From Methanoculleus sp. 7T (GTDB taxonomy: Archaea; Halobacteriota; Methanomicrobia; Methanomicrobiales; Methanoculleaceae): 64,000 nt of DNA. Of this stretch, positions 1 to 64,000 are shown one piece after another. The position numbers were made by a program, and so were the translations under genes. Under the pieces are notes generated by a model. It was not told where the DNA came from. It searched no databases and worked only from the letters and a program-made list of their open reading frames with translations. Position 1 is the first letter of the stretch; each line of letters starts with the position of its first letter. The stretch covers positions 1,860,001 to 1,924,000 of the forward strand of contig NZ_JALPRP010000001.1 of assembly GCF_023195915.1 (NCBI RefSeq), in the 5' to 3' direction.

Positions 1-1
1 C

Positions 2-1063
2 GAATACGTCTCAAACGCGTTCGGGAGGAGGCTTGCGTTCGTTGTTGGGTGGCTGATCATCTTCTCCGGCATCTTCGGCGCCGCAACCGTCGCGCTCGGG
101 TTCGCCGGTTACTTCTCAGATCTTGTCGGCTTCCCGGTCCTCCCCTCCGCGGTCCTGATCATCCTCCTCCTTGCCGGGATCCTCCTCTCCGGCATCAAGG
201 AAACCGCCCGGGTCGCCATCGCCCTGACGCTCGTCGAGGCCGGGGGTATCGTCATGGTCATCCTGATCGGCCTCCCCTACATCGGGCAGGTGGACTACCT
301 CGATATGCCGCAGGGAATCCCGGGCCTCCTGCAGGCGTCCGCCCTTGTCTTCTTTGCTTACATGGGGTTTGAAGAGATGGTCAAACTCTCCGAGGAGACC
401 CGGAACCCGGAGCGGACCATCCCGCTCGCCCTCATGATCGCGCTTGCCGTCTCCATCCTCCTCTACGTCTTGGTATCTCTCGCCGCAGTCTCGGTCGTCG
501 GCTGGGAGCAACTCGCCGCCTCGAAGGCCCCCTTCGCCGATGTCGCGTCCGTCGCCCTCGGTCCCGCAGCCTTCACCGTCATCTCGGTCATCGCCCTCTT
601 CGCCACCGCCAACACCGCCCTCCTGATGATGATGGCATCGTCCCGGATCGCCTACGGCATGGCGTTCTCTCACTCGCTCCCGCCGTTCCTTGCCAGGGTG
701 CATCCCCGAACCCGGACACCCTGGACGGCCATCGTCGCGGTCGCACTCGCCTCGATGGCGTTCCTCTTTGCAGGCAGGATCGACTTCGTCGCGAGCGTCA
801 CCAACTTCACGCTCTTTGTGACGTTCATCGTCATCAACGCATCTGTGATCCTGCTCCGCTACCGTGCGCCCGACGCAGCGCGGCCCTTCCGAATCCCGGG
901 CGCCGTCGGAGCCCTGCCGGTCATCCCGGTCGTCGGCATGGTCTCAAGTTTCTTTCTCCTCGTCCAACTCGACTCCTTGGTGCTGCTGGTCGGGGGCATC
1001 TTGGCCGCCGTCGGCGCCGTGCTCGCCTTGGTCGGGGAATGGCGGCCTCACGAGGCGGCGTGA
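2..1063 (+). CDS. APC-family amino-acid permease (5' end outside the window)
   Basis: This is a multi-spanning membrane permease, most likely importing an amino acid or polyamine by proton symport. The reading frame is open from base 2, so the N-terminus lies upstream and only the last 353 codons are present. About nine hydrophobic segments alternate with short loops. The loop SRIAYGMAFSHSLPPFLARV and the following P-x-T-x-x-P-W stretch are typical of the APC family. The ATG at 254 is internal and would discard several membrane helices, so it is not the start. The substrate cannot be told from the sequence. A TATA-led gene follows 99 bases downstream, so this is the end of its own unit. Confidence 0.85.
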   Translation, partial: EYVSNAFGRRLAFVVGWLIIFSGIFGAATVALGFAGYFSDLVGFPVLPSAVLIILLLAGILLSGIKETARVAIALTLVEAGGIVMVILIGLPYIGQVDYLDMPQGIPGLLQASALVFFAYMGFEEMVKLSEETRNPERTIPLALMIALAVSILLYVLVSLAAVSVVGWEQLAASKAPFADVASVALGPAAFTVISVIALFATANTALLMMMASSRIAYGMAFSHSLPPFLARVHPRTRTPWTAIVAVALASMAFLFAGRIDFVASVTNFTLFVTFIVINASVILLRYRAPDAARPFRIPGAVGALPVIPVVGMVSSFFLLVQLDSLVLLVGGILAAVGAVLALVGEWRPHEAA

Positions 1064-1131
1064 CAGTGGAAGGGGCATAACAATAGAGATTATGGGGTAA
1101 CTATGTCGCTCTAGAGTCCATGTCGGGAAAC

Positions 1132-1142
1132 TCTATATTTAT
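1132..1142 (+). promoter_or_regulatory. TATA box of the PstS-like gene
   Basis: The sequence TCTATATTTAT is centred about 26 bases before the ATG at 1163, the archaeal distance from TATA box to transcription start. The mRNA is therefore probably leaderless or has a leader of only a few bases. Confidence 0.55.
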
Positions 1143-1162
1143 CCGTCCCCTCATCGGTAGGT

Positions 1163-2041
1163 ATGCCAGACCTGCTTTCTCTCCGACACGGCGGGGCGCT
1201 TCTTGCGACCCTCCTCGTTGCCGCCGTCCTCTGTGCCGGATGTACAACCGGCATTGAAAACAGGACGTCCTCTTCCGCCGAAACCCTCTCGGTCACAGGT
1301 TCGACGACCGTCCTCCCCATCGCCCAACTGACCGCCGAGGCCTTCATGGCCGAAAATCCGAGCGTTGATATCCGGATCGGCGGCGGCGGGTCCAGCGTCG
1401 GCATCCAAGCCGTCGGCGAGGGGACCGCAGATATCGGCATGGCTTCCCGCGACCTGAAAGATACCGAGAAGGAAGCCTACCCCGGTCTTGTGGGGCACGC
1501 GGTTGCCCTCGACGGCATCGCGGTCATCGTCAACCCGGAAAACAGCGTCGGGAGCCTCACAATGGACGAACTACGGGGCATCTACAACGGCACCTACACC
1601 AACTGGAACGAAGTCGGCGGTCCCGACATGGAGATCGTCGTCACCGGCCGGGACAGCGCTTCCGGGACACGCGAGTTCTTCTATGATGTCGTGATGAAGA
1701 AGGAAGACTTCGTCGAGACTCAACTCGAGAAGAACTCAAACGGTGCGGTGAAGCAGACGGTCGCCCAGACCCCCGGCGCCGTCGGTTACGTCGGGCTCGG
1801 CTACATCGACGAGTCGGTGAAGGCTCTCTCCATCGATGCCGGCAACGGTCCGGTTGAACCCACCGTTCGGAACACCGAGGACGGCGCCTACCCGATTGCC
1901 CGCGAACTCCTGATGTTCACCCGGGGCGAACCTACCGGGCTCGCGGCGGAGTACCTCTCCTTCATCTCCGGCCCCGAAGGGCGGCAGATCGTCAGAGACG
2001 AGGGGTTCGTGCCCCTCGGCGGCAACCGGACGGCCCCTTAA
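1163..2041 (+). CDS. Phosphate ABC transporter substrate-binding lipoprotein (PstS-like)
   Basis: This is an extracytoplasmic binding protein of the PstS family that would deliver phosphate to an ABC permease. Residues 11-27 form a lipoprotein signal ending in the lipobox L-C-A-G-C, with Cys27 as the lipid-modified residue. The phosphate-loop motifs GSTTVLP (about 46-52) and GRDSASGTREFF are intact, and 292 residues is normal for the short archaeal form. No pstC, pstA or pstB is adjacent: the next gene is convergent, four bases away. It is therefore an orphan binding protein here, and another oxyanion ligand is possible. Confidence 0.88.
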   Translation: MPDLLSLRHGGALLATLLVAAVLCAGCTTGIENRTSSSAETLSVTGSTTVLPIAQLTAEAFMAENPSVDIRIGGGGSSVGIQAVGEGTADIGMASRDLKDTEKEAYPGLVGHAVALDGIAVIVNPENSVGSLTMDELRGIYNGTYTNWNEVGGPDMEIVVTGRDSASGTREFFYDVVMKKEDFVETQLEKNSNGAVKQTVAQTPGAVGYVGLGYIDESVKALSIDAGNGPVEPTVRNTEDGAYPIARELLMFTRGEPTGLAAEYLSFISGPEGRQIVRDEGFVPLGGNRTAP

Positions 2042-2044
2042 CCT

Positions 2045-3562
2045 CTACTCTTTTGCCCGGTAACGCTCCGCTGGAGCGGCCGCTTCCAGCCTTCCGTCCG
2101 AGAGGACCGAGACGGCGCCGTGGCCGCATGCGACCAGGCATCGCCGGCCGGTCGGGGCAAGTTCCTCATCCAAGCCCGCGATCATCTCAAGCAGCGCTTT
2201 GCGTTCCCGGCGTGCGCAGTCGCTGTCGACGTTGACCGACGTCACCAGAAAGTCGGCCAGCGAGTTGTAGCGTTTTCGGCCTTCATCAAGGCTCCCGAAG
2301 TTGATCAGGGTATCCCCGGTAAAGATGATGCCGTGACCCGGGCAGAAGAGGTAGACCTGGCCGTGCAGGTGCCCGCCCAGGGATTCGAGGACCTCGAACT
2401 CAAGGTCGTGGACCTTAACGCGGGCGAGGATGGGGAAGATCGAGCGCATGCCGAGTTTCTCGGCCGGAAAGAGTTCCGGGCTCTCCGGCGGGGCGAAGTG
2501 CGAGAAGAGGTTGATGACGGTCGTGTAGACCTCCTCGAGGATCGAGGACTCGCTGCGCGAGCCGTAGGCCCGGTTCGCCCGGCGGATGATCTCCTGCGAA
2601 CCGGTGTGCATATAGGCCTCTGCATCGAAGAGCCCGCCCGCCCCGCAGTGGTCCGCGTCGGCGTGGGTGATGTAGATCCTCCTGATCTTTTGGAGATCCC
2701 CGAGGCCGTAGTGCTGGAACATCTGCACGACGTCCTGGTGGTAGATCCCGTAGCCGGTATCGACCATGACGGTCTCGTCGGGGGTTCGGAGCAGGAAGAT
2801 GTTCCCGCCGCCCGGCATCTGAAAGCAGAAGACCTCGACGGCGTCGCTGATCGGGATGCGCTGGACATCCGCGTAAAACCGGTCCCCGGTAGTATCCCGG
2901 AGCGTCCTCCCGGTGAGCAGGATGCATTCGAAGACCTCTTTTGGGTTCTGGCCGAGACTGTTGAGTTCTTGGACGATGTGGTTGATGTCCTGGAGGAGGG
3001 AGAGCAGGAACTCGTCCTCGGCCGTTCCGACAAGCCCCCGCACCGCTTGGGCGAACCTGACGTAGAAGACGGTGTCGTCGAGCCGTTCGCCGGTCGTGTC
3101 GTATTCGAGGATCTCGAGGGGGTACAGCGATTTCAGCCGGTCGAGCAGGCTCTCCACGATTGCGGTCTCTTCGACGTTCAGGCTGACCGTGACCCGCCCG
3201 GGGTCGCACCGCCGGTCGTCGAAGTCGATGTAGGCGATGTTTGCTCCTGCCCCCGTGATGTAGGTGAGGAGTTCGAAGAGGGAGCCGGGCTGGTGGGGGA
3301 GGTGTACCGAGAACTTGAGAAACCCGAGCGTGGGCAGCGATTCCTGGAGGTAGCCGATTGCATGGAGGTCTTCCTTCATCCGGCAGTAGGTCTCCGGTGC
3401 GGCTGTTACCTCGAAGAAGACCGTGGCGGGGTCGATCCTGCGGTCGTACTGGATGCGGTTGATGTTGCCCGAATAGGACTTGATGATCTCGGCCGCGCGG
3501 TGGAGCGCGCCCGGTTCGTCGGGCATTCTAGCGACAAAGGAGTATTTATTCACCCGGTTCAC
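2045..3562 (-). CDS. ACT-ACT-metallo-beta-lactamase fusion protein
   Basis: Two ACT-like ligand-binding domains (about residues 8-75 and 83-150) are followed by a linker and a metallo-beta-lactamase hydrolase domain (about 235-460). The first ACT has the usual MPDEPGALHRAAEII start and the second HLPHQPGSLFELLT. The metal motif reads T-H-A-D-A-D-H (His300, Asp302, Asp304, His305), so the second histidine of HxHxDH is Asp; GGHLHG and FTGD, further metal ligands, are present. ACT domains usually bind amino acids, so an amino-acid-responsive hydrolase is a reasonable inference, but the substrate is unknown. It is monocistronic and ends four bases from the convergent PstS-like gene. Confidence 0.8.
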   Translation of the reverse strand: MNRVNKYSFVARMPDEPGALHRAAEIIKSYSGNINRIQYDRRIDPATVFFEVTAAPETYCRMKEDLHAIGYLQESLPTLGFLKFSVHLPHQPGSLFELLTYITGAGANIAYIDFDDRRCDPGRVTVSLNVEETAIVESLLDRLKSLYPLEILEYDTTGERLDDTVFYVRFAQAVRGLVGTAEDEFLLSLLQDINHIVQELNSLGQNPKEVFECILLTGRTLRDTTGDRFYADVQRIPISDAVEVFCFQMPGGGNIFLLRTPDETVMVDTGYGIYHQDVVQMFQHYGLGDLQKIRRIYITHADADHCGAGGLFDAEAYMHTGSQEIIRRANRAYGSRSESSILEEVYTTVINLFSHFAPPESPELFPAEKLGMRSIFPILARVKVHDLEFEVLESLGGHLHGQVYLFCPGHGIIFTGDTLINFGSLDEGRKRYNSLADFLVTSVNVDSDCARRERKALLEMIAGLDEELAPTGRRCLVACGHGAVSVLSDGRLEAAAPAERYRAKE

Positions 3563-3661
3563 CTAGCTGTTGCCCATAGATGAGCGGTCGTCCTATATCC
3601 ACTTTTTCTTGCGGTTCGGGAGGCCCGGATTGGGAAAAGAGAGGGATTTTTGGGCCAAATA

Positions 3662-4987
3662 TCAGTTCTTGCGCCGCAAGGCGGCGACAATTGCTACGGC
3701 TCCGAGGCCGACGGCGGCAGAGAACCCGGGCGCCTCCTGCGGCGTCATGCCCTCCGCTGCGGCGGCGGCCCTTGATGCGGCCTGCTCCCGGAGAACGGCC
3801 GTTGCCGTCTGAGCAGGCTCCGGGGCGACCGTTTGCGGCTCCGGAAGCACGGTCGGCGGGGTCCTCGAGGAGAAGGAGAAGTAGTAGACGTTCCCGTTAT
3901 CGGAGCCGACGGCCAGATAGTCGGCCGGTGATGAGAACGCGACCGCGGTGACTGCGGAGTTCTCCCCCTCCGGGCTCCGGACCTTACCATACTCCCAGAT
4001 CCGGGCTCCGGCACTGCTCAGCAGGTGGGCGTACCCGCCGTCCGTCCCGGCACCGATCACGGAGCCGTGGGGGTCGAGGCGGACTGTGCAGATCGGGCCG
4101 TCGCTCATCCACACCGGGCCTCCCTCTCCAGCGTTGTCGAGGAGGAAGACCTTGGAGCCGGCGGTTCCGGCGACGGCGGACCCTCCGTCTGCGATCGAGA
4201 CGCTCTGCACGGCGCTGCCTGCATCATACGTCCAGAGCACGTCTCCCCGGAAATTCAGCAGATGAATGCTGCCGTCATCGGTACCCGCCGCCACGAACGC
4301 ACCGTCCGAACCGACTGCGACTGCGGTGACGGCGCTCCCAAGCGAAATCTTCCGGAGGAGGCCTCCCCTGCTGTTGATGAGAAGAACATCCCCTGCTTCG
4401 GTCCCTGCAACGCAGTACTTCCCGTCTGGAGAGATGCCGACCCCGAGCACCTTGCTCCCTGCGCCCATCGACCAGAGGACTCGGCCGCCGGCATCAAGCA
4501 TCATGACGCGGTCCCCGGCCCCTGCCGCGATGGTGCTTCCCCCGGCGGTAATGCCGACCCCCGTGACCGGAGCGCCGGACTGATGGGTCCAGAGCAGCGT
4601 GCCGCTGCTGTTGAGGAGGCCGATCTCACCGCCCGCGGTGCCGAACGCCACGGCGGACCCGTCTGTCGGCATACCGATCGTTGTTACGGCGTCCGGAAAC
4701 GCGTAGGTCCAGAGCAGGGCGGCGGTGGGGGAGTCTCCGCCGCCGGATCCTCTCGAAGACCCTCCGTTTTCATCTCCGGCGCAGAGGTAGAGCCTCGTCG
4801 TGATCTGTACTCCTTTCGACGTATCGGCGGCATCGTCGAGGCTGTACGCCTGCCCTATCCCGGTGACGAGGCAGAGCATGATGAGGCATGCGAGAACCCT
4901 CCCAATCTTATGGGCCCCTGACGGTTTGGAGCCGTTTTTGTGGTTAATTTTAGTTATTGGGCCCGGATAATCCCAGATCTGGGTCAT
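3662..4987 (-). CDS. Secreted beta-propeller repeat protein with PGF-CTERM-like anchor
   Basis: This surface protein is made of about seven WD40/PQQ-like blades, each with a pattern such as L-L-W-T, x-V-T-x-V-G-I, D-G-x-x-x-A-A-G. A hydrophobic signal lies near residues 28-48, giving a rather long N-region if the ATG at 4987 is used. The TATA box at 5011-5022 lies about 29 bases from that ATG, which supports it as a leaderless start. The C-terminus has a Pro/Ala/Thr-rich stretch, then A-P-G-F, a hydrophobic helix and R-R-K-N, matching the archaeosortase PGF-CTERM signal. The protein is probably processed and lipid-anchored at the cell surface. The ligand is unknown. Confidence 0.75.
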   Translation of the reverse strand: MTQIWDYPGPITKINHKNGSKPSGAHKIGRVLACLIMLCLVTGIGQAYSLDDAADTSKGVQITTRLYLCAGDENGGSSRGSGGGDSPTAALLWTYAFPDAVTTIGMPTDGSAVAFGTAGGEIGLLNSSGTLLWTHQSGAPVTGVGITAGGSTIAAGAGDRVMMLDAGGRVLWSMGAGSKVLGVGISPDGKYCVAGTEAGDVLLINSRGGLLRKISLGSAVTAVAVGSDGAFVAAGTDDGSIHLLNFRGDVLWTYDAGSAVQSVSIADGGSAVAGTAGSKVFLLDNAGEGGPVWMSDGPICTVRLDPHGSVIGAGTDGGYAHLLSSAGARIWEYGKVRSPEGENSAVTAVAFSSPADYLAVGSDNGNVYYFSFSSRTPPTVLPEPQTVAPEPAQTATAVLREQAASRAAAAAEGMTPQEAPGFSAAVGLGAVAIVAALRRKN

Positions 4988-5010
4988 AGTGTGCAGTGGT
5001 ATAGGGTGCT

Positions 5011-5022
5011 GCTATTTATAGG
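5011..5022 (-). promoter_or_regulatory. TATA box of the beta-propeller gene
   Basis: On the minus strand this reads CCTATAAATAGC, a near-ideal archaeal TATA element. Its centre is about 29 bases from the ATG at 4987, implying a leaderless or nearly leaderless mRNA. Confidence 0.6.
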
Positions 5023-5138
5023 TTCCCTCATTACGGTATTGAGCTGCGTGCTTTTTTATCCATACATCGTTATTATAATCCGCCTCCTCTGCAGGGGTGG
5101 CGTCACGATGCACCGGTAGGAGCGGGAAGGTGAGGCTC

Positions 5139-5144
5139 AAAAAA
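5139..5144 (-). terminator. T-run terminator after the flavodoxin gene
   Basis: Six T residues on the minus strand lie 15 bases after the flavodoxin stop codon. Archaeal RNA polymerase stops at such U-runs, so this is a plausible terminator. Confidence 0.4.
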
Positions 5145-5158
5145 GAGATGACGGCCGG

Positions 5159-5665
5159 TCACGCCCGGGCGATCTTCGCGCGGAGGGCCTGCGCCCAAGC
5201 GCGGACGGCTCCCCAGTCCCGGAAGTCTCCCGTCTTCGGCCGGATGAGCTTGATGATCGTCCGGTCCGTGAGGGATAAGCGGCTGTTCTCCAGCCTCCCT
5301 CGGAAGAGGCCGATCTCGACGGGTTTTACGAGCATCCGGACCTGGTCCATAGACGCCTCCGCCTTCCGGAGAAGGTCGGGGTTCTCTGCATCGACCGTGA
5401 GCCCCACGGCAAAGTAAGCGACGGGAATGCTGCGCAGGTGCTGTTGGTGCCGCTCGATGAAGACCTGCGGTTCCGGGAGCCATTTTCCCATGTAGATCGG
5501 GCTCCCGATGACGACCGCCCGGTACGGGGCGAGGTCGCCGACTTCGTCGACCGGCCGAACGTCGACCGCAACGCCGGTCTTTCGGAGTTCGTCGCCGATC
5601 GCCTCCGCCACCTCTGCGGTCGAGCCGTAGCGGCTGGCGTAGGCAACAAGAATCGTATCTGCCAT
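5159..5665 (-). CDS. Flavodoxin-domain protein
   Basis: This 168-residue single-domain protein belongs to the flavodoxin/HemG-like group. The FMN phosphate loop is seen as A-S-R-Y-G-S-T-A-E-V at residues 10-19, and the second strand-loop as V-V-I-G-S-P-I-Y-M-G. It should bind FMN and carry electrons. The long C-terminal half resembles protoporphyrinogen-oxidase-type flavodoxins, but no haem pathway genes are nearby, so a general redox role is as likely. A TATA-like AATAAGA about 30 bases upstream suggests leaderless expression. It is transcribed alone, divergent from the TPR gene. Confidence 0.8.
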   Translation of the reverse strand: MADTILVAYASRYGSTAEVAEAIGDELRKTGVAVDVRPVDEVGDLAPYRAVVIGSPIYMGKWLPEPQVFIERHQQHLRSIPVAYFAVGLTVDAENPDLLRKAEASMDQVRMLVKPVEIGLFRGRLENSRLSLTDRTIIKLIRPKTGDFRDWGAVRAWAQALRAKIARA

Positions 5666-5753
5666 AATGCATGTATTTCTCGCGTAACCGGTCTTATTCG
5701 TTGCGGGAGGGTGGAGGTTAGGTTCTTATTGTTTGGTATCCCCTATAGGCGCG

Positions 5754-6398
5754 ATGACGATCAGACAAGAGGGTGCCGGAGCATGGTATCACCGAGGGCA
5801 GGCCTTCTGCACCACAAGGAAGTTCGATAAGGCGATCGTCTGCTACGACAAGGCCCTTGAACTCTCCCCCGACGACTCCGTCATATGGAGGCGAAAGGGC
5901 TTTGCTCTCCTCAAGATCGGCCGCTACGACGAGGCGGCCGCCTGTTTCGATCGAGCACTCGATCTGGATCCGGATGACGCGACCGCCTGGCAGCGCAAGG
6001 GCTACGCTCTTGCTCATCTCGGGGCGCACGCCGACGCCGTCGCCTGCTGCGATAAGGCGCTCACGCTGGCTCCGAAGCATCTCCTTGCCTGGCAGTGCCG
6101 GGGGTGGCTGCTTGAGGCCATGTGCAGGTACGACGAGGCGGTTGACTGCTATGAGGCGGTCCTTGCGATCGACCCCGACCGCAGGTCCGCAGCCTGGCAC
6201 CGGGAGCGGATGCGTGAGAGAAGGGATCTTGAAGCGCTCGCATCCGAGATCCGGGAGGCGGAGCGGTTCGTCGAGGTGCCGGCCTGCATCCGTGAAGTCG
6301 TCACGGAGCGGGACTACGGCAACGTCGGGCTTGCGCGGGCGGTGCTCCGTGAACTGGTCGAGAGAGCGGAGACGGCGGCGGTTCACCGGCCGGGATGA
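5754..6398 (+). CDS. TPR repeat protein
   Basis: Four consecutive tetratricopeptide repeats of 34 residues fill roughly the first 140 residues. Each has the W-x-x-x-G-x-A-L, Y-D-E-A and A-L-x-L-x-P-D-D pattern. A charged C-terminal helix-rich tail of about 70 residues follows. The protein should be a soluble scaffold for protein-protein contact, with unknown partners. The ATG at 5754 is preferred over an in-frame TTG at 5733 because the repeat fold begins just after it. Nothing in the neighbouring genes points to a role. Confidence 0.75.
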   Translation: MTIRQEGAGAWYHRGQAFCTTRKFDKAIVCYDKALELSPDDSVIWRRKGFALLKIGRYDEAAACFDRALDLDPDDATAWQRKGYALAHLGAHADAVACCDKALTLAPKHLLAWQCRGWLLEAMCRYDEAVDCYEAVLAIDPDRRSAAWHRERMRERRDLEALASEIREAERFVEVPACIREVVTERDYGNVGLARAVLRELVERAETAAVHRPG

Positions 6399-6587
6399 TT
6401 CCAGTGCGGCCGAGAGCCGCTCCACACCCTTGCCGTGTCGACGGAGTTGCCGTCAAGGGCTTCTGCGGACTTGTGATAAGAGAGTCTGAACGTTGTGGAC
6501 GTTGACCATGCTCCACAGCAGAGAGATCGCAACTCAGTGAACCGGACCGGCACGTCTGCCCCTCTCCCGGAAAAAAGGTGAATTGCC
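6399..6587. other. Gap between TPR gene and gltX
   Basis: This short gap holds the gltX terminator at 6571-6576. A minus-strand frame near 6400-6530 (containing L-S-Y-H-K-S-A-E-A-L-D and T-A-R-V-W-S-G) reads faintly like the N-terminal end of a TnpB-type transposon protein, but it is too short to call. Confidence 0.3.
6571..6576 (-). terminator. T-run terminator after gltX
   Basis: Six T residues on the minus strand lie about 12 bases past the gltX stop. This is where the long minus-strand translation/isoprenoid array probably ends. Confidence 0.45.
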
Positions 6588-8273
6588 TTACCGGTGCGCA
6601 AAGAACGCATCCACCCGGCCGTCGGTCACCGAGTCTACTCTCGCAAACCCGATCCGCTCGAACTGGACGACGCGGTCCACCTCTCCGGCGACCAGCGGTT
6701 CGCAGAACCCCTCGACGTCCCCCTCCTGCCGGTGGAGGAGGCAGGGGAGCTTCGTATCGGCCGGCAGCCACTGGATGATCGGCGCCTTCTCGTGCCGGGC
6801 GTCCTCGAGCGAGTCGCCGGCGTAAGAGAGACGCGGCTCATCCCCGTCCCATGCGATCCTGACGTTGTAGAGGTCCTTTAACCGGACCATGCTCCGCCCC
6901 TCGATGTCCGCTTTCGGGAGGAGGACTCTCCCAACGGTTGCGAGGGTGCGAACCCCCCGGGAGGGGTCGTTCGGGTGGAGGGCCGCCCGGGCCTCGTGGC
7001 GGGGAGCGCCTTCAACGACGACCTCGATCGGGTCGGGTACGAAGAAGTAGCGGTTCGCCTTCGGGTCGACGATCTCTTTGTTCCGGGCATAGAGGTTCTC
7101 CCATGAGAACGTGATGTCGGTCTCGCCGATCCCGATATCGATCATGGCGTTCCTGACCGCCTCTGGCTCGATGCCTCGGCGTGCGATCGCCCGCATCGTC
7201 CCAAGGTGGACATCGTCCCACCCGGTGTAGACGCCGCTCCTGATCCCCTCCCGCATGCTCGACGTCGAGAGGACGACGCCCGATATCCCCATCCGGCCGT
7301 AATGGCGGTAGACCGGAGGCTTCCAGCCGAAATAGTCGAAGATGTAGCGCTGCCGCCCTGTGTTTGCGATGTGGTCCTTCCCGCGGATGACGTGAGTGAT
7401 CCCGAGCAGGTGGTCGTCCACCGCGACCGAGAAGTTCATCAGCGGAAAGACCGTGGCGTCCACTCTTGGGTGGATGGGCGTGTTCACGATCCGCATCGCC
7501 GAGTAGTCCCGCATCGCCGGGTCCGGGTGGGCGAGATCCGTCTTCACCCGCACGGTTGCGTCGCCCTCGTAGAACTCCCCGTCAAGCATCCGCTGCCAGA
7601 GTTCCAGGTTCTCCTCCACCGTCTGGTTGCGGCAGGGGCACGCCTTCCCCTTGAGTTTCAGTTCCCGGAAGCGCTCGGCGTCACAGACGCAGACATACGC
7701 GCCGCCGAGTTCGATGAGTTTCCTGCACCAATCGTAGTAGATATCGAGCCGGTCGCTCTGGTAGACGATATCGGTGATCCCAAGCCCCAGCCACTCGATA
7801 TCCTCCCGCACCATATCGTATGCCTCGGGGTCGACCCTTCTAGGGTCGGTATCCTCGATACGGAGGACATACCGGCCTCCATACCGCTTGACATAGTAGT
7901 CGTTCAGGACGGAGGCCCGTGCGTGCCCGAGGTGTAGCGGCCCGCTCGGGTTCGGCGCAAACCGCATCACCACGCCGTTCTCCGCACCCTCGAGGGCGGG
8001 GAGTTCCCGTGACCGCTCGTGGGTCTCGGTGAGTTCGGCGATGAGTTCGGGGGCGATCTCTTCGAGAAGGCTCTTCCGCTCGGCCTGGCTCATCGCCGCC
8101 ACTTTCGCGATGACCTTCCCCGCAAGAGGCCCGAGTTCCCGCGCCCGGCTCCGGAACTCGGGGTGCTTCCCGAGCACCGTGCCGATGACCGCCCCGCTCT
8201 TCGGGGTGCTGTCGTGCTTCACTGCATTCTGTAAGGCGTAGATGAAGAGGAGATGCTCGATATCGGCGTCCAT
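6588..8273 (-). CDS. gltX: Glutamyl-tRNA synthetase, archaeal type
   Basis: The enzyme charges tRNA-Glu (in many archaea also tRNA-Gln, later amidated) with glutamate. The class I signature is F-A-P-N-P-S-G-P-L-H-L-G-H at about residues 106-118. The KMSKS-like loop reads S-T-S-S-M-R-E-G. The roughly 100-residue N-terminal helical domain and the beta-barrel C-terminal anticodon-binding domain mark the archaeal/eukaryotic GluRS type, and 561 residues is the usual length. The gene is last in the array, four bases after the prenyl diphosphate synthase stop. Confidence 0.96.
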   Translation of the reverse strand: MDADIEHLLFIYALQNAVKHDSTPKSGAVIGTVLGKHPEFRSRARELGPLAGKVIAKVAAMSQAERKSLLEEIAPELIAELTETHERSRELPALEGAENGVVMRFAPNPSGPLHLGHARASVLNDYYVKRYGGRYVLRIEDTDPRRVDPEAYDMVREDIEWLGLGITDIVYQSDRLDIYYDWCRKLIELGGAYVCVCDAERFRELKLKGKACPCRNQTVEENLELWQRMLDGEFYEGDATVRVKTDLAHPDPAMRDYSAMRIVNTPIHPRVDATVFPLMNFSVAVDDHLLGITHVIRGKDHIANTGRQRYIFDYFGWKPPVYRHYGRMGISGVVLSTSSMREGIRSGVYTGWDDVHLGTMRAIARRGIEPEAVRNAMIDIGIGETDITFSWENLYARNKEIVDPKANRYFFVPDPIEVVVEGAPRHEARAALHPNDPSRGVRTLATVGRVLLPKADIEGRSMVRLKDLYNVRIAWDGDEPRLSYAGDSLEDARHEKAPIIQWLPADTKLPCLLHRQEGDVEGFCEPLVAGEVDRVVQFERIGFARVDSVTDGRVDAFFAHR

Positions 8274-8277
8274 ACTC

Positions 8278-9243
8278 TCAGAAACCTCTGTTTATGAAGA
8301 AATCCGCAATCTCAGCAAGCAGACGCTTCTCCTCCGAGGGCGGGAGGATCGAGAGCGCTTCCTTCGCCACGGCCGCCCGCGCGACGGCGGTAGCCCTGAC
8401 CTCGTCGATGACGCCTGCGTCCTTGAGCCGGGCGATCAGGTCGTCGATCTCCGCATCCGTGAGATCCCGGCGGTATGGGGCGAGGTCGATCCCCTTCTCC
8501 CGCGCCTTGATCGCGATCAGGGTCTGCTTCCCCTCCCTGATATCCGAAGCACGGTCCTTGCCGCTCTTCTCGCTACTCGCGCAGAGGTCGATGAGATCGT
8601 CCTGTATCTGGAACGCGATGCCGCTGTTCACGCCGAACTGGTAGAGGGCGTCGGCCTGGACCGGATTTGCACCCGCAAGAATCCCGCCGATGGCGGCGGA
8701 CGCACCGTAGAGCACGCCGGTCTTCTTGCCGACCATCTCCAGATACTCCGGCTCCGAGACGTCGTCCCGCGTCTCAAACGCCATATCCATGCTCTGCCCC
8801 TCGCAGATCTCGGCGCACGTCCGGGCGAGCATCTTCGTCGCCCGAACTTTTGCGGCGTCATCCGCATCCGAGAGGCAGATGAACTCAAAGGCCTGCGCAT
8901 ACAGGACATCGCCGGCAAGGATCGCCGTCGGTTCGTCCCAGACCGTATGCACCGTCGGGACGCCGCGCCGGGTGACATCCCCATCCATGATATCGTCATG
9001 GATGAGGGTGAAGTTATGCGTCAGTTCAAGTGCGAGTGCCGCCGGGAGCAGGTCGTCCGAACTTCCCCTCTTCACCGCGTCCGCGGCAAGTATGACGACC
9101 GCCGGGCGGAGCCTTTTGCCGCCTGCAAGCAGCAGGTGGGCGCTCGCCCGGAAGAGGTCGCCGTGGACGTCTCCGAAGTAGCGGTTGATCACCTTGTCGA
9201 TCCGATCGGCATTCTTCTCCAGATACTCTTCAAGCGTCGTCAT
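8278..9243 (-). CDS. idsA: Trans-polyprenyl diphosphate synthase (farnesyl/geranylgeranyl)
   Basis: The enzyme condenses IPP with allylic diphosphates to make the C15-C20 precursors of archaeal ether lipids. Both aspartate-rich motifs are present: D-D-I-M-D followed by G-D-V-T-R-R-G (first motif), and Q-I-Q-D-D-L-I-D (second motif). At 321 residues it is a normal all-alpha synthase. It follows RNase J by 10 bases and precedes gltX by 4, in the same array as mevalonate kinase, IPK and IPP isomerase, which supplies the pathway context. Product chain length cannot be fixed from the sequence alone. Confidence 0.93.
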   Translation of the reverse strand: MTTLEEYLEKNADRIDKVINRYFGDVHGDLFRASAHLLLAGGKRLRPAVVILAADAVKRGSSDDLLPAALALELTHNFTLIHDDIMDGDVTRRGVPTVHTVWDEPTAILAGDVLYAQAFEFICLSDADDAAKVRATKMLARTCAEICEGQSMDMAFETRDDVSEPEYLEMVGKKTGVLYGASAAIGGILAGANPVQADALYQFGVNSGIAFQIQDDLIDLCASSEKSGKDRASDIREGKQTLIAIKAREKGIDLAPYRRDLTDAEIDDLIARLKDAGVIDEVRATAVARAAVAKEALSILPPSEEKRLLAEIADFFINRGF

Positions 9244-9253
9244 GGTCTCCTTC

Positions 9254-10591
9254 CTACTTTATCAGCACCTTCTGCCCGTTCCGCAGGAGATGGAGGTCGT
9301 TCCCGAGGGTATAGCCGATCTCCTCCGCGAACTTCGCGTAGTCGCCGGTCATGTTGATGTCGCCGTGAGCCGGGATGACATGCTGGGGGTTTAAGAGGTG
9401 CAGGAACTCGTAGTGGTCCTCCTTGTAGGCGTGGCCGGAGACGTGCAGTTCGTCGAAGATCCGCACGCCCGCCATCTTGGCACGGGCCTCGACCAGATAA
9501 CGCTGCCCGTAGTTCATCGGGTTCGGGATCACCTTCGCGGAGAAGAGGATCTTGTCGCCCTTCTCCAGTTTGAACGGGGTATCCCCCATCACGATCCTCG
9601 TCAGGATGGCGCCCGATTCTCCCTGGTGGCCGGTGACGATCGGGAGGAACTTATCCTTCCCGGTCTTCATGATCCGCCGCAGCGTCCGGTCGACGGTCCG
9701 GCGGTTGCCGAACATCGAGAGCGTCTCGGGGAACCCGACCAGTTTCAACTGCTCGGCCGCCGAGCTGTAGCGCTCCATCGACCGTCCGAGCAGGACCGGT
9801 TTTCTGCCGATCTCATGGGCGCACTCGGCGATGGTCTTGACACGGGAGATGTGCGACGAGAACGTCGAGACAAACATGGCGCTCTTGTCGTCCTCGTAAC
9901 TCGTGATGGTGTCCCTGACCAAGTCCCGAGCGATCTTCTCGCTTGGACATCGCCCTTTCTCGCCGATATTCGTGCTCTCGACGATCAGGGCGACCACCCC
10001 TTCCTTCCCGAGCTGTCGCAGCCTGGCGAAGTCCGGCGGCTCCCCGAGCACCGGCGTCCGGTCCAGTTTGAAATCGTTTGCGTAGACGATTGCGCCCCGC
10101 GGCGTGTGCAGGACCGGGAAGACGGTATCGATGATCGAGTGCTGGCTCCGCACGAACTCGAGCGTGAGGTGCGGAGAGATCGTGTAGCGCTGTCCGGTCT
10201 TCAGGGCGAAGAGTTTATTGTTCACTCCGAACTTCTGTTCGCCTGCAATCTGCTGCCTGATCAGTTCCGAGGTGTAGGGGGTGCTGATGATCGGAGCGTT
10301 GTAGCGGTGCGCAAGTTTGGGTATCGCACCGATGTGGTCCAGATGCCCGTGCGAACAGACGATCGCCTTGACACTCCCCTCTACCGCATTCATGATGGTA
10401 TCATCAGGAATGGCTTTCATCTCGATCAGGTCCAGAGAATGCATGTTCTCAATATCAGCATCCTCGTGGATCATCACCTGGTCGAGACGCAGGCCCATAT
10501 CAAAGATGACAATCTCTTTTCCGCAGCGGACGGCAGTCATATTTCTGCCGACTTCGTTATACCCGCCCACTGCTATGATCTCAATATCCAT
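9254..10591 (-). CDS. rnj: Ribonuclease J, archaeal type
   Basis: This is a metallo-beta-lactamase/beta-CASP ribonuclease that degrades RNA 5' to 3' (archaeal RNase J). The zinc motif is H-G-H-L-D-H-I-G-A, and the beta-CASP motifs and final P-A-H-G-D are present. The start at 10591 (M-D-I-E-I-I-A-V-G-G) is chosen because an AGGAGG Shine-Dalgarno ends a few bases before it; a longer frame adds 16 residues without support. It lies between IPP isomerase and prenyl diphosphate synthase in the long minus-strand array, placing an mRNA decay enzyme in the translation/lipid operon. Confidence 0.92.
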   Translation of the reverse strand: MDIEIIAVGGYNEVGRNMTAVRCGKEIVIFDMGLRLDQVMIHEDADIENMHSLDLIEMKAIPDDTIMNAVEGSVKAIVCSHGHLDHIGAIPKLAHRYNAPIISTPYTSELIRQQIAGEQKFGVNNKLFALKTGQRYTISPHLTLEFVRSQHSIIDTVFPVLHTPRGAIVYANDFKLDRTPVLGEPPDFARLRQLGKEGVVALIVESTNIGEKGRCPSEKIARDLVRDTITSYEDDKSAMFVSTFSSHISRVKTIAECAHEIGRKPVLLGRSMERYSSAAEQLKLVGFPETLSMFGNRRTVDRTLRRIMKTGKDKFLPIVTGHQGESGAILTRIVMGDTPFKLEKGDKILFSAKVIPNPMNYGQRYLVEARAKMAGVRIFDELHVSGHAYKEDHYEFLHLLNPQHVIPAHGDINMTGDYAKFAEEIGYTLGNDLHLLRNGQKVLIK

Positions 10592-10622
10592 GTAGCCTCC
10601 TCGTAAGGATGTTTTTTTGTAG

Positions 10623-11675
10623 TTAGTCGCTGTTTTCAATCATCTCTCGGGTTAGTCCGGTTATATACGTCCGTGCGCCTCCGAGGTCCCGTATCGTCCG
10701 AGATCCCGTCAGGAACATCGCCGTCTCGAGCTCGCGGTGTATCGCCTCAACGGCCGCAAAGAGCGCGTCATCGCTCTCCATTGCCGGTTTTAGGAGGGGG
10801 AGCGCCATGCCCCCGAGATCCGCCCCGAGCGCGACAGCTTTCGCGATATCGATTCCTGAGCGCAGTCCGCCCGTTGCAATAATCGGGCTTCCTGTCGTCC
10901 GCACTTCGCAGAGGCTTACCACCGTCGGTATGCCCCAGGAGAGAAACGCCTCCCCGAGATCGGCTAACTCGAGGTCTTTCGCCCGAAGGCATTCTATCTT
11001 TGCCCAGGACGTACCTCCATAGCCGCCGATATCGATGGCGCTCGCTCCTGCTCCCCAGATCTTCCTAGCGGTTCCGGCGGATATGCCGGAGCCTGTCTCC
11101 TTCACGATGACCGGATAGGAGAACTCTTCACAGAGGTTGCGGAGCGCATCGAGGCTCCCCTCTGCGTTATGATCGCCTTCCGGCTGAATCGCTTCCTGAA
11201 GCGAATTGACGTGGATGGCGATCGCCTGCGCATCGATCATCTCGACTGCCCGCTCCGCCCACTCGATGCCGTGGTCGCGGAGTTGGATGATGCCTAGGTT
11301 CGCACAGAGGAAGGCATGCGGTGCCTCCTCTCGCACGACGACGAAGCTATCCTCCAGTTCGGGCTTTTCCAATGCCGCTCGCTGAGAACCGACACCCATA
11401 CCGAGGTTGTAGCGTTCGGCGGCACGTGCGAGCCGCCGGTTCACCTCGAGGGTGTCAGGATGTCCTCCGGTCATCGCTGCAATGAAGAGGGGGGACCCGA
11501 GTGTTGCGCCGAGGAACCGCGTCTTGGTCTCGATCGCGTCCATGTTGCACTCCGGGAGGGCGTTATGGACCAGCCGCACATCCCCGAATCCGGCGTTGCC
11601 GGCCTCAATGGGTTTTTCACAACAGATAACGAGGTGATCTCGTTTCCGTGACGACGTTATGGTCTCTCCGGTCAT
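10623..11675 (-). CDS. fni: Isopentenyl-diphosphate delta-isomerase, type 2 (FMN-dependent)
   Basis: The enzyme interconverts IPP and DMAPP using reduced FMN. Recognisable elements are R-K-R-D-H-L at the N-terminus, M-T-G-G-H with A-A at the active site, the H-V-N-S-L-Q-E-A-I-Q-P-E-G-D segment (substrate/Mg binding), V-K-E-T-G-S-G-I-S, and the flavin phosphate loop A-T-G-G-L-R-S-G. The start at 11675 overlaps the isopentenyl phosphate kinase stop as ATGA, indicating translational coupling; an open frame further upstream is antisense noise. The 350-residue length is normal. Confidence 0.95.
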   Translation of the reverse strand: MTGETITSSRKRDHLVICCEKPIEAGNAGFGDVRLVHNALPECNMDAIETKTRFLGATLGSPLFIAAMTGGHPDTLEVNRRLARAAERYNLGMGVGSQRAALEKPELEDSFVVVREEAPHAFLCANLGIIQLRDHGIEWAERAVEMIDAQAIAIHVNSLQEAIQPEGDHNAEGSLDALRNLCEEFSYPVIVKETGSGISAGTARKIWGAGASAIDIGGYGGTSWAKIECLRAKDLELADLGEAFLSWGIPTVVSLCEVRTTGSPIIATGGLRSGIDIAKAVALGADLGGMALPLLKPAMESDDALFAAVEAIHRELETAMFLTGSRTIRDLGGARTYITGLTREMIENSD

Positions 11676-12436
11676 GGTCCGCCCCTTCTGGTTACGACTG
11701 TCCCGCCATGCTCCGTCCCGTCCAGAAACCGGCCGATCTTCGAGATGTGGAAGATATGCGAATCGATGCCGGCGTCGGCGAGCGCCAGGAGTTCTGCGAT
11801 CTTTCCTTGCATGCCTCCGGTCACGTCGGTGTTTGTCGATCCGCCGATATCGAGTCTTCTCACGATATCCCGGTCGATGCGTGGGACAACCGCTCCGTTC
11901 TGCAGCACCCCGGCAACATCGGTTGCGAGCCCCACACGTCTGCCGCCGAGATCGGCGGCAAGCCGGGTCACCAGCTGGTCGCCCGACACGATGCAGGCTC
12001 CCTTCAGACGGTCCATCACCACATCGCCGTGCAGCACGGGCACAATGCCGTGTCCAATCATTTCGGCGATATGGCGGGTCTCGAACGAGGCCAAACGTCC
12101 GTCTTCGGCGAGAGCCAAGTCGAGGGGGTGGATGCCGATCGCCTCGACGCCTGCATCCCGCAGGGCGTCGACGACCGCAGCGTTCAGGCGCGAGACGGCG
12201 GTATGGGTATGATAGACCCCCGGGACGTTCTCGGAAGCGAGACCGTCGTTGATCCGGTAGCGCCGGGCCTCCGGGTGTCCGCACGACCCCGCACCGTGGA
12301 CAAGCACGAGGCCCAAACCTCTCCGTACGGCGAGCTGGCCTGCAATCTCGTGCAGGCGGGCGTGATCGATGGCGCATTCCCCCGACTTGTCGGTGATCAC
12401 GCTGCCTCCCAGTTTCAGTATCACGGTCTCAGTCAT
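11672..12436 (-). CDS. Isopentenyl phosphate kinase
   Basis: This amino-acid-kinase-fold enzyme phosphorylates isopentenyl phosphate to IPP, the last step of the archaeal modified mevalonate route. The N-terminal I-L-K-L-G-G-S-V-I-T-D-K is the ATP-phosphate loop. The segment H-G-A-G-S-C-G-H-P carries the histidine that distinguishes isopentenyl phosphate kinase from other family members, with Cys where Phe is common. D-V-T-G-G-M lies near the C-terminus. It overlaps mevalonate kinase by 8 bases and fni by 4, so the three are translated as a set. No phosphomevalonate decarboxylase or dehydratase is in the window. Confidence 0.93.
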   Translation of the reverse strand: MTETVILKLGGSVITDKSGECAIDHARLHEIAGQLAVRRGLGLVLVHGAGSCGHPEARRYRINDGLASENVPGVYHTHTAVSRLNAAVVDALRDAGVEAIGIHPLDLALAEDGRLASFETRHIAEMIGHGIVPVLHGDVVMDRLKGACIVSGDQLVTRLAADLGGRRVGLATDVAGVLQNGAVVPRIDRDIVRRLDIGGSTNTDVTGGMQGKIAELLALADAGIDSHIFHISKIGRFLDGTEHGGTVVTRRGGP

Positions 12437-13298
12437 GCTTCTCTTTTCTCGCGCCGTCTGTGTCTATGGTGGTGATGATCGCTTTTCCCTCGCAGGCCTC
12501 GATGGCTCCGGCAACCCGGCTCTTTGCGCGCCGCGGGCAGAGGGCGATGATGCTCCCGCCGCCTCCCGCCCCGGTGATCTTCGCGCCGTACGCGCCGCTG
12601 GCTCTCGCGGCAAGCACGAGTTTGCTGCTCGTGGGGTGCCCCACACCGAGCGCCTCAAGGAGAGCGTTGTTCATGTCCATGCATTGCCCCAGTTCCCGCG
12701 GGCGGTTGATGTTATGGAGGGCGGCAAGCGTCACGGCCCCGATGGCGTCCAGTATCGGGTTTGCAATCTCCGGGTGCTTCCTCTGCAGGTTCCCGACGAG
12801 TTCTACCATCTTTGCGGTGCTGTGCGGCACCAAGGTGTTCCCCACGACGATCTGCAGGCCTTGCGGCGGAAGTCTCCGTTTGGAGTTCCCGGTGATGAGA
12901 ACCATCCCTCCGTTGGTGGAGACGTAGGTGTCGGTGGGGCTTGCCCTTCCTTTCTGGACCTTCTTCTCGATGGAGAACGCCATCTCCGCGATATCCTCAC
13001 GGGTGCGCCCGAGATCGAACTCGTCGTTGATCGCACAGAGGGTCGCCACCGTCACTGCAGCCGACGATCCGAGTCCCGACGAACTCTGGAGTTGAGAATG
13101 GACGTAGACGCTACCGCGGACACCCATCCGTTTGAAACACTCGTCGATGTATGGGGACTTAGGCCGCGTCGGGTTCCGGGATTTCCTCACCGTGACAAAG
13201 ACGCGGGGCTTTATCGCCATCGCTACCCCCGGCTTCCCGTAGACCACCGCATGCTCGCCGAATAGGAAGACCTTGCCCGGCGCGCTCCATGTTGCCAA
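12429..13298 (-). CDS. mvk: Mevalonate kinase
   Basis: This is a GHMP-family kinase that makes 5-phosphomevalonate. Motif 1 is A-P-G-K-V-F-L-F-G-E-H near the N-terminus, motif 2 is S-S-G-L-G-S-S-A-A, and motif 3 is G-A-G-G-G-G-S near the C-terminus. At 289 residues it is the short archaeal form. It starts immediately after the Memo-family stop (no gap) and overlaps IPK by 8 bases. Its neighbours IPK, IPP isomerase and prenyl synthase confirm a role in ether-lipid precursor synthesis. Confidence 0.95.
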   Translation of the reverse strand: MATWSAPGKVFLFGEHAVVYGKPGVAMAIKPRVFVTVRKSRNPTRPKSPYIDECFKRMGVRGSVYVHSQLQSSSGLGSSAAVTVATLCAINDEFDLGRTREDIAEMAFSIEKKVQKGRASPTDTYVSTNGGMVLITGNSKRRLPPQGLQIVVGNTLVPHSTAKMVELVGNLQRKHPEIANPILDAIGAVTLAALHNINRPRELGQCMDMNNALLEALGVGHPTSSKLVLAARASGAYGAKITGAGGGGSIIALCPRRAKSRVAGAIEACEGKAIITTIDTDGARKEKHD

Positions 13299-14087
13299 TC
13301 ACACCACCGCTATCGCCGCATACCCCACTACCTGATCGAAGTCTCCGGTCACATCCCCGCTGGTCGTATACCGCAACAGTTCCCCCTTCGTTGCACCGAG
13401 CGATCGGCAAGCGATGCACATGGTTGCGATCGGGCCGTAGCCGCACGCCGTGGCGCCGGTCTCCCGGAGCCGGCGGTAAAATTCCGGTATATCCAGGGTT
13501 TTGAGCGCATCGATCGCATACAAGTCCTGCCGGCGCGCCACCTCGTCCGGAACATAGTGAGAGAAGTCGCTTGAGGCGACGATCCGCACGTCCCTTCCAG
13601 TGCGCTCGATTGCCTGCAACAGGTGCTCGGCAAGGCTCGCCGCCGCCTCATAACTCTGGTCGCCCATCATAACGGGCGCGACCTTCGCTCTCGGGAACCG
13701 ATACTTGATGATCGGCATCTGCACCTCGATGGAGTGCTCGCTCCGGTGCGACGCCTCATCTATCTCGATATCCAGCGCGTCGACAAACTCCGTATCGACG
13801 TCGACGATGCCAAGCGGCGTCTCCCACGGCACGGCGGAGGCACAGGTCATGTACCCCCGATGACTTGGGCCGATGACGACGAATGTGCCGTCAAAATCAG
13901 GCGGTATGGTGGAGAAGGCACAAGCTCCGGTCTCTCCCGAGTAGACGTAACCCGCGTGGGGAGAGACGATGCCCCGGGCGTTCATGCCCGGGACCCTCTT
14001 TCGGAAGAACGTCTCCAGCAGTTGCTCAAGATGCTTGGGCTCGGCAGGATAGAACATTCCCGCTACACTGCATGGGCGCATATCCAT
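13299..14087 (-). CDS. Memo-family protein (AmmeMemoRadiSam system protein B)
   Basis: This protein has the Memo1 fold, related to class III extradiol dioxygenases. Diagnostic pieces are R-P-C-S-V-A-G-M-F-Y-P at the start, V-S-P-H-A-G-Y-V-Y-S-G, I-G-P-S-H-R-G, E-H-S-I-E-V-Q-M-P and S-S-D-F-S-H-Y. In methanogens it often occurs with an AMMECR1 protein and a radical SAM protein, which are not in this window. Here it is embedded between S2 and mevalonate kinase. The ATG at 14087 is preferred over 14132 because the family begins just before R-P-x-x-V-A-G and the longer start would run into the S2 gene. Its molecular function is not settled. Confidence 0.88.
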   Translation of the reverse strand: MDMRPCSVAGMFYPAEPKHLEQLLETFFRKRVPGMNARGIVSPHAGYVYSGETGACAFSTIPPDFDGTFVVIGPSHRGYMTCASAVPWETPLGIVDVDTEFVDALDIEIDEASHRSEHSIEVQMPIIKYRFPRAKVAPVMMGDQSYEAAASLAEHLLQAIERTGRDVRIVASSDFSHYVPDEVARRQDLYAIDALKTLDIPEFYRRLRETGATACGYGPIATMCIACRSLGATKGELLRYTTSGDVTGDFDQVVGYAAIAVV

Positions 14088-14115
14088 CAACGTTGGAGCT
14101 CTTGTGCCTTCGGTC

Positions 14116-14724
14116 TTATAACTCTGTCTCAAAGTCCTCGGGAGTGAGCGAGGTGGTCACCCCGCGCAGCCGGAGCATCTCTTTGGTCAGGAGGAAGTAA
14201 ATCATCGAGAGCGCTTTTCTGCCCTTGTTGTTGGTGGGGATGACCAGGTCGATGTACTTGGTCATGTTGTTGGTGTCGCAGAGAGCGACGATCGGGATAC
14301 CGGCCTGGACCGCCTCGTTGATCGCTTGGGCGTCGCCGATGGGGTCGGTCACCACGACCACTTCAGGCTCGATGTACTTGTTCAGACGCTGGTTGGTGAG
14401 CATTCCCGGGATGAAACGGCCGATGACCGCCATGCCGCCGACGGCGTCGGCGAACTTCTTCGCCGGGTACTGGCCGTACTGCCGGGAGGTGACGACTAGA
14501 ACCTTTGCAGGTTCGTACTGTGCAAGGAACTTCGCCGCGGTCTTGATCCGTTCGTCGGTTGCCTGGATGTCCAGGATGTAGAGCCCATCGCCGCGGACGC
14601 GGTAGATGAACTTCATCATGTCCTTGCTCTTCTGCTGAGTACCGATGTGCACGCCTGCTGCGAGGTACTCCTCCACGGGTATCAGTGGCTCTTTCAGTTC
14701 GATTTCCAGTTCGTTTCCTGTCAA
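14116..14724 (-). CDS. rpsB: 30S ribosomal protein S2
   Basis: This is a small-subunit protein of the archaeal S2 (eukaryotic SA) type. The segment [11 protein letters not shown] near residue 23, D-I-Q-A-T-D-E-R and F-I-P-G-M-L-T-N-Q are typical, as is [14 protein letters not shown]. The 202-residue length is usual. It follows enolase by a single base and is part of the conserved archaeal block rpoK-eno-rpsB-Memo-mvk. Confidence 0.96.
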
Positions 14725-14725
14725 G

Positions 14726-15913
14726 TTAGATCAGCTCCTCTATGCGAATCAATTCGTTTAATTTGGCAATCCGTTCCCCGCCGACCACGCCGGTCTTGAG
14801 GAAGATACATTCGAATGCGGTTGCGAGATGCGCAATCGTCGCGTCGGTGGTCTCTCCGGACCGGTGGCTCATGACCGTCTCCATGCCGCTCTCTTGGGCG
14901 AGGTGTATCGCCTCGAAGGTGTCGGAGAGTGTTCCGATCTGGTTCGGCTTAATCAGCACGCAGTTTGCCGCGCACGTCTCGATGCCCTTCGTGATCCGTT
15001 CTACGTTGGTCACGAAGAGGTCGTCTCCGCAGATCAGGCAACGGTCCCCAACCTGTTCGGTCAGGTCGGCAAACGCCTCGAAGTCCTCCTCGAAGAGGGG
15101 GTCCTCGATGTAGATGAGGTTGTAGCGGTCGACCAGATCCGCCATGTAGGCGATCTGATCTTCGCGGGTCCGGTCGGCATCCTTGTAGTGATACTGCTTG
15201 CCGTCCCAGAGTTCGCTTGCCGCCACGTCGATTCCCATCCGGACCTCGACGTTTGTCTCGTCGGAGACGGTGGCGATTGCTTCGGTTATGATCTCAAATG
15301 CCTCGGTATCGGATATCGCGGGCGCCCAAGCACCTTCATCTCCTTTACCGGAGAGTTTGCCCCGCTTCTGCAGGATCGCTTTCACCGCCTTGTGAACGGC
15401 AGCGTTCACGAAGACGCCTTCCGATGCGCCGGAAGCCCCGGTGGGAACCACCAGAAACTCCTGAATGGATGTGGCGTTCGGGGCGTGAGCGCCTCCACCG
15501 ATGACGTTGCCGAGCGGCAGGGGCGTCTCGGCGGCAAATGCACCGCCCAGATACCGGAAGAGTTCAAGATCAAGAGACGATGCAGCCGCTTTTGCGCATG
15601 CAAGCGAGAGTGCTACCGCAACGTTCGCGCCGATTGAACTGAAGTCGGGCGTTCCATCGTTCTCCCGAAGCAGTGCGTCGAACGTGATCTGATCGCGAGT
15701 GTCCTCGCCGATGAGTGATGGAATCAGGTTTTTCTGCGCATCCTCGACAGCTTGACGTGCCGGCCGCACCTTGGCCTCATAGGTCCCGGTGCTGGCGCCG
15801 CTGGGTGCCGCCGCCCGCCCGGATCCGCAATCTGTATAGATCTCGGCCTCGACGGTCTCGTTTCCACGGCTGTCCAGGATCGTTCTCAAGATAATCTGTT
15901 CAATGGTCGTCAT
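14726..15913 (-). CDS. eno: Enolase
   Basis: The enzyme converts 2-phosphoglycerate to phosphoenolpyruvate in gluconeogenesis and glycolysis. Recognisable elements are [10 protein letters not shown] near the N-terminus, S-G-A-S-T-G-T-Y-E, the metal-binding D-D-L-F-V-T-N, and the signature [10 protein letters not shown] with the later S-H-R-S-G-E-T. At 395 residues it is slightly shorter than bacterial enolases. The start is 7 bases after the RpoK stop, with a GTGAT Shine-Dalgarno overlapping the RpoK end. Confidence 0.96.
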
Positions 15914-15920
15914 CAGATCA

Positions 15921-16088
15921 CTACTTTCTCTTCACCGTTATAGGGATCACGCCTCGATCAAATTCTTCAAGTGCAATCTCAAGCGGCTCTCTCTTCGTCG
16001 TTTTAGACAAAACCGGTGCACCCATTGATATCTGCAGAGCACGAGCCCCTACGATCCGCGCTCGTTCGTATCGGGTATATGATTCCAT
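15921..16088 (-). CDS. rpoK: DNA-directed RNA polymerase subunit K
   Basis: This 55-residue subunit corresponds to bacterial omega and eukaryotic Rpb6 and helps assemble the polymerase. It reads [20 protein letters not shown] and continues with M-G-A-P-V-L and [10 protein letters not shown]. These are the R-A-R-x-x-G-x-R-A-L-Q and P-x-x-I-A-x-E-E family motifs. It is too short for most ORF filters. It lies between tRNA-Pro and enolase in the array. Confidence 0.95.
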
Positions 16089-16119
16089 CGTGCAGCCTCA
16101 AAACCAATTAATAATAAAA

Positions 16120-16193
16120 TGGGGTCGCTGAGATTTGAACTCAGGTTACAGCGTCCCGAACGCCATAGGATGTCCAGGCTACCCTACGACCCC
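16120..16193 (-). tRNA. tRNA-Pro (anticodon CGG)
   Basis: The 74-base cloverleaf reads on the minus strand. The acceptor stem is GGGGTCG/CGACCCC and the T arm is CTGAG-TTCAAAT-CTCAG. The anticodon stem TGGCG/CGCTG carries loop TTCGGGA, so the anticodon is CGG, with G37. The discriminator is A and CCA is not encoded. The 5' end is one base after the rpoN stop codon, so the tRNA is probably cut out of the rpoN-rpoK mRNA by RNase P and tRNase Z. Confidence 0.93.
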
Positions 16194-16194
16194 T

Positions 16195-16383
16195 TCACTG
16201 ATACGGATTCAGATCCTCCACCACTACCTTGTGCGTCAGTAGCATCCGCCTGCAGCAATACCGCTCCAGGCCGAGATCGTCGAGGATCCGTTTTGGATCC
16301 TCGCCCGCATCTCGCCGCTCCTCGAACTCCTTCCAGGCTGTAGAGATGACCTTACCGCATGTAAAACATCGTACGGGTATCAT
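16195..16383 (-). CDS. rpoN: DNA-directed RNA polymerase subunit N
   Basis: This 62-residue zinc-binding subunit is the homologue of Rpb10. It begins [11 protein letters not shown] and carries the paired cysteines C-C-R-R-M near the middle, giving the C-x-x-C and C-C zinc ligands. The ATG at 16383 is chosen because the family always begins M-I-P-V-R-C; the upstream in-frame ATG adds 13 unsupported residues. It sits between S9 (35-base gap) and the tRNA-Pro gene (1-base gap). Confidence 0.96.
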
Positions 16384-16418
16384 AATAATGTACCTGCATC
16401 CCTTATATCTCTTTTCCC

Positions 16419-16820
16419 TCACCGGTAGGACTTCTGGAACCTTGCGCGTGCGCCTGGGCCGTGCGGCTTCTTGCTCTCCTTCTGCCGTGAGTCGTTTACG
16501 AGCAGAGTCCGGTCGTATGCCAAAAAGGCGTCCTTAATCTGCGGATCGTTGTGCCACTCCACAATGCCGCGCGCAAGCGCCGTCCGGACCGCCTCAGCCT
16601 GGCCCACCACTCCGCCGCCGGAGACGTCGATTGCCGCATCGACGCCGTCAAGCGCGTTCGGGACCAACAGGAGAGGTTCGGCGATCTTCATGCGAATCAA
16701 CTCGGTCCCGTAGACCTCCAGGGGTATGGAGTTGATGCGGACCCGGCCGTTGCCGGGTTTCAGGGTCGCCCGGGCGATTGCCGTCTTTCTCTTACCGCTT
16801 GTATTGATGATCTTTGCCAT
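16419..16820 (-). CDS. rps9: 30S ribosomal protein S9
   Basis: This is archaeal S9 (eukaryotic S16), which binds 16S rRNA and reaches the decoding site with its C-terminal tail. Family features are [10 protein letters not shown] near the start, [12 protein letters not shown] in the middle and the C-terminal [17 protein letters not shown]. The length of 133 residues is normal. It follows L13 by 14 bases. Confidence 0.97.
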
Positions 16821-16834
16821 TCCTTCACCCTAAT

Positions 16835-17257
16835 TTAATATTTTGCTCCGAGGTTGGTGCTTATCGCGCCGACCGTCACGTATCTCGGGCTGCTCAGCCG
16901 GTCGATGTGGGCCTGTTCCATGGACTCCCTCTCCGCTCCGGAGAGTTCCGTCGGGACGCCGACATAGACTTTGATCCGCTTGAATGCGGCGATGCCGCGC
17001 TCGCGCTTGTACGGGAGCATGCCGCGGATGGTGCGCTTGATGATGTGGTCGGGCCTGCGCGGGAAGAACGGACCGCCCTCGCGTGACCCGCGGGTGCGCT
17101 TGGTATAGTAAGCCGCGAGCACATGTGCCCGATTCCCGGAGACGATTGCCTTCTCTGCGTTCACGATGGCGATCTCCTCGCCGGCTAGCGCGCGCTGCGC
17201 AACGACGCTGGCCATCCTTCCGAGCAGTAATCCCTCTGCATCGATAACCGTAACCAT
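16835..17257 (-). CDS. rpl13: 50S ribosomal protein L13
   Basis: This is archaeal L13, an early-assembling large-subunit protein. It has [14 protein letters not shown] near the start and [12 protein letters not shown]; the central [17 protein letters not shown] is the family signature. The ATG at 17257 is preferred over a GTG at 17266 because the AGGTGA Shine-Dalgarno, which overlaps the L18e stop codon, is spaced correctly for it. Confidence 0.96.
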
Positions 17258-17262
17258 TCGTC

Positions 17263-17631
17263 TCACCTGAGGATCCGTACCCTGCTCCCCTTCGGGTTAT
17301 CCCGAATGAGGTCCTCGATGGTCATGCACGTCCCGTTGGCGCCGGTGATCTTGCTCACCGCGGCCTCGGAGAAGTCCAGCGCGGCGACCTTCACCGGCAG
17401 GTTGAGTACGCCGCTGCCGAGCACCTTGCCCGGCACCAGGATCGTCTCGCCTTCGTTCGCGTACCGGTCGATCTTGCTGAGGTTCACCTCAGCGTAGTTC
17501 TTCCGGGGCGCATCCAGCCTTCTTGCAATCTCGCGCCAGATGTTCGCCTCATGTACGCGCGACGCGTCCTTCAGCGTCACGATGAGGGCAGCCAGCCGGG
17601 GGTTCGATTTATTCTCGGTTGTCTTCTTCAT
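17263..17631 (-). CDS. rpl18e: 50S ribosomal protein L18e
   Basis: This 122-residue protein is L18e, the archaeal/eukaryotic protein related to bacterial L15. It contains N-P-R-L-A-A-L-I near the start, [12 protein letters not shown] and the stretch V-P-G-K-V-L-G-S-G. Its ATG overlaps the RpoD stop, and its own stop provides the L13 Shine-Dalgarno, so the three genes are translationally coupled. Confidence 0.96.
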
Positions 17632-18458
17632 TCAGTCCCCTCTCCCGTTATCTCATTCATCACGTCTACCAGGTCGTCTGATGATTTCTGGATATACTGT
17701 AGCGCTCTCTCGATGATCTCCCGAACGGGCATCGATCCGTCGCTTTCCACCACAAAGATAAATCTGTGCTCGTCGGCGCCGATATGGATGGCCGGCTCGG
17801 TGCCGATGCCGCCGGCAAGGCACGCCCGCTCGCAGAGCCTGCAGAGGGAACAGGATTCCTGCCGCCCTCCGATGACCCGAACTTTTCCCTGCCCCGCCTC
17901 AAGCACGTGGCGTGGGCATTCGTCGACGCACATGCCGCACCCGTCGCATTTCTCATCGATGGCGATCACCGGATAGTTCTTGTAGCCGCAGGCGGTCGTC
18001 GCCTGCCACTTGGCATGCTCCTTTCCGGTGCCGACGACTGCCTGTGCTTCGAGCACGACTTTCTGGTCTTTGTCGAGGTCGATGATGGGGATCTTCTCTT
18101 CCGCCGGTGCCGCGTCGGGGTCCTGAGGGATCAGGTCGCTTGAGTAGACCGTCTTCGGCCCCTCGACGGAGAGCGTATAGGTGGCGGTGCAGACCGGACA
18201 TCCGGCACCTTCGCAGGTGCACTCGCTACGGGGAACGTAGCGTTTCAGATCGGTCCGCAGCGGGATGAGCCCCAGCCGGTGTGTCAGCATCTCGTCGAAG
18301 AGGACGCTTGTATTGTCGTAGATGCGGACGTCCTCGATGGCGAGCGTCGGCACTTCGCTGATCATCGCCCGTCGAAGCATATTGGCGAACGATGTGGAAA
18401 CGCCGCTTATGGTGAATTTGGCGACTCTCTCATCCAGTCGAGAAAACGCTATCTCCAT
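17628..18458 (-). CDS. rpoD: DNA-directed RNA polymerase subunit D with ferredoxin-like domain
   Basis: This is the homologue of Rpb3/alpha, which nucleates polymerase assembly. The N-terminal dimerisation part has S-F-A-N-M-L-R-R-A-M-I-S-E-V-P. A cysteine cluster (C-T-C-E-G-A-G-C-P-V-C) lies near residue 79. Around residues 165-205 a two-cluster ferredoxin insertion is complete: C-D-G-C-G-M-C-V-D-E-C-P and C-S-L-C-R-L-C-E-R-A-C. It should hold two [4Fe-4S] clusters, as known for RpoD of some archaea. The start shares one base with the S11 stop. Confidence 0.96.
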   Translation of the reverse strand: MEIAFSRLDERVAKFTISGVSTSFANMLRRAMISEVPTLAIEDVRIYDNTSVLFDEMLTHRLGLIPLRTDLKRYVPRSECTCEGAGCPVCTATYTLSVEGPKTVYSSDLIPQDPDAAPAEEKIPIIDLDKDQKVVLEAQAVVGTGKEHAKWQATTACGYKNYPVIAIDEKCDGCGMCVDECPRHVLEAGQGKVRVIGGRQESCSLCRLCERACLAGGIGTEPAIHIGADEHRFIFVVESDGSMPVREIIERALQYIQKSSDDLVDVMNEITGEGTE

Positions 18459-18847
18459 TACACTCTCCTTCCTCTCCGGCCGCCCTTGCCGCGGATGCTG
18501 TCGTGGGGCACCGGAGTGACGTCTTCAATGCGGCCGATCCTCATCCCTGCACGGGCGAGGGCGCGGATCGCTGCCTGAGCGCCGGGGCCGGGGCTCCGCT
18601 GTTTGCCCCGTCCGGGTGCGCGAACCTTCACGTGGACGCCGGTGATTCCCTTGTCGCGTGCGTTCTGTGCGACCTGGATTGCCATCTGCATGGCTGCGTA
18701 AGGCGAACTCTCGTTTCGGTCCTGCTTCACGACCATGCCGCCGCTGCTCTTGGTCACCGTCTCGGCTCCGGAGAGGTCGGTGATGGTGATGATGGTGTTA
18801 TTGAAGGAGGCAAAGATGTGTGCTATGCCCCATTTCTCTTCTGCCAT
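18458..18847 (-). CDS. rps11: 30S ribosomal protein S11
   Basis: This is archaeal S11 (eukaryotic S14), a platform protein next to the mRNA exit. Signature pieces are [16 protein letters not shown], the [13 protein letters not shown] loop, and the C-terminal [19 protein letters not shown]. It is 129 residues long and lies four bases after S4. Confidence 0.97.
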
Positions 18848-18851
18848 GGTG

Positions 18852-19400
18852 TTACCTCACTCCTGCACGGGCGATACGGCTTCTCTCGGGGTGAACATCG
18901 TTCGTGAACGGGGAGGGGCCGTAATAACCGATCTCCTGCTCTTCGGCTCTCTCGACCCGGTAACTCGGGGCGGTCACCCGGCGACCGGAGATCGCGATGT
19001 GGCCGTGGGTGATGAACTGGCGGGCCTGCTTCGGAGAGCGTGCGAGCCCCTTGCGGAGGACCAGCGTCTGGAGGCGGCGGTCGAGCTGCTGCTCGATCTT
19101 CAGGGCAAGGACGTCGCCGACATCGGCGCCTTCACCGACGAGACCGTAGCGGTAGAGGTGGTTGATGAGCTGGTCTCTCTTCTTCTGGAACTCATCCACG
19201 TTGAGGCCTGCCGACCGTAGCGCCACCAGCTCACGGGCGGCTGCACGGTATTTCCGCAGGACGCTCTGGGCTTTCCAGACTTCACGCTTGTTCCGGAGCC
19301 CGTAATCGATGATGAGCCGCTTTTCGTCCTCGAGTCGTGTCTTCTCGAACCGCCGCTTGGGCGTCGCATATGTCTTGTAGTTCTTTCCGGGATATCCCAT
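18852..19400 (-). CDS. rps4: 30S ribosomal protein S4
   Basis: This is archaeal S4 (eukaryotic S9), a primary 16S rRNA binder. The protein begins [19 protein letters not shown], typical of archaeal S4. An S4 RNA-binding domain follows with [18 protein letters not shown]. The length of 182 residues is normal. It is 12 bases after S13. Confidence 0.97.
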
Positions 19401-19412
19401 GCAATCACCGCG

Positions 19413-19862
19413 TTACTCTTTCTTCCTGCTGACGCCGACGGTCGTGCCCGTTCTTCCGGTGGACTTGGTGCGCTGACCGCGGACCTTCTGTCCGGTCTCG
19501 TGCCTGATACCGCGGTAGCTGCGCATCTTGCGCATGCGGTTGACGTCTTCGTCGTTCGTCATCGTGAGATCGGTTCCGAGAAGGTGGCGGGCCTCTCCGG
19601 TGTAGACATCCTTCGGGCGGTTCACCATCCACTCGGGGACCTGCTCGATGTAGGTGTCGACGGCTTTTGCGATCCGCTCGACTGATCCGTCGTCCAGCTT
19701 ACCGAGTATGGCACGAGGGTCCACATCGGCAAGAGCGGCGATGGTGCGCGAGGTGTGCGGACCAACGCCCTTGATGCCGGTCAGTGCGATGTGCACGGCC
19801 TTGGTGCCGTCGAGATCAGTGTTTCTGACTCGAACAAAGTATTTTATCTCTTCTTCATCCAT
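19413..19862 (-). CDS. rps13: 30S ribosomal protein S13
   Basis: This is archaeal S13 (eukaryotic S18), located in the head and touching the large subunit. It shows [21 protein letters not shown], and the C-terminal [19 protein letters not shown]. It is 149 residues long and is the first protein gene of the array, 34 bases after tRNA-Ser. Confidence 0.97.
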
Positions 19863-19896
19863 GTGATCGCCTCATCATCGACGTTGTCGGTGAAAG

Positions 19897-19981
19897 CGCT
19901 GAGGGAGGGATTTGAACCCTCGAGTCCCAGGGGGACACAGGTTTAGCAAACCTGCGCCATACCAGGCTTGGCTACCTCAAC
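19897..19981 (-). tRNA. tRNA-Ser (anticodon GCT)
   Basis: This is an 85-base class II tRNA on the minus strand. The acceptor stem GTTGAGG/CCTCAGC includes one T-G pair, and the discriminator is G. The anticodon stem CAGGT/ACCTG holds loop TTGCTAA, so the anticodon is GCT. A long variable arm lies between it and the T arm GAGGG-TTCAAAT-CCCTC. CCA is not encoded. It heads the S13-S4-S11-RpoD array and may share its transcript. Confidence 0.95.
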
Positions 19982-20075
19982 ATAGAACTTCGCATCTTTC
20001 GATACTCGCAACACGCAAGGGTGCTGCTCCAGACACAGCATTCTATGACTTGTGCCTACTAATTTTGGTGAGCTG

Positions 20076-20091
20076 CATTAATAATAATTGT
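20076..20091 (-). promoter_or_regulatory. Candidate promoter of the tRNA-Ser/ribosomal array
   Basis: On the minus strand an A/T-rich element (CAATTATTATTAATGC) lies between the deoxyhypusine synthase stop and tRNA-Ser. It is the only clear TATA-like sequence upstream of the tRNA, placing initiation near 20055. Confidence 0.4.
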
Positions 20092-20097
20092 GGTGGT

Positions 20098-21063
20098 TCA
20101 GGGGGAGCGGCGAGCCCGCTCGACCCCGCTCCCGATGAGTGCCGAAGCAACGATCGGGAGCGCAATCGTGGCATCGCAGAAGCACTGGACACGGGGAGAC
20201 TCGGGTGCCTCTTTCCCCCAGCTGATTGCCTCCTCAAAGGTGCACCCCGAGAGTCCGCCCCAGTGGGGTGCGTCGGTGGTGTACTGGATGGCGTAGGCGT
20301 GCCCGCCGAGGTGTTGCTCGTGGATCGAGGCGATGACCTGGGTCTGCTGGATGAAGTTCTTCGGCACGCCGCCGCCGACGTAGATGACGCCGGTCTTCCG
20401 CGACTCTTCGACCATGCGCGTGATCTCGTCGGTATCGGCGAGTTGGTCGATATCGACGTCGACCCCGCGCCTGCGTGCCATGACGAGGCCGATGCCGATG
20501 GAGGAGTCGCCGAGGGCGGGGATGAAGATCGGGACGTCGTACTCGGCGCAGGTGGCGATGAGCGACCGTCCTTCCGGCTTCTGCTCGCGGAGCCAGTTCC
20601 CGAGGCGCCGGATGAACTCCCGTGAGGAGCCCCGGAACGGTGCGACTTCGTCGGCGAACCGTGCGATCTGGGCATCGATGCTCCTGAACTCTTCTTCGTA
20701 TGCGAAGACGTCGTAGATGCGGTCGATGCCCTCTTCGAAGAGTGCCGTGTCGTCGGCATGGTGGTGGCCGAGGTAATGCCGGACGCCGAGGTGCTCGCAG
20801 GTGTCGTGGAAGATATTTGCACCCGTCGAGACCAGGGCGTCGATGTAGCGGTGCTTGACGAGGTCGATGAGCACGTTCTGCATTCCTGCCGGGATCATCG
20901 CGCCCGACAGTCCCATGAATATCGTGCAGTCCGGATCTTTGACCATCCTGGTCCAGACGCCGAGCGACTCTCCGAGTTTTCTTCCCTGAAAGCCGGTCTT
21001 GCTCATGGACTCAAGGAGTGCCGTTACATCCTTGTTCGGTTTGACTGGCTGCGTTGGTTTCAT
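20098..21063 (-). CDS. dys: Deoxyhypusine synthase
   Basis: The enzyme transfers the aminobutyl group of spermidine to a lysine of translation factor aIF5A, using NAD. The catalytic-lysine segment reads V-G-G-G-V-P-K-N-F near residue 237. NAD-site pieces include L-S-G-A-M-I-P-A-G-M and S-T-G-A-N-I-F-H-D. The segment D-A-P-H-W-G-G-L-S-G-C close to the C-terminus is a family hallmark. At 321 residues it is the usual archaeal length. A minus-strand TATA near 21149-21162 and an AGGATG Shine-Dalgarno fit its own promoter. Confidence 0.95.
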   Translation of the reverse strand: MKPTQPVKPNKDVTALLESMSKTGFQGRKLGESLGVWTRMVKDPDCTIFMGLSGAMIPAGMQNVLIDLVKHRYIDALVSTGANIFHDTCEHLGVRHYLGHHHADDTALFEEGIDRIYDVFAYEEEFRSIDAQIARFADEVAPFRGSSREFIRRLGNWLREQKPEGRSLIATCAEYDVPIFIPALGDSSIGIGLVMARRRGVDVDIDQLADTDEITRMVEESRKTGVIYVGGGVPKNFIQQTQVIASIHEQHLGGHAYAIQYTTDAPHWGGLSGCTFEEAISWGKEAPESPRVQCFCDATIALPIVASALIGSGVERARRSP

Positions 21064-21239
21064 GGATACATCCTGATATCCATTTTCAGTTGCGGCGCCT
21101 TAATGATTGGTACCGATCCGGAAAAGCGGGGTTGACGGAGCCTTTGGCACTATCTTATATTGGTGTCCGGTGAGGGGATCGCGCTGGGGTGGGTTATCTC
21201 GAAACCCCTTCATTAGGGCATGGTGGGAGGGATTCTTAT

Positions 21240-21520
21240 AATCACCACCCCCCGCGCCGGGCGTGCGCTCCTGACTCAAAACCCTTCAGGTTTCTCAATC
21301 TCCGGACGTTGTCCGTCGAACCCTTCGGCCAGTCGTTCCCCGCACCTCGGGGCGGGGGCAGTCATCATGATACCCCGGTGGGAAGCCGTGTCCGGGGATG
21401 TGCTGGTAAAGACCAGGTGTTGGATGCGGGAGAACTGCGGGGTATGTAGGACCCGGCTCACCCCGGACACTGGACCGTGGCGGGTATCGCCATGGGGGAG
21501 GGGCTGACGGGGAGGGGGGC
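21240..21520 (-). repeat. Dispersed intergenic repeat, minus-orientation copy
   Basis: Read on the minus strand, this copy contains GATGACTGCCCCCGCCCC (also at 34120 and 52864 on the plus strand, with small changes) and a string of mini-palindromes such as GGCCGAAGGG and AACCTGAAGGGTT. On the plus strand the segment GACACTGGACCGTGGCGG at 21467-21484 is the inverse complement of a segment at 34208-34228. The stretch at 21494-21519 has four runs of at least four G. Confidence 0.65.
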
Positions 21521-21583
21521 TTGCCCCCCCTCCCCTGTCTCCACTTCGCACTTAACAATGAGGTCATCCCAACATGCCTCAAC

Positions 21584-21850
21584 CGGGAGGGGGTGTCCCC
21601 CTCCCGGTCCCTCCCCCGAGGCGCGATAAATGGCCGGTGGCACAGCGGGCGTTCGGGCACCGCGAGGCTGCGCAGTGCGAGCGAAAGCGAGCTTGAGAGA
21701 CTCGAAGGGTTTCGAGTCGTCGACCAAAGGGAGCGTGAGAAGACCTTCGGTCTTCGAGTGCGACGTTCCTCTGGAACGGAGCTCGAACATCGCTAGATGC
21801 GCAGTCCGGAGGGAAGCCGTGTCAACGATCTGACGCCCAATATTGTTCAA
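21584..21850 (+). repeat. Dispersed intergenic repeat, plus-orientation copy
   Basis: The copy opens with a hairpin (CGGGAGGGGG, GTGT-like loop, CCCCCTCCCGG). It continues with a C-rich spacer, GCGCGATAAATGGCC, then GGTGGCACAGCGGGCGTTCG. Bases 21584-21662 align almost without gaps to 34516-34597. After it come mini-palindromes such as ACTCGAAGGGTTTCGAGT, AAGACCTTCGGTCTT and CGTTCCTCTGGAACG. It lies downstream of the CBS operon. Confidence 0.7.
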
Positions 21851-22004
21851 CTTCCCACGAGCGCGTGTAAGAATGCTCTAAACCATATGGATCTTCAATC
21901 ACTAGGTACTTTTAGGACGACTTCCACGAGTATCCGCAGGAGTGAGCCGATCAAATGGTCGGGAGATCCCCCCGCCCGAAAAAAGAGATAACCCCAAGCC
22001 CTCT

Positions 22005-22787
22005 TCACAGGGCCTGGATAAGTGAATTCCTGGTGACGACGCCCACGATCTCCCCGTTCCGCGTGATCGGGACGGAACTGATGTTCTTCTTGAGCATCAG
22101 GTCGATGACGTCGGAGACGTCCGTATCCGCATCCACGGAGATCAGGGGCGTGCTCATGATGTCGCGCACGAGGAGGTTCCTGATCCGATACTCCTGGCGG
22201 GTCCCCTCCACGATGTCCTTGAACGCGTAGAGCGCCTTTGCGACGTCGGTCTCCGTGACGATACCAAGGACGTCGTCGCCTTCCTCGACGATGAACCGGT
22301 TGATATTGCCGTCCAGCATCCTCCGCCGGAGATGGACGGCCCGCTCCTCGACCTGGATGGTGTGCGCCGGTTCCATCACGTCGAGGAGGCCGCCTGCCGG
22401 GCGGAGCACCTTCAGGAGGTCGCCTGCCGTCACCTGCCCGATGAGGCGGTGGTCGTCATCGAGCACCACAATAAGTTTGTAGTGCTGGAGCAGCGGCACC
22501 AGAATATCGAGGTTCTGGTCCGGATATGCGGAGGTGAAGTTCTCCTCGACCGTGTTCGCGACATGAATGGATGTGGCTTTCAGCGCCTGAGTCTTCCTGC
22601 TCCCAAGCGTCTCGGCGATTGCCGCCCGGGATGTCGTGCCGATGACCGCGCCGTTATTGGTCACGATGAGCGGGTCGACACCCTCATCGAGCATCTTCCT
22701 GAGCGCTTCGCTGACAAAGGCAGACTTTGCGATGGTGATCGGTTTTGCCATCACGTCTTTGACGAGTACCTGAAACTTATCGCTCAT
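22005..22787 (-). CDS. Four-CBS-domain protein (fifth of the CBS cluster)
   Basis: The 260-residue protein consists of four CBS motifs, i.e. two Bateman pairs, with no other domain. Each motif has the V-x-D-V-M, I-V-x-x-N-G-x-x-x-G-x-x-T pattern, ending with I-T-R-N-G-E-I-V-G-V-V-T-R. CBS pairs bind adenosine nucleotides or S-adenosylmethionine and usually regulate a partner enzyme. No enzyme domain is attached, so the target must act in trans. Its start overlaps the previous CBS gene stop as ATGA. Confidence 0.85.
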   Translation of the reverse strand: MSDKFQVLVKDVMAKPITIAKSAFVSEALRKMLDEGVDPLIVTNNGAVIGTTSRAAIAETLGSRKTQALKATSIHVANTVEENFTSAYPDQNLDILVPLLQHYKLIVVLDDDHRLIGQVTAGDLLKVLRPAGGLLDVMEPAHTIQVEERAVHLRRRMLDGNINRFIVEEGDDVLGIVTETDVAKALYAFKDIVEGTRQEYRIRNLLVRDIMSTPLISVDADTDVSDVIDLMLKKNISSVPITRNGEIVGVVTRNSLIQAL

Positions 22788-23623
22788 TTTGCCACTTCCT
22801 TGATGATATCATCTCTCTTGAGCATGCCCCGGATATCCCCGTCTTCCATGACAACAAGACTGTTGATCTGGTTCTCAAGCATCAACCCGACGGCATCCTG
22901 GAGGGGCGCATCGGGCGGGATGGTGATGACCGGGCGGCTCATGATGTCTTCTGCGACTGCCGATACCTCGACGACGTACCTGAAGCGTTTCTGCCCCGCC
23001 GGCTCCTCTTTCCGGAGATGCGTGATATCTTTTCTGGGCAGGTTCGTCCGCTCGTCCAGATACTCGTAGAATGCGAGGTTGCTCTCCGTAATGATGCCGG
23101 CAAGGCTACCATTATCGTTAACGACGATAAGTTTATCGTTTTTCCCTTTGATCGTGTTTATAACGTGGTCCAGCGAGTGATACCGGCTGACCGTGACCGC
23201 ATCCTCCATGACCTCGTCGACTCTGGCGGAGAGCCCGCGTACATGGGCCGACCGCATGACGTCGAGCTTTGTGACGATACCGGCTACTTTGCCGTTGTCG
23301 ACCACGGGTAGCCCCGATATGTCGCGGTCAAGCATCGTGGCTGCGATATCGCGGATGCCGGTCTCCGGCGTTACGGTAATGATGTTCTGTGCCATCAGGA
23401 TGCTGACCGGGATCCGGTCGATGGGGCGCCGCCGCCACATCGGTTCAGTCTGTCTGAGCCGGTAGGCGATATCCTTCTTGGTAAGGATGCCCCGGAGTTC
23501 ATCCCCTTCCATGACCGGGAGCCTCGACACACGGTGCTTGAGCATAAGGTGTCGCGCATAGGCGACGCTATCGGTCGGTGCAACGACGTACACCGGAGCA
23601 GACATCACATCTACGGCACGCAT
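22784..23623 (-). CDS. Four-CBS-domain protein (fourth of the CBS cluster)
   Basis: This 279-residue protein also has four CBS motifs. The first is V-M-S-A-P-V-Y-V-V near the start, then L-M-A-Q-N-I-I-T-V, a third around V-M-E-D-A-V-T-V, and the last I-M-S-R-P-V-I-T-I. The G-I-L-T-K-K-D and G-I-V-T-K-L-D turns are nucleotide-contact positions. It follows the third CBS gene by 8 bases and is coupled to the fifth by ATGA. No partner domain is visible. Confidence 0.85.
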   Translation of the reverse strand: MRAVDVMSAPVYVVAPTDSVAYARHLMLKHRVSRLPVMEGDELRGILTKKDIAYRLRQTEPMWRRRPIDRIPVSILMAQNIITVTPETGIRDIAATMLDRDISGLPVVDNGKVAGIVTKLDVMRSAHVRGLSARVDEVMEDAVTVSRYHSLDHVINTIKGKNDKLIVVNDNGSLAGIITESNLAFYEYLDERTNLPRKDITHLRKEEPAGQKRFRYVVEVSAVAEDIMSRPVITIPPDAPLQDAVGLMLENQINSLVVMEDGDIRGMLKRDDIIKEVAK

Positions 23624-23631
23624 AACTCACA

Positions 23632-24579
23632 TCACTCCTCTGCAAACGCCTTCACAAGATCGTATTCCGTCACGAGTCCGACGAGGTGGGAATCCTCGAT
23701 GACCGGGAACGCCCCGACACGCCGCCGTATCATCTCAACGGCGATATCGTGGATATTCCGGTTCGGGGTGGTGGTATGGAGCTCGCCGGAGAGGAGGGAC
23801 CGCACCGGCGCTCCCATCACCTCCGCGGAATCCCCGGTCGTCAACTGCTCGAAAGCCTTGCCTTTCCCGAGATAACTCATGATGTCGGTGGCGGTGACGA
23901 TGCCGCAGAGGACATCGTCCACGACGACCGGGAGCCGCCTGAACCTGCACTTCACCATCTCCCTGCAGACTTTGCTGATCGGCGTGTCGGGACCGGTGAC
24001 GCGTACCGGCGACTTCATGATGTCCTCCACCGTCCTCTTCGAGTTCTCGGTGGTGAGCACCTTCATCACGTCGCGCTCGGTCACGATACCTCGGAGGTTC
24101 CCTTCGGCGTCGGTGATGGGGATCCCGCCGACGTTTCGGTTGACGATGATATCGACCGCATCGGCGATGCTCCCGGTAACAGGCATGGTCACCAGTTGGG
24201 AGGTCATGATCTCGCGCAAGTCCTCGTTGATGGCGGCGAGGAAGTTTCCTCCGTGCTTAACCTGCACGAGGTTGAACTTATCGCCGCCGCCCATGAAGTC
24301 GACGATGTCGCTGACGGTCACGATCCCGCGGAGGCGGTGCGTTCCGGCATCGACGACCGGCAGCCTGCGAAACCCTTCCTTGGTCATAATCTCGACCGCT
24401 TGGATGATCGGGGTGGTCCGCTGCGCCGTGACGACGGATCGTGTGGCGATCGCCATGATCTCGCCTTCATAATCTGCGATCCTTGTCTTGAAATCGACGG
24501 GCCCGCGGTTGAATTTGCCCGGCATCTTCAGGAGCCGGTCGGCCGGTTTCTTCTCTGAATTATTCGAATTCGGTTGCAT
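23632..24579 (-). CDS. Four-CBS-domain protein (third of the CBS cluster)
   Basis: This 315-residue protein has four CBS motifs after a polar N-terminal tail of about 35 residues rich in Asn, Ser and Lys. Motifs include G-I-V-T-V-S-D-I-V-D-F, G-I-V-T-E-R-D-V-M-K-V and G-I-V-T-A-T-D-I-M. The start at 24579 is chosen for its AGGAGG Shine-Dalgarno; an upstream ATG at 24630 would run into the preceding CBS gene. A 40-base gap separates it from the second CBS gene. It is probably a nucleotide sensor acting on an unlinked target. Confidence 0.83.
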   Translation of the reverse strand: MQPNSNNSEKKPADRLLKMPGKFNRGPVDFKTRIADYEGEIMAIATRSVVTAQRTTPIIQAVEIMTKEGFRRLPVVDAGTHRLRGIVTVSDIVDFMGGGDKFNLVQVKHGGNFLAAINEDLREIMTSQLVTMPVTGSIADAVDIIVNRNVGGIPITDAEGNLRGIVTERDVMKVLTTENSKRTVEDIMKSPVRVTGPDTPISKVCREMVKCRFRRLPVVVDDVLCGIVTATDIMSYLGKGKAFEQLTTGDSAEVMGAPVRSLLSGELHTTTPNRNIHDIAVEMIRRRVGAFPVIEDSHLVGLVTEYDLVKAFAEE

Positions 24580-24619
24580 AGTATCCCTCCTTTGAGAATT
24601 ATTGTGTCTGGAGACGCCT

Positions 24620-25375
24620 TCATGAGACAAGGCAGCTTAAGACGTCGTGACGGTCGATGATGCCGACAAGCCTCTTCCTCTCGTCGATGACCGGGAGGAT
24701 GCTGACGTCGTGGTCGACCATCAGTTTTGCCGCCGTTGCTGCCGGGTCGTCGGGCGTCACGCTGATGACGGGTGTCGTCATCACTCGGTCTACGGTGGTG
24801 TCGGCTTGATTCTTCACAGATATACGGACGTTTCCGGCACGCAGGAGGTCCCGGCGGGAGATGATGCCGATGACCTCTTTCTTCTGAACCACCGGGAACG
24901 CGATAAAACCGCTGGAAACAATCAGGCTATAGATGCGGTATACGGGGTCCTCCGGCGAGCAAGTGACGGGCTCCCGCGACATGGCGTCCTCGACCCTGCC
25001 GGGGATGGCGTGGCGGGAGATCAGGACCGGGAAGAGTTCGGAGAAGAGCACTCCTCCCCGGAGCATACCGTCTTCATCGACGACTGCAGCGCTATTGGTA
25101 TAGACTTTCATGATGGCGCGGGCGACCTCGGTGAGGGGCGTTTCCGGGGCGACTCGGGCGGCTTCCTTGACGAAACCCTTTATGGTGACGTTCGACTTGG
25201 TGTCCACCACCCGCAGGACGTCGGATATATCAAGATAACCCATCAGGCGGTTTCTCTCGTCCACGACGTAGAGTTCGCGGAAGACATCGTCTCTGAGAAC
25301 GCTTCGTGCCCGAGTGACATACTCGTCGTACCGCAGGGTGGGAATATCCACCATCAGGTCTGATGCCGTTTTCAT
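24620..25375 (-). CDS. Four-CBS-domain protein (second of the CBS cluster)
   Basis: This 251-residue protein has four CBS motifs, the first starting T-A-S-D-L-M-V-D-I-P and the last D-R-V-M-T-T-P-V-I-S-V. The ATG at 25375 overlaps the first CBS gene stop as ATGA, which fixes the start; the longer frame upstream is antisense to codons of that gene. The second motif is weaker than in its neighbours (G-G-V-L-F-S-E-L replaces G-x-x-T-x-x-D), so one nucleotide pocket may be altered. Confidence 0.83.
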   Translation of the reverse strand: MKTASDLMVDIPTLRYDEYVTRARSVLRDDVFRELYVVDERNRLMGYLDISDVLRVVDTKSNVTIKGFVKEAARVAPETPLTEVARAIMKVYTNSAAVVDEDGMLRGGVLFSELFPVLISRHAIPGRVEDAMSREPVTCSPEDPVYRIYSLIVSSGFIAFPVVQKKEVIGIISRRDLLRAGNVRISVKNQADTTVDRVMTTPVISVTPDDPAATAAKLMVDHDVSILPVIDERKRLVGIIDRHDVLSCLVS

Positions 25376-25935
25376 AGCAACTGCTCCTCTTCCCGACAGA
25401 CGGGGCAGAGCATAAGGTTGTCGACCCGCGAGAGGTCGTCGGAGATGTTCCCGCATCGGTCGCAGACGCCCATCGCGTACTCCTCCTCGCGGTTGATCTC
25501 GATGAGATCCGCCAGCAGTTCATTCACTTCGGCCGCAACGGTGAGGATATCCCTGACCGTCACGATCCCGATGACCCGTTGAGCCTCAACGACCGGCAGC
25601 CTGCGGACCCGATGCTTCACCATCATCGCCGCCGCATCGCCGACCAGTCTGTCGGCACCGATCGTGATCAAGGGGGTGCTCATGATCTCGCTGACATGAA
25701 CGCTGCTCGGTTTAAAGTCTTTTGCCACGACCTTACAGTTAATATCCTCCTCCGTGACGATCCCGGTGGGCAGGTTATTTTGCAGTACGATACAGCTGCC
25801 GACCTCATCGCGGCACATCGCCTGCGCCGCTCGGGCGACTGTTTCCCCCACATCGATGGTCGTTGGATGGCTCCGCATGACCTCCCTGACTGGAACGCGT
25901 GTCTCGAAGTGGATGGTATCGCTATTATTCATCAT
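25372..25935 (-). CDS. CBS-pair protein with C-terminal zinc ribbon (first of the CBS cluster)
   Basis: One CBS pair (about residues 15-135) is followed by a short helix and a zinc-ribbon-like tail C-D-R-C-G near residue 158 and C-P-V-C near residue 179. The 187-residue protein differs from its four-CBS neighbours by this tail. The ribbon could contact DNA, RNA or another protein, so this member may be the output of the cluster; that is inference. A run GGAG lies 6 bases before the ATG at 25935, and a second ATG directly follows. Confidence 0.83.
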   Translation of the reverse strand: MMNNSDTIHFETRVPVREVMRSHPTTIDVGETVARAAQAMCRDEVGSCIVLQNNLPTGIVTEEDINCKVVAKDFKPSSVHVSEIMSTPLITIGADRLVGDAAAMMVKHRVRRLPVVEAQRVIGIVTVRDILTVAAEVNELLADLIEINREEEYAMGVCDRCGNISDDLSRVDNLMLCPVCREEEQLL

Positions 25936-26072
25936 GGGATTCTCCTAATCTGGTCGCTATGAGAGCCGATTATCCAGGTGCAAGTGTATCTAGGTTTCAA
26001 CAGTATAAAAGAATTCTCACGCCCCGGGATTGCCGTTTGCCTCTGAAAACGGGATGATACTCCGGACGGAAC

Positions 26073-26090
26073 ATATAATTATATTTATTC
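26073..26090 (+). promoter_or_regulatory. TATA box of the GTPase operon
   Basis: The A/T-only stretch CATATAATTATATTTATT precedes the Era-like GTPase gene by about 60 bases, giving a leader of about 35 bases. A GAGGGTG Shine-Dalgarno stands just before the ATG at 26146. Confidence 0.5.
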
Positions 26091-26145
26091 GTGGGTTCCA
26101 TAGCATACCTAAGTATAGACAAAACAGTCTATCAGAGGGTGCTAG

Positions 26146-26787
26146 ATGACGTTCTTAGTTCGTACAAAACAGAAGATCTCACTGTTCCTCAAAACGCTTT
26201 TCAAGAAGCGGACCTGCCGGATCGGGATCTACGGACCGCCCAATGCAGGCAAGACGACGCTTGCAAACAGGATTGTGCGGGATTGGACAGGTGATGCGGT
26301 CGGGCCGGTCAGTGAGGTGCCTCACGAGACACGCCGCGTTCGCCGCAAGGAGGATATAACCATCACGGGCCAGAACGGTCACTCGATCACCTTTGATATC
26401 GTCGATACGCCGGGTGTGACGACCAAGATCGACTACAACGAGTTCATCGAATACGGTTTTGAGAAGGATGAGGCGGTCAAGCGGGCGCGGGAGGCGACCG
26501 AGGGTGTGGCCGAGGCGATGCACTGGCTCCGCGAGGATATCGACGGCGTCATTTACATGCTCGATTCCACGCTGGATCCGTTCCAGCAGGTGAACATCAT
26601 GATGGTGGGGATCATCGAGAGCAGGAACCTCCCGGTCCTGATCGTCGCAAACAAGAACGATCTCCCCGACGCTTCCCCGGCGCGGATCAAGAGTGCGTTT
26701 CCCCAGCACCCGGTGGTCGCCATATCGGGTCTGGAAGGGAACAACGTAGATGAGTTGTATGAGAAGATGACGTCCTATTTCGGGTGA
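26146..26787 (+). CDS. Era-like small GTPase, OapA/ArvA family
   Basis: This 213-residue GTPase has a G1 loop G-P-P-N-A-G-K-T-T (about 30-38), G3 D-T-P-G and G4 N-K-N-D, all intact. A basic amphipathic N-terminal helix (residues 5-25) could touch membranes. It forms a three-gene set with a DUF2073 protein and a zinc-ribbon protein, the order known as oapABC in Haloferax, where the GTPase (ArvA) was linked to extracellular vesicle formation. A vesicle or membrane-remodelling role here rests on that homology. Confidence 0.88.
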   Translation: MTFLVRTKQKISLFLKTLFKKRTCRIGIYGPPNAGKTTLANRIVRDWTGDAVGPVSEVPHETRRVRRKEDITITGQNGHSITFDIVDTPGVTTKIDYNEFIEYGFEKDEAVKRAREATEGVAEAMHWLREDIDGVIYMLDSTLDPFQQVNIMMVGIIESRNLPVLIVANKNDLPDASPARIKSAFPQHPVVAISGLEGNNVDELYEKMTSYFG

Positions 26788-26792
26788 TGGAG

Positions 26793-27161
26793 ATGATACA
26801 GGGTGTACAGATAGACCTTATTTCGGCAGAGCGCCTCGACCGGCTCACTGCGATGGAGAAGATCCGTCTCATCCTCGATGATGTTATGGAAGGGAACATC
26901 GTCGTTCTGGAGAAGGGTCTCGCGCCGGATGAGCAGAGCAAACTCATCGAGATTACGATGCGGGAGATCACGCCCGACGGGTTCTCGGGCATCGAGATGG
27001 AGACCTATCCCATCAGGGATGCCCCGGAAGGTTTTCTGGCGCGGCTTCTCGGCGGGAAGCGCTCCGAGAGCCGGCTGACGGTGATCGGGCCGGCGAACCA
27101 GCTCAAGACCATCAAGAAAGAGAAGGACCTCATCAGTGCGTGGGTCTCTTCTTCACGGTGA
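26793..27161 (+). CDS. OapB/ArvB family protein (DUF2073)
   Basis: This small protein of about 122 residues has no predicted membrane segment. Conserved features are the E-K-I-R-L-I-L-D-D-V segment and E-M-E-T-Y-P. The ATG at 26793 has a GGTGAT Shine-Dalgarno four bases before it; an ATG at 26787 and GTG at 26784 are alternatives that overlap the GTPase stop. It is the constant partner of the OapA GTPase in Euryarchaeota. Its biochemical activity is unknown. Confidence 0.85.
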   Translation: MIQGVQIDLISAERLDRLTAMEKIRLILDDVMEGNIVVLEKGLAPDEQSKLIEITMREITPDGFSGIEMETYPIRDAPEGFLARLLGGKRSESRLTVIGPANQLKTIKKEKDLISAWVSSSR

Positions 27162-27173
27162 ATTGAATCTACG

Positions 27174-27557
27174 GTGATACGGATGCCTCACAAGTGTACG
27201 CAATGCGGCAGGGAGTTCGAAGACGGTTCGACGAAGATACTGAAAGGGTGCCCGAGTTGCGGCGGGAAGAAGTTTCTCTACATCCGTGAGGCCGAGCGGC
27301 ACGACGACGTGCTGAAGGAAAAGACTATCGAGGATATTGTCCGGGATACCGGAGAGGACGTGCTTGAGGTCCGCGAGGGCCAGCGGAGGGACGAGGTCGA
27401 GGTCTTCGAGCGGATCGAGAGTATCCGTATCCTCGGTCCCGGTTCGTACGAACTGAATATCGAGAAATTGGCCCGGTCCGACGAGGTCGTCGTCGGACTG
27501 GAGAAGGAGGGGAAGTACATGGTGGATATCCTCTCGATGGCCAAGAAGAAAGAGTGA
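27174..27557 (+). CDS. OapC/ArvC family zinc-ribbon protein
   Basis: The 127-residue protein begins with a zinc ribbon, C-T-Q-C-G at residues 8-12 and C-P-S-C-G at about 26-30. A charged segment and a C-terminal domain with I-R-I-L-G-P-G-S-Y-E-L-N follow. It is the third member of the OapABC/ArvABC set and lies 12 bases after OapB. A Met three codons in (M-P-H-K-C) is an alternative start. What the ribbon binds is not known. Confidence 0.85.
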   Translation: MIRMPHKCTQCGREFEDGSTKILKGCPSCGGKKFLYIREAERHDDVLKEKTIEDIVRDTGEDVLEVREGQRRDEVEVFERIESIRILGPGSYELNIEKLARSDEVVVGLEKEGKYMVDILSMAKKKE

Positions 27558-27624
27558 GCCCGTTCCCGCCGGTATTCCGGGAAACGGCGATTCCCCTTGT
27601 TTTTGCGCCCTCTTAGCATAAGAC

Positions 27625-27634
27625 TTATATATTC
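27625..27634 (+). promoter_or_regulatory. TATA box of the KamA-family gene
   Basis: CTTATATATT is a strong archaeal TATA box about 210 bases before the start codon. Initiation would fall near 27656, just after a run of eight T, leaving a leader of about 185 bases. Confidence 0.5.
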
Positions 27635-27655
27635 TCAAGACCTTTTTTTTGGCAA

Positions 27656-27840
27656 AGAGCATAGCCCGACACTCGCGGATGTATGTCGGGGCAATGGTTT
27701 CCCGCATGAGAGCGTGGGAACTTTCATGGACCCTGTGTGTTGACAATACCCACCTTCTTGATGATTGCTCTCATGCAGTTTGTCTCCGACTGCTTCTGAC
27801 CGTACCGCATAGCGGAGATGTGTCTACACGGAGAATGTTC
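27656..27840 (+). promoter_or_regulatory. Structured 5' leader, candidate translational switch
   Basis: The leader shows three complementarities. A hairpin CCCGACA (27665-27671) pairs with TGTCGGG (27684-27690). GCATGAGAGC (27704-27713) is a perfect complement of GCTCTCATGC (27767-27776). TCTCCG (27783-27788) can pair with CGGAGA at 27813-27818 or with an identical CGGAGA at 27829-27834 that contains the Shine-Dalgarno of the KamA gene. Pairing choice would hide or expose the ribosome site. It matches no known riboswitch class I recall, and the transcription start is predicted only. Confidence 0.45.
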
Positions 27841-29031
27841 ATGAATCCAACATATGTATCATCACTCGATAAGGTCGCCGGGATTGGCGAGGAGGAGCGT
27901 GCTCGCCTCGCGCGGGTGGCGGATGTCTTTGCGTTCCGCTCGAACGACTACTATCTCTCTCTGATCGACTGGGAGGATACAAAGGATCCTATCCGGCGGC
28001 TGATTGTACCGACTCCGGAAGAACTTGAGCCTTGGGGGCGCCTCGACCCGTCGTCGGAGCACCTCTACACCCGGGCGCCGGGGCTGCAGCATAAATACCG
28101 GGAGACCGCCCTCCTGCTGGTGAGCGACCTCTGCGGCGGCCTCTGCCGCTACTGTTTCCGCAAGCGCCTCTTCATCGAGGATGCGCGTGAGGTGAATAGG
28201 GATGTCTCGGAGGGGCTTGCCTATATCAGGGACCATCCGGAGATCACGAACGTCCTGCTCACCGGGGGCGATCCCTTGGTCCTCGATACCGGCCGCCTGC
28301 GGGATATCATCGCTCGGCTCCGGGAGATCGAGCATGTCCGGATCATCAGGATAGGGACGAAGATGCCAGCGTACGATCCCTACCGGATCATCAACGATCC
28401 GGCTCTGCTGGATATGATCCGGGAGTATAGCCTGGGCGAGAAGAGTATCTACATCATGGCCCAGTTCAGCCATCCCCGGGAACTGACCGACGTTGCGTGC
28501 AGGGGGGTGGCGCTCCTGCAGGATGCCGGGGCGGTCGTCATGAACCAGACGCCCCTGATCCGCGGGATTAACGACGACCCGGCGGTGCTGTCGAGGCTTC
28601 TTGGGCGGCTCTCGTTCATCGGGGTCAACCCCTATTATGTCTTCCAGTGCCGGCCCACGACCGGCAATCGGCCGTTTGCGGTGCCGGTGGAGGAGTCGTA
28701 CCGGATATTCGAACAGGCACGGGCGACCTGCTCGGGGCTATCCAAGCAGGCAAGGTTTGTCATGTCCCATGCTACCGGCAAGATCGAGGTGGTGGGGAAG
28801 ACTGATGGATTCACCTTCTTCAAGTACAACCAGGCGGCGGACCCGGCGGATATCGGGCGGTTCATGGTCTATAAGAGCAACCCGGAGGCCTACTGGTTCG
28901 ATGACTACACGGAACTGGTGGATGAGGGGAGGATCTGGGAGAGCGACCGGTTCGATGGCGACAGTGCGGATGCCGGCATTGCGGAGTGCGGGACGGACGT
29001 CGAGGCCGATGGGAGCCCGGGCATACTGTAG
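27841..29031 (+). CDS. KamA-family radical SAM protein (lysine 2,3-aminomutase-like)
   Basis: This 396-residue protein is a PLP-dependent radical SAM aminomutase type. The cluster motif is C-R-Y-C-F-R-K-R, preceded by S-D-L-C-G-G-L, and L-L-T-G-G-D-P-L-V-L-D follows. R-I-G-T-K-M-P-A-Y and Q-T-P-L-I-R-G-I-N-D are family segments. The ATG at 27841 has GGAG seven bases upstream; the longer frame from 27649 is discarded because it runs through the structured leader. No beta-lysine acetyltransferase (ablB) is next to it, so a role in N-acetyl-beta-lysine synthesis is not shown. A lysine-modification role like EpmB is possible. Confidence 0.85.
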   Translation: MNPTYVSSLDKVAGIGEEERARLARVADVFAFRSNDYYLSLIDWEDTKDPIRRLIVPTPEELEPWGRLDPSSEHLYTRAPGLQHKYRETALLLVSDLCGGLCRYCFRKRLFIEDAREVNRDVSEGLAYIRDHPEITNVLLTGGDPLVLDTGRLRDIIARLREIEHVRIIRIGTKMPAYDPYRIINDPALLDMIREYSLGEKSIYIMAQFSHPRELTDVACRGVALLQDAGAVVMNQTPLIRGINDDPAVLSRLLGRLSFIGVNPYYVFQCRPTTGNRPFAVPVEESYRIFEQARATCSGLSKQARFVMSHATGKIEVVGKTDGFTFFKYNQAADPADIGRFMVYKSNPEAYWFDDYTELVDEGRIWESDRFDGDSADAGIAECGTDVEADGSPGIL

Positions 29032-29246
29032 GGGCTTCCCGACTCCTTTCTTCATGGGATATGCCTGCCGGAGGGCACATGGCGATCTCTGGCCAGTGCG
29101 GGTTTGAGATGGTCAGGACAACCAACTACTTGTCGATGACGCCAAGCCGGCTATGGGCTTATTCTCGCATATGGGTTTTTCCCTTAGCAGAGCCCGTGGT
29201 CGTGTCGGCCACCGGCTCGGCTGATGCGGTATCCCATAACTGTGGG

Positions 29247-30311
29247 CTACAGGATCGCATAGTACGCTGTGGCGGTCCTGCTTTCGGCGTCGGGGACTGA
29301 GACTCCGGCAGTCCGGTTCCGATACCATGTATCGCCGACTCGCCACACTTTAAAGTCTAGGGTGATGATCTTCCAGCCGTCAATCTCAAGCAGCGTGACT
29401 TCCGCGGGCGCGGTCAGCGTAACGTTGAAGCCTGAGTCGTTCACGTCGGTCCTGCTGAGCACGAATGGTGTCTCTTTTAATTCTATACCAAGGTCCCCTG
29501 TGCAGTTGATAGCGGCGGTTACCGGTACCTCAAGATACCAACTGACTGAGTTCACCTCCAGCCGGGAGACGTGTTCCTCCGTCACCGTGATATATCCCGT
29601 CTTCTTCACCGTGTCGCTGCCGAGGGCGTTTTCGACCGTCAGCTTGACGGTATAGGTCCCTTCTGCCGCATACGTGTGGATCGGGTTTTCTTCGGTCGAC
29701 GTGCCGCCGTCGCCGAAGCCCCAGCGCCACGAGGTCGGCCCTCCCGCGGAGGTGTCGGTGAACGCGACGGCGAGCGGGGCGGAGCCGGACGCGGGGTCGG
29801 CGGTGAAGTCCGCAACAAGGGGCACTTGGGTCGGTTCTGTTGTGGGTTCCGTCGTCGGCACCGTCGTCGCCGTTACCGTCGGCGCGACCGCCGTCGTGCC
29901 GTTCCCGAAGTCGTGGAGGAGCCAACCGCCGCCGGTGCGGCCGATGCCCTCGGCGACGATCCTGATGTGGGGGTTTTCGGGCACATCATTGCCGAGGGCG
30001 AGGGCCTGCCCGGTCTTCCACGACGTCCAATCTGTGGACGGGTTGCCGGAAGCGTCGATGAGGGCGAAGTCGGCCGTCCGGTCGGCGCCGTCGATGAGGA
30101 TCGCAAAGCGCCCCCGTTCGAGGGGGTCGCCGCCGTCGTGGTAGATGTAGAGGGTTTCGCCCTCGGTCTCATTGTGGGCGAGCATCGCCGGAGGCCGGTC
30201 CCCCGGCGGGTGGGAGAGGAGGACGACCCCGACGATGGCCGCCGCCGTCACGAAGACCGCGATGAGGATCAGGACGGCGATGAGGTCGGAGGCGGCGGTG
30301 TCGTTGGGCAT
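29247..30311 (-). CDS. Archaeal pilin-like protein with PKD domain
   Basis: The N-terminus has a short charged leader followed by [13 protein letters not shown], the archaeal type IV pilin N-terminal segment that is cleaved and anchors the protein. A Thr/Pro-rich spacer (near residues 145-165) leads to a PKD domain (about 170-250) containing W-x-W-G-F-G-D-G-G and H-T-Y. A C-terminal beta-rich domain completes 354 residues. It is likely a surface adhesin or minor pilin and is third in a run of three pilin-like genes. Confidence 0.78.
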
Positions 30312-30327
30312 GTCCGTATGTTCCCTC

Positions 30328-31143
30328 CTATCCTTGGAGTGTTGAGAGAACCGTCTGACTTGCGGTAACGCCCGTCGTGTTATAGGCTATTATCGTTATG
30401 GAGAGCTGGTCGTTTGCTTTCCCAATGGCTCCGGTGATCTGGAGCGTTCTATTATAGTAATAGTCCAATACTGTGTTTTTTGTCATTTCGTATGCATGAA
30501 CACTCGTTATCTTTTGATCCGGGGTATTTCTGAGTTCGTCGTAGTTGTAGACGATCAAGTCGACACGGACAATATCATCTCTCTCGATCTTTGCGGCAAA
30601 GTCAAAGTCCTTCTCGTTTCCCGTGTTGCCTATTTCGATGTTGTCCCCTATACCCGGCGATATAACGATTCTTTCAGGTGTCGGGGCCGGTATATCTATC
30701 ACCCCCGGCTCCGCCGGGTCGGGCGAGAACCCCGCCGCCCCGCCCCTGAAGTCCGGTTCGGCAAGGATCGTCTCGCCGCCTCCCGAGACTGCGGTCACGA
30801 CCACTCTCTCCGGCGTCCCTGCGCCGTTATAGACGAGTGTTCCCCCGATCGACCAGACACCGCCTGCAGGTTTGCTGAAAGCATCGGTCGCATCCGCAAG
30901 CCCGCTCCCGGCATCGATGTAGACCCGATACTCCCCTGCTCCGAGGGGGTCGCCCCCCTCGTGGACGAGGGCGAGGCGGCCGCTCTCGTTTCCCGCGACG
31001 ATGGTTGCACGGGGGATCTCGTCAGGATGGGGGCCGGAGAGGAGGACCGCCGCCACGACCGCCACGGCGAGGACGGTGACGCCGACCAGGAGCATGACCC
31101 CGATAATCTCGGAGACGCCTTCTTCACCGGGGCATCGTGCCAT
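30328..31143 (-). CDS. Archaeal pilin-like protein
   Basis: This protein has the leader [19 protein letters not shown], the class III (prepilin peptidase) signal plus hydrophobic helix. The [10 protein letters not shown] segment recurs as Y-H-D-G-G-D-P-L-E in the next gene, showing that the two share a domain. Length is about 271 residues with the ATG at 31143; an ATG three codons earlier overlaps the upstream gene. It is probably surface exposed. Its pilus assembly genes are not in the window. Confidence 0.75.
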
Positions 31144-31148
31144 ACCGT

Positions 31149-32045
31149 TCACTCCACCAAGGACGCCGCGTTGCGGATCGTCACCGTGTAGTTCGCCGGG
31201 TGCACGGTGAGAATTATCTTCTTGCCTTCCGGCGGCCGAAGACTAAACTCGACTGTATTCCCGCTCCGTTCGGTCGACACCAGCGAAGAATCGACACCCT
31301 CGTCCATCGCCCTCTGCCGCACCTCTCCAAAGCCCCTCTCCCAAGCCCTCGCCGTCGTCGGGTCGTCGGCCGTGATCGTCAGGTTTACCCGGCCGTAGGC
31401 CCCGTCGAGGGGAGACGGATCGCTCCAGCGCATCCTAGTCTCGACCCGGACCGGTCCCGACCCCGCAATGCTGGCCGAGCCGTTGAGGCTGATCGGGGCG
31501 ACGGAGAGGGTAATATTGTCATCCTTCGTCTTCGCCGCCGCAATCGAAGGCCCGACCCGCACCGTCGCCCCCCCCTCCTGCGAGAGGAAGACCGCGCCCA
31601 TCTGGTAGGTCCAGGTCTGGTCCACCCAGTAGCGGTTCGAGGAGGTGTAGGTGAGGCTGCCGAGAGGGATGGCCGCCCGTTGATCCCCCGCTTCAATCGT
31701 CAGGACGGTCCCGCCGCCCTCTACCGCTACGGTGCCTCCCGACCCCGCAGGAGTGAGGATGGGGAGTGCGAAGGTTCCGCCTCCCGTCGCCGCCGCGCCT
31801 GTCCCGAGGTCGAAGGCCGTCGAGAGGAGCACTCCGTTCCGTTCATTCACCCAGAGGGAGTCGAGCGCGATCTTATAGTCCACGAACCGGTCCTTCACCG
31901 CATCCATATGCCGGATCTCGTTCTCCCTTCCCGCCGCCGGGACCCCATAGATCTGGTACAACGAGAGTGCGAGAACGATCACGCCGAGAAGCAGGACAAA
32001 ACCGACGACCTCCGATAGGCCGTCATCACGCGCAAGAGGCGGCAT
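31149..32045 (-). CDS. Archaeal pilin-like surface protein
   Basis: The N-terminus A-R-D-D-G-L-S-E-V-V-G-F-V-L-L-L-G-V-I is a prepilin-like signal with its hydrophobic helix. The remaining 260 residues are beta-rich and Gly/Thr/Ser-rich. The ATG at 32045 is preferred; a TATA-like TAAATAC on the minus strand near 32078 is about 30 bases from it, suggesting a nearly leaderless mRNA for the three-gene operon. The next gene starts within 10 bases of its stop. Substrate or partner is unknown. Confidence 0.75.
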   Translation of the reverse strand: MPPLARDDGLSEVVGFVLLLGVIVLALSLYQIYGVPAAGRENEIRHMDAVKDRFVDYKIALDSLWVNERNGVLLSTAFDLGTGAAATGGGTFALPILTPAGSGGTVAVEGGGTVLTIEAGDQRAAIPLGSLTYTSSNRYWVDQTWTYQMGAVFLSQEGGATVRVGPSIAAAKTKDDNITLSVAPISLNGSASIAGSGPVRVETRMRWSDPSPLDGAYGRVNLTITADDPTTARAWERGFGEVRQRAMDEGVDSSLVSTERSGNTVEFSLRPPEGKKIILTVHPANYTVTIRNAASLVE

Positions 32046-32219
32046 AACCACTTGATTCTCTTTGTATGGGCCGTATTTATCTATTGCTAATTGTTCTATG
32101 CCGTTCCGCCGGATAAATCGGAAACGAAATGTTCGTGATTCGGAAGGAGAGTTCCGCCGGGTTCTTCTCGGGGACCGTCAAACCTTTTCATCTCCGCACC
32201 CCCATATATAGAGCATAGT

Positions 32220-33248
32220 ATGACACGGGAGTCGGGAGTAACCCCCGGGGAACCGTTCCTGAGCCCGGGATGTATCCTCTGCCACCAGGGAGCAAAGATG
32301 GTCCTCTTCGTGACCGGACGGTGTCACCGCGCCTGCTGGTACTGCCCGCTCTCGCGCGAGCGCAAGGGTCGGGACGTGGTGTTTGCAAACGATCGATTGG
32401 TCGAATCGCCGTCTGATATCATCGAGGAGGCGGAGAGCATGAGCGCTCTCGGCACCGGGGTCACCGGCGGCGAACCGCTGCTCGTGCTCGACCGGGTGGC
32501 GGAGTACTGCACCCTCCTCAAGGAGCACTTCGGCCCGGACCACCAGATCCACCTCTATACCGCCCTCGCGCCGAACGAGGCCATGCTTCGGCGCCTGCAG
32601 GGGCTGGTCGACGAGATCCGGCTGCACCCGCCCCACGAGTCCTGGCCCCGCATCCTCGAGACCGACTACGCCCGCTCCGCCGTCATCGCCCGCCGGATGG
32701 GGTTTACGATCGGCATCGAGGTCCCGGCGCTCCCGGGACTCGACGACCTTGCCGCCGCGTTGCCGCTCCTCGACTTCTTGAACATCAACGAACTGGAGTG
32801 GGGGGAGACCTGCGCCGCCGCCATGCGCGAACGCGGACTCGAACCCGAGGACGGGCTGCATAACGCTGTGTTGGGCGCCCGCAAGTGGGCGGAGAACCTC
32901 TGTGCCGACCCGAAGGTGCACTTCTGTTCGTCGGTCTTCAAGGACTCGGTCCAACTGCGGGAACGGTTAAAGCGGATCGCTGCCAATACCTCCCGTCCGT
33001 TTGAAGAGGTGACGGATGACGGGACGGTTGTATACGGCGTGCTCGAACCGGCAGGCGCTGCCGATGAGTTCCTGGAGAGCCTCGATGAGGATGACTACGC
33101 GGTCTGCGAAGGAAGGGTCGAGATGGCGTGGTGGATGCTTGCCGAGCACGCCGCCGGGCTGCCCGGCAAGAAGTACGTCGTCGAGCGCTACCCGAACGGA
33201 GGGATGGTCGTGGAGGTGACGCCGCTCGATGCTGCGCTCCAAGATTGA
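32220..33248 (+). CDS. Radical SAM protein, COG2108-like
   Basis: The cluster motif C-H-R-A-C-W-Y-C-P-L-S (about residues 35-45) follows F-V-T-G-R, and G-T-G-V-T-G-G-E-P-L-L is the SAM-contact motif. A conserved N-terminal pair of cysteines, G-C-I-L-C-H-Q-G-A-K, precedes it. The 342-residue protein resembles archaeal radical SAM proteins once annotated as related to pyruvate-formate-lyase activase; the reaction is unknown. The stop overlaps the polyprenyl synthase start by 20 bases, so the two are expressed together. Confidence 0.8.
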   Translation: MTRESGVTPGEPFLSPGCILCHQGAKMVLFVTGRCHRACWYCPLSRERKGRDVVFANDRLVESPSDIIEEAESMSALGTGVTGGEPLLVLDRVAEYCTLLKEHFGPDHQIHLYTALAPNEAMLRRLQGLVDEIRLHPPHESWPRILETDYARSAVIARRMGFTIGIEVPALPGLDDLAAALPLLDFLNINELEWGETCAAAMRERGLEPEDGLHNAVLGARKWAENLCADPKVHFCSSVFKDSVQLRERLKRIAANTSRPFEEVTDDGTVVYGVLEPAGAADEFLESLDEDDYAVCEGRVEMAWWMLAEHAAGLPGKKYVVERYPNGGMVVEVTPLDAALQD

Positions 33249-34008
33249 GCCTCTCTACGAACGCTACCTGCGGTGGCAGGTGAAGCACATCCCCCGTCAC
33301 GTCGCGGTGATCCAAGACGGGAACCGCCGGTTTGCTCGGGACCAAGGACTCGATACGGCGGTCGGGCACCGGCTCGGTGCGGATACCACGGAGCAGGTCC
33401 TCGACTGGGCATGCGAACTCGGCGTCCGGCACATCACGCTTTACACCTTCTCCACCGAGAATTTCCGGAGAGACAGGAGTGAGTTGAAGTCGCTCTTTGC
33501 GCTCTTTCGGGAGAAATTTACTGCGATCCTGACCGACGAGCGGGTGCATAGGAACCATATTCGGGTGCAGATGATCGGAGACCGGTCCCTTCTTCCCGAC
33601 GACCTCCTTGCGACCATCGACGCCGCGGAGAAGGCGACGCTGCACTATACCGATTACTACATCAATATCGCGCTTGCCTACGGGGGACGGAACGAGATTG
33701 TGCATGCCGCCCGGTCGATACTGGACGAAGTGAAGCGGGGCGTCATCGACCCGCTCGCCATCAGCACCACGACCGTCGAGACCCACCTCAACCGGGGGGC
33801 GCCCATACCCCCCGTCGACCTGATCATCCGCACCGGCAACGATTGTCGGACGTCGAACTTCCTCCCCTGGCTCGCAAACGGCCATGAGTCCGCGGTCTAT
33901 TTCTGCGCCCCATACTGGCCGGCGTTCCGAAAGATCGATCTCCTGCGGGCGATGCGGGTCTACGACCAACGTATGCGCCTCAAAGAGCGTACGCACCTGT
34001 ATTCCTGA
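33229..34008 (+). CDS. uppS: Cis-polyprenyl diphosphate synthase, catalytic type
   Basis: The enzyme makes long cis-polyprenyl diphosphates that become glycosyl-carrier lipids (dolichol type in archaea). The catalytic V-A-V-I-Q-D-G-N-R-R-F-A motif with Asp30 is intact. T-L-Y-T-F-S-T-E-N-F-R-R and the C-terminal I-I-R-T-G-N-D-x-R-T-S-N-F-L-P-W are also present. At 259 residues it is of normal length. It overlaps the radical SAM gene. A second, degenerate family member lies 840 bases away on the other strand and may be its partner subunit. Confidence 0.92.
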   Translation: MLRSKIEPLYERYLRWQVKHIPRHVAVIQDGNRRFARDQGLDTAVGHRLGADTTEQVLDWACELGVRHITLYTFSTENFRRDRSELKSLFALFREKFTAILTDERVHRNHIRVQMIGDRSLLPDDLLATIDAAEKATLHYTDYYINIALAYGGRNEIVHAARSILDEVKRGVIDPLAISTTTVETHLNRGAPIPPVDLIIRTGNDCRTSNFLPWLANGHESAVYFCAPYWPAFRKIDLLRAMRVYDQRMRLKERTHLYS

Positions 34009-34050
34009 CGGACGCCTCACGTGGGGGGCCATCTGGATATCTTTTTTGGC

Positions 34051-34100
34051 TTTGTTGGAACCCTATCTGTTGGCTCTCGAGAGTTGCACTCATGGGGCAC
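34051..34100 (+). repeat. Left-arm segment of the dispersed repeat
   Basis: The segment (beginning GTTGGAACCCTATCTGTTGG and ending CTCATGGGGCAC) aligns over about 50 bases with 52785-52836. Both lie just before an ATGACTGCCCC block. The shared ATGGGG is not a real start codon. Confidence 0.6.
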
Positions 34101-34114
34101 GTTTTTCCCCCGGA

Positions 34115-34228
34115 GAGCCCCATGACTGCCCCCGTCCCTTGCGGGAGGAACTTACCAGTATCCCCCTGCGGGGAGGGGAGCCCGCCCCCCTCCCCGGTCC
34201 CCTCCCCCGGTTGCGATAACCGCCACGG
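34115..34228 (+). repeat. G-run hairpin and TTGCGATAA block, copy 1 of this locus
   Basis: The copy has ATGACTGCCCCCGTCCC, then a hairpin (GGGGAGGGGAGC against CCCCCCTCCCC), then CCTCCCCCGGTTGCGATAACC and GCCACGGTCCAGTGTC. The last part is the inverse complement of 21467-21484, which shows that the family inserts or expands in both orientations. Confidence 0.65.
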
Positions 34229-34515
34229 TCCAGTGTCTGGGGCTGGGAATGAACCTGAGGACAAAACTGGGGAAGAACCGGGTCCAGACCATCCCTCCAT
34301 CCGCGGCCCGGGCACGGCTTTCCCCTGGGTATCGCCACGCACTGCCCCCGCCCTGGGGGCGGGGAATCGACGCTCCGGTAGGAGCGGAGTTTGAAGCACC
34401 GGAGGTGCGAGTCGTCGACCGGCCGAAGGGCGGGAGCGTGAGAAACCCGAAGGGTTTCGAGTGAGGAGGCCGCAGGCCGGGTGGGGTGGGGGTTGCCGGG
34501 TACAGTTTCCTATCG

Positions 34516-34597
34516 CGGGGAGGGGGAGACCCCCTCCCCGGCCCTCACCCCCCAGTTGCGATAAACGCCCAGTGGCACAGCGGGCGTTCGAGCACCG
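34516..34597 (+). repeat. G-run hairpin and TTGCGATAA block, copy 2 of this locus
   Basis: The hairpin GGGGAGGGGG / CCCCCTCCCC is followed by a C-rich spacer, AGTTGCGATAAACGCCC and AGTGGCACAGCGGGCGTTCG. This is the best match to 21584-21662, with differences mainly in the hairpin loop and spacer. Confidence 0.7.
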
Positions 34598-34695
34598 TAG
34601 GTGCGGAGTGCGACTGGCCGAAGGGCAGGAGCTCGAGCACCGAAGGTGCGTAGTAGGACGCTCCCGCAGGAGCGTCGTTCGAGCACCGAAGGTGC
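34592..34695 (+). repeat. Phased mini-palindrome string
   Basis: GCACCG(A/T)AGGTGC occurs at 34592-34604, 34637-34649 and 34683-34695, a period of 45-46 bases. A different palindrome sits midway in each interval (GGCCGAAGGGC, then CGCTCCCGCAGGAGCG). A variant, GCACCGGAGGTGC, is at 34397-34409 in the upstream string. All share a loop of the form CGNAG. Confidence 0.7.
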
Positions 34696-34847
34696 GTAGG
34701 CCACCTGGGTCAACTTGCATGGGGCGAGCCTGAGGAACAAGCCGGGTCCAGCACCACCCTCATAGGGGCAGGGAAAGACCGGAACAGGGTTTCAACAGAG
34801 CCTTTTTTGAGGAGTCCCCCACCCCGCCCGGCCTGCGGCGCTCTTTC

Positions 34848-35438
34848 TCACTTACCAAATCTTCGCGCACGCGACTGAAAGTCCCGGAGCGCCCGGAGGA
34901 AGTCCACTTTCCGGAGCAGGGCCCAGTTCACGTCGAGGAAGAAGAGTTCGGAGTAGACCGACTGCCAGATGAGGAAGTCGGTCAGGTGGTCGCCGCCGGT
35001 CTTGATGACGAGGTCGGGTTCGTATTTGAAGGTGAGGTAGGAATCCAGCAGGTCTTCGTCGACCGATGCCGGGTCAACCCCGTCTTCGGCCATCCTCCGC
35101 ACGCAGTTGGCGATCTCTTCCCGCCCGCTCTTCCCGATCGCCACCGTCACGTCCATCCCTTCCCCGCTGACCTCTTTTAGGTCCCGGTAATGCAGGGTCA
35201 GGCGGGCGATCGAGGCGATTGTGCGGATCAGCGGAAGGCACCGTTCCAGCCTGGCCGGATCGGCGGTGCTGATATGGAACATGACGTCCCCGATCCCGAG
35301 GTCGCGGCACCACTCTGCGGCGAGGTAGAGGTTGCCCGGGGCGTCGAGCATATCCTGCTCGGTGATCATAAAGCAGATGTGTTTTGGGAGGGTGTGGAGG
35401 TCCCGCTGGAGGATCCTCTCGTAAAGCCGGTAAATCAC
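34848..35438 (-). CDS. Degenerate cis-prenyltransferase homologue, probable partner subunit (NgBR-like)
   Basis: The 196-residue protein has the cis-prenyltransferase fold: V-I-K-T-G-G-D near the C-terminus, then F-L-I-W-Q-S and the terminal V-D-F-L-R-A-L-R-D-F. The catalytic D-G-N-R-R is missing: at that place the protein reads I-C-F-M-I-T-E-Q-D-M, with Thr26 for the catalytic Asp. Such non-catalytic homologues (NgBR in eukaryotes, and one reported for Methanosarcina) pair with an active subunit. The GTG at 35438 overlaps the PolX-like stop as GTGA, which fixes the start. Confidence 0.78.
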   Translation of the reverse strand: MIYRLYERILQRDLHTLPKHICFMITEQDMLDAPGNLYLAAEWCRDLGIGDVMFHISTADPARLERCLPLIRTIASIARLTLHYRDLKEVSGEGMDVTVAIGKSGREEIANCVRRMAEDGVDPASVDEDLLDSYLTFKYEPDLVIKTGGDHLTDFLIWQSVYSELFFLDVNWALLRKVDFLRALRDFQSRARRFGK

Positions 35439-37135
35439 GACCTCCACTCCAGCAACTCGGATAGGGAGAGGGTATTTAGGATATCGTCCGGGGTGCACCA
35501 GCCCCGGCGCGCCAGCATGACGCCGTAGCGCATATTCGAAAATTCGCCTGTCCGATGGGCGTCGGTTCCTGCAGCCAATTTCACTCCTTTCTTCTTCGCG
35601 TGCCAAATATAAATATCCTCAAGATCGAGCCGGCAGGGCGATGCGTTGATCTCAAGCGCAGTTCCCGTCTCGGCCGCATGGGCCGTCACCCGCGCAAGAT
35701 CGATCGCATACGGCGGCCTCCGCCCGAGGAGGCGCCCGGTGGGATGGCCGATGATATCGACGTGCTCGTTCTCCATCGCGGTGAGGACGCGCCGGGTCAG
35801 GACGTCCGAGTCCTGACCGAACCCCGAGTGGACCGAGGCGACCACCACATCGAGGTCCGCAAGGATCTTGTTCGGGTATCCGAGCGTGCCGTCGCTCTTG
35901 ATGTCCACCTCGCTGCCGGCGAGGAGCCGACAGGTATGCCGCCGATTGATCCGCTCGATCTCGCTCTGCTGCTTCGCGAGGGCTTCCGGGCTCACCCGCG
36001 AAGAGTGGTCGGTGATCGCGATGTACTCGTAACCCCGAGCATCCCCTGCCGCCGCCGCATCCTCAAGCGACTGGTGGCCGTCGCTTGCGGTGGTGTGGGC
36101 GTGAAGGTCTCCCCGCACCTGGCGAAGTTCCACAAGGTCGGGGAGGGCATTCTGAAGGGCAAGTTCAATCTCGCCCCGGTCCTCGCGCAGTTCCGGCGGG
36201 ACGGCGGCCATGCCGAGGAACGCGAAGACCTCCTCCTCGCTCCCGAAGGTGTGCAGGCGGCCGCTTGCGCAGTCCGCAAGGCCGCTCGGCTCCAGCCGGT
36301 ACCCTTGCTCAAGCGCCGCCGCGGCGAGCCGGGCTAAAAAGCCTCGGGACCCGGTGGCGCAGAGGAGCGCGGTGCCGCACCGGCCGGGCTCGGTGAACCG
36401 GACGCTCACTTGGGCGCCGCCTGCGGAGAACGAGACCTCCTCCTCGCTCTCGCCGGCGATCGCATCGGCGGCGGTCTGAAGACGGTGCATGAAGGCGGTC
36501 CGGTCCTCGGTCGTGACGATACCGATCCTGCCGACGGTGCTTGCGCCCCGGCGGTAACTCCCGGCGACCGTGTACTGCCCGTCCGGGAAGAGCGCCGCGG
36601 CGCTTGCAAGCACGGCGTCGGCCTTCGGCCTGGTCATCCGGTCGGACCTCCGGCGGAACTGTTTGATGCCCTTCCCGATCGCCTCTTCTTTCTTTGCGCC
36701 GAACCCCGGGAGCGCCCTGATCCGACGGCCCTTCACCGCCCGCTCAAGGTCGTCTATCGTCAGGACGTCGAGTTCCTTCCAGAGGGTGCGCAGGGTCCGG
36801 GGCCCCACGCCGGCAACATCGAGGAGGTCGATGAGGGACTTGGGGACGGTGGTCTGCAGGTCTTCGAGTTCCCGGAACGACCCGGTCTCAGCAATCTCTC
36901 GGATCTGCCCTGCTATCCGGACGCCGATGCCCGGGATACGGGCGAGTTCCTCCTCACCGAGCTCCTCCTCACCGAGCTCCGCGACCGGGAGGGAGAGCCG
37001 CTCGACCTGCCGTGCCGCCCGCTCGTATGCCCAGGTTCGGTAGCGGTCGGCTCCCGCGATCTCGAGCAGCCGGCTCATGAACGCGAGCCGTTCGGCCACG
37101 TCCCGGTTCGTGACCTGCCTTGCCGGGCTCCTCAT
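35435..37135 (-). CDS. PolX-family protein with degenerate polymerase site and intact PHP domain
   Basis: Domains in order are an N-terminal helix-hairpin-helix 8-kDa part (about 1-115), a polymerase X core (about 115-315) and a C-terminal PHP phosphoesterase (about 330-566). In the core the expected G-D-x-D is G-R-I-G (Arg203, Gly205), and the third Asp is Ser244 (A-Q-V-S-V-R-F), so all three metal aspartates are lost. PHP motifs H-A-H-T, I-T-D-H-S, S-V-H-S-G-F, G-H-P-T-G and G-T-D-A-H remain. It may therefore be a DNA-binding nuclease or phosphatase. The start at 37135 fits a leaderless mRNA from a TATA near 37163. Confidence 0.85.
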   Translation of the reverse strand: MRSPARQVTNRDVAERLAFMSRLLEIAGADRYRTWAYERAARQVERLSLPVAELGEEELGEEELARIPGIGVRIAGQIREIAETGSFRELEDLQTTVPKSLIDLLDVAGVGPRTLRTLWKELDVLTIDDLERAVKGRRIRALPGFGAKKEEAIGKGIKQFRRRSDRMTRPKADAVLASAAALFPDGQYTVAGSYRRGASTVGRIGIVTTEDRTAFMHRLQTAADAIAGESEEEVSFSAGGAQVSVRFTEPGRCGTALLCATGSRGFLARLAAAALEQGYRLEPSGLADCASGRLHTFGSEEEVFAFLGMAAVPPELREDRGEIELALQNALPDLVELRQVRGDLHAHTTASDGHQSLEDAAAAGDARGYEYIAITDHSSRVSPEALAKQQSEIERINRRHTCRLLAGSEVDIKSDGTLGYPNKILADLDVVVASVHSGFGQDSDVLTRRVLTAMENEHVDIIGHPTGRLLGRRPPYAIDLARVTAHAAETGTALEINASPCRLDLEDIYIWHAKKKGVKLAAGTDAHRTGEFSNMRYGVMLARRGWCTPDDILNTLSLSELLEWRS

Positions 37136-37230
37136 GATCACCGATCGTCCGCGAAACAATATAGACATTGACGCTTCCCTATGGCACCACCCAAATCCAT
37201 AAACTGATTGAAGTAAAAAGAAGTTGTAGC

Positions 37231-37866
37231 ATGCTTCCTTCCACATTTGAGGATTACCTTGAAGCAATCCTCACGATCACGGAAAACGGCAGACATCCGG
37301 CGACGCTGCGGGAGGTAGCGGCAGCACTCGGCGCCGGGGAAGCGGCCGCCGAGACGACCGTCGCTTCCCTGATCGAGGAAGGATACTTGGAGAGGGTATC
37401 TGACGAAGCCGTCGGACTGACCGAGAAAGGAAGGTCGGTGGCATCGAAGGTTGCGCGAAAACACCGCGTACTTCAGTGTTTCTTGACGGAGATGCTCGGC
37501 GTCGAAGAAGATGCGGCAAGCCGGGAGGCCTGCACGCTCGAGCACGGGATCTCCGACGAGACCATCGATCGGCTCTCCTCCTACATGGACGGCGCCCAGT
37601 CCCCTCCGGGGCACGTGAGGCGCTGCCGGGGCCGGGGGGAGGCCTGCACGCTCCTCGACTGCAAGGAAGGGGATACCGTCCGTGTGGCGATGATACGAGG
37701 GCCGCGGCGGAACCGCAGGCTGCTCGACCTCGGCATATTTCCCGGTGAGGTCGTGCAGATCCGGCGGAAACTCCCCAACCAGTCGGTCGTCGTCAGGGCG
37801 AAAGGCTGCGACATCGCCATCAGCCCCGAGATAGCCACATCGATCATCGTGGAGTCGTGTCCATGA
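37231..37866 (+). CDS. DtxR-family metal regulator fused to a FeoA domain
   Basis: Residues 1-65 are a winged helix starting T-F-E-D-Y-L-E-A-I-L. The DtxR dimerisation helices follow, with R-K-H-R-V-L-Q-C-F-L and C-T-L-E-H-G-I-S supplying likely metal ligands. From about residue 135 a FeoA (SH3-like) domain has V-A-M-I-R-G-P-R-R-N-R-R-L-L-D-L-G-I and A-K-G-C-D-I-A-I-S. The protein should sense Fe(II) or Mn(II), repress its operon, and supply the FeoA function to FeoB. A TATA-like CATAAAC about 32 bases before the ATG suggests leaderless expression. The stop overlaps feoB as ATGA. Confidence 0.83.
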   Translation: MLPSTFEDYLEAILTITENGRHPATLREVAAALGAGEAAAETTVASLIEEGYLERVSDEAVGLTEKGRSVASKVARKHRVLQCFLTEMLGVEEDAASREACTLEHGISDETIDRLSSYMDGAQSPPGHVRRCRGRGEACTLLDCKEGDTVRVAMIRGPRRNRRLLDLGIFPGEVVQIRRKLPNQSVVVRAKGCDIAISPEIATSIIVESCP

Positions 37867-39713
37867 GGTTTGCGCTGGTCGGCAACCCCAGCGTGGGCAA
37901 ATCCCTGATCTTCAACCAGCTCACCGGCCTCGGCGTGGAGGTGAGCAACTACCCCGGGACCACCATCGAGCTGCAGCGAGGCAACACCTGCTTCCAGCGC
38001 GAGATTGTCGAGCTCGTCGACCTTCCCGGGATATACTCGCTCGACGGAGATTCGGACGAAGAATCTCTGGTCCGCCGGTTCTTGGACCAGAAGGACACCG
38101 ATGCGGTCATCGCGGTGGTCAACGTCACGCGCCTCGAGCGCAACCTTTACCTTCTCCTCCAAGTGGCGGAGTACGGCCTCCCGATGGTCGTCGTGCTGAA
38201 CATGGCCGACGAAGCCGTAAAACAGGGGCTTGAGATCGACCCCGGCCCGCTCCGCGATCTCCTCGGCGTCGATGTGATCCTGACGGCCGCATCGCAGGGA
38301 AAGAACATCGACCGGATCATCCCGGCGGCTCTCACCGCCACCCGGCCGTCGAAGGTGGAGATCCCTTACGACCACCACGTGGAGGCCGCCGTCCGGAGCC
38401 TCGGAAAGATCTTCGGCATCGACCGGAAAGAGAGCATTCGAGCGCTTCTTGGGTTCGGCGATAACCCTGAGTTGCTCGAAGCGGCGCGGACGATCGCCGA
38501 CGAGATCGAGTCCCGGCACCGGATGACGGTCGCCCAGATCATCGCGGCCAACCGGCACAACTTCGCCCACCGGATCGCCGACCTCACCATAAAGGAGGAG
38601 GCGCTGCTCCGCGAGACCGACCTTGACGGCATCCTGACGCGGGTGATCCCGGGGATCCCCATCCTCCTTGGGATCCTTGTGGGGATGCTCCTTGTGGTCT
38701 TTGTCGTGGGATCGTTTCTTGAGGAGGCGATCGTGGAGTTCTTCGACGTATTCGCGATACAGCCGTTCCTTGCGCTCGGGCTGCCGCCGCTCGCCGAGGC
38801 GCTCGGGACGTCCGTCCTCCTTGCACTCCAAGCCGGCCTCGGGATAGCGTTTCCGTACGTCTTTCTCTTCTATATCATCATCTCCATCCTCGAAGACTCC
38901 GGGTACATGACCCGGGCGGCCTTCCTCGCCGACAACGCGATGCACCGGGTCGGGATGCACGGCGGCGCGGTCATCCCCCTCACCCTGGCGTTCGGGTGCA
39001 ACGTGCCGGCCATCATGAGCGTCCGGCTCCTGCACTCCAGGCGCGAGCGCATCATCGCATCGTTCCTGGTCACGATGGTCCCCTGTTCGGCACGAACCGT
39101 CATCATCGCCGGTATCGTGGCGAGCTTCGTCGGCATCGGGGCGGCGTTCAGCGTGTACGCCATCGTCTTTGCCCTGATCCTCATCACGGGGCTCGTCCTC
39201 TCCCGCGTGACGCCCGGCGAGCGGTTCGGGATGATCATGGAGATGGTGCCGCTCCGCCGTCCGGATGCGAGGCTGGTGATGAAGAAGGCATGGTCGCGCC
39301 TCTCGGAGTTCCTCTTCATCGCCATGCCCTTGCTCCTTGCGGGGAGCGTCGTCCTCGGTTTGCTCCAGTTCTTCGGCGTTATGGCGGTCTTCGAGCAGGT
39401 CGTGGAACCCTACACCATGGCCCTCCTCGGCCTCCCCGGCTACTCGGCGACCGCGCTTATCTTTGGGATCCTCCGGAAAGAGATGGCGTTTGAGACCCTT
39501 GCCATCCTTGCCGGCACCGCCGACCTCGGGGCGGTGCTCTCGTCGCTCCAGCTCTATATCTTCGCGGTCGTGACGGTCCTCTTCGTCCCTTGCCTAGCGA
39601 CCATCACGGTTCTTCTGCGGGAGGTCGGCTCCCGGATCACGCTTGCGGTCACGGCCTACACCGTCACCCTCGGACTCCTTATCGGAGGCCTTATGTACCG
39701 TATCCTGTCATAA
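37863..39713 (+). CDS. feoB: Ferrous iron transporter B
   Basis: This is a cytoplasmic-membrane Fe(II) transporter with an N-terminal GTPase. The G1 loop is G-N-P-S-V-G-K-S, the G2/switch is S-N-Y-P-G-T-T-I-E, G3 is D-L-P-G-I-Y-S-L and G4 is N-M-A-D. The membrane part has the two Gate motifs, with G-C-N-V-P-A-I-M and V-P-C-S-A-R. At about 616 residues it is typical of short archaeal FeoB. The ATG at 37863 overlaps the DtxR-FeoA stop; a GTG two codons earlier is possible. The fused regulator/FeoA upstream completes an iron uptake operon. Confidence 0.95.
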   Translation: MRFALVGNPSVGKSLIFNQLTGLGVEVSNYPGTTIELQRGNTCFQREIVELVDLPGIYSLDGDSDEESLVRRFLDQKDTDAVIAVVNVTRLERNLYLLLQVAEYGLPMVVVLNMADEAVKQGLEIDPGPLRDLLGVDVILTAASQGKNIDRIIPAALTATRPSKVEIPYDHHVEAAVRSLGKIFGIDRKESIRALLGFGDNPELLEAARTIADEIESRHRMTVAQIIAANRHNFAHRIADLTIKEEALLRETDLDGILTRVIPGIPILLGILVGMLLVVFVVGSFLEEAIVEFFDVFAIQPFLALGLPPLAEALGTSVLLALQAGLGIAFPYVFLFYIIISILEDSGYMTRAAFLADNAMHRVGMHGGAVIPLTLAFGCNVPAIMSVRLLHSRRERIIASFLVTMVPCSARTVIIAGIVASFVGIGAAFSVYAIVFALILITGLVLSRVTPGERFGMIMEMVPLRRPDARLVMKKAWSRLSEFLFIAMPLLLAGSVVLGLLQFFGVMAVFEQVVEPYTMALLGLPGYSATALIFGILRKEMAFETLAILAGTADLGAVLSSLQLYIFAVVTVLFVPCLATITVLLREVGSRITLAVTAYTVTLGLLIGGLMYRILS

Positions 39714-39725
39714 TACTGTATTGAA

Positions 39726-40445
39726 ATGTACCGCTATAAGACCGGCATTCCATTGATCGACAGAGAATTCGGAGGCCTGCGGGCCGCCACGAACCTCCTC
39801 ATCCTAGCCCCGCCCCTGGCCTACGCGGAACGCCTTGCCTACACGATAGCCTGTCCCAAGGCCGGGGAGTGGACGATCACGATCTCGACCGACGACCGCG
39901 CCTCAGATATCATCAGGGCATTCCGGGGACTGGGAGCGGGCAAAGATCAAGTCGGGATCATCGATGCGATCACGAAATGTTCGGTGCCGACTCTGCGGGA
40001 TACGCCGAAGGCGAAGTTTGTCACGAGCCCCGTCGACCTGACGAGCATGGGGATCAAGTTCTCCCGGATGGCGGAGGATATGTGGAAGGAGGGGGTGATG
40101 GCCGAACCTCCGGGGCCGATGCCTCCGCCGCTCCGGCTCTGCGTCAACTCGGTCTCGACGCTCCTCATGTACTCACGGCTTGAGATGACCTTCCGGTTTC
40201 TCCACGTCATCACGAACAGGGTGAAGAAACTCGAGGGGATCGGTATCTATGTTCTCAACAGCGAGTCGTTCGACGAGAGGACGGTGTCTGCGATCAAGCA
40301 GTTGATGAGCATGGTCCTCGAGGTGAAGGCGGACGGCGAGGGACAGGGGACGGAACGAAGTTTCCGCATCGTCGGCATCCGCGGCAGGACGACCCCATGG
40401 ATCCGTTACTTCTACGACGATGGAACGCTGACGATTGAGGGATGA
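39726..40445 (+). CDS. KaiC/RecA-like protein without a P-loop
   Basis: The 239-residue protein has the RecA-type start [13 protein letters not shown], but the expected Walker A (G-x-x-G-x-G-K-T) reads [12 protein letters not shown], so ATP binding there is unlikely. A Walker-B-like strand (L-R-L-C-V-N-S-V-S) and the C-terminal I-V-G-I-R-G sheet remain. It may be a regulatory or structural member of the KaiC group. It lies 12 bases after feoB, and dph5 follows after 52 bases. Confidence 0.6.
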
Positions 40446-40497
40446 TGATGAAGTTCCTACGGTCGCGTCCGGGACGCGGCGCCGGGGTGAATCTGCC

Positions 40498-41250
40498 ATG
40501 TTGACGTTCGTGGGCCTCGGCCTCTACGACCTCGGAGATATATCGGTCAAAGGCCTCGAATGCGTCCGCAACGCCGATACCGTTTACTTGGAGTCGTATA
40601 CCTCTCGGTTGATGGGGACCGACGTTGCGGCGATGGAGGCGTTCTTCGGCAAGGAGATCCAGGTGCTCGCGCGAGAGGACGTCGAGCAGGACCCCCGGGA
40701 TATCATCGAGCGTGCCGCTGCAGGCCGGGTGGCGTTCCTGACCGGGGGAGACCCTATGGTCTCGACGACGCACGCCGACCTGCGGATGCGTGCGGCCGCC
40801 GCCGGCGTTCCGACGTCAATCATCCACGCCTCGTCCATATCGAGCGCAGTCTGCGGTCTCTCCGGGCTCCAGAACTACCGGTTCGGGAAGTCCTGCTCGG
40901 TGCCGTTCCCCGCGAAGGGGTGGTTCCCGACGGCGCCCGTCGAGACGATCTCTGCAAACCTCGACCAGAACCTGCACACGCTCGTCTACCTCGATATCCA
41001 GAAGGACCGCTACATGCGCATTCCTGAGGCGATCGCCATCATCGAGGAGATGGCGGAGAAGCGCGGTATCAAGCCCCCCGCCCTCTATGTGGGTATCGCC
41101 CGGGCGGGGTCGGAGGACCCCGTGGTTCGCGCGGGGACCGGTGCGAAACTCAAAGAGACCGACTTCGGGCCCCCGCTTCACGTCCTCCTCGTGCCGGCCG
41201 AACTCCACCCCATGGAACGGGAGTACCTGGAGATGTTTGCCGGTCTATGA
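40498..41250 (+). CDS. dph5: Diphthine synthase
   Basis: This SAM-dependent methyltransferase builds diphthamide on the histidine of translation elongation factor aEF2. Family motifs are [16 protein letters not shown] at the start, [25 protein letters not shown], and [10 protein letters not shown]. The ATG at 40498 has a GGTGA Shine-Dalgarno; a longer frame upstream lacks support. Its stop overlaps the DUF357 gene as ATGA, a pairing that suggests coupled expression. Confidence 0.95.
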
Positions 41251-41816
41251 GCCTCGAGGACTACGGCGCCCTCTTTCGAGAGGCTCTCGACCGGACCGGC
41301 ATCGCCGTCCCGGAGGAGACCCTCCTCCATAGGGCGGCTGAAGAGGTGCTTGAGATGGCTGTCGCGTATCTGAGCGACGGCACCACGTTTCTCCGGGACG
41401 GCGACCCGGTGAACGCGCTCGCCGGGTTTGCCTACGGGCTCGGCTGGCTTGACGCAGGCTCGCGGCTCGGGCTGCTCGGACCGCTCGCCGCCCACCCTCC
41501 CGATGCGGTGGATGCGTGCATACCCGATTCCCTGAGCGCCCACCTCCACGAGAAGACTCACCGCTACCGGAGGATGCTTCACGAGGCTCTCACGATGGTT
41601 GAGCCGGGGCCCGACGAGGCAAGCCCGATGCATACCGGATCGGCGGCGTTCCATGCCGCGGCGAACTCCTGGTATACGGAAGGAGCGGAACGCCTCGATG
41701 CGGGCGACCTCGTCGGCGCCCTCGCTCGGTTCAGTTACGGGTATGCGTGGCTCGATGCCGGCATCCGTGCGGGGCTTTTCAGGGTAACCGGCGATCGGGG
41801 GCTCTTTACCGTTTAG
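41247..41816 (+). CDS. DUF357 protein, internally duplicated
   Basis: This 189-residue protein has two copies of the DUF357 helical hairpin. Copy 1 (about 28-77) has [21 protein letters not shown] and ends L-D-A-G-S-R-L-G. Copy 2 (about 131-180) has [20 protein letters not shown] and ends L-D-A-G-I-R-A-G. The usual family member is one copy of about 90 residues. Function is unknown, but DUF357 genes often accompany dph5 or other translation genes in archaea. Confidence 0.75.
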
Positions 41817-41991
41817 CGGGCCTGACGGGAGTTCCTTGACGGTTCCCCGGTCCCCCTTCCTCCGATGGACCCAGCATCCTATCGGCCTTGCGATAAATGT
41901 CATCGTTAAATAGTAGCCGCACGATACCCTATTAGTTCAATTTCGGGCATTTCCATCGATATTGCCTGAAAACTCATGAATGCTTGCAGAT

Positions 41992-42011
41992 GCCGATCGG
42001 TGGGGATCGGC
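41992..42011 (+). promoter_or_regulatory. Hairpin upstream of the flippase-like gene
   Basis: GCCGATC (41992-41998) and GATCGGC (42005-42011) form a perfect 7-bp stem with a 6-base loop, 40 bases before the ATG at 42051. If transcribed, it would fold in the leader; it could also be an operator-like palindrome. Confidence 0.3.
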
Positions 42012-42050
42012 TTTGCGGAGCCGGTCCTTCGTTATCCGGGAGCGTGAAGA

Positions 42051-43091
42051 ATGGAGAAGTCTCAGTGGAAGTGGCTGCTCGTCTCGGTCGGCTTTAGCAC
42101 TCTCGTCATGGCGGGGGTCCTCTACTTCACCGTCGACGAGATGACGGTCGAGTATCTCAGCCGTGTAAACCCGTTCTACTTGGTTCTTGCCGTTCTCCTC
42201 CACATCCTCTCGCTCGGGTTCTGGGCGCTCCGGATCCAGAAGATGTCGGGATCGCTCGGGTACCGCGTGGGTTTCCGGCACTGCCTGAACCTCGTGCTCG
42301 CGAACATGCTCGTTGCGGCGGTCACCCCGTCGCAGGCGGGCGGCGAACCGGTCCGGATCCACGAACTCTACCGGGCGGGCGTCACCGTCGGGGACGCCAC
42401 CGCCGTCGTCATCATGGAGCGGGTCATCGACGGGATCGTCCTCGGGGCGGCCGGAGCCTTCGCCATGCTCTTCCTCGGCAGGTACTGGAGCAGCCTTACC
42501 TCCGGGTTCAGCGGCGTGAGCCTCGTGATGTACGCCGCTTGGGTCTCGGTCACGATCTTCGTTCTGATCTTCGTCTACTCGGTGAAGAACCCCGACTACC
42601 TCAAACGGGTCCTCAGATGGATCTCGTGCTGGGTCGACCGGCGCTGGCACCTAAAGCGGCTCCCCCAGTTGCTGGGGACGATCGACCGGGAGGCGGATAA
42701 CTTCAACCGGGGACTTGCTCAGTTCGTGAACCACGGGAAGAGCGGCCTCGTCTGGGGTTTTATCTTCACGGCGCTCTTCTGGTTCTCGGAGTTCGTCATC
42801 GCATCGATGCTTCTCCTGGGCCTCGGGCAGTCGCCGTACTTCATAGAGTCGTTCGTCGTCCAACTCGTCATCGCCATCATCATGATGATCCCGCTCACGC
42901 CCGGCGGTTCGGGCATTGCGGAACTCGCCGCTACATCCTTCTACAGCCTCTTCGTCCCGTCGTCGATCGTGGGCGTCTTCGTCCTCCTCTGGCGGCTGAT
43001 CCTCTACTATCTCAACATCTTCCTCGGCCTGCTGCCGAGCCTCTCTATTGTGCGGCGCGAGTTCCTCGCCCGCGCCAAAAAGCAGCGGTGA
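42051..43091 (+). CDS. Flippase-like membrane protein (LPG synthase TM / UPF0104 family)
   Basis: The 346-residue protein has about eight membrane helices. Family features are L-N-L-V-L-A-N-M-L-V-A-A-V-T-P-S-Q-A-G-G-E-P-V-R, E-R-V-I-D-G-I-V-L near the middle and M-I-P-L-T-P-G-G-S-G-I-A-E toward the end. Members include the membrane part of lysylphosphatidylglycerol synthase and haloarchaeal AglD-type proteins linked to lipid-carrier handling in N-glycosylation. No soluble synthase domain is attached, so a lipid-flipping role is inferred. It has its own leader of unknown length. Confidence 0.8.
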   Translation: MEKSQWKWLLVSVGFSTLVMAGVLYFTVDEMTVEYLSRVNPFYLVLAVLLHILSLGFWALRIQKMSGSLGYRVGFRHCLNLVLANMLVAAVTPSQAGGEPVRIHELYRAGVTVGDATAVVIMERVIDGIVLGAAGAFAMLFLGRYWSSLTSGFSGVSLVMYAAWVSVTIFVLIFVYSVKNPDYLKRVLRWISCWVDRRWHLKRLPQLLGTIDREADNFNRGLAQFVNHGKSGLVWGFIFTALFWFSEFVIASMLLLGLGQSPYFIESFVVQLVIAIIMMIPLTPGGSGIAELAATSFYSLFVPSSIVGVFVLLWRLILYYLNIFLGLLPSLSIVRREFLARAKKQR

Positions 43092-43137
43092 TTGACCCCA
43101 AGATTTAAACATCATAAGGCTTATGTCAGGTGATCAC

Positions 43138-43584
43138 ATGACTGCTCAAAGTTGCAGAGTGCAGGGCGTGTTCATGTCGGTGAGCGAGATGGGGGCGGCG
43201 CCGACGGTCGTCCTGGATGCCGGGGGCGACAGCACAATACCCATATATGTCGGGCTCTGGGAAGCGATCTCGATAAACAATGCACTCAATAGCGAGATGC
43301 TCCCCCGGCCTATCACCCACGACCTCATCGTCGAACTCTTCCGGAGGTTTGCCATTACGCTCGACGCCTTGCACATCGATTCGCTGGAGGAGGGGGTCTT
43401 CTACGCCAAACTCCTCCTCAGCCAAGGTTCGCGCACCGAGGTCATGGACTGCCGGCCAAGCGACGGGATCGCCATCGCCCTCCGCTACAAGGCCCCCATC
43501 ATGATCGAGGATACGGTCGTGGAGACTGCAGCGGTGAAGAAGGACGATCTCCCGCGGATGGTGGACCTGAAGGAGTACCTCTGA
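43138..43584 (+). CDS. Bifunctional nuclease family protein (DUF151)
   Basis: The 148-residue protein has the BFN fold: V-V-L-D-A-G-G-D-S-T-I-P-I-Y-V-G near the start, R-P-I-T-H-D-L-I, and S-D-G-I-A-I-A-L-R-Y-K-A-P-I toward the end. Plant and bacterial relatives have DNase/RNase activity; the activity in methanogens is unknown. The ATG at 43138 is fixed by a full AGGTGATC Shine-Dalgarno ending two bases before it; an upstream ATG at 43123 is rejected for that reason. Confidence 0.85.
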   Translation: MTAQSCRVQGVFMSVSEMGAAPTVVLDAGGDSTIPIYVGLWEAISINNALNSEMLPRPITHDLIVELFRRFAITLDALHIDSLEEGVFYAKLLLSQGSRTEVMDCRPSDGIAIALRYKAPIMIEDTVVETAAVKKDDLPRMVDLKEYL

Positions 43585-43787
43585 AACGGCTCTTCCTCGG
43601 TAGCGGGCTTGCGCACCTAGGGTGCTCAACCGCCGCCGGGCCGGCGGTCGCCTTCCCGAACATCGCTGCCGGCGAGTCGGATACGGAAGCGTGCTTGCAG
43701 AGAATAGCCCCGACTGCGGTGGATGTCGTCATGAAGCGGGGGAGACGGGGTCCGTCTCCAACCCCGCCGTCCGTCTACGCGAAAACG

Positions 43788-44081
43788 TTACTTCCGGCGT
43801 GCGGCGAGTTCGTCGAGGACGTCCGCCACATCGGTGCCCGATGCCTGCAGCGCCACCAAGAAGTGGAAGAGGAGGTCGGCCGCCTCGGAGACCGTCCGCT
43901 CCGGGACCTGATTCTTTGCGGCCAGGATGAACTCGACCGCTTCTTCGCCGACCTTCTCGAGGGACTTGTCGATCCCTTTTCGGTGGGTCAGAACCGAACT
44001 GACGTAACTCTCGGCCGACGGGTGCTCGGCGCGGTCCCGGATGACCTCCCAGACCTCGTCGAGGATGCTCCAGTCACGCAT
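43788..44081 (-). CDS. hisE: Phosphoribosyl-ATP pyrophosphohydrolase
   Basis: This enzyme performs the second step of histidine synthesis and hydrolyses phosphoribosyl-ATP to phosphoribosyl-AMP. The MazG-like helical motif is seen in K-V-G-E-E-A-V-E and E-A-A-D-L-L-F-H. At 97 residues it is the stand-alone archaeal form. The ATG at 44081 overlaps the NusA stop by 8 bases. No other his gene is in the window, so the link to nusA is a local operon arrangement. Confidence 0.9.
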   Translation of the reverse strand: MRDWSILDEVWEVIRDRAEHPSAESYVSSVLTHRKGIDKSLEKVGEEAVEFILAAKNQVPERTVSEAADLLFHFLVALQASGTDVADVLDELAARRK

Positions 44082-44514
44082 GGCCGTCTCCTCCCGCAAG
44101 AACCTCGCCGAGGTTGGTGTCGAAGTACCGGGAGAGCAGGAGGCGTGCCTTCTCGATGGTGCACCCGCCTTTCCCGATGGCGATGCCGAGATCGCCCTTA
44201 TTGATGTACACGGTAAGTCTCCCGTCGTCTTCCTTCTTCACACCGAAGACGTCGGCCGGCTTAAACACGTTTCTCGTGAATTTTTCGATATCAGGAGAAT
44301 ATTCGACCATCTCGATACGTTTCCCGAGGACCCGCTGCATCTTTCGGATATTGCTTCCCTTCCGCCCGATAGCGAGGCCCATATCTCCTTCTTTTATGAG
44401 GTATACTATACGGTCGAAGCGCTCGTCGATGATGCAGTCCAGCGCGGTCGCCCGGGTGAGAATTCTCAGCTCTTCGATATATCGCCGCTCTTTAAAACAT
44501 ATGGTTCGTATCAT
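44074..44514 (-). CDS. nusA: NusA-like RNA-binding protein
   Basis: This is archaeal NusA, made of two KH domains without the bacterial N-terminal part. The KH signatures are M-G-L-A-I-G-R-K-G-S-N-I-R and L-G-I-A-I-G-K-G-G-C-T-I-E, both with the G-x-x-G loop. It is 146 residues long. A clear TATA (GATATATATC, 44563-44572) lies about 50 bases upstream. In many archaea nusA sits in the RNA polymerase operon; here it pairs with hisE. Confidence 0.92.
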   Translation of the reverse strand: MIRTICFKERRYIEELRILTRATALDCIIDERFDRIVYLIKEGDMGLAIGRKGSNIRKMQRVLGKRIEMVEYSPDIEKFTRNVFKPADVFGVKKEDDGRLTVYINKGDLGIAIGKGGCTIEKARLLLSRYFDTNLGEVLAGGDGHA

Positions 44515-44562
44515 TGAAGAAGTCCCCGATGGGAATGATGCGGTATGATATGGTCACTCAGA

Positions 44563-44572
44563 GGATATATAT
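44563..44572 (-). promoter_or_regulatory. TATA box of nusA-hisE
   Basis: The palindromic GATATATATC lies about 50 bases upstream of the nusA ATG on the minus strand. The predicted start of transcription is near 44541, leaving a leader of about 25 bases. Confidence 0.5.
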
Positions 44573-44593
44573 CTAAGTACCGGGATCGCCGCC

Positions 44594-46090
44594 CTAGCAC
44601 TTCTGTAGGATAACCTTTATTGCGGCTCCTTCCCCCGGTTTGCCGGGAACCCGGTCCGACGCCCAGACACGTCCGCCGTACTGGTTCGTGAGGGTCTTGA
44701 CGATGTGGAGCCCTAGACCCCTGCTCCCGGATGCGGTTTTGCCTCCCCGGCTGAAGCGATCGAAGATGTTGGGCTTTAAGTGGTCGGGTATGCCGATGCC
44801 GGTGTCGGCGACGGAGAGCGTCACGATATCCCCGGTCTCCATGACCGAGATCTCGATTCGCACCTTCATTCCGCCGAACTTGATGCTGTTGCTGATCAGG
44901 TTGGATATGATGTGCTCGAGGAGAGGGTTTGCCCAGACCATGCAGGTCCCTCCCTCATACCTGATATCGATGCCCGCATAGCGCTGTATCTGGCTGCGGA
45001 TGGCGTGGTCCACGTCGATCGGCTCCAGACGGATGCGGTGTTTGTTGAGCGTGGTTAAGAGTTCGACGTTTTTGATGACGTTGATCCCCTGCTCGATCGT
45101 GGTCTTGACCCGCTGGGCGAGTTCCGCCTCCTCGCCGGAGAGCCGTTCCCGGAGCATCTCGATGATCGTCGCCGCGACCATGCTGGTGTTGTAGATGTCG
45201 GTGCCGAGCAGGTCGAGGTAGAGGCTGGAGAGTTGGCCGGTCTCTTGGAGGGTCCGCTCACAGAGGAGATCCTTGGTGATGTCGCGGCCGACCCCGGCGG
45301 CCTCCGTGATCGTTCCTGCGGGGCCGTGAAGGGGGTGGATGGTGACCTGAAACGACCGCTGCTCGCCGTGCCACATAAAGGAACGGGTCTCGGATATGAC
45401 TTCCCCCGTTGCGATAACCCGGCGTGCGGCCTCCGCCAGAAAGCCCGCCTCTTCCTCAGGGAGCAGGGCGTGGGGCGTCTTGCCCACGACTTCTTCGGGG
45501 GTTACGCCCATGTTGCGAGCGCCGGTCCAGAAGAACTGGGTGAAGATGCCGTCTCGGTTGATCGTGAAGATCATATCGGGCAGAGAACTCGCTAGGATCT
45601 GTACCTGCTCCTCCGATGCCCGGAGAGCCTCCTCCTTTGAATCACGAATGGTCTCGACCGCACCGATCAGTCTCCCGGTTGTATCGTGGAGGGGGGCGGC
45701 CATACAGACGACCTCTCTGCCGGATACTAGGGGGATGCGAGACTCGGCGAGCAACTCCTCGCCTTCATGCGCCAGCATGCGGTAGTGGCCGCTCCCGGCA
45801 TCGCTGTGCGTCAGGATGCAGTTCGCCAGTGTGGGGCGTCTCTCCCCGAAGAGCGCTTCTGCGTGAGCATACCTACCTTCCCCGACGATCTCCTCTGCCG
45901 GAATGCCGGTGTATCGCTCCATGCCGTCGTTCCAGATGACCACACGCCCTTCACCGTCGAGAACGAGTGCCGGTTGCTGAAGGCTGTTGAAGATGCTCAC
46001 GGGTATTTGGCTTCGATTCATGGATTCCCTGACTCTCTGTTGGTTCATCTTCACACGCATCACCTGGGTACGGTTCAATCGTCCCCCCAA
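44594..46090 (-). CDS. PAS-PAS sensor kinase with Thr at the expected phospho-His
   Basis: Two PAS domains (about 30-150 and 160-275) precede a dimerisation helix and a histidine-kinase ATPase. The helix reads L-Y-L-D-L-L-G-T-D-I-Y-N; methanogen kinases usually have G-H-D-I there, so Thr297 replaces the accepted histidine. The ATPase is intact: N box I-I-S-N-L-I-S-N-S-I-K, G1 D-T-G-I-G-I-P, F box F-D-R-F, G2 S-R-G-L-G-L-H-I-V. There is no membrane segment. The start is uncertain (46060, 46048 or 46021 are alternatives). No response regulator is adjacent. Confidence 0.82.
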   Translation of the reverse strand: MGGRLNRTQVMRVKMNQQRVRESMNRSQIPVSIFNSLQQPALVLDGEGRVVIWNDGMERYTGIPAEEIVGEGRYAHAEALFGERRPTLANCILTHSDAGSGHYRMLAHEGEELLAESRIPLVSGREVVCMAAPLHDTTGRLIGAVETIRDSKEEALRASEEQVQILASSLPDMIFTINRDGIFTQFFWTGARNMGVTPEEVVGKTPHALLPEEEAGFLAEAARRVIATGEVISETRSFMWHGEQRSFQVTIHPLHGPAGTITEAAGVGRDITKDLLCERTLQETGQLSSLYLDLLGTDIYNTSMVAATIIEMLRERLSGEEAELAQRVKTTIEQGINVIKNVELLTTLNKHRIRLEPIDVDHAIRSQIQRYAGIDIRYEGGTCMVWANPLLEHIISNLISNSIKFGGMKVRIEISVMETGDIVTLSVADTGIGIPDHLKPNIFDRFSRGGKTASGSRGLGLHIVKTLTNQYGGRVWASDRVPGKPGEGAAIKVILQKC

Positions 46091-46330
46091 CGTCGCCGGC
46101 CGCCTACCGGAATATCGATGAGATCGTCCGTGCCGGCGGATACAAGTACTCCTTGTCTATTACTGTTTCCGGTCCTGGCGATATGCCGCCGTGTGGGCGG
46201 GTATGGGGTGTCGGTGTGAAGGCGGTTGTATCGCCATGATCCTAGAAGAAACACGCTTGAAAAAAGTCTGAGACGGGCGCTTAAAAGGGTGTCTATTTAT
46301 TCTCTTCCAAATATACTGTTCAGAAGATTC

Positions 46331-46438
46331 ATTATTTATACCTTATCAGATTGGCCGGAGACGGAACAGCCTCGGTTCCTTCAATGCGCCATAATCCTCG
46401 GACAATCCGCGAAATATCCACTTTTGGAAGGTTTTTTT
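46331..46438 (+). ncRNA. Candidate small RNA unit (promoter to T-run)
   Basis: The TATA element ATTATTTATA (46331-46340) predicts a start near 46362. A hairpin GGAAC/GTTCC follows at once (46363-46379), then about 50 bases and a run of seven T (46432-46438) preceded by CCACTTTTGG. No start codon with a Shine-Dalgarno opens a frame in it. Promoter and terminator signals this close together fit a short non-coding RNA, but nothing else supports it. Confidence 0.3.
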
Positions 46439-46484
46439 CTGTTTGCTGCGGGGACGCAAGAGTCGGCGCCTGTGCCGTTGAAGT

Positions 46485-46496
46485 AATTTAATATTT
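46485..46496 (+). promoter_or_regulatory. TATA box of the DUF432-MscS operon
   Basis: AATTTAATATTT is centred 26 bases before the ATG at 46516, so the mRNA should be leaderless. No Shine-Dalgarno is present. Confidence 0.6.
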
Positions 46497-46515
46497 GAGC
46501 ATTTGCAGATCATAC

Positions 46516-47223
46516 ATGATGTTCGGGCATTACAACGACACTTTTCGCTACGAAAACGGCGATTTTTTCGTAGAAGCCGAACGAAGAGACGGCCTTGTGA
46601 CCTACCGGCGGAGGTGCGACGGGCAGACGTTCGAGCGGATCCTGGTCTCGGAGACGGGCGAGATCATCATCAACCCTGTGGAGCCGGTCAACCTGCCCAA
46701 AGATATCACGGATTTCCTGCAGATGGAGTTCCCCCCGATGATCATCGAGCCCGGCGCCGCCCAGACGATCTACCTGAAGTTTCCCGTCGAAGTCGGCGTC
46801 TTTCTGGAGGCTAAAAAAGACCTTGAGGTGCTGGACGTCTTCGGCGTCGGCACCCAGAAGTATACGCTCTACGGTTCGCCGACCAGCGGCGTTATCGCAC
46901 GCTGGTATCGTAGTGCGGTGTATCCGGAGATCCCGCCTGTCGAGCGTTACCGCGAGGGGGTGATGGAACTCTCTATCCTGAATGTATCTCATGAGTGGGC
47001 CGAGGTCTCGTATGCTGTCTTCGACAGTGCCGATATGAAGATCTACTACGACGATATCGTAGCGACCACCGCCACGATGAAGATTATCTCTCCGGCTATG
47101 GCGGAGACGGACTTCATCGACGCCCCGCTCCGTCCCGGCATGACACGGTCCATCGAGCTCTATACGGCGCGGAAGATTCCGGTCCTCAACCGGGGGTACC
47201 TCATGGAGTGGGGGCTGTCGTGA
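46516..47223 (+). CDS. DUF432 family protein
   Basis: The 235-residue protein is predicted soluble and beta-rich and begins M-M-F-G-H-Y-N-D-T-F-R-Y. A central segment I-N-P-V-E-P-V-N-L-P-K-D-I-T is conserved in the family as I remember it. The start at 46516 is set by the leaderless TATA; the next codon is also ATG. It overlaps the MscS-type channel gene as GTGA, and DUF432 genes tend to sit beside such channels in methanogens, so a role in osmotic response is likely. Its activity is unknown. Confidence 0.75.
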   Translation: MMFGHYNDTFRYENGDFFVEAERRDGLVTYRRRCDGQTFERILVSETGEIIINPVEPVNLPKDITDFLQMEFPPMIIEPGAAQTIYLKFPVEVGVFLEAKKDLEVLDVFGVGTQKYTLYGSPTSGVIARWYRSAVYPEIPPVERYREGVMELSILNVSHEWAEVSYAVFDSADMKIYYDDIVATTATMKIISPAMAETDFIDAPLRPGMTRSIELYTARKIPVLNRGYLMEWGLS

Positions 47224-48080
47224 CGTTCAATGTGACCGCCGTCTTGGATACGTCCATCGGCGTCGGCACGATCACCGTCAGCGACATCCTATGGTTTGTC
47301 GTCATTCTCACCGTCGGGACTACAATCGCCAAGATTGTCTCGATAAATGTCCGAAGGGCCCTCTCGGAGCGGTTGCCCAAGAGCGAGCGCGAGGTCCTCG
47401 CGAAAGTGGTCTACTATATCATCGTCATATGGGCGATCATCGTCGCTCTCCCATACCTCAATATCGAACTCTCCGGCCTCTTGGTGGCCGGGGGTATCGC
47501 CGGTCTCGTTATAGGGTTTGCCAGCCAGAGCGTCGTCTCGAACCTGGTCTCCGGACTCTTCCTTATGTTCGAGCACCCGATCAAGATCGGCGACAACATC
47601 AACGTCGCGGGCATCAGCGGCAGCGTCGAGGATATCCGTATCCTCTCGACCATCGTGAAGACCTACGACGGGATCTACACCCGGATCCCGAACGAGAAGG
47701 TCTTCACCTCGAATATCACCAACTACGTCCATAACGCCGCCCGGCGGTTCGAGTACGAACTCAGCATCCGGTACGAGGACGACGCGAACGAGGCGATCCG
47801 GATCGCGAGCGAGGTCATTGCGACTCATCCGTTTGCGTTGAAGAGCCCGGCGCCCTCGGTCTTCGTCAAGGACCTCGGCGACGACGGTGTCAACCTGACC
47901 GCCTATATCTGGGCGCCGGCCCGGAACTGGTGGGATGTCAGGACCGATCTTCTCTGGAAGATCGTGAAAGAACTCGAAGCGAACGGCATCGAGATGCCTT
48001 ACCCGCAGAGGACGGTCTGGTTTGCGGACGAACTCCGGGTAACGGCCAAAGATACCGGAGAGAAAGGAACGGAAGAGTAA
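47220..48080 (+). CDS. MscS-family mechanosensitive channel
   Basis: The 286-residue protein has three membrane helices (about 15-38, 60-80 and 85-108), with the pore helix G-I-A-G-L-V-I-G-F-A-S-Q-S-V-V-S-N-L-V. The cytoplasmic beta domain follows with H-P-I-K-I-G-D-N-I and I-R-I-L-S-T-I-V-K-T-Y-D. It should release solutes under hypo-osmotic stress. The GTG start at 47220 overlaps the DUF432 stop. A longer in-frame reading from 46995 is antisense-like noise within DUF432. Confidence 0.92.
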   Translation: MTFNVTAVLDTSIGVGTITVSDILWFVVILTVGTTIAKIVSINVRRALSERLPKSEREVLAKVVYYIIVIWAIIVALPYLNIELSGLLVAGGIAGLVIGFASQSVVSNLVSGLFLMFEHPIKIGDNINVAGISGSVEDIRILSTIVKTYDGIYTRIPNEKVFTSNITNYVHNAARRFEYELSIRYEDDANEAIRIASEVIATHPFALKSPAPSVFVKDLGDDGVNLTAYIWAPARNWWDVRTDLLWKIVKELEANGIEMPYPQRTVWFADELRVTAKDTGEKGTEE

Positions 48081-48084
48081 CCTC

Positions 48085-48090
48085 TTTTTT
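48085..48090 (+). terminator. T-run terminator after the MscS gene
   Basis: Six T residues start four bases past the MscS stop. The convergent MBL gene ends at 48089, so the two transcripts terminate face to face. Confidence 0.45.
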
Positions 48091-48751
48091 AAATTCGGTG
48101 CACCATCCCCAGACCTCCCGCCCGGAAGGTCTCCGGATACCTCTCTATGATCTCCCTGATTTTATCGGTGCAGTGCGAAGCCGAGAGGTATGCCGCCCCG
48201 GCGAGCGCATCGATGTCTTCGTCGGCGACGGTATGAAGCCCGCCGACGACCCCCCACACCGTGCCTTCCTGGGAGACCCGGTCGATGATCCGGCTGATGT
48301 GCGGGTGTGCGCACCCGGTGACGACCAGATAGCCGCCGGTCGCGGCGACTACGAGCGATTGTTCCCGGATGTCGGTCCCGAGCGGTCCGGTCACGGCGAT
48401 ACCGTCCGTGATCTCCGTCCATCCCTCGACGATCCGGGGTGCGGTATACTCCCGGATCAGTCCGAGGGTCTGTGCGGAGAAGCCGTCGTGGACGAAGACC
48501 TCCATAGATGGGTTTGCGGCGAGGACCGCTCGGAGTCCGCCGGTATGGTCCCAGTGGTCGTGGGAGAGCACGAGGTACCTGATGCCGGCAGGGTCGAGGC
48601 CGAGCGCCTGCATGTTCGATACCCACACGTCTCCTTTCGCTCCGGTGTCAAAGAGTAAACCCTCCTCTTCGATCAGGCAGGAGAACCCCCAGTCCGGGGT
48701 GAGCCCTTCCCGGCAGGGGATGTTGTTGTAGACCTCGGTGATGGTGAGCAT
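48089..48751 (-). CDS. Metallo-beta-lactamase-fold hydrolase (COG1237-like)
   Basis: The metal motif L-S-H-D-H-W-D-H-T-G-G (about 63-73) and the later V-T-G-C-A-H-P-H and G-G-L-H segments match the family that includes the ribofuranosylaminobenzene-phosphate synthase-type proteins of methanopterin research. At 220 residues it is shorter than the roughly 270 of many relatives, the reduction lying between the third and fourth motifs. The exact substrate cannot be assigned. It is monocistronic. Confidence 0.78.
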   Translation of the reverse strand: MLTITEVYNNIPCREGLTPDWGFSCLIEEEGLLFDTGAKGDVWVSNMQALGLDPAGIRYLVLSHDHWDHTGGLRAVLAANPSMEVFVHDGFSAQTLGLIREYTAPRIVEGWTEITDGIAVTGPLGTDIREQSLVVAATGGYLVVTGCAHPHISRIIDRVSQEGTVWGVVGGLHTVADEDIDALAGAAYLSASHCTDKIREIIERYPETFRAGGLGMVHRI

Positions 48752-48884
48752 CAGAACAGACTCCTGCCTTCTGGTCTCCCCTCTCGGGAGATTATGCTAC
48801 CCTATGGGGCAAGACGGCGTGAGGTATCGGTCCGGGACTTCGGAGTGTCCCGGACCTGCAGACGAAAAAATGAGGAGGCGAGGA

Positions 48885-49619
48885 TTACGCGATGACGTAG
48901 GTGACGGAGACGGTGGCGGTCACGTCGATCTCGCCGACCTCAATCGGGGTCGGGACGGCGGCCGTTGCCTTCTCCATGCCCATGTAGCGGTTGTCGTAGA
49001 GCATGGGCACGTAGTTGTTCCCGACGTTGACCTCTTTGACGTCGACGATGGTCTTGCCGAGGGCCGCAACGGTTGCATCCGCGTCGCCCCGCGCCTGCTT
49101 CACGGCGGCGGTCAGGGCCTGCGACCGGAGTTCCTGCTGCTTTGCGTCGCTCAGGGTGAACGAGAACCGGTCGACCCGGTTTGCGCCGTTCGCAACCGCG
49201 AGGTCGATGATCTCACCGGCACGGCTCACGTCGTTCAGCCGGACCTCCAGGTTGTTGACGACCCGGTAGAACTTGACTTTCGAGGCCACGAGGGACTTCT
49301 CGTTCTGCTCGGTCACCGGGATGATGTTGTAGCCGGTGGTCTTGAGATCCTTTGCCGGAATACCGGCGCCCTTCAGGGCGTTGACCACGGCGTCCATCTG
49401 CCGGGCGTTCTGCTGTTGTGCCGCCGAGACGTCGGCGTTCTCGGTCTCGACCGCGAGCACGATGACGGCCTGGTCGGGTGTGGTGGTCACTTTACCTGTG
49501 CCGGATACGTGGATCAGCTTGTCTTTGGACTCCTCCTGCGTCTGTGCGGTGACGTTCCCGATCACCGCAGCGCAGAGAACCATCAGAGCGATCCCCAGAA
49601 GTGCTGTCTTTCCCCGCAT
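48885..49619 (-). CDS. Secreted SIMPL-domain protein (DUF541)
   Basis: A signal peptide covers residues 1-25 (L-L-G-I-A-L-M-V-L-C-A-A-V-I-G-N-V-T-A-Q). The mature part is a SIMPL domain with I-H-V-S-G-T-G-K-V-T-T-T-P-D-Q-A and T-T-G-Y-N-I-I-P-V near the middle, and D-V-T-A-T-V-S-V-T-Y at the end. The length of 244 residues is usual. Bacterial relatives respond to oxidative or envelope stress; the archaeal role is not known. A TATA (49644-49657, minus) and a GTGAT Shine-Dalgarno precede it. Confidence 0.85.
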   Translation of the reverse strand: MRGKTALLGIALMVLCAAVIGNVTAQTQEESKDKLIHVSGTGKVTTTPDQAVIVLAVETENADVSAAQQQNARQMDAVVNALKGAGIPAKDLKTTGYNIIPVTEQNEKSLVASKVKFYRVVNNLEVRLNDVSRAGEIIDLAVANGANRVDRFSFTLSDAKQQELRSQALTAAVKQARGDADATVAALGKTIVDVKEVNVGNNYVPMLYDNRYMGMEKATAAVPTPIEVGEIDVTATVSVTYVIA

Positions 49620-49643
49620 TGCTATCTATCATCACTTGGTTGG

Positions 49644-49657
49644 GGAAAATAAATATC
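49644..49657 (-). promoter_or_regulatory. TATA box of the SIMPL gene
   Basis: GATATTTATTTTCC on the minus strand lies about 30 bases before the ATG at 49619 and predicts a leader of only a few bases. Confidence 0.5.
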
Positions 49658-49738
49658 TTGCTTTGACTACGAGAATTTTCGTAGTTTTAGTCGTGAGATT
49701 TGCAAAAATACCCGTTTTAATCCATTTTCAGTCCCCCG

Positions 49739-50437
49739 TCAATCCTCGTCCGTCTCCTGCGACCATTCGAGCGCCGCAACCAGGCGAGCGATCAGGACCG
49801 CGATGTAGATGGTACCGCTCACGGCTTCGAGCAGGGCAAGCGACCGGGCTTGGTTGGTGATCGGCGTGATATCGCCGTAGCCGAGCGTAGCAAGGGTGAC
49901 GAAGCTGAAGTAGATGAACTCCGGGAGCGCAAAGGTGCCGTCAGGGCTATGCCCCGGATCGGCTGTGAACGATCCCGGATGGATGGTCTCGACGAGGCTG
50001 TAGGCGGTTACCCAGGTGAGGCCCATGAGGAGGTAGACCGAGACTGCACCGTAGACGGTGTCGGTGGTGATCGCCTTGGTCGTGAGCACCCGGGAGAGGA
50101 CGATAAGCGCAGTGAAGGCGTAGAAGAGGAGCGTAAAGATGCTACCGGCGCTGTTGAGGGCAGGCGTTCCGGTGACGAGGTAGAGCCACGCGAGGAGAAA
50201 GGCGGGGACCGCGAGGAGGACGGCGATCACGACCTGCCGGCGGCGGTAACTCACCGCGTAGACTCCTGTGATCAGGATGATGGACGAGAGCACCGTCAAG
50301 GCGACCGGGCCGTTGGGCCCTGCAACCACGTAGGGGTAGACGACGAGCAGGAGGATGAGCGATGCCAGCAGGTAATGGAACTGCATCGCCCTGGCGCGGG
50401 CGAGGAGCCTGGCGAGAGGCTTCAGTCTGCGGGTCAC
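49739..50437 (-). CDS. Potassium channel-like membrane protein
   Basis: The 232-residue protein has about six hydrophobic segments. The last two frame a pore loop with the potassium selectivity filter T-L-G-Y-G-D (184-189), preceded by S-F-V-T-L-A. No cytoplasmic RCK domain follows, and the C-terminal tail is short and acidic. It is the third gene of an operon with an HTH-FHA protein and a Ser/Thr kinase, overlapping the kinase stop as GTGA. The GTG at 50437 is therefore the likely start. Gating by the kinase is an inference from that order. Confidence 0.85.
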   Translation of the reverse strand: MTRRLKPLARLLARARAMQFHYLLASLILLLVVYPYVVAGPNGPVALTVLSSIILITGVYAVSYRRRQVVIAVLLAVPAFLLAWLYLVTGTPALNSAGSIFTLLFYAFTALIVLSRVLTTKAITTDTVYGAVSVYLLMGLTWVTAYSLVETIHPGSFTADPGHSPDGTFALPEFIYFSFVTLATLGYGDITPITNQARSLALLEAVSGTIYIAVLIARLVAALEWSQETDED

Positions 50438-51828
50438 GCGAGCGTCGTGTTGCCTGCTCCCCTCATCAGGGTTTCTATTGCCGCCTGCACTTCCCGTGCC
50501 GACTGGTAGCGGTCGGCAGGGTCTTTTGCGAGGCACGCGAGGATGATCGGGTCGAGTTCTTCGAGCCCCGCCTTGATCTGCGATGGGGGTGCCGGCTGCT
50601 CGCGGAGGACCGCACCGGCAAACCCGGCAAGCCCCTCGCCGGCAAACGGTGTCCTTCCCGTCACCAGTTCGTAGAAGACGACGCCGAGCTGGTAGATATC
50701 GGTCCGTGCATCGGTCTTCCCGAACTCCTTCGGGGCGATCTGCTCCGGGGCCGCGTACGCGAGGGTGAACCCGGCGATGCTGGTATCCCGGGTCCTCTCC
50801 AGCGTCGTGCTCATGCCCCAGTCGGTGATCTTCGGGGTGAGGTCGGCCGAGAGGAGGATGTTTCTCGGCTTGATATCCCGGTGGATGACGCCCTGCTCAT
50901 GGGCGTAGGCAAGCCCTGCGGCGATGCCTGCAGCGATACGGGCGGCGGTCTCGACGGGGAGGGGTTTTTCCAGTTCTTCCAGGGTCCGGGGCAGGTACTC
51001 CATCTCGACGAAGGGGACCGGGAGGATGTTGACCGAGTAGACCTTCACGATGTTAGGGTGGGTGAGGTCTTCCCAGAACCGCATCTCTTTCATGAAGGTC
51101 TTCCCGGTGGCCTCGTCGTAGGAGACCGGGATCTTCACCGCCACCTCCTGTCCGTCGTCGCGCCTGACCGCCCGGAAGACCTGTCCGAGCCCGCCTTTCC
51201 CGACGAAGGCGACCTTGTCGTAGCGCCCGGCAAGTTCGGGCGGGAACCCGGTCGGGTGGGCGAGTACGGTCTGGTGCGCACCGGGGATGATGGTCGCGGC
51301 AGAATCTGCACCGGCCCCCGGCGGCCTCTTCAGATACCGGGCGCTGAGCACGGAGGCGCCGGCGAGCACGACGGCGGCCAGAGCAACCGCACCCCAGGGG
51401 AACCGGCTCCCTCCGCCCTGACCGGGGCTTGCCCGGGGTGTCTCTGTGGGTGTCTCTGTGGGTGTCTCTGTGGGCGTATCTGGGGGTGCATCTGTGGGTA
51501 CATCTGTGGGTGTCGCCTCCGGTGTCGGCGCCTGAGTTTGCCGATCGCTCGGAGTATCGGCAGGGGTTGCGGTCTCTTGGGGTGTTGGGGCGGGCGTTGC
51601 GCTCGGGGCAGTTTTGTCGTTATTTTTGTCGGCGCTCTTCCCGGGACCGGTGACCTTGTCTTCGTTCGGCGTCTTGCTCGCCGACTGGATGGCCTGGGGG
51701 TCGGCGTTTGAGTGCTCCGGCGGCCCCCCGGCTCCCGCGGCGGCCGGCGAGAGGGCAACGAGGAGCAGGGCGGAGAGCAGGATCAGGGTGCAGGCACGCG
51801 CCCCCCACTCCCTCCGTTCAGGCCGCAT
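50434..51828 (-). CDS. Transmembrane Ser/Thr protein kinase with Pro/Thr-rich ectodomain
   Basis: This 464-residue eukaryotic-type kinase has a signal or membrane segment (11-32), a Pro/Thr-rich spacer (about 33-143) with P-T-E-T repeats, a transmembrane helix (144-164) and a cytoplasmic kinase domain (about 203-460). Catalytic parts are G-K-G-G-L-G-Q-V, Lys232 in A-V-K-I, H-R-D-I-K-P-R-N (316-323), and D-W-G (336-338) in place of D-F-G, then A-P-E-Q. The ATG at 51828 overlaps the FHA gene end by 11 bases. It is the middle gene of a three-gene signalling operon and probably phosphorylates the FHA protein or the channel. Confidence 0.88.
   Translation of the reverse strand: MRPERREWGARACTLILLSALLLVALSPAAAGAGGPPEHSNADPQAIQSASKTPNEDKVTGPGKSADKNNDKTAPSATPAPTPQETATPADTPSDRQTQAPTPEATPTDVPTDAPPDTPTETPTETPTETPRASPGQGGGSRFPWGAVALAAVVLAGASVLSARYLKRPPGAGADSAATIIPGAHQTVLAHPTGFPPELAGRYDKVAFVGKGGLGQVFRAVRRDDGQEVAVKIPVSYDEATGKTFMKEMRFWEDLTHPNIVKVYSVNILPVPFVEMEYLPRTLEELEKPLPVETAARIAAGIAAGLAYAHEQGVIHRDIKPRNILLSADLTPKITDWGMSTTLERTRDTSIAGFTLAYAAPEQIAPKEFGKTDARTDIYQLGVVFYELVTGRTPFAGEGLAGFAGAVLREQPAPPSQIKAGLEELDPIILACLAKDPADRYQSAREVQAAIETLMRGAGNTTLA
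51437..51513. repeat. 12-base tandem repeat in the kinase gene
   Basis: About six copies of a unit close to GGGTGTCTCTGT encode the Thr-Pro-Thr-Glu/Asp repeats of the kinase ectodomain. Later copies carry substitutions such as GTATCT and GCATCT. The array keeps the frame and may vary in copy number between strains. Confidence 0.75.
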
Positions 51829-52621
51829 CCGACGGCGGCACCTCCCCGGGAACGACGAAGACGAGAGTCGCCCCCGGCGCCCCTTTTGCAAGTTCGATGA
51901 GATCTCCGTCGTGGAGTTCCCGCCGCGTGCCCCGGTCGAGCGGCGTGCCGTTCACGAAGGTTCCGCCTGTGCTGCCGCAGTCCTCGATGAGCCAGACGTC
52001 CCCTCGCCGGGTGAGCCGGGCGTGCGGCTTTGATATCCGGGTGACCGCCGCGTAGTCCTCGCCGAGCACGACCTCACGCTCGGGGTCGGACCGGCCGGGC
52101 GCGCTCGGGTCGGCCCGGCCTATGGCGATGGTGTCGTGCCCGATCGGGAAGACCTTTCCGTCATCCGCCCCGCCGAGGAGGAAGAGGACCGGGCGCCGGC
52201 CGAAGAACTCGCCCGAGAACGTCTCCCGAACGCCGGCGAGTTTCTTTGCGAGCACGGCGTCCGTGAGCGTCAGTTTCAGGTTCGAGAAGAGCCCGAGACT
52301 CCTGGTGATCGCCTCAAGGCCCCCGGGCACGAGCGAGTATTTCCAGACCGGGTGGATTCCTTTCGCGGTCGGGCGTGAGAGGCCGGCCTCCTTCCGGACG
52401 ACTCCGATGCTCATCAGTTTGTCGAGGTGTTTCTTCGTGTTCTCGTAACTCGTCTCGATCTCGGACGATATCTGCCGAACGTCTTTTGGCGTCCGTTCGA
52501 TGACCTTCAGAATCTTTAAGCGTGTGCTGCTGCTCAGCACGTCGAGGTATTCGGAGAGTTCCTGCAGGTCGTCGGTGTCTATATCGAGGATCAGGGTCCT
52601 TGAGTCGTCGTCGTCGGTCAT
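51818..52621 (-). CDS. Winged-helix plus FHA-domain protein
   Basis: The N-terminal half (about 18-100) is an ArsR-like winged helix: L-D-V-L-S-S-S-T-R-L-K-I-L-K-V-I then D-V-R-Q-I-S-S-E-I. A linker leads to a C-terminal FHA domain (about 165-245) with I-G-R-A, S-K-P-H-A-R-L, S-T-G-G-T-F-V-N-G and D-G-D. FHA domains bind phospho-threonine, and a kinase is encoded next, so a phosphorylation-tuned DNA-binding regulator is likely. An AGGAGA Shine-Dalgarno precedes the ATG at 52621. It is the first gene of the operon. Confidence 0.88.
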   Translation of the reverse strand: MTDDDDSRTLILDIDTDDLQELSEYLDVLSSSTRLKILKVIERTPKDVRQISSEIETSYENTKKHLDKLMSIGVVRKEAGLSRPTAKGIHPVWKYSLVPGGLEAITRSLGLFSNLKLTLTDAVLAKKLAGVRETFSGEFFGRRPVLFLLGGADDGKVFPIGHDTIAIGRADPSAPGRSDPEREVVLGEDYAAVTRISKPHARLTRRGDVWLIEDCGSTGGTFVNGTPLDRGTRRELHDGDLIELAKGAPGATLVFVVPGEVPPSDAA

Positions 52622-52784
52622 AGTCTCTCCTGCCGGCCAATCTATTGTTGTATGGTTTCACGAGCCTTCTGATGAAGGTTGTGCAGACCGCCGACACCGG
52701 GCCGGCCGGTCGTGCCTCCGTTGCCGGGGTGCCTGCTCTTCCGGCCATTCGCACGCCCACTGGCGGATCTGTGGGGAAACGGGC

Positions 52785-52960
52785 TTTTTTGAACCCCTAC
52801 CTGCCGGCTCTCGATAGTCGCGCTCATGGGGCACTCCGGTACACGGCTGTCTACTGGTATTCCTATGACTGCCCCAGCCCCTTGCGAGAGACAGGGGAGG
52901 GGAGAGAATCCCTCTCCCGGCCTACGGCCCGGCGCCGCCTCGCCGGTGTTCGTGCGATCG
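52785..52960 (+). repeat. Dispersed intergenic repeat, third locus
   Basis: The left arm (52785-52836, containing CCGGCTCTCGATAGTCGCG and CTCATGGGGCAC) matches 34051-34100. It is followed by CCTATGACTGCCCCAGCCCC (compare 34117 plus and 21340 minus), a G-run hairpin (GGGGAGGGGAGA against TCCCTCTCCC), and a degraded GTGCGATCGCTATC. The mini-palindrome string is missing, so this copy is partial. Confidence 0.6.
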
Positions 52961-52986
52961 CTATCCTCCGACCCCGCCCCGGATCA

Positions 52987-52996
52987 TGTTTTATAC
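52987..52996 (+). promoter_or_regulatory. TATA box of the first small paralogue gene
   Basis: TGTTTTATAC is centred about 28 bases before the ATG at 53020, so the mRNA should be leaderless. Confidence 0.5.
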
Positions 52997-53019
52997 GAGA
53001 GGACCGATCAGGGGAACCC

Positions 53020-53304
53020 ATGTTCGGGGATGTAGAGGCAGTCCAGCAGCGGGCTGTGATGGTGGAAGTTGAGGAGATGATCCAGTCGACGCCGGACTAT
53101 GCGGATGCCAGGGAGGCGCTCCAGTCGATGAACTTCGTACCGGAACGGGATAACGCCGATGTCGCGATCTGGGTCCAGCCCGACCTCAGGATCTTCGTCC
53201 TGCTCCAGATGAACCTCGGGGGCGGGTATGCAGGCTACAAGGTCGCTACCTTCGACGAACTGGAAGGCCGCGGCGGGGAGTTCGCCGGCTACAACGCCCG
53301 GTGA
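53020..53304 (+). CDS. Small uncharacterised protein, paralogue A
   Basis: This 94-residue acidic soluble protein is not one I recognise. It has Y-A-D-A-R-E-A-L-Q-S-M-N-F, then A-I-W-V-Q-P-D-L-R-I-F-V, then Y-K-V-A-T-F-D-E-L-E-G. The same pattern occurs in the next gene, so the two are tandem paralogues. The ATG at 53020 is fixed by the leaderless TATA; earlier codons lie in repeat DNA. An alpha-beta fold is likely from the pattern. Confidence 0.65.
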   Translation: MFGDVEAVQQRAVMVEVEEMIQSTPDYADAREALQSMNFVPERDNADVAIWVQPDLRIFVLLQMNLGGGYAGYKVATFDELEGRGGEFAGYNAR

Positions 53305-53367
53305 GGTCTCTTATCTCCCCCCGTAGCCTGCCGCAGCCGCCGCTTCTCACTCTTCTTCGCCGGGTCA

Positions 53368-53377
53368 GGTTTATGAG
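53368..53377 (+). promoter_or_regulatory. TATA box of the second small paralogue gene
   Basis: GGTTTATGAG is centred about 27 bases before the ATG at 53400. Together with the lack of a Shine-Dalgarno this suggests a second leaderless transcript. Confidence 0.4.
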
Positions 53378-53399
53378 GGCGTATGCGGTATGGGGGTCC

Positions 53400-53666
53400 A
53401 TGCGCAAACGGATACTGGTTGACCGGGAGGAGCAAGAGGCCATGAGGGGCCGGGTCCGGGAGGTCGTCACCGGGAGTTCCGGCTACGACGAGATCAAAAA
53501 GGGATTGGAGAACTTGGGGTTCCGGGCGAAGGAGGATAAGCCCGCCCTTGCCCTCTGGGAGAGCGGCGAACACGAACTCTTCGTGATGGTCCATATCGAC
53601 CCTGATACCGGCAAGTTGCGGGACTATGAGGTGATGACGTTCGAGGAGGCGGAGGGGTTCGAGTAG
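53400..53666 (+). CDS. Small uncharacterised protein, paralogue B
   Basis: This 88-residue protein is related to its upstream neighbour. It shares Y-D-E-I-K-K-G-L-E-N-L-G-F, A-L-W-E-S-G-E-H-E-L-F-V and Y-E-V-M-T-F-E-E-A-E-G with the matching positions of paralogue A. Overall identity is low but the order and spacing match. The ATG at 53400 is chosen over 53373 and 53301 because of the TATA at 53368. No function is known. Confidence 0.65.
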   Translation: MRKRILVDREEQEAMRGRVREVVTGSSGYDEIKKGLENLGFRAKEDKPALALWESGEHELFVMVHIDPDTGKLRDYEVMTFEEAEGFE

Positions 53667-53673
53667 CCCCGGC

Positions 53674-54117
53674 TCACGTCGCCCCCGGCGGGTCCGCGAA
53701 GAGCGCGATGTAGCCGCCGATGAGCACGATGATGAAGACAACGATGTAGATCAGGAGCGCAAGCGTCCCCTCGAAGAGGGTGAAGAACCCGATACCCGTG
53801 ATCTCGCCCACGAGTAGGAAGAGCCGGAAGAGGAACATGACCGTGAAGACGGCGCCGACGGCGCCGAAGACCGGGCCCGGCAGGTTCAGGGGGAAGGCCA
53901 AGGCACCGAAGAGGTCGCCGACCAGAAAGATTGCCGCGATCAGGATGAGCAGGCCGATGTTGGCGTTGAGGAACTCCACCACGCGGAGGAAGGTTGGGCT
54001 CTGGACGTAGGCGCCGGCCAGGGCGTTTAAGACGGCGAGCAGGATCAGGAAGACGACGATCCCGATGACCCTTGAGACGAGGACGCCGAAGAACGATTCT
54101 TTCCTGCGTTCACCCAT
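53674..54117 (-). CDS. Small integral membrane protein
   Basis: The 147-residue protein has four predicted membrane helices (about 12-32, 45-65, 70-100 and 115-140) and a basic N-terminus M-G-E-R-R-K-E-S. I do not recognise a family. The ATG at 54117 is preferred; a GTG at 54141 would add eight residues. It ends 7 bases from the convergent small paralogue gene. Its role is unknown. Confidence 0.6.
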   Translation of the reverse strand: MGERRKESFFGVLVSRVIGIVVFLILLAVLNALAGAYVQSPTFLRVVEFLNANIGLLILIAAIFLVGDLFGALAFPLNLPGPVFGAVGAVFTVMFLFRLFLLVGEITGIGFFTLFEGTLALLIYIVVFIIVLIGGYIALFADPPGAT

Positions 54118-54244
54118 ACGACCGGGGTGAATGCCCTCCACCCATATGGAGTTTCCGGCGGGGGTTGGCGGGCCTTCGGTCCCCCCGGATAACCGTAACG
54201 TTCAAGATGCCTCCTGCAGTGAGTAGACCACTGGAGCCCGTATC

Positions 54245-56011
54245 GTGAAGTTTGCAACCCTCACCTCCTGTTTCCGGAGGCTCGAAGTTACGTCGTCCCA
54301 GAACGAGATGATCGCTCTCCTTGCGCGGTTGCTCGCCGGGACGCCGCCGGACGAGATCGAGACCGTCTGTTACTTCACGCTCGGGGAGATCGGCCCCGAG
54401 TACAGCGGGGTGGCCCTGGGCGTCGGGGACCGGACCGCAGCGGCGGCAATCGCCCTTGCAGCCGGAACCGATCTCGCATCGGTCGAAACTGCGGCCCGCG
54501 AACTCGGCGATTACGGCGACGCCGCCGTCAGGCTGGCCGGGCGGCCCCCGGAGGGGATCGCGGAAGCCTTCCCGGCCGCCGGACCGCTCACGGTCACGGA
54601 CGTCCACCGCGGCTTTGCGGAGATCGCCCGGACATCGGGCCCGGGCTCGGCCGACCGGAAGACGAGGGTCCTTGCCGCCATGCTTGCCGCCGCCACGCCG
54701 CCCGAGCGGCGCTACCTGGTCCGGCTTGCCACCGGGGAGATGCGGCTCGGTGTCGGGGACATGACGCTCCTCGACGCGCTGGCTGAGGCGTTCCTGGGAG
54801 CAAAGGCCGAGCGCCCGCCCCTTGAACACGCCTACAACATCTCCTCCGACATCGGTTTTGTGGCCCGGACGCTTCTGGAATCGGGCCTTCCCGGAGTCTT
54901 AGCGATATCCATCACCCTGCACCGCCCCATACGGCCGATGCTCACCCAGCGGGTCTCCCGGATATCGGAGATCCCTGAGCGGATCGGCTCCCGGGTCATC
55001 GCCGTCGAGGAGAAGTACGACGGGGAGCGGGTCCAAGCACACAAGGACGGCGACGACGTCACCCTGTTCTCGCGGCGGCTGACCGACGTCACCCACCAGT
55101 ATCCCGATATCGTCCGGCACGTCCGGCGGTGCGTCATGGCCGATACGGCGATCCTCGACGGCGAAGCAGTCGCGTTCGACCACGCGACCGGCACCTACCA
55201 GCCGTTCCAGACGCTGATGCGGCGGCGACGGAAGCACCGGGTCAGGGAGGTCGCAGGCGAGATCCCGGCGACCTACCGGGTCTTCGACCTCCTCTACGTG
55301 AACGGCGAGTCCTACCTCCGCCGGAGTTACCCCGACCGTCGGGCGAGACTCGAGGAGGTCCTCGGCCGGGATGAGCGGATCTCTCCCGCAGGCCGCACCG
55401 TGACCGAGGACCTTGACGAGATCTCGGAGTTCTACCTCGCCTGCATCGAGCGGGGGCTTGAGGGGATCGTCTGCAAGTCGTGCGCCGAGGACTCGTTCTA
55501 CCGGGCCGGGGCGCGAGAGTGGCAGTGGATCAAGTGGAAGAGCGATTACGGCACCGAACTTGCCGATACGCTCGACTTGGTCGTCGTCGGCGCAAACGCC
55601 GGGCGGGGAAAGCGGGCGGGGACCTACGGTTCGGTCCTCTGCGCCGCCTACAACCATGAGGAGGACGTCTTCCAGACGGTCTGCGGCATAGGGACAGGGT
55701 TTTCCGACGCGGACCTCGCAGACCTCCCCCGCCGGCTTGCCGGAGCGAGGGTGGACCGGCAGCCGGCGCGGGTGGCGGTGACCCCGCAGGCCGTGCCCGA
55801 CTTCTGGTTCGCACCGGCCCAGGTGGTTGAGGTGCTGGGGCTTGAGATCACCGAAAGCCCGGTCCATACCTGCAACTGGGACCCGGAGCGGCAGCGGGGG
55901 CTCGCCCTCCGGTTCCCGAGGTTCGTGCGGTGGCGGGACGAGAAGAGGCCGGAACAGGCGACGACGGCCGCCGAGGTTGCGGCGATGTTCCGCCGCCGGC
56001 GGGAGGGGTAA
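54245..56011 (+). CDS. lig: ATP-dependent DNA ligase
   Basis: This is a type I replicative/repair ligase that seals nicks by adenylating itself. The adenylation lysine lies in motif I, E-E-K-Y-D-G-E-R-V-Q (near residues 257-266). F-S-R-R-L-T-D-V-T, L-D-G-E-A-V and E-G-I-V-C-K are motifs III to IV, and W-I-K-W-K-S-D-Y is motif V. The N-terminal DNA-binding domain (1-220) is present. At 588 residues it is slightly longer than usual. The stop is three bases before an intact PolX gene, so the two likely act together in gap repair. Confidence 0.93.
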   Translation: MKFATLTSCFRRLEVTSSQNEMIALLARLLAGTPPDEIETVCYFTLGEIGPEYSGVALGVGDRTAAAAIALAAGTDLASVETAARELGDYGDAAVRLAGRPPEGIAEAFPAAGPLTVTDVHRGFAEIARTSGPGSADRKTRVLAAMLAAATPPERRYLVRLATGEMRLGVGDMTLLDALAEAFLGAKAERPPLEHAYNISSDIGFVARTLLESGLPGVLAISITLHRPIRPMLTQRVSRISEIPERIGSRVIAVEEKYDGERVQAHKDGDDVTLFSRRLTDVTHQYPDIVRHVRRCVMADTAILDGEAVAFDHATGTYQPFQTLMRRRRKHRVREVAGEIPATYRVFDLLYVNGESYLRRSYPDRRARLEEVLGRDERISPAGRTVTEDLDEISEFYLACIERGLEGIVCKSCAEDSFYRAGAREWQWIKWKSDYGTELADTLDLVVVGANAGRGKRAGTYGSVLCAAYNHEEDVFQTVCGIGTGFSDADLADLPRRLAGARVDRQPARVAVTPQAVPDFWFAPAQVVEVLGLEITESPVHTCNWDPERQRGLALRFPRFVRWRDEKRPEQATTAAEVAAMFRRRREG

Positions 56012-56014
56012 GTC

Positions 56015-57748
56015 ATGGAGAAACTATCTCGGATGAGCAACATCGAGGTCGCGGCGGTCCTCTACGAGGTCGCCGACCTCCTCGAGATCAAGGGCGTCCG
56101 GTTCAAGCCGCATGCCTACCGACGGGCGGCGCAGGCGATCGAGACCCTGCCTGAGGATATCGCCGACGTCACGCGGGAAGGCCGCCTCGACGAGGTCCCC
56201 GGCGTCGGGAAAGGTATCGCCGGAAAGGTCCGGGAGGTCGTCGAGACCGGCGATCTCGCCTACTTATCGTCTTTGCGTGAGGAACTCCCGGAGGGCGTGC
56301 AGGAACTCACCCGGATCGAGGGTATCGGGCCGAAGAAGGCGATCGCCCTCTCCCGGGAACTCGGGATCCGGACCGTCGACGACCTGGAGGCGGCGGCAAA
56401 AGCGGGCCGGATCCGAGACCTGCCCGGGTTCGGGGAGAAGACCGAGCAGAACATCCTTGCAAGCATCAGGATGAGCAAGACGGCGAGGGAGCGGCATCTC
56501 CTCGGTTACATCCTCCCCATCGCCCGGGATATCGAGCGCCGGCTCTCGTCGCTCGATTCGGTCCTGAGGGTGAGCCTCGCCGGCTCGATACGCCGCAAGA
56601 AGGAGACGATCGGGGATGTCGACATCCTGGCCGCCTCCACGCGCCCGGATGAGGTTATGGAGGTCTTCGCCACCCTCCCCGGGGTCTCGCGGGTCCTTGC
56701 CCGGGGGACGACGAAGACCTCGGTTGTGCTCGCGACCGGGGTTCAGGTCGACCTCCGGGTGGTGGAAGACAAGCATTTCGGGGCCGCTCTCCAGTACTTC
56801 ACCGGGTCGAAGGAGCACAACATCGCCCTCCGGAAGCTCGCCATCGCGAGGAACTGGCGGTTGAACGAGTACGGGCTTGTGGACCTCGCAACCGGCCGCG
56901 TAGTCGCGGGCGAGGACGAGGCCGGAGTCTACCGGGCCCTCGACCTCCCTTGGATCGAGCCGGAACTCCGGGAGGACCGCGGCGAGATCGAGGCCGCACG
57001 AACCGGAACCCTCCCCGGCCTCGTCGAGTACGGGTCGGTCCGGGGCGACCTCCACGCCCACACCCGGTGGAGCGAGGGGTCTCACTCAATCGAGGAGATG
57101 GCGGAGGCGGCGCAGGCGCTCGGCTACGAGTATATCGCCATCTGCGACCATGCAGAGACCCTTCACATCGCCCGCGGCCTCTCCCCGGAACGCCTGGCCG
57201 ACCAGATCCGCGAGATCGAGCGGATCAACCGGGAGGCCGACGGCGAATTCACCGTTCTTGCCGGCACCGAGTGCAACATCGGCATGGACGGTAGGATCGA
57301 CCTCCCTGACAGCGTCCTTGCCGACCTCGACGTGGTGGTTGCGAGCGTCCACTCAGGGTTTAAGCAGTCCGAACGGGAGATGACGGAGCGTGTCGCCACG
57401 GCGATGCAGAACGACCACGTCGACATCATCGGCCACCCGACGGGCCGGATCCTTCTTACGCGCGAGCCCTACCGGATCGACCTCGCCGCGGTCTTCGACG
57501 CCGCAGCAGCGCTCGGCGTCCTCATGGAGATCAACGCGTTCCCAAGCAGGCTGGACCTCTCAGACGTCAACTGCCGTCAGGCCCGGGAACACGGCATCCG
57601 ATTCTCGCTCGGCTCGGATGCGCACAGCCGCGAGAACCTCCGCTACATGGAGTTCGGCGTCGCGACCGCCAGGAGGGGGTGGCTTGCGGCGGAGGATATC
57701 GTCAACACCCGCCCGCTTGAGGACCTGAGGGGAGTCCTGCGTTCTTAA
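56015..57748 (+). CDS. polX: DNA polymerase X with PHP domain
   Basis: This 577-residue polymerase fills short gaps in DNA repair. The helix-hairpin-helix region includes V-P-G-V-G-K-G-I-A and I-E-G-I-G-P-K-K-A. The catalytic aspartates are complete: G-D-V-D (Asp201, Asp203) and V-Q-V-D-L-R-V (Asp246). The C-terminal PHP phosphoesterase (about 340-577) has H-A-H-T, C-D-H-A, S-V-H-S-G-F, G-H-P-T-G and G-S-D-A-H and may proofread or process 3' ends. A G-rich Shine-Dalgarno supports the ATG at 56015. Confidence 0.92.
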   Translation: MEKLSRMSNIEVAAVLYEVADLLEIKGVRFKPHAYRRAAQAIETLPEDIADVTREGRLDEVPGVGKGIAGKVREVVETGDLAYLSSLREELPEGVQELTRIEGIGPKKAIALSRELGIRTVDDLEAAAKAGRIRDLPGFGEKTEQNILASIRMSKTARERHLLGYILPIARDIERRLSSLDSVLRVSLAGSIRRKKETIGDVDILAASTRPDEVMEVFATLPGVSRVLARGTTKTSVVLATGVQVDLRVVEDKHFGAALQYFTGSKEHNIALRKLAIARNWRLNEYGLVDLATGRVVAGEDEAGVYRALDLPWIEPELREDRGEIEAARTGTLPGLVEYGSVRGDLHAHTRWSEGSHSIEEMAEAAQALGYEYIAICDHAETLHIARGLSPERLADQIREIERINREADGEFTVLAGTECNIGMDGRIDLPDSVLADLDVVVASVHSGFKQSEREMTERVATAMQNDHVDIIGHPTGRILLTREPYRIDLAAVFDAAAALGVLMEINAFPSRLDLSDVNCRQAREHGIRFSLGSDAHSRENLRYMEFGVATARRGWLAAEDIVNTRPLEDLRGVLRS

Positions 57749-57775
57749 GGGGGGGCGGGCCCGGTCGCCCGCTCC

Positions 57776-58213
57776 TTACGCGGCGCTGACGATGTCCACA
57801 AGTTGGATATCGAACATCAGGGACCGTCCTGCCAGCGGGTGGTTGGCGTCCAGCGTCACGGTCGATTCGGAGACCTCGCTGATGGTGACGATGGCCGCCC
57901 TCCCGTCCGACTGCTGGACCCGGAGCTGCTGGCCCGGCTGGGGCTCGATATCCTCCGGGAACTGATCCCGGTCCACCGTCAGGGTCATGTCGTCCCGGTG
58001 TGGGCCGTACGCCTCCTCGGGCGGAATTGTGGCGGTCTTCTTCTCCCCCGGCGCCATGCCGACCACGGCCTGCTCGAACCCGGATATGACCTCTCCCTCG
58101 CCGATGGTGAACTCAAGCGGGTCCCTCTCGGTGGAGGTATCAAAGACCGTGCCGTCCTCCAACTTTCCGGTGTAGTGTACCTTGACGGTATCGCCTTCTT
58201 TTGCCTGTGCCAT
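57776..58213 (-). CDS. FKBP-type peptidyl-prolyl isomerase
   Basis: The 145-residue archaeal FKBP has V-H-Y-T-G-K-L-E-D-G-T-V-F-D-T-S, followed by I-G-E-G-E-V-I-S-G-F-E and a flap insertion (the IF domain) around P-P-E-E-A-Y-G-P, and ends with N-H-P-L-A-G. It is a protein-folding chaperone and prolyl isomerase in the cytosol. The ATG at 58213 is the only sensible start. It converges on the PolX gene, 27 bases away. Confidence 0.92.
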   Translation of the reverse strand: MAQAKEGDTVKVHYTGKLEDGTVFDTSTERDPLEFTIGEGEVISGFEQAVVGMAPGEKKTATIPPEEAYGPHRDDMTLTVDRDQFPEDIEPQPGQQLRVQQSDGRAAIVTISEVSESTVTLDANHPLAGRSLMFDIQLVDIVSAA

Positions 58214-58286
58214 TAATGCTTCACCGGCGGGGTGGTGATCTCGGATTCGTATTTATGCGTGCCGGTCGAACCGGCGGTTGCCGATA

Positions 58287-58910
58287 TTATCTGCCGCTCT
58301 TACGGACGGCGTGCAAGACTCCCATTACGCCCAGCACGTCGTAGCCGGGCGTCCGGTCGATCTCAAAGTCGTAGTGCTCCCCGATGTAGTCGAGGAGCGC
58401 CCGGTTCACCGGCCCGCCGATCGGAGGCACGTGGAGTTCCATCTCGATGCGGCGCACCCCGTCGAGGTCTTTGGGCCGGATGGACCATTCGGCTCCTTCG
58501 CAGTCGCACTTCAGAAAATCGCATCCTCCGGCCATGCCGGCGAACTCCCCGAGGGTATGGGTCGTCACGGTGACGGTCTTGTTTCCCCAGGTGATCTGCT
58601 CCACGCTCCCGTCGCCGAGCGCCCCCTCGATCACCGTGACGTCGGTGCCGTTCGCCCTGACGTTCTCGCGCAGAGCCTCGCCGAGGACGGGTTCGACTGC
58701 CAGCACGTGCCGCGACCGTCTGGCGGCACGGATGCAGAAGGCACCCACATTGGCCCCGATATCCACGACGACATCCTCCGGCCTTATGTCGTCGATGTGG
58801 TACTCGCCGACGAGGTAGACGGCATCGGCCGCATCGGGAACCCTCCCAAAGACCACGCCGTCGTATGCGGCGATCACGTCCGGGGACCCAAAGGCGTGCT
58901 TCCAGTACAT
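58287..58910 (-). CDS. FkbM-family methyltransferase
   Basis: This 207-residue SAM-dependent methyltransferase has the motif I V-V-D-I-G-A-N-V-G-A-F, then V-E-P-V, and the FkbM signature L-K-C-D-C-E-G-A-E in the middle. Members modify sugars or natural products; the substrate here is unknown. A TATA-like GCCTATACAGG near 58934-58944 (minus) is about 29 bases before the ATG, implying a leaderless mRNA. Confidence 0.82.
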   Translation of the reverse strand: MYWKHAFGSPDVIAAYDGVVFGRVPDAADAVYLVGEYHIDDIRPEDVVVDIGANVGAFCIRAARRSRHVLAVEPVLGEALRENVRANGTDVTVIEGALGDGSVEQITWGNKTVTVTTHTLGEFAGMAGGCDFLKCDCEGAEWSIRPKDLDGVRRIEMELHVPPIGGPVNRALLDYIGEHYDFEIDRTPGYDVLGVMGVLHAVRKSGR

Positions 58911-59230
58911 ACGCCGGATAATGTTAGGGTTTCGGCCTATACAGGCGTTTCTCCTCCCGGTTCCGGGCGGCGTTTTATCAGATCGGAGCCCTCGCGCTCC
59001 ACGATTCCTCGCCCTGCAGACGGCCCGGAATCATGCCATCTTATTAACTTTTTTCGTGTAATCCATCTCGCCAGCGAACGGTTTTTCTCCCCTAAATCTT
59101 GTTATTAGCGCCCGGATCGACGTAAGCACCGAGCATAATTTTTATTTTTATATAGATATATTTATAAATCCGGCAGTACACATATACCATGTAGCAGGGT
59201 TCTGCTGATATTTTGAGGGGAGTGTTGCGA
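58911..59230. promoter_or_regulatory. Divergent promoter region of fkbM and the TreT-like gene
   Basis: No gene is present in these 320 bases. The minus side holds the FkbM TATA near 58940. The plus side ends in the most A/T-rich stretch of the window (59136-59169), including TATATTTATAAATC as a likely TATA for the glycosyltransferase, about 65 bases before its ATG. The middle shows nothing recognisable. Confidence 0.5.
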
Positions 59231-60493
59231 ATGGCGTACATGAACGGGATAACCTGCATCTGCGATAACGGCCGGACGCTCGAGGACCACCGGCCCATCG
59301 TCGGCGACGATGTCATCTCCGGGATCTACCGCAAGGCGGCGAGCCTCCGGGGGAAGCGAGTCCTCCATGTGAACTCGACCTACCAGAGCGGCGGCGTAGC
59401 GGAGATGATCATCTCGTTGGTGCCGCTCATGAACGACGTCGGGATCGATACCCAGTGGAATATCTTAAGCGGCGACGCCGACTTCTTCACCATCACCAAG
59501 AACTTCCATAACGCGCTCCAAGGGCAGGCGATCGCGTTTTCCAACGAGGAGATGGGCCTCTACCTCAGGACGAACGAGTCCTTCTCGGGCCAGATGGCGA
59601 TCGACCACGACCTGGTGGTCATCCACGACCCGCAGCCCCTGCCCCTGATCAGGTTCTACCAAAAGACCCAGCCCTGGGTCTGGCGGTGCCACGTCGATCT
59701 CTCAAATCCCGATCCGGCCCTCTGGGAGTTCCTCAAGGGCTTCGTGCTGGACTACGACCGGATGGTCATCTCGCACGAGGGCTACCGGCGCCGCGGGATG
59801 TCGATGGAGCAGTGGATCTGCCGGCCCGCGATCGACCCGCTCTCGGATAAGAACCGCGACCTCGCTCCGGAAGAGATCGCGGGTCTCCTCGCGAACTACG
59901 GGGTGCCGACCGATAAACCGCTGATCACCCAGATCTCTCGGTTCGATAAGTGGAAGGACCCGGTGGGCGTCGTCGACGTCTTCCGTGAGGTGAAGCGGCA
60001 CGTCGACTGCAGGCTGGTGCTCTGCGGGAGCATGGCGCCCGACGACCCCGAAGGCTGGGCGATCTACCGGCAGGTCGAGGATGCGGCACGGGAGTTCATC
60101 GATGCCGGCGACGTGATCCTGATCACCGCCGAGGACCACCTGCTGGTCAACGCCCTGCAGCGGGCTTCGGCAATCATCCTCCAGAAGTCGCTCAGGGAGG
60201 GCTTCGGCCTGACCGTCACCGAAGGGCTCTGGAAGGGGCGGCCGGTCGTTGCGTCCCGTGTCGGGGGCATACCGCTCCAGATCGAGGATGGGGAGACGGG
60301 TTTCCTCCTCGACCCGACCGATACGGAGGGGTTCGCCTGGAGGGTCCGGCAGATCCTCGAGAACCCGGACCTTGGGGAGAGGCTCGGGCGGGCCGGCAAA
60401 GAGTATGTCAGGCAGCACTTCCTGATCACCCGCCTCCTCTCCGACTACCTGGATATGCTGAACGCGGAGCTTACGGACTGGGATAACACCTGA
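59231..60493 (+). CDS. GT4 glycosyltransferase, trehalose synthase (TreT)-like
   Basis: The 420-residue protein has L-H-V-N-S-T-Y-Q-S-G-G-V-A-E-M, W-R-C-H-V-D-L-S-N-P and the C-terminal donor site R-E-G-F-G-L-T-V-T-E-G, as in TreT, which makes trehalose from an NDP-glucose and glucose. Trehalose is a compatible solute in many methanogens, so an osmoprotection role is reasonable. The ATG at 59231 has a GGGGAG Shine-Dalgarno; another ATG lies three codons further. A strong A/T-rich promoter precedes it. Confidence 0.83.
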   Translation: MAYMNGITCICDNGRTLEDHRPIVGDDVISGIYRKAASLRGKRVLHVNSTYQSGGVAEMIISLVPLMNDVGIDTQWNILSGDADFFTITKNFHNALQGQAIAFSNEEMGLYLRTNESFSGQMAIDHDLVVIHDPQPLPLIRFYQKTQPWVWRCHVDLSNPDPALWEFLKGFVLDYDRMVISHEGYRRRGMSMEQWICRPAIDPLSDKNRDLAPEEIAGLLANYGVPTDKPLITQISRFDKWKDPVGVVDVFREVKRHVDCRLVLCGSMAPDDPEGWAIYRQVEDAAREFIDAGDVILITAEDHLLVNALQRASAIILQKSLREGFGLTVTEGLWKGRPVVASRVGGIPLQIEDGETGFLLDPTDTEGFAWRVRQILENPDLGERLGRAGKEYVRQHFLITRLLSDYLDMLNAELTDWDNT

Positions 60494-60513
60494 CGGGCAA
60501 CTCCGGTCGGAAC

Positions 60514-60645
60514 CTATAAAAGAGCAGAGCGCTTCATTTGCCCCCTTCGGGGCCCGGGGCCGTGCGCAGAACCTTCACGGCCGGGCCCCGGTATTCTGTT
60601 ATTTTGGGAGGGCGCGACTGGGTGCTCTTGACCCTCGTCGCGCCC
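60514..60645 (+). ncRNA. Candidate structured RNA with its own promoter
   Basis: A TATA box CTATAAAAG (60514-60522) lies 20 bases past the TreT-like stop and predicts a start near 60544. A long hairpin follows (60549-60564 with 60576-60589, two bulged bases), then a T-rich stretch (60591-60605). A second hairpin is GGGCGCGAC (60610-60618) with GTCGCGCCC (60637-60645), with an inner GGGT/ACCC stem. It may be a small RNA or simply the end structure of the TreT-like mRNA; no family was recognised. Confidence 0.4.
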
Positions 60646-61014
60646 CGATGCAGGGCAGGCGGCTGGACCTGATGAGAGTGCTCCAGGCAGGCGCACTTCT
60701 ATTATATTGCGCGTATGCGGATCACAGGGCGGGGATCTTCTGGATATTTCGATGGTGATGAGACTCCGGAAGACTCAAAGAACAGTATGCACCTAATTGA
60801 CGCTACCACCCCCTGACGATGACAAAATACACATCAGAGTATATATTCGTTTCTCCGGGCAGTGATCGGCGTCGTTCCCGGAGAGAATTTCTCCGCACTT
60901 CCGCATTATCGAGGAGTACTCCCGCCGGTCGGTATCGGCGGAGACCCTGGTTTCCGGAAAAGCATCCCGGCTGAGCAGGGCCCCGGGGCTTTCCCGTACG
61001 CCGCGACGGTCTCG

Positions 61015-61019
61015 AAAAA
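61015..61019 (-). terminator. T-run terminator after the helicase gene
   Basis: Five T residues on the minus strand lie 20 bases past the helicase stop codon and fit an archaeal terminator. Confidence 0.35.
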
Positions 61020-61038
61020 GAGGGTTTCGGGGCCGGCC

Positions 61039-62640
61039 TCACTGTCCGTTCGGGGACGCCCCGACGATCTCGATCGGGCCGGGCAGCCTGACTCCGGCGA
61101 TGGTCTTCCCCTTCATCCGCTCGATGACCTGGCCGGCGGCATCCCGGGGCACCTCAACGGTGGAATACGTCTCGTAGATGTTGATCGCACCGATGGATCT
61201 GCCGGGGATCCCGGTCTCGCCCGCGAGTGCGCCGACGATATCCTTCGGCCTGATCTGGTCTTCCCTCCCGAGCGGGATCTCAAGGAGCGCCGGCCCCCAG
61301 GCCGGTCCGATCTCCTGCGGCTGGCCGGAGCCTCGGTCGGTAGGGGTTCCCGTCTCGAGTTCCAGTTTGAGGAGGGCGGCGGCGACCTCAAGCGAGGTGT
61401 AGTCCTCGGAGGTGATCCGCTCTGCGATGTTCACGTAGCGATCGAGGTCGCCCTCGTTGATGACCTGCTGTACCCGGTCGATAAGTTTCCGCGCCCGGCT
61501 CTCCTCGACGTCTCCCGGCGTCGGGAGCGGGATGCGGGCGATCCGGATCTTGGTGTAGTCCTGGATCGTCCGGAGTTTGAAGTACTCCCTCGGACCGACG
61601 AACGTGACGGCTCTCCCGGTACGCCCGGCACGCGCCGTCCGGCCGATGCGGTGGATGTAGTACTCGATGTCCTGCGGGACGTCGTAGTTGATGACCAGGT
61701 CGACGTCCTCGACGTCGATACCCCGTGCGGCGACGTCGGTGGCAACGAGCATGTCGATGTTCCCTGCACGGAACTTCGTCATCACCCGGTCCCGCAGGGC
61801 CTGCTTCATGTCGCCGTGGAGCCCCTCTGCGAAGTAGCCTCTGGCTTGGAGGTGAGTGGTCAGGTCGTCGACGCCCCGCTTGGTGTTTGAGAAGATCAGG
61901 GTCAGGTCCGGGTCGTACATATCGAGCAGCCGGCAGAGGATCTCGAGTTTGTCCCTGCTCCGCACCTCAAGGTAGAGCTGCTCGATCTGGGGGACGGTCA
62001 CTTCCCGCCGTGCGACCGAGATGAGTTCGGGGTCCTTCTGGAACCTCTTTGAGATATCGAGGATGGGCTTCGGGAGCGTGGCCGAGAAGAGGATCGTCTG
62101 CCGGTCGCTGGGGGTTTCATCGAGGATCTTCTCGATATCCTCCCGAAAGCCCATATCGAGCATCTGGTCCGCCTCGTCGAGGACGACCATCTTCACCCCG
62201 GCAAACGAGAGGGTCCCGCGGTCGAGGTGGTCGAGCACCCGTCCGGGTGTCCCGACGACGATCTGGACGCCGCGCCGCAGCCCCCGGAACTGCCGCTCGA
62301 TCGGCTGGCCGCCGTAGATCGGGAGGATGTTGAGGCCCCGGTGGTGTTTCGCCAAGCGGGCGAATTCCTCGGCGGTCTGGATGGCGAGTTCCCGGGTGGG
62401 AGAGAGGACGATGACCTGCGTCTCGGTGCTCTCGGTATCGACGCGCTCGATCGCCGGGACCCCGAACGCCGCCGTCTTCCCGGTCCCTGTCTGGGCCTGG
62501 CCGGTCACGTCGCGTCCTTCGAGTATCGCCGGTATTGTGCTTACCTGAATCGGCGTGGGCTCCTCAAAGCCCATATCTTCTATCGCTCGGAGCGTCTTTT
62601 GAGAGATATTGAAATCCTGAAAGGTAATATTATTCTCCAT
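61039..62640 (-). CDS. DEAD-box RNA helicase with C-terminal RNA-binding domain
   Basis: This 533-residue DeaD/CshA-type ATP-dependent RNA helicase has the Q motif F-E-E-P-T-P-I-Q, motif I A-Q-T-G-T-G-K-T, motif II D-E-A-D, motif III S-A-T, and motif VI H-R-I-G-R-T-A-R. The C-terminal 70 residues form a DbpA-like RNA-binding domain (I-G-A-I-N-I-Y-E). It probably works in ribosome assembly or RNA turnover, often at low temperature. A GAGGTGGGTGA Shine-Dalgarno supports the ATG at 62640. Confidence 0.93.
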   Translation of the reverse strand: MENNITFQDFNISQKTLRAIEDMGFEEPTPIQVSTIPAILEGRDVTGQAQTGTGKTAAFGVPAIERVDTESTETQVIVLSPTRELAIQTAEEFARLAKHHRGLNILPIYGGQPIERQFRGLRRGVQIVVGTPGRVLDHLDRGTLSFAGVKMVVLDEADQMLDMGFREDIEKILDETPSDRQTILFSATLPKPILDISKRFQKDPELISVARREVTVPQIEQLYLEVRSRDKLEILCRLLDMYDPDLTLIFSNTKRGVDDLTTHLQARGYFAEGLHGDMKQALRDRVMTKFRAGNIDMLVATDVAARGIDVEDVDLVINYDVPQDIEYYIHRIGRTARAGRTGRAVTFVGPREYFKLRTIQDYTKIRIARIPLPTPGDVEESRARKLIDRVQQVINEGDLDRYVNIAERITSEDYTSLEVAAALLKLELETGTPTDRGSGQPQEIGPAWGPALLEIPLGREDQIRPKDIVGALAGETGIPGRSIGAINIYETYSTVEVPRDAAGQVIERMKGKTIAGVRLPGPIEIVGASPNGQ

Positions 62641-62802
62641 TCACCCACCTCTTGGTGCTGATACCTCTTTATCTTGTGGGGAGGATGGGGGCCGAAGGCC
62701 CCCTTCTCATACCTCTGGATATCCGAGTTTATACGTTGCGCCGGTGTTCCGGGGTGCGTGCCTGCCAACAGATATCCGGTCGGCGCGTGAACACCTCTAG
62801 GA

Positions 62803-63525
62803 ATGGACACCTCGTCTTCTCCATCGATGAGGGCCGTGGAGGTCTACCTGCGGTACGCCGCCGGGCGGCCGGAACTCCGCGATATCCTCATGCCGGAACT
62901 CCTGCCGCACGACGCCTGCGCCGCCGCATGCCGCAGGCCCGGCCGCATAAACGTGCTCTTCGTCGCCGAGTCCCCGCCATGGGCCGCCGGGCGGCGCGAG
63001 GTCGCCCGGCCCGGCGACTGCTTGAGCCCCGACTACCCCTACTTCTGGAACGACCGCTACGATACGCGGCACCGCCGGGCGAGAGCCCCGCTCTCCGGGG
63101 GGCTTGCGGAGAACATCTTCCTGCTGCTCGGACTCGACGGAGGGTCGCGCCGGGAGAACCTCGACCTCTTTGTCGGGGAGAACTTCTTCCTCGTCGATAC
63201 GGTCAAGTGCGTCTTCCGGAAGAACCGGAAGGCGGCCATCCCGAGCGACCTCATCCGGACGAGCGCTCGAGAGGTCCTCGCCCCTGAGATCGCCGACCTC
63301 GCCCCCGAGTACGTCGTCGCCCTCGGGAATACGGCGCTCGCCGGGCTCAGGGAGGTCGAGCCCTACGCGAGCGCTCTCTGCGGTGTCGGGAAGATTACGG
63401 AGACTCCCCCGGAGAGCCTCTTTGAGGAGCACCGCCTCCTCTGCGTGCCGTACCCGGGCGGGCGCAACCGGCGCTACTTGGACCGGATCGAGTCCGGGTT
63501 TGCGGCGGTCAGGGACCTCGGGTAG
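62803..63525 (+). CDS. Uracil-DNA glycosylase superfamily-like protein
   Basis: The 240-residue protein has I-N-V-L-F-V-A-E-S-P-P near residue 50, in the position of the UDG water-activating loop. F-L-V-D-T-V-K-C and V-A-L-G-N-T-A-L lie in the middle, and C-V-P-Y-P-G-G-R-N near the C-terminus matches the second UDG motif. Standard catalytic Asp/Asn residues are not obvious, so activity on uracil is uncertain. The ATG at 62803 is the first one after the gap. Ligase and PolX lie 5 kb away, so a repair link is only a possibility. Confidence 0.65.
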   Translation: MDTSSSPSMRAVEVYLRYAAGRPELRDILMPELLPHDACAAACRRPGRINVLFVAESPPWAAGRREVARPGDCLSPDYPYFWNDRYDTRHRRARAPLSGGLAENIFLLLGLDGGSRRENLDLFVGENFFLVDTVKCVFRKNRKAAIPSDLIRTSAREVLAPEIADLAPEYVVALGNTALAGLREVEPYASALCGVGKITETPPESLFEEHRLLCVPYPGGRNRRYLDRIESGFAAVRDLG

Positions 63526-63533
63526 GCGGCCGG

Positions 63534-64000
63534 TTACTCGGCGAACTTCTTCTTTCCTTCCTCATACAACTCTTCTTTGTGCTTACGGAGCCTCTCGGCC
63601 GTCGCCTGCTCTTCGGAGGTCCCTCTCTCGCCCAGTTCGACCTTCTTCGCCTCCTCCATCACCTCTTTGGGTCGCAGGTAGCCGGAGGGCTCCTCACTGG
63701 GACGCCCTTCCTTCTGCGCCTCTCCGCTCACCGGGATGGCCTTCCCCCCGGCCTCGGCGGTCTTCTTCAGCCGCACCTCAAGGACCCCGTTCTTGAAGGT
63801 GGCGTGCGACCCCTCTTCCCCGACATCAACAGGCAGGGAGACCGTCCGGGCGATTGCCCCGATCCTCCGCTCCCGCATGTAGTATCCCGCCTGCTCGGCC
63901 TCCCTCGCTTCCTCTCGCCGGGCCGAGATCCGAAGCGTCCTCGGGTCGAGGAGCCGGATTGATACGTTCTGCCTCTCAACGCCGGGGAGGTCGGCGACGA
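63534..64000 (-). CDS. Hsp20/alpha-crystallin family chaperone (5' end outside the window)
   Basis: The minus-strand frame is open from the window edge to 63534, so the N-terminus is missing. The alpha-crystallin domain shows V-A-D-L-P-G-V, then G-Y-Y-M-R-E-R-R, I-A-R-T-V-S-L-P-V and the strand F-K-N-G-V-L-E-V-R-L-K-K. A C-terminal extension of about 65 charged residues (rich in Glu and Lys) is longer than in most small heat-shock proteins. It should bind unfolded proteins. Confidence 0.85.
   Translation of the reverse strand, partial: VADLPGVERQNVSIRLLDPRTLRISARREEAREAEQAGYYMRERRIGAIARTVSLPVDVGEEGSHATFKNGVLEVRLKKTAEAGGKAIPVSGEAQKEGRPSEEPSGYLRPKEVMEEAKKVELGERGTSEEQATAERLRKHKEELYEEGKKKFAE

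Follow-up and report, generated by a model that had tools for sequence, protein, structure and literature searches.

The genes for an HTH-FHA transcription regulator and a membrane Ser/Thr kinase, the first two genes of an operon in Methanoculleus sp. 7T, form a conserved unit in the Methanomicrobiales. The operon probably codes for a dedicated Ser/Thr sensor kinase together with the transcription factor that is its cognate partner, resembling the PknH-EmbR pair but provided with a phospho-tail of the GarA/OdhI/DgcB type. There is good support for a path from an outside signal to transcription, provided by order-wide pairing and co-occurrence of the two genes, by the conserved catalytic and phosphothreonine (pThr)-binding residues, and by an invariant threonine in the regulator. 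We lean, with somewhat less assurance, towards the wider view that the Methanomicrobiales contain an undescribed class of one-to-one Ser/Thr two-component-like systems, in which a DWG Hanks sensor kinase with an exchangeable ectodomain would be matched to an HTH-FHA regulator switched by a phosphothreonine in its tail; some genera would add to this a linked phosphatase of the PP2C type and, as the likely target, a MacB-type exporter, and in Methanoculleus a K+ channel gene would have been captured. If so, methanogenic archaea would possess a dedicated, lineage-wide pathway leading from a Ser/Thr sensor kinase to a transcription factor.

Operon anatomy and regulator-kinase pairing

The window (the whole stretch of DNA analysed, 64,000 nucleotides) carries the operon on its minus strand. 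The features referred to below are as follows:

51818..52621, minus strand: HTH-FHA transcription regulator, 267 aa (ATG at 52621, stop at 51818)
52595..52597, minus strand: codon of Thr9, the predicted phospho-acceptor (Thr in 132 of the 132 homologues aligned at this column)
50434..51828, minus strand: membrane Ser/Thr kinase, 464 aa from the ATG at 51828
49739..50437, minus strand: six-TM K+ channel, 232 aa, GTG start at 50437; clade-specific third gene
52670..52683, minus strand: element CACAACCTTCATCA, 49 nt 5′ of the HTH-FHA ATG
48885..49619, minus strand: SIMPL (DUF541) exported protein, next gene 3′ of the operon

The initial annotation had described three genes, all of them overlapping, and this was borne out: the regulator and kinase genes share 11 nt, and the kinase and channel genes 4 nt (GTGA). 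Its account of the three products also held. The regulator, presented as a phospho-threonine reader with a DNA-binding domain, contains an FHA domain (55.2 bits) and an ArsR-type HTH (HTH_5, 26.9 bits against a cut-off of 22), both above the Pfam cut-off; a disordered N-terminal tail bearing the invariant Thr9 is followed by the ArsR-type winged HTH (residues ∼17–97), linker helices and the FHA domain (residues ∼145–256). The kinase, said to have an extracytoplasmic spacer, consists of a signal/TM1 segment, a short conserved head (GGPPEH...), a Pro/Thr-rich stalk, TM2 and a PknB-like kinase domain (VAVK, HRD, DWG, APE; Pkinase, 149.5 bits). Translation of the kinase probably starts at the ATG at 51828, immediately 5′ of the signal/TM segment, and the listed TTG at 51891 is probably wrong. 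The third product, described as a K+ channel without a ligand domain of its own, has an Ion_trans_2 pore (47.7 bits) and a short C-terminal tail, with neither an RCK nor any other ligand domain. FHA domains and Hanks kinases above the Pfam cut-off number one each in this genome; its one PP2C phosphatase gene is unlinked to the operon. Cultivated Methanoculleus with a single pair and a single Hanks kinase would be simple test organisms.

Loci were sampled across the order (80) and by name (80), and 134 distinct full-length HTH-FHA regulators were compared. A membrane kinase gene directly adjoins that of the regulator in 123 of these 134 cases, on the same strand in 121. At loci L164 and L170 the kinase is found slightly further downstream, and of the nine remaining unpaired regulators eight are at contig ends, the ninth being that of locus L120. 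Counted by genome, an FHA domain was detected in 133 of 199 Methanomicrobiales genomes, and a kinase above the cut-off in 146 of 199. Among the 150 matches listed for each domain, 82 FHA sites had a listed kinase within 6 kb, which in 81 was downstream and on the same strand. Within the Methanoculleus family the regulator is present in 30 of 40 genomes; a strong kinase occurs in 29 of the 30 genomes with FHA versus 1 of the 10 without it (Fisher P = 3.6 × 10–7, a value that ignores kinship and assembly gaps). A sample of 393 genomes from the phylum gave no match outside the Methanomicrobiales, nor were relatives found among viral contigs. The initial annotation had proposed conservation of the three-gene order in other Methanomicrobiales as a check; the pair passes it, while the triple does so in one family only.

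A single genome can hold two to four paralogous pairs that are divergent in sequence. Sequence distances between regulators correlate with those between kinases (r = 0.855, compared with ≤0.10 in 200 permutations), a figure that includes shared species history. The concordance of best matches among paralogous pairs was weakly above chance (225 of 348, 161 being expected), so that partners may have been exchanged between deeply separated pairs, or else the signal is weak.

Several loci depart from the usual arrangement. L120 (4116–10600) is a cluster in which two FHA genes occur together with genes for a kinase and a PP2C phosphatase; the second FHA gene adjoins the kinase, and its product has no HTH match in Pfam. 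At L133 (4390–7595) regulator and kinase face each other from opposite strands, an arrangement that only rarely replaces the operon order. In G058:C31 and G068:C27 the regulator is part of very long frames (1175 and 1119 aa, respectively), each broken by one TGA, which perhaps run on into the kinase.

Kinase motifs, tail threonine and FHA pocket

The kinase has the features of a Hanks-type (PknB-like) Ser/Thr kinase, namely a Pkinase domain with the catalytic Lys, the HRD Asp, an Asp at the DFG position and the APE motif. Lys232 (VAVK), Asp318 (HRD), Asp336 (DWG) and PE361–362 are invariant in 118 aligned kinases, and DFG is replaced by DWG in all 118. Assignment to the PASTA kinases (Stk1/PknB equivalog) was rejected, since the NCBIfam score was 213 bits versus the 450 needed and the kinase domain alone was matched. 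Residues 34–143 are 45% Ser, Thr or Pro, and the second TM precedes the kinase domain. In Methanoculleus the ectodomain has a short conserved head (AGGPPEH..QGIE..K.P) ahead of the stalk. Across the order the ectodomains differ: a Pro/Thr stalk with two TM, a NosD beta-helix, PEGA domains, or five to six TM. This variety can be likened to the diversification of sensor histidine kinases.

The Thr9 column of the 134 aligned regulators contains two gaps and otherwise only Thr, never Ser; among 43 representatives with <70% identity it is Thr in 42 of 42, with one gap. In the other tail columns (2–14), the top residue is found in at most 16 of the 43 representatives. The residue at +3 from Thr9 is I, L, V or M in 110 of 134 aligned sequences, and an acidic residue lies upstream of Thr9 in 40 of 43 representatives. 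In the FHA domain, G168, R169, H200, S217 and N224 are present in 134 of 134 regulators, and position 197 is always S or T. The phosphate-loop Arg, Ser and Asn typical of pThr-binding FHA domains are therefore in place, peptide binding being predicted from them. The DNA-binding domain is of the ArsR winged HTH type and its recognition helix is conserved, SYENTKKHL being nearly invariant. FHA domains discriminate pThr from pSer, and the strict retention of Thr at position 9 fits an FHA ligand. The tail had pLDDT values <50 in an AlphaFold2 model (30 input sequences), which makes it unlikely that Thr9 is retained for the fold; AlphaFold2 gave no confident placement of the tail in the FHA pocket (pTM 0.51). 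Foldseek matches of the regulator included EmbR, GarA, OdhI and the DgcB FHA-phosphotail complex. Taken together, the invariant Thr9, the hydrophobic residue at +3 and the intact FHA pocket predict a phospho-switch like that of OdhI and DgcB, operating on a pair like PknH-EmbR.

According to this model, an envelope signal would act on the kinase ectodomain, with its short conserved head on the Pro/Thr stalk; the cytosolic kinase would autophosphorylate and would also phosphorylate the HTH-FHA regulator on Thr9 of its tail. The resulting pThr9-x-x-[ILV] motif would dock in the FHA pocket (R169, S197, N224) of the same or of another molecule, changing the HTH dimer and its binding to DNA. Reset would be the task of a PP2C phosphatase, whose gene accompanies the module in other genera and lies apart from it in this genome, and the K+ channel of Methanoculleus would be a co-transcribed accessory. 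If this is correct, the predicted phospho-acceptor (Thr9), the reader pocket and the candidate phosphatase are all directly testable.

The FHA domain might instead serve mainly to dock the regulator on the autophosphorylated kinase, via a pThr of the activation loop or the juxtamembrane linker, tethering it to the membrane or presenting another residue for phosphorylation, with Thr9 as a site of secondary rank or in competition. For EmbR-PknH, recruitment through the FHA domain is documented (PMC4601284), and recruitment of GarA by PknB is among the work cited in PMC2784874; moreover, one column of the juxtamembrane linker is Thr in 92 of 118 kinases, and most kinases have T/S at positions 349 and 350 of the activation loop. 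This juxtamembrane Thr is, however, less conserved than Thr9 (92/118 versus 132/132) and lies in a poorly aligned region; the alignment was too poor for it to be retained as the main docking site, and an alignment-independent motif count found no T[ILV] in 71 of 115 linkers. Since docking by itself would also leave the invariant Thr of the regulator's own tail unexplained, we consider it possible but clearly the less probable role. That Thr9 is kept for DNA contact or folding, the regulator answering to some other input, appears quite improbable. The tail does immediately precede the winged HTH, [ILV] residues after Thr9 could form a strand, and the AlphaFold2 input was small; but the low tail pLDDT, the strict preference for Thr over Ser, the acidic residue upstream, the adjoining kinase and the intact pThr pocket all argue against this reading.

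The K+ channel and other candidate partners

The third gene of the operon encodes a channel whose pore matches KcsA and whose selectivity filter, TLGYGD (conserved in an alignment of 11), is of the TxGYGD type, as in K+ channels of the Ion_trans_2 family. A full-length channel gene sits behind the HTH-FHA and kinase genes in 22 of the 22 family genomes that have one, so the arrangement is not due to chance. Its presence in the operon is confined to Methanoculleus and one sister genus. Several Methanoculleus lack it but retain kinase and regulator, the SIMPL gene then being directly 3′ of the kinase; at L071:8216–8387, two fragments, one matching the N-terminal and the other the C-terminal part of the channel, lie directly 3′ of the kinase and represent a deleted channel gene. 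On the tree, the pattern of presence and absence takes no fewer than three changes. In other families, none of 18 loci with channel homologues had FHA or kinase genes nearby, and a positional check agreed with this.

Direct phosphorylation of the channel by the kinase, with transcription and ion flow controlled in parallel, was the reading of the initial annotation, which saw a complete path from outside signal to both outputs. The transcription arm of that path has strong support from pairing, co-occurrence and conserved residues, whereas membership of the ion-flow arm is not supported. The 4-nt overlap with the kinase gene and the constant position of the channel gene do speak for a direct link, as does T125 in the S4-S5 linker, the sole cytosolic Ser/Thr specific to linked channels (T/S in 21 of 21; the 18 unlinked channels have mostly D, R, L or K there). 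However, all linked channels form one clade and T125 could reflect common descent, so it would hint only weakly at phosphorylation; the terminal tails contain no conserved Ser/Thr, homologues elsewhere are unlinked, and the channel is patchy within the family, kinase and regulator remaining where it has been lost. Direct phosphorylation is therefore unlikely. The channel is at most a local, clade-specific accessory that has been lost repeatedly, most likely coupled to the pair via co-expression.

Other genes accompany the pair outside Methanoculleus. Nine loci outside its family have a PP2C phosphatase gene within the module or a short distance from it, and an ABC exporter of the MacB type (ATPase, MacB/FtsX permease and CARDB protein) recurs in the vicinity of the module, at up to sixteen loci. 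The exporter is a candidate target of the system. At L108, L112, L086, L140, L093, L098 and L101 the exporter and CARDB protein lie beside the pair, either upstream or downstream.

Known systems, upstream element and neighbourhood

The system nearest in logic is PknH-EmbR, which also combines a transmembrane Ser/Thr kinase with a DNA-binding regulator bearing a C-terminal FHA domain; the pknH and embR genes are neighbours. To our knowledge, EmbR has no invariant Thr in its N-terminal tail. EmbR was among the top Foldseek matches of the archaeal regulator, via the FHA part, yet it has an OmpR-type winged HTH and a BTA domain while the archaeal protein has an ArsR-type winged HTH and no BTA; membership of the EmbR family was rejected, as the Pfam scan of the regulator revealed neither an OmpR-type nor a BTA domain. 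The archaeal pair further differs from PknH-EmbR in being order-wide and multi-copy, with interchangeable ectodomains. In Mycobacterium tuberculosis, phosphorylation of EmbR raises its binding to promoters, for which the FHA domain is required (PMC4601284).

In DgcB, and in OdhI and GarA of Actinobacteria, a Thr of the N-terminal tail becomes, once phosphorylated, a ligand of the FHA domain in the same protein; the archaeal regulator has the conserved tail Thr, and its docking is predicted. The FHA domain of Bdellovibrio DgcB binds the tail sequence pT14-S-I-V17 with V17 in a pocket (PMC6733907), the hydrophobic residue at +3 being common to DgcB and the archaeal regulator, and OdhI binds its phosphorylated tail Thr in a similar way (PMC2784874). 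The outputs of these proteins are a GGDEF enzyme or enzyme inhibition, in contrast to the predicted DNA binding of the archaeal regulator, and their kinases are not dedicated gene neighbours.

Among archaea, the ArnA/ArnB proteins of Sulfolobales, with the kinases ArnC/ArnD, provide a case of an FHA protein in kinase-controlled regulation of transcription (PMC10470591). ArnA differs from the HTH-FHA regulator in lacking an ArsR-type winged HTH and in working with the vWA protein ArnB. According to the same paper, conservation of FHA proteins among archaea is restricted to Crenarchaeota (PMC10470591), a published view contradicted, and corrected, by the Methanomicrobiales counts given above. 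No earlier description of the HTH-FHA/kinase pair was found in the literature searched, which did not extend to subscription papers. This agrees with the opinion expressed in the initial annotation that no archaeal system with this combination had been described, although the bacterial PknH-EmbR is a close functional precedent.

In its construction the pair resembles a two-component system whose sensors can be exchanged: both have a paired sensor kinase with a variable ectodomain and a DNA-binding regulator, and both occur as several paralogous pairs per genome. Two-component systems rely on a histidine kinase and a REC domain, whereas the archaeal pair has a Hanks-type Ser/Thr kinase and pThr recognition by FHA; a true two-component system was rejected, neither a histidine kinase nor a REC domain appearing in Pfam scans of regulator and kinase.

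No conserved DNA operator was found upstream of the regulators across the order. The element CACAACCTTCATCA is limited to the Methanoculleus family and kept in nearly all Methanoculleus loci, and is a candidate core promoter or autoregulatory operator. Other close matches to CACAACCTTCATCA in the genome are not at clear promoters, and so no regulon was drawn.

On the 3′ side of the operon, genes for a metallo-beta-lactamase-fold protein and the SIMPL (DUF541) protein (window 48089–49619, minus strand) are conserved in the family; whether the SIMPL protein is part of the system is uncertain. Beyond these lie a DUF432 gene and then one for an MscS-type mechanosensitive channel (46495–48080, plus strand), a couple that many Methanoculleus loci retain at a distance of 3–6 kb from the operon of the kinase, and which possibly represents an osmotic neighbourhood. 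On the 5′ side, a small multi-TM membrane protein with no Pfam match (53674–54141, minus strand) is kept in Methanoculleus, and is followed by a DNA ligase-like gene and then a PolX-like polymerase/PHP gene (54245–57748, plus strand), identified from their ORF translations.
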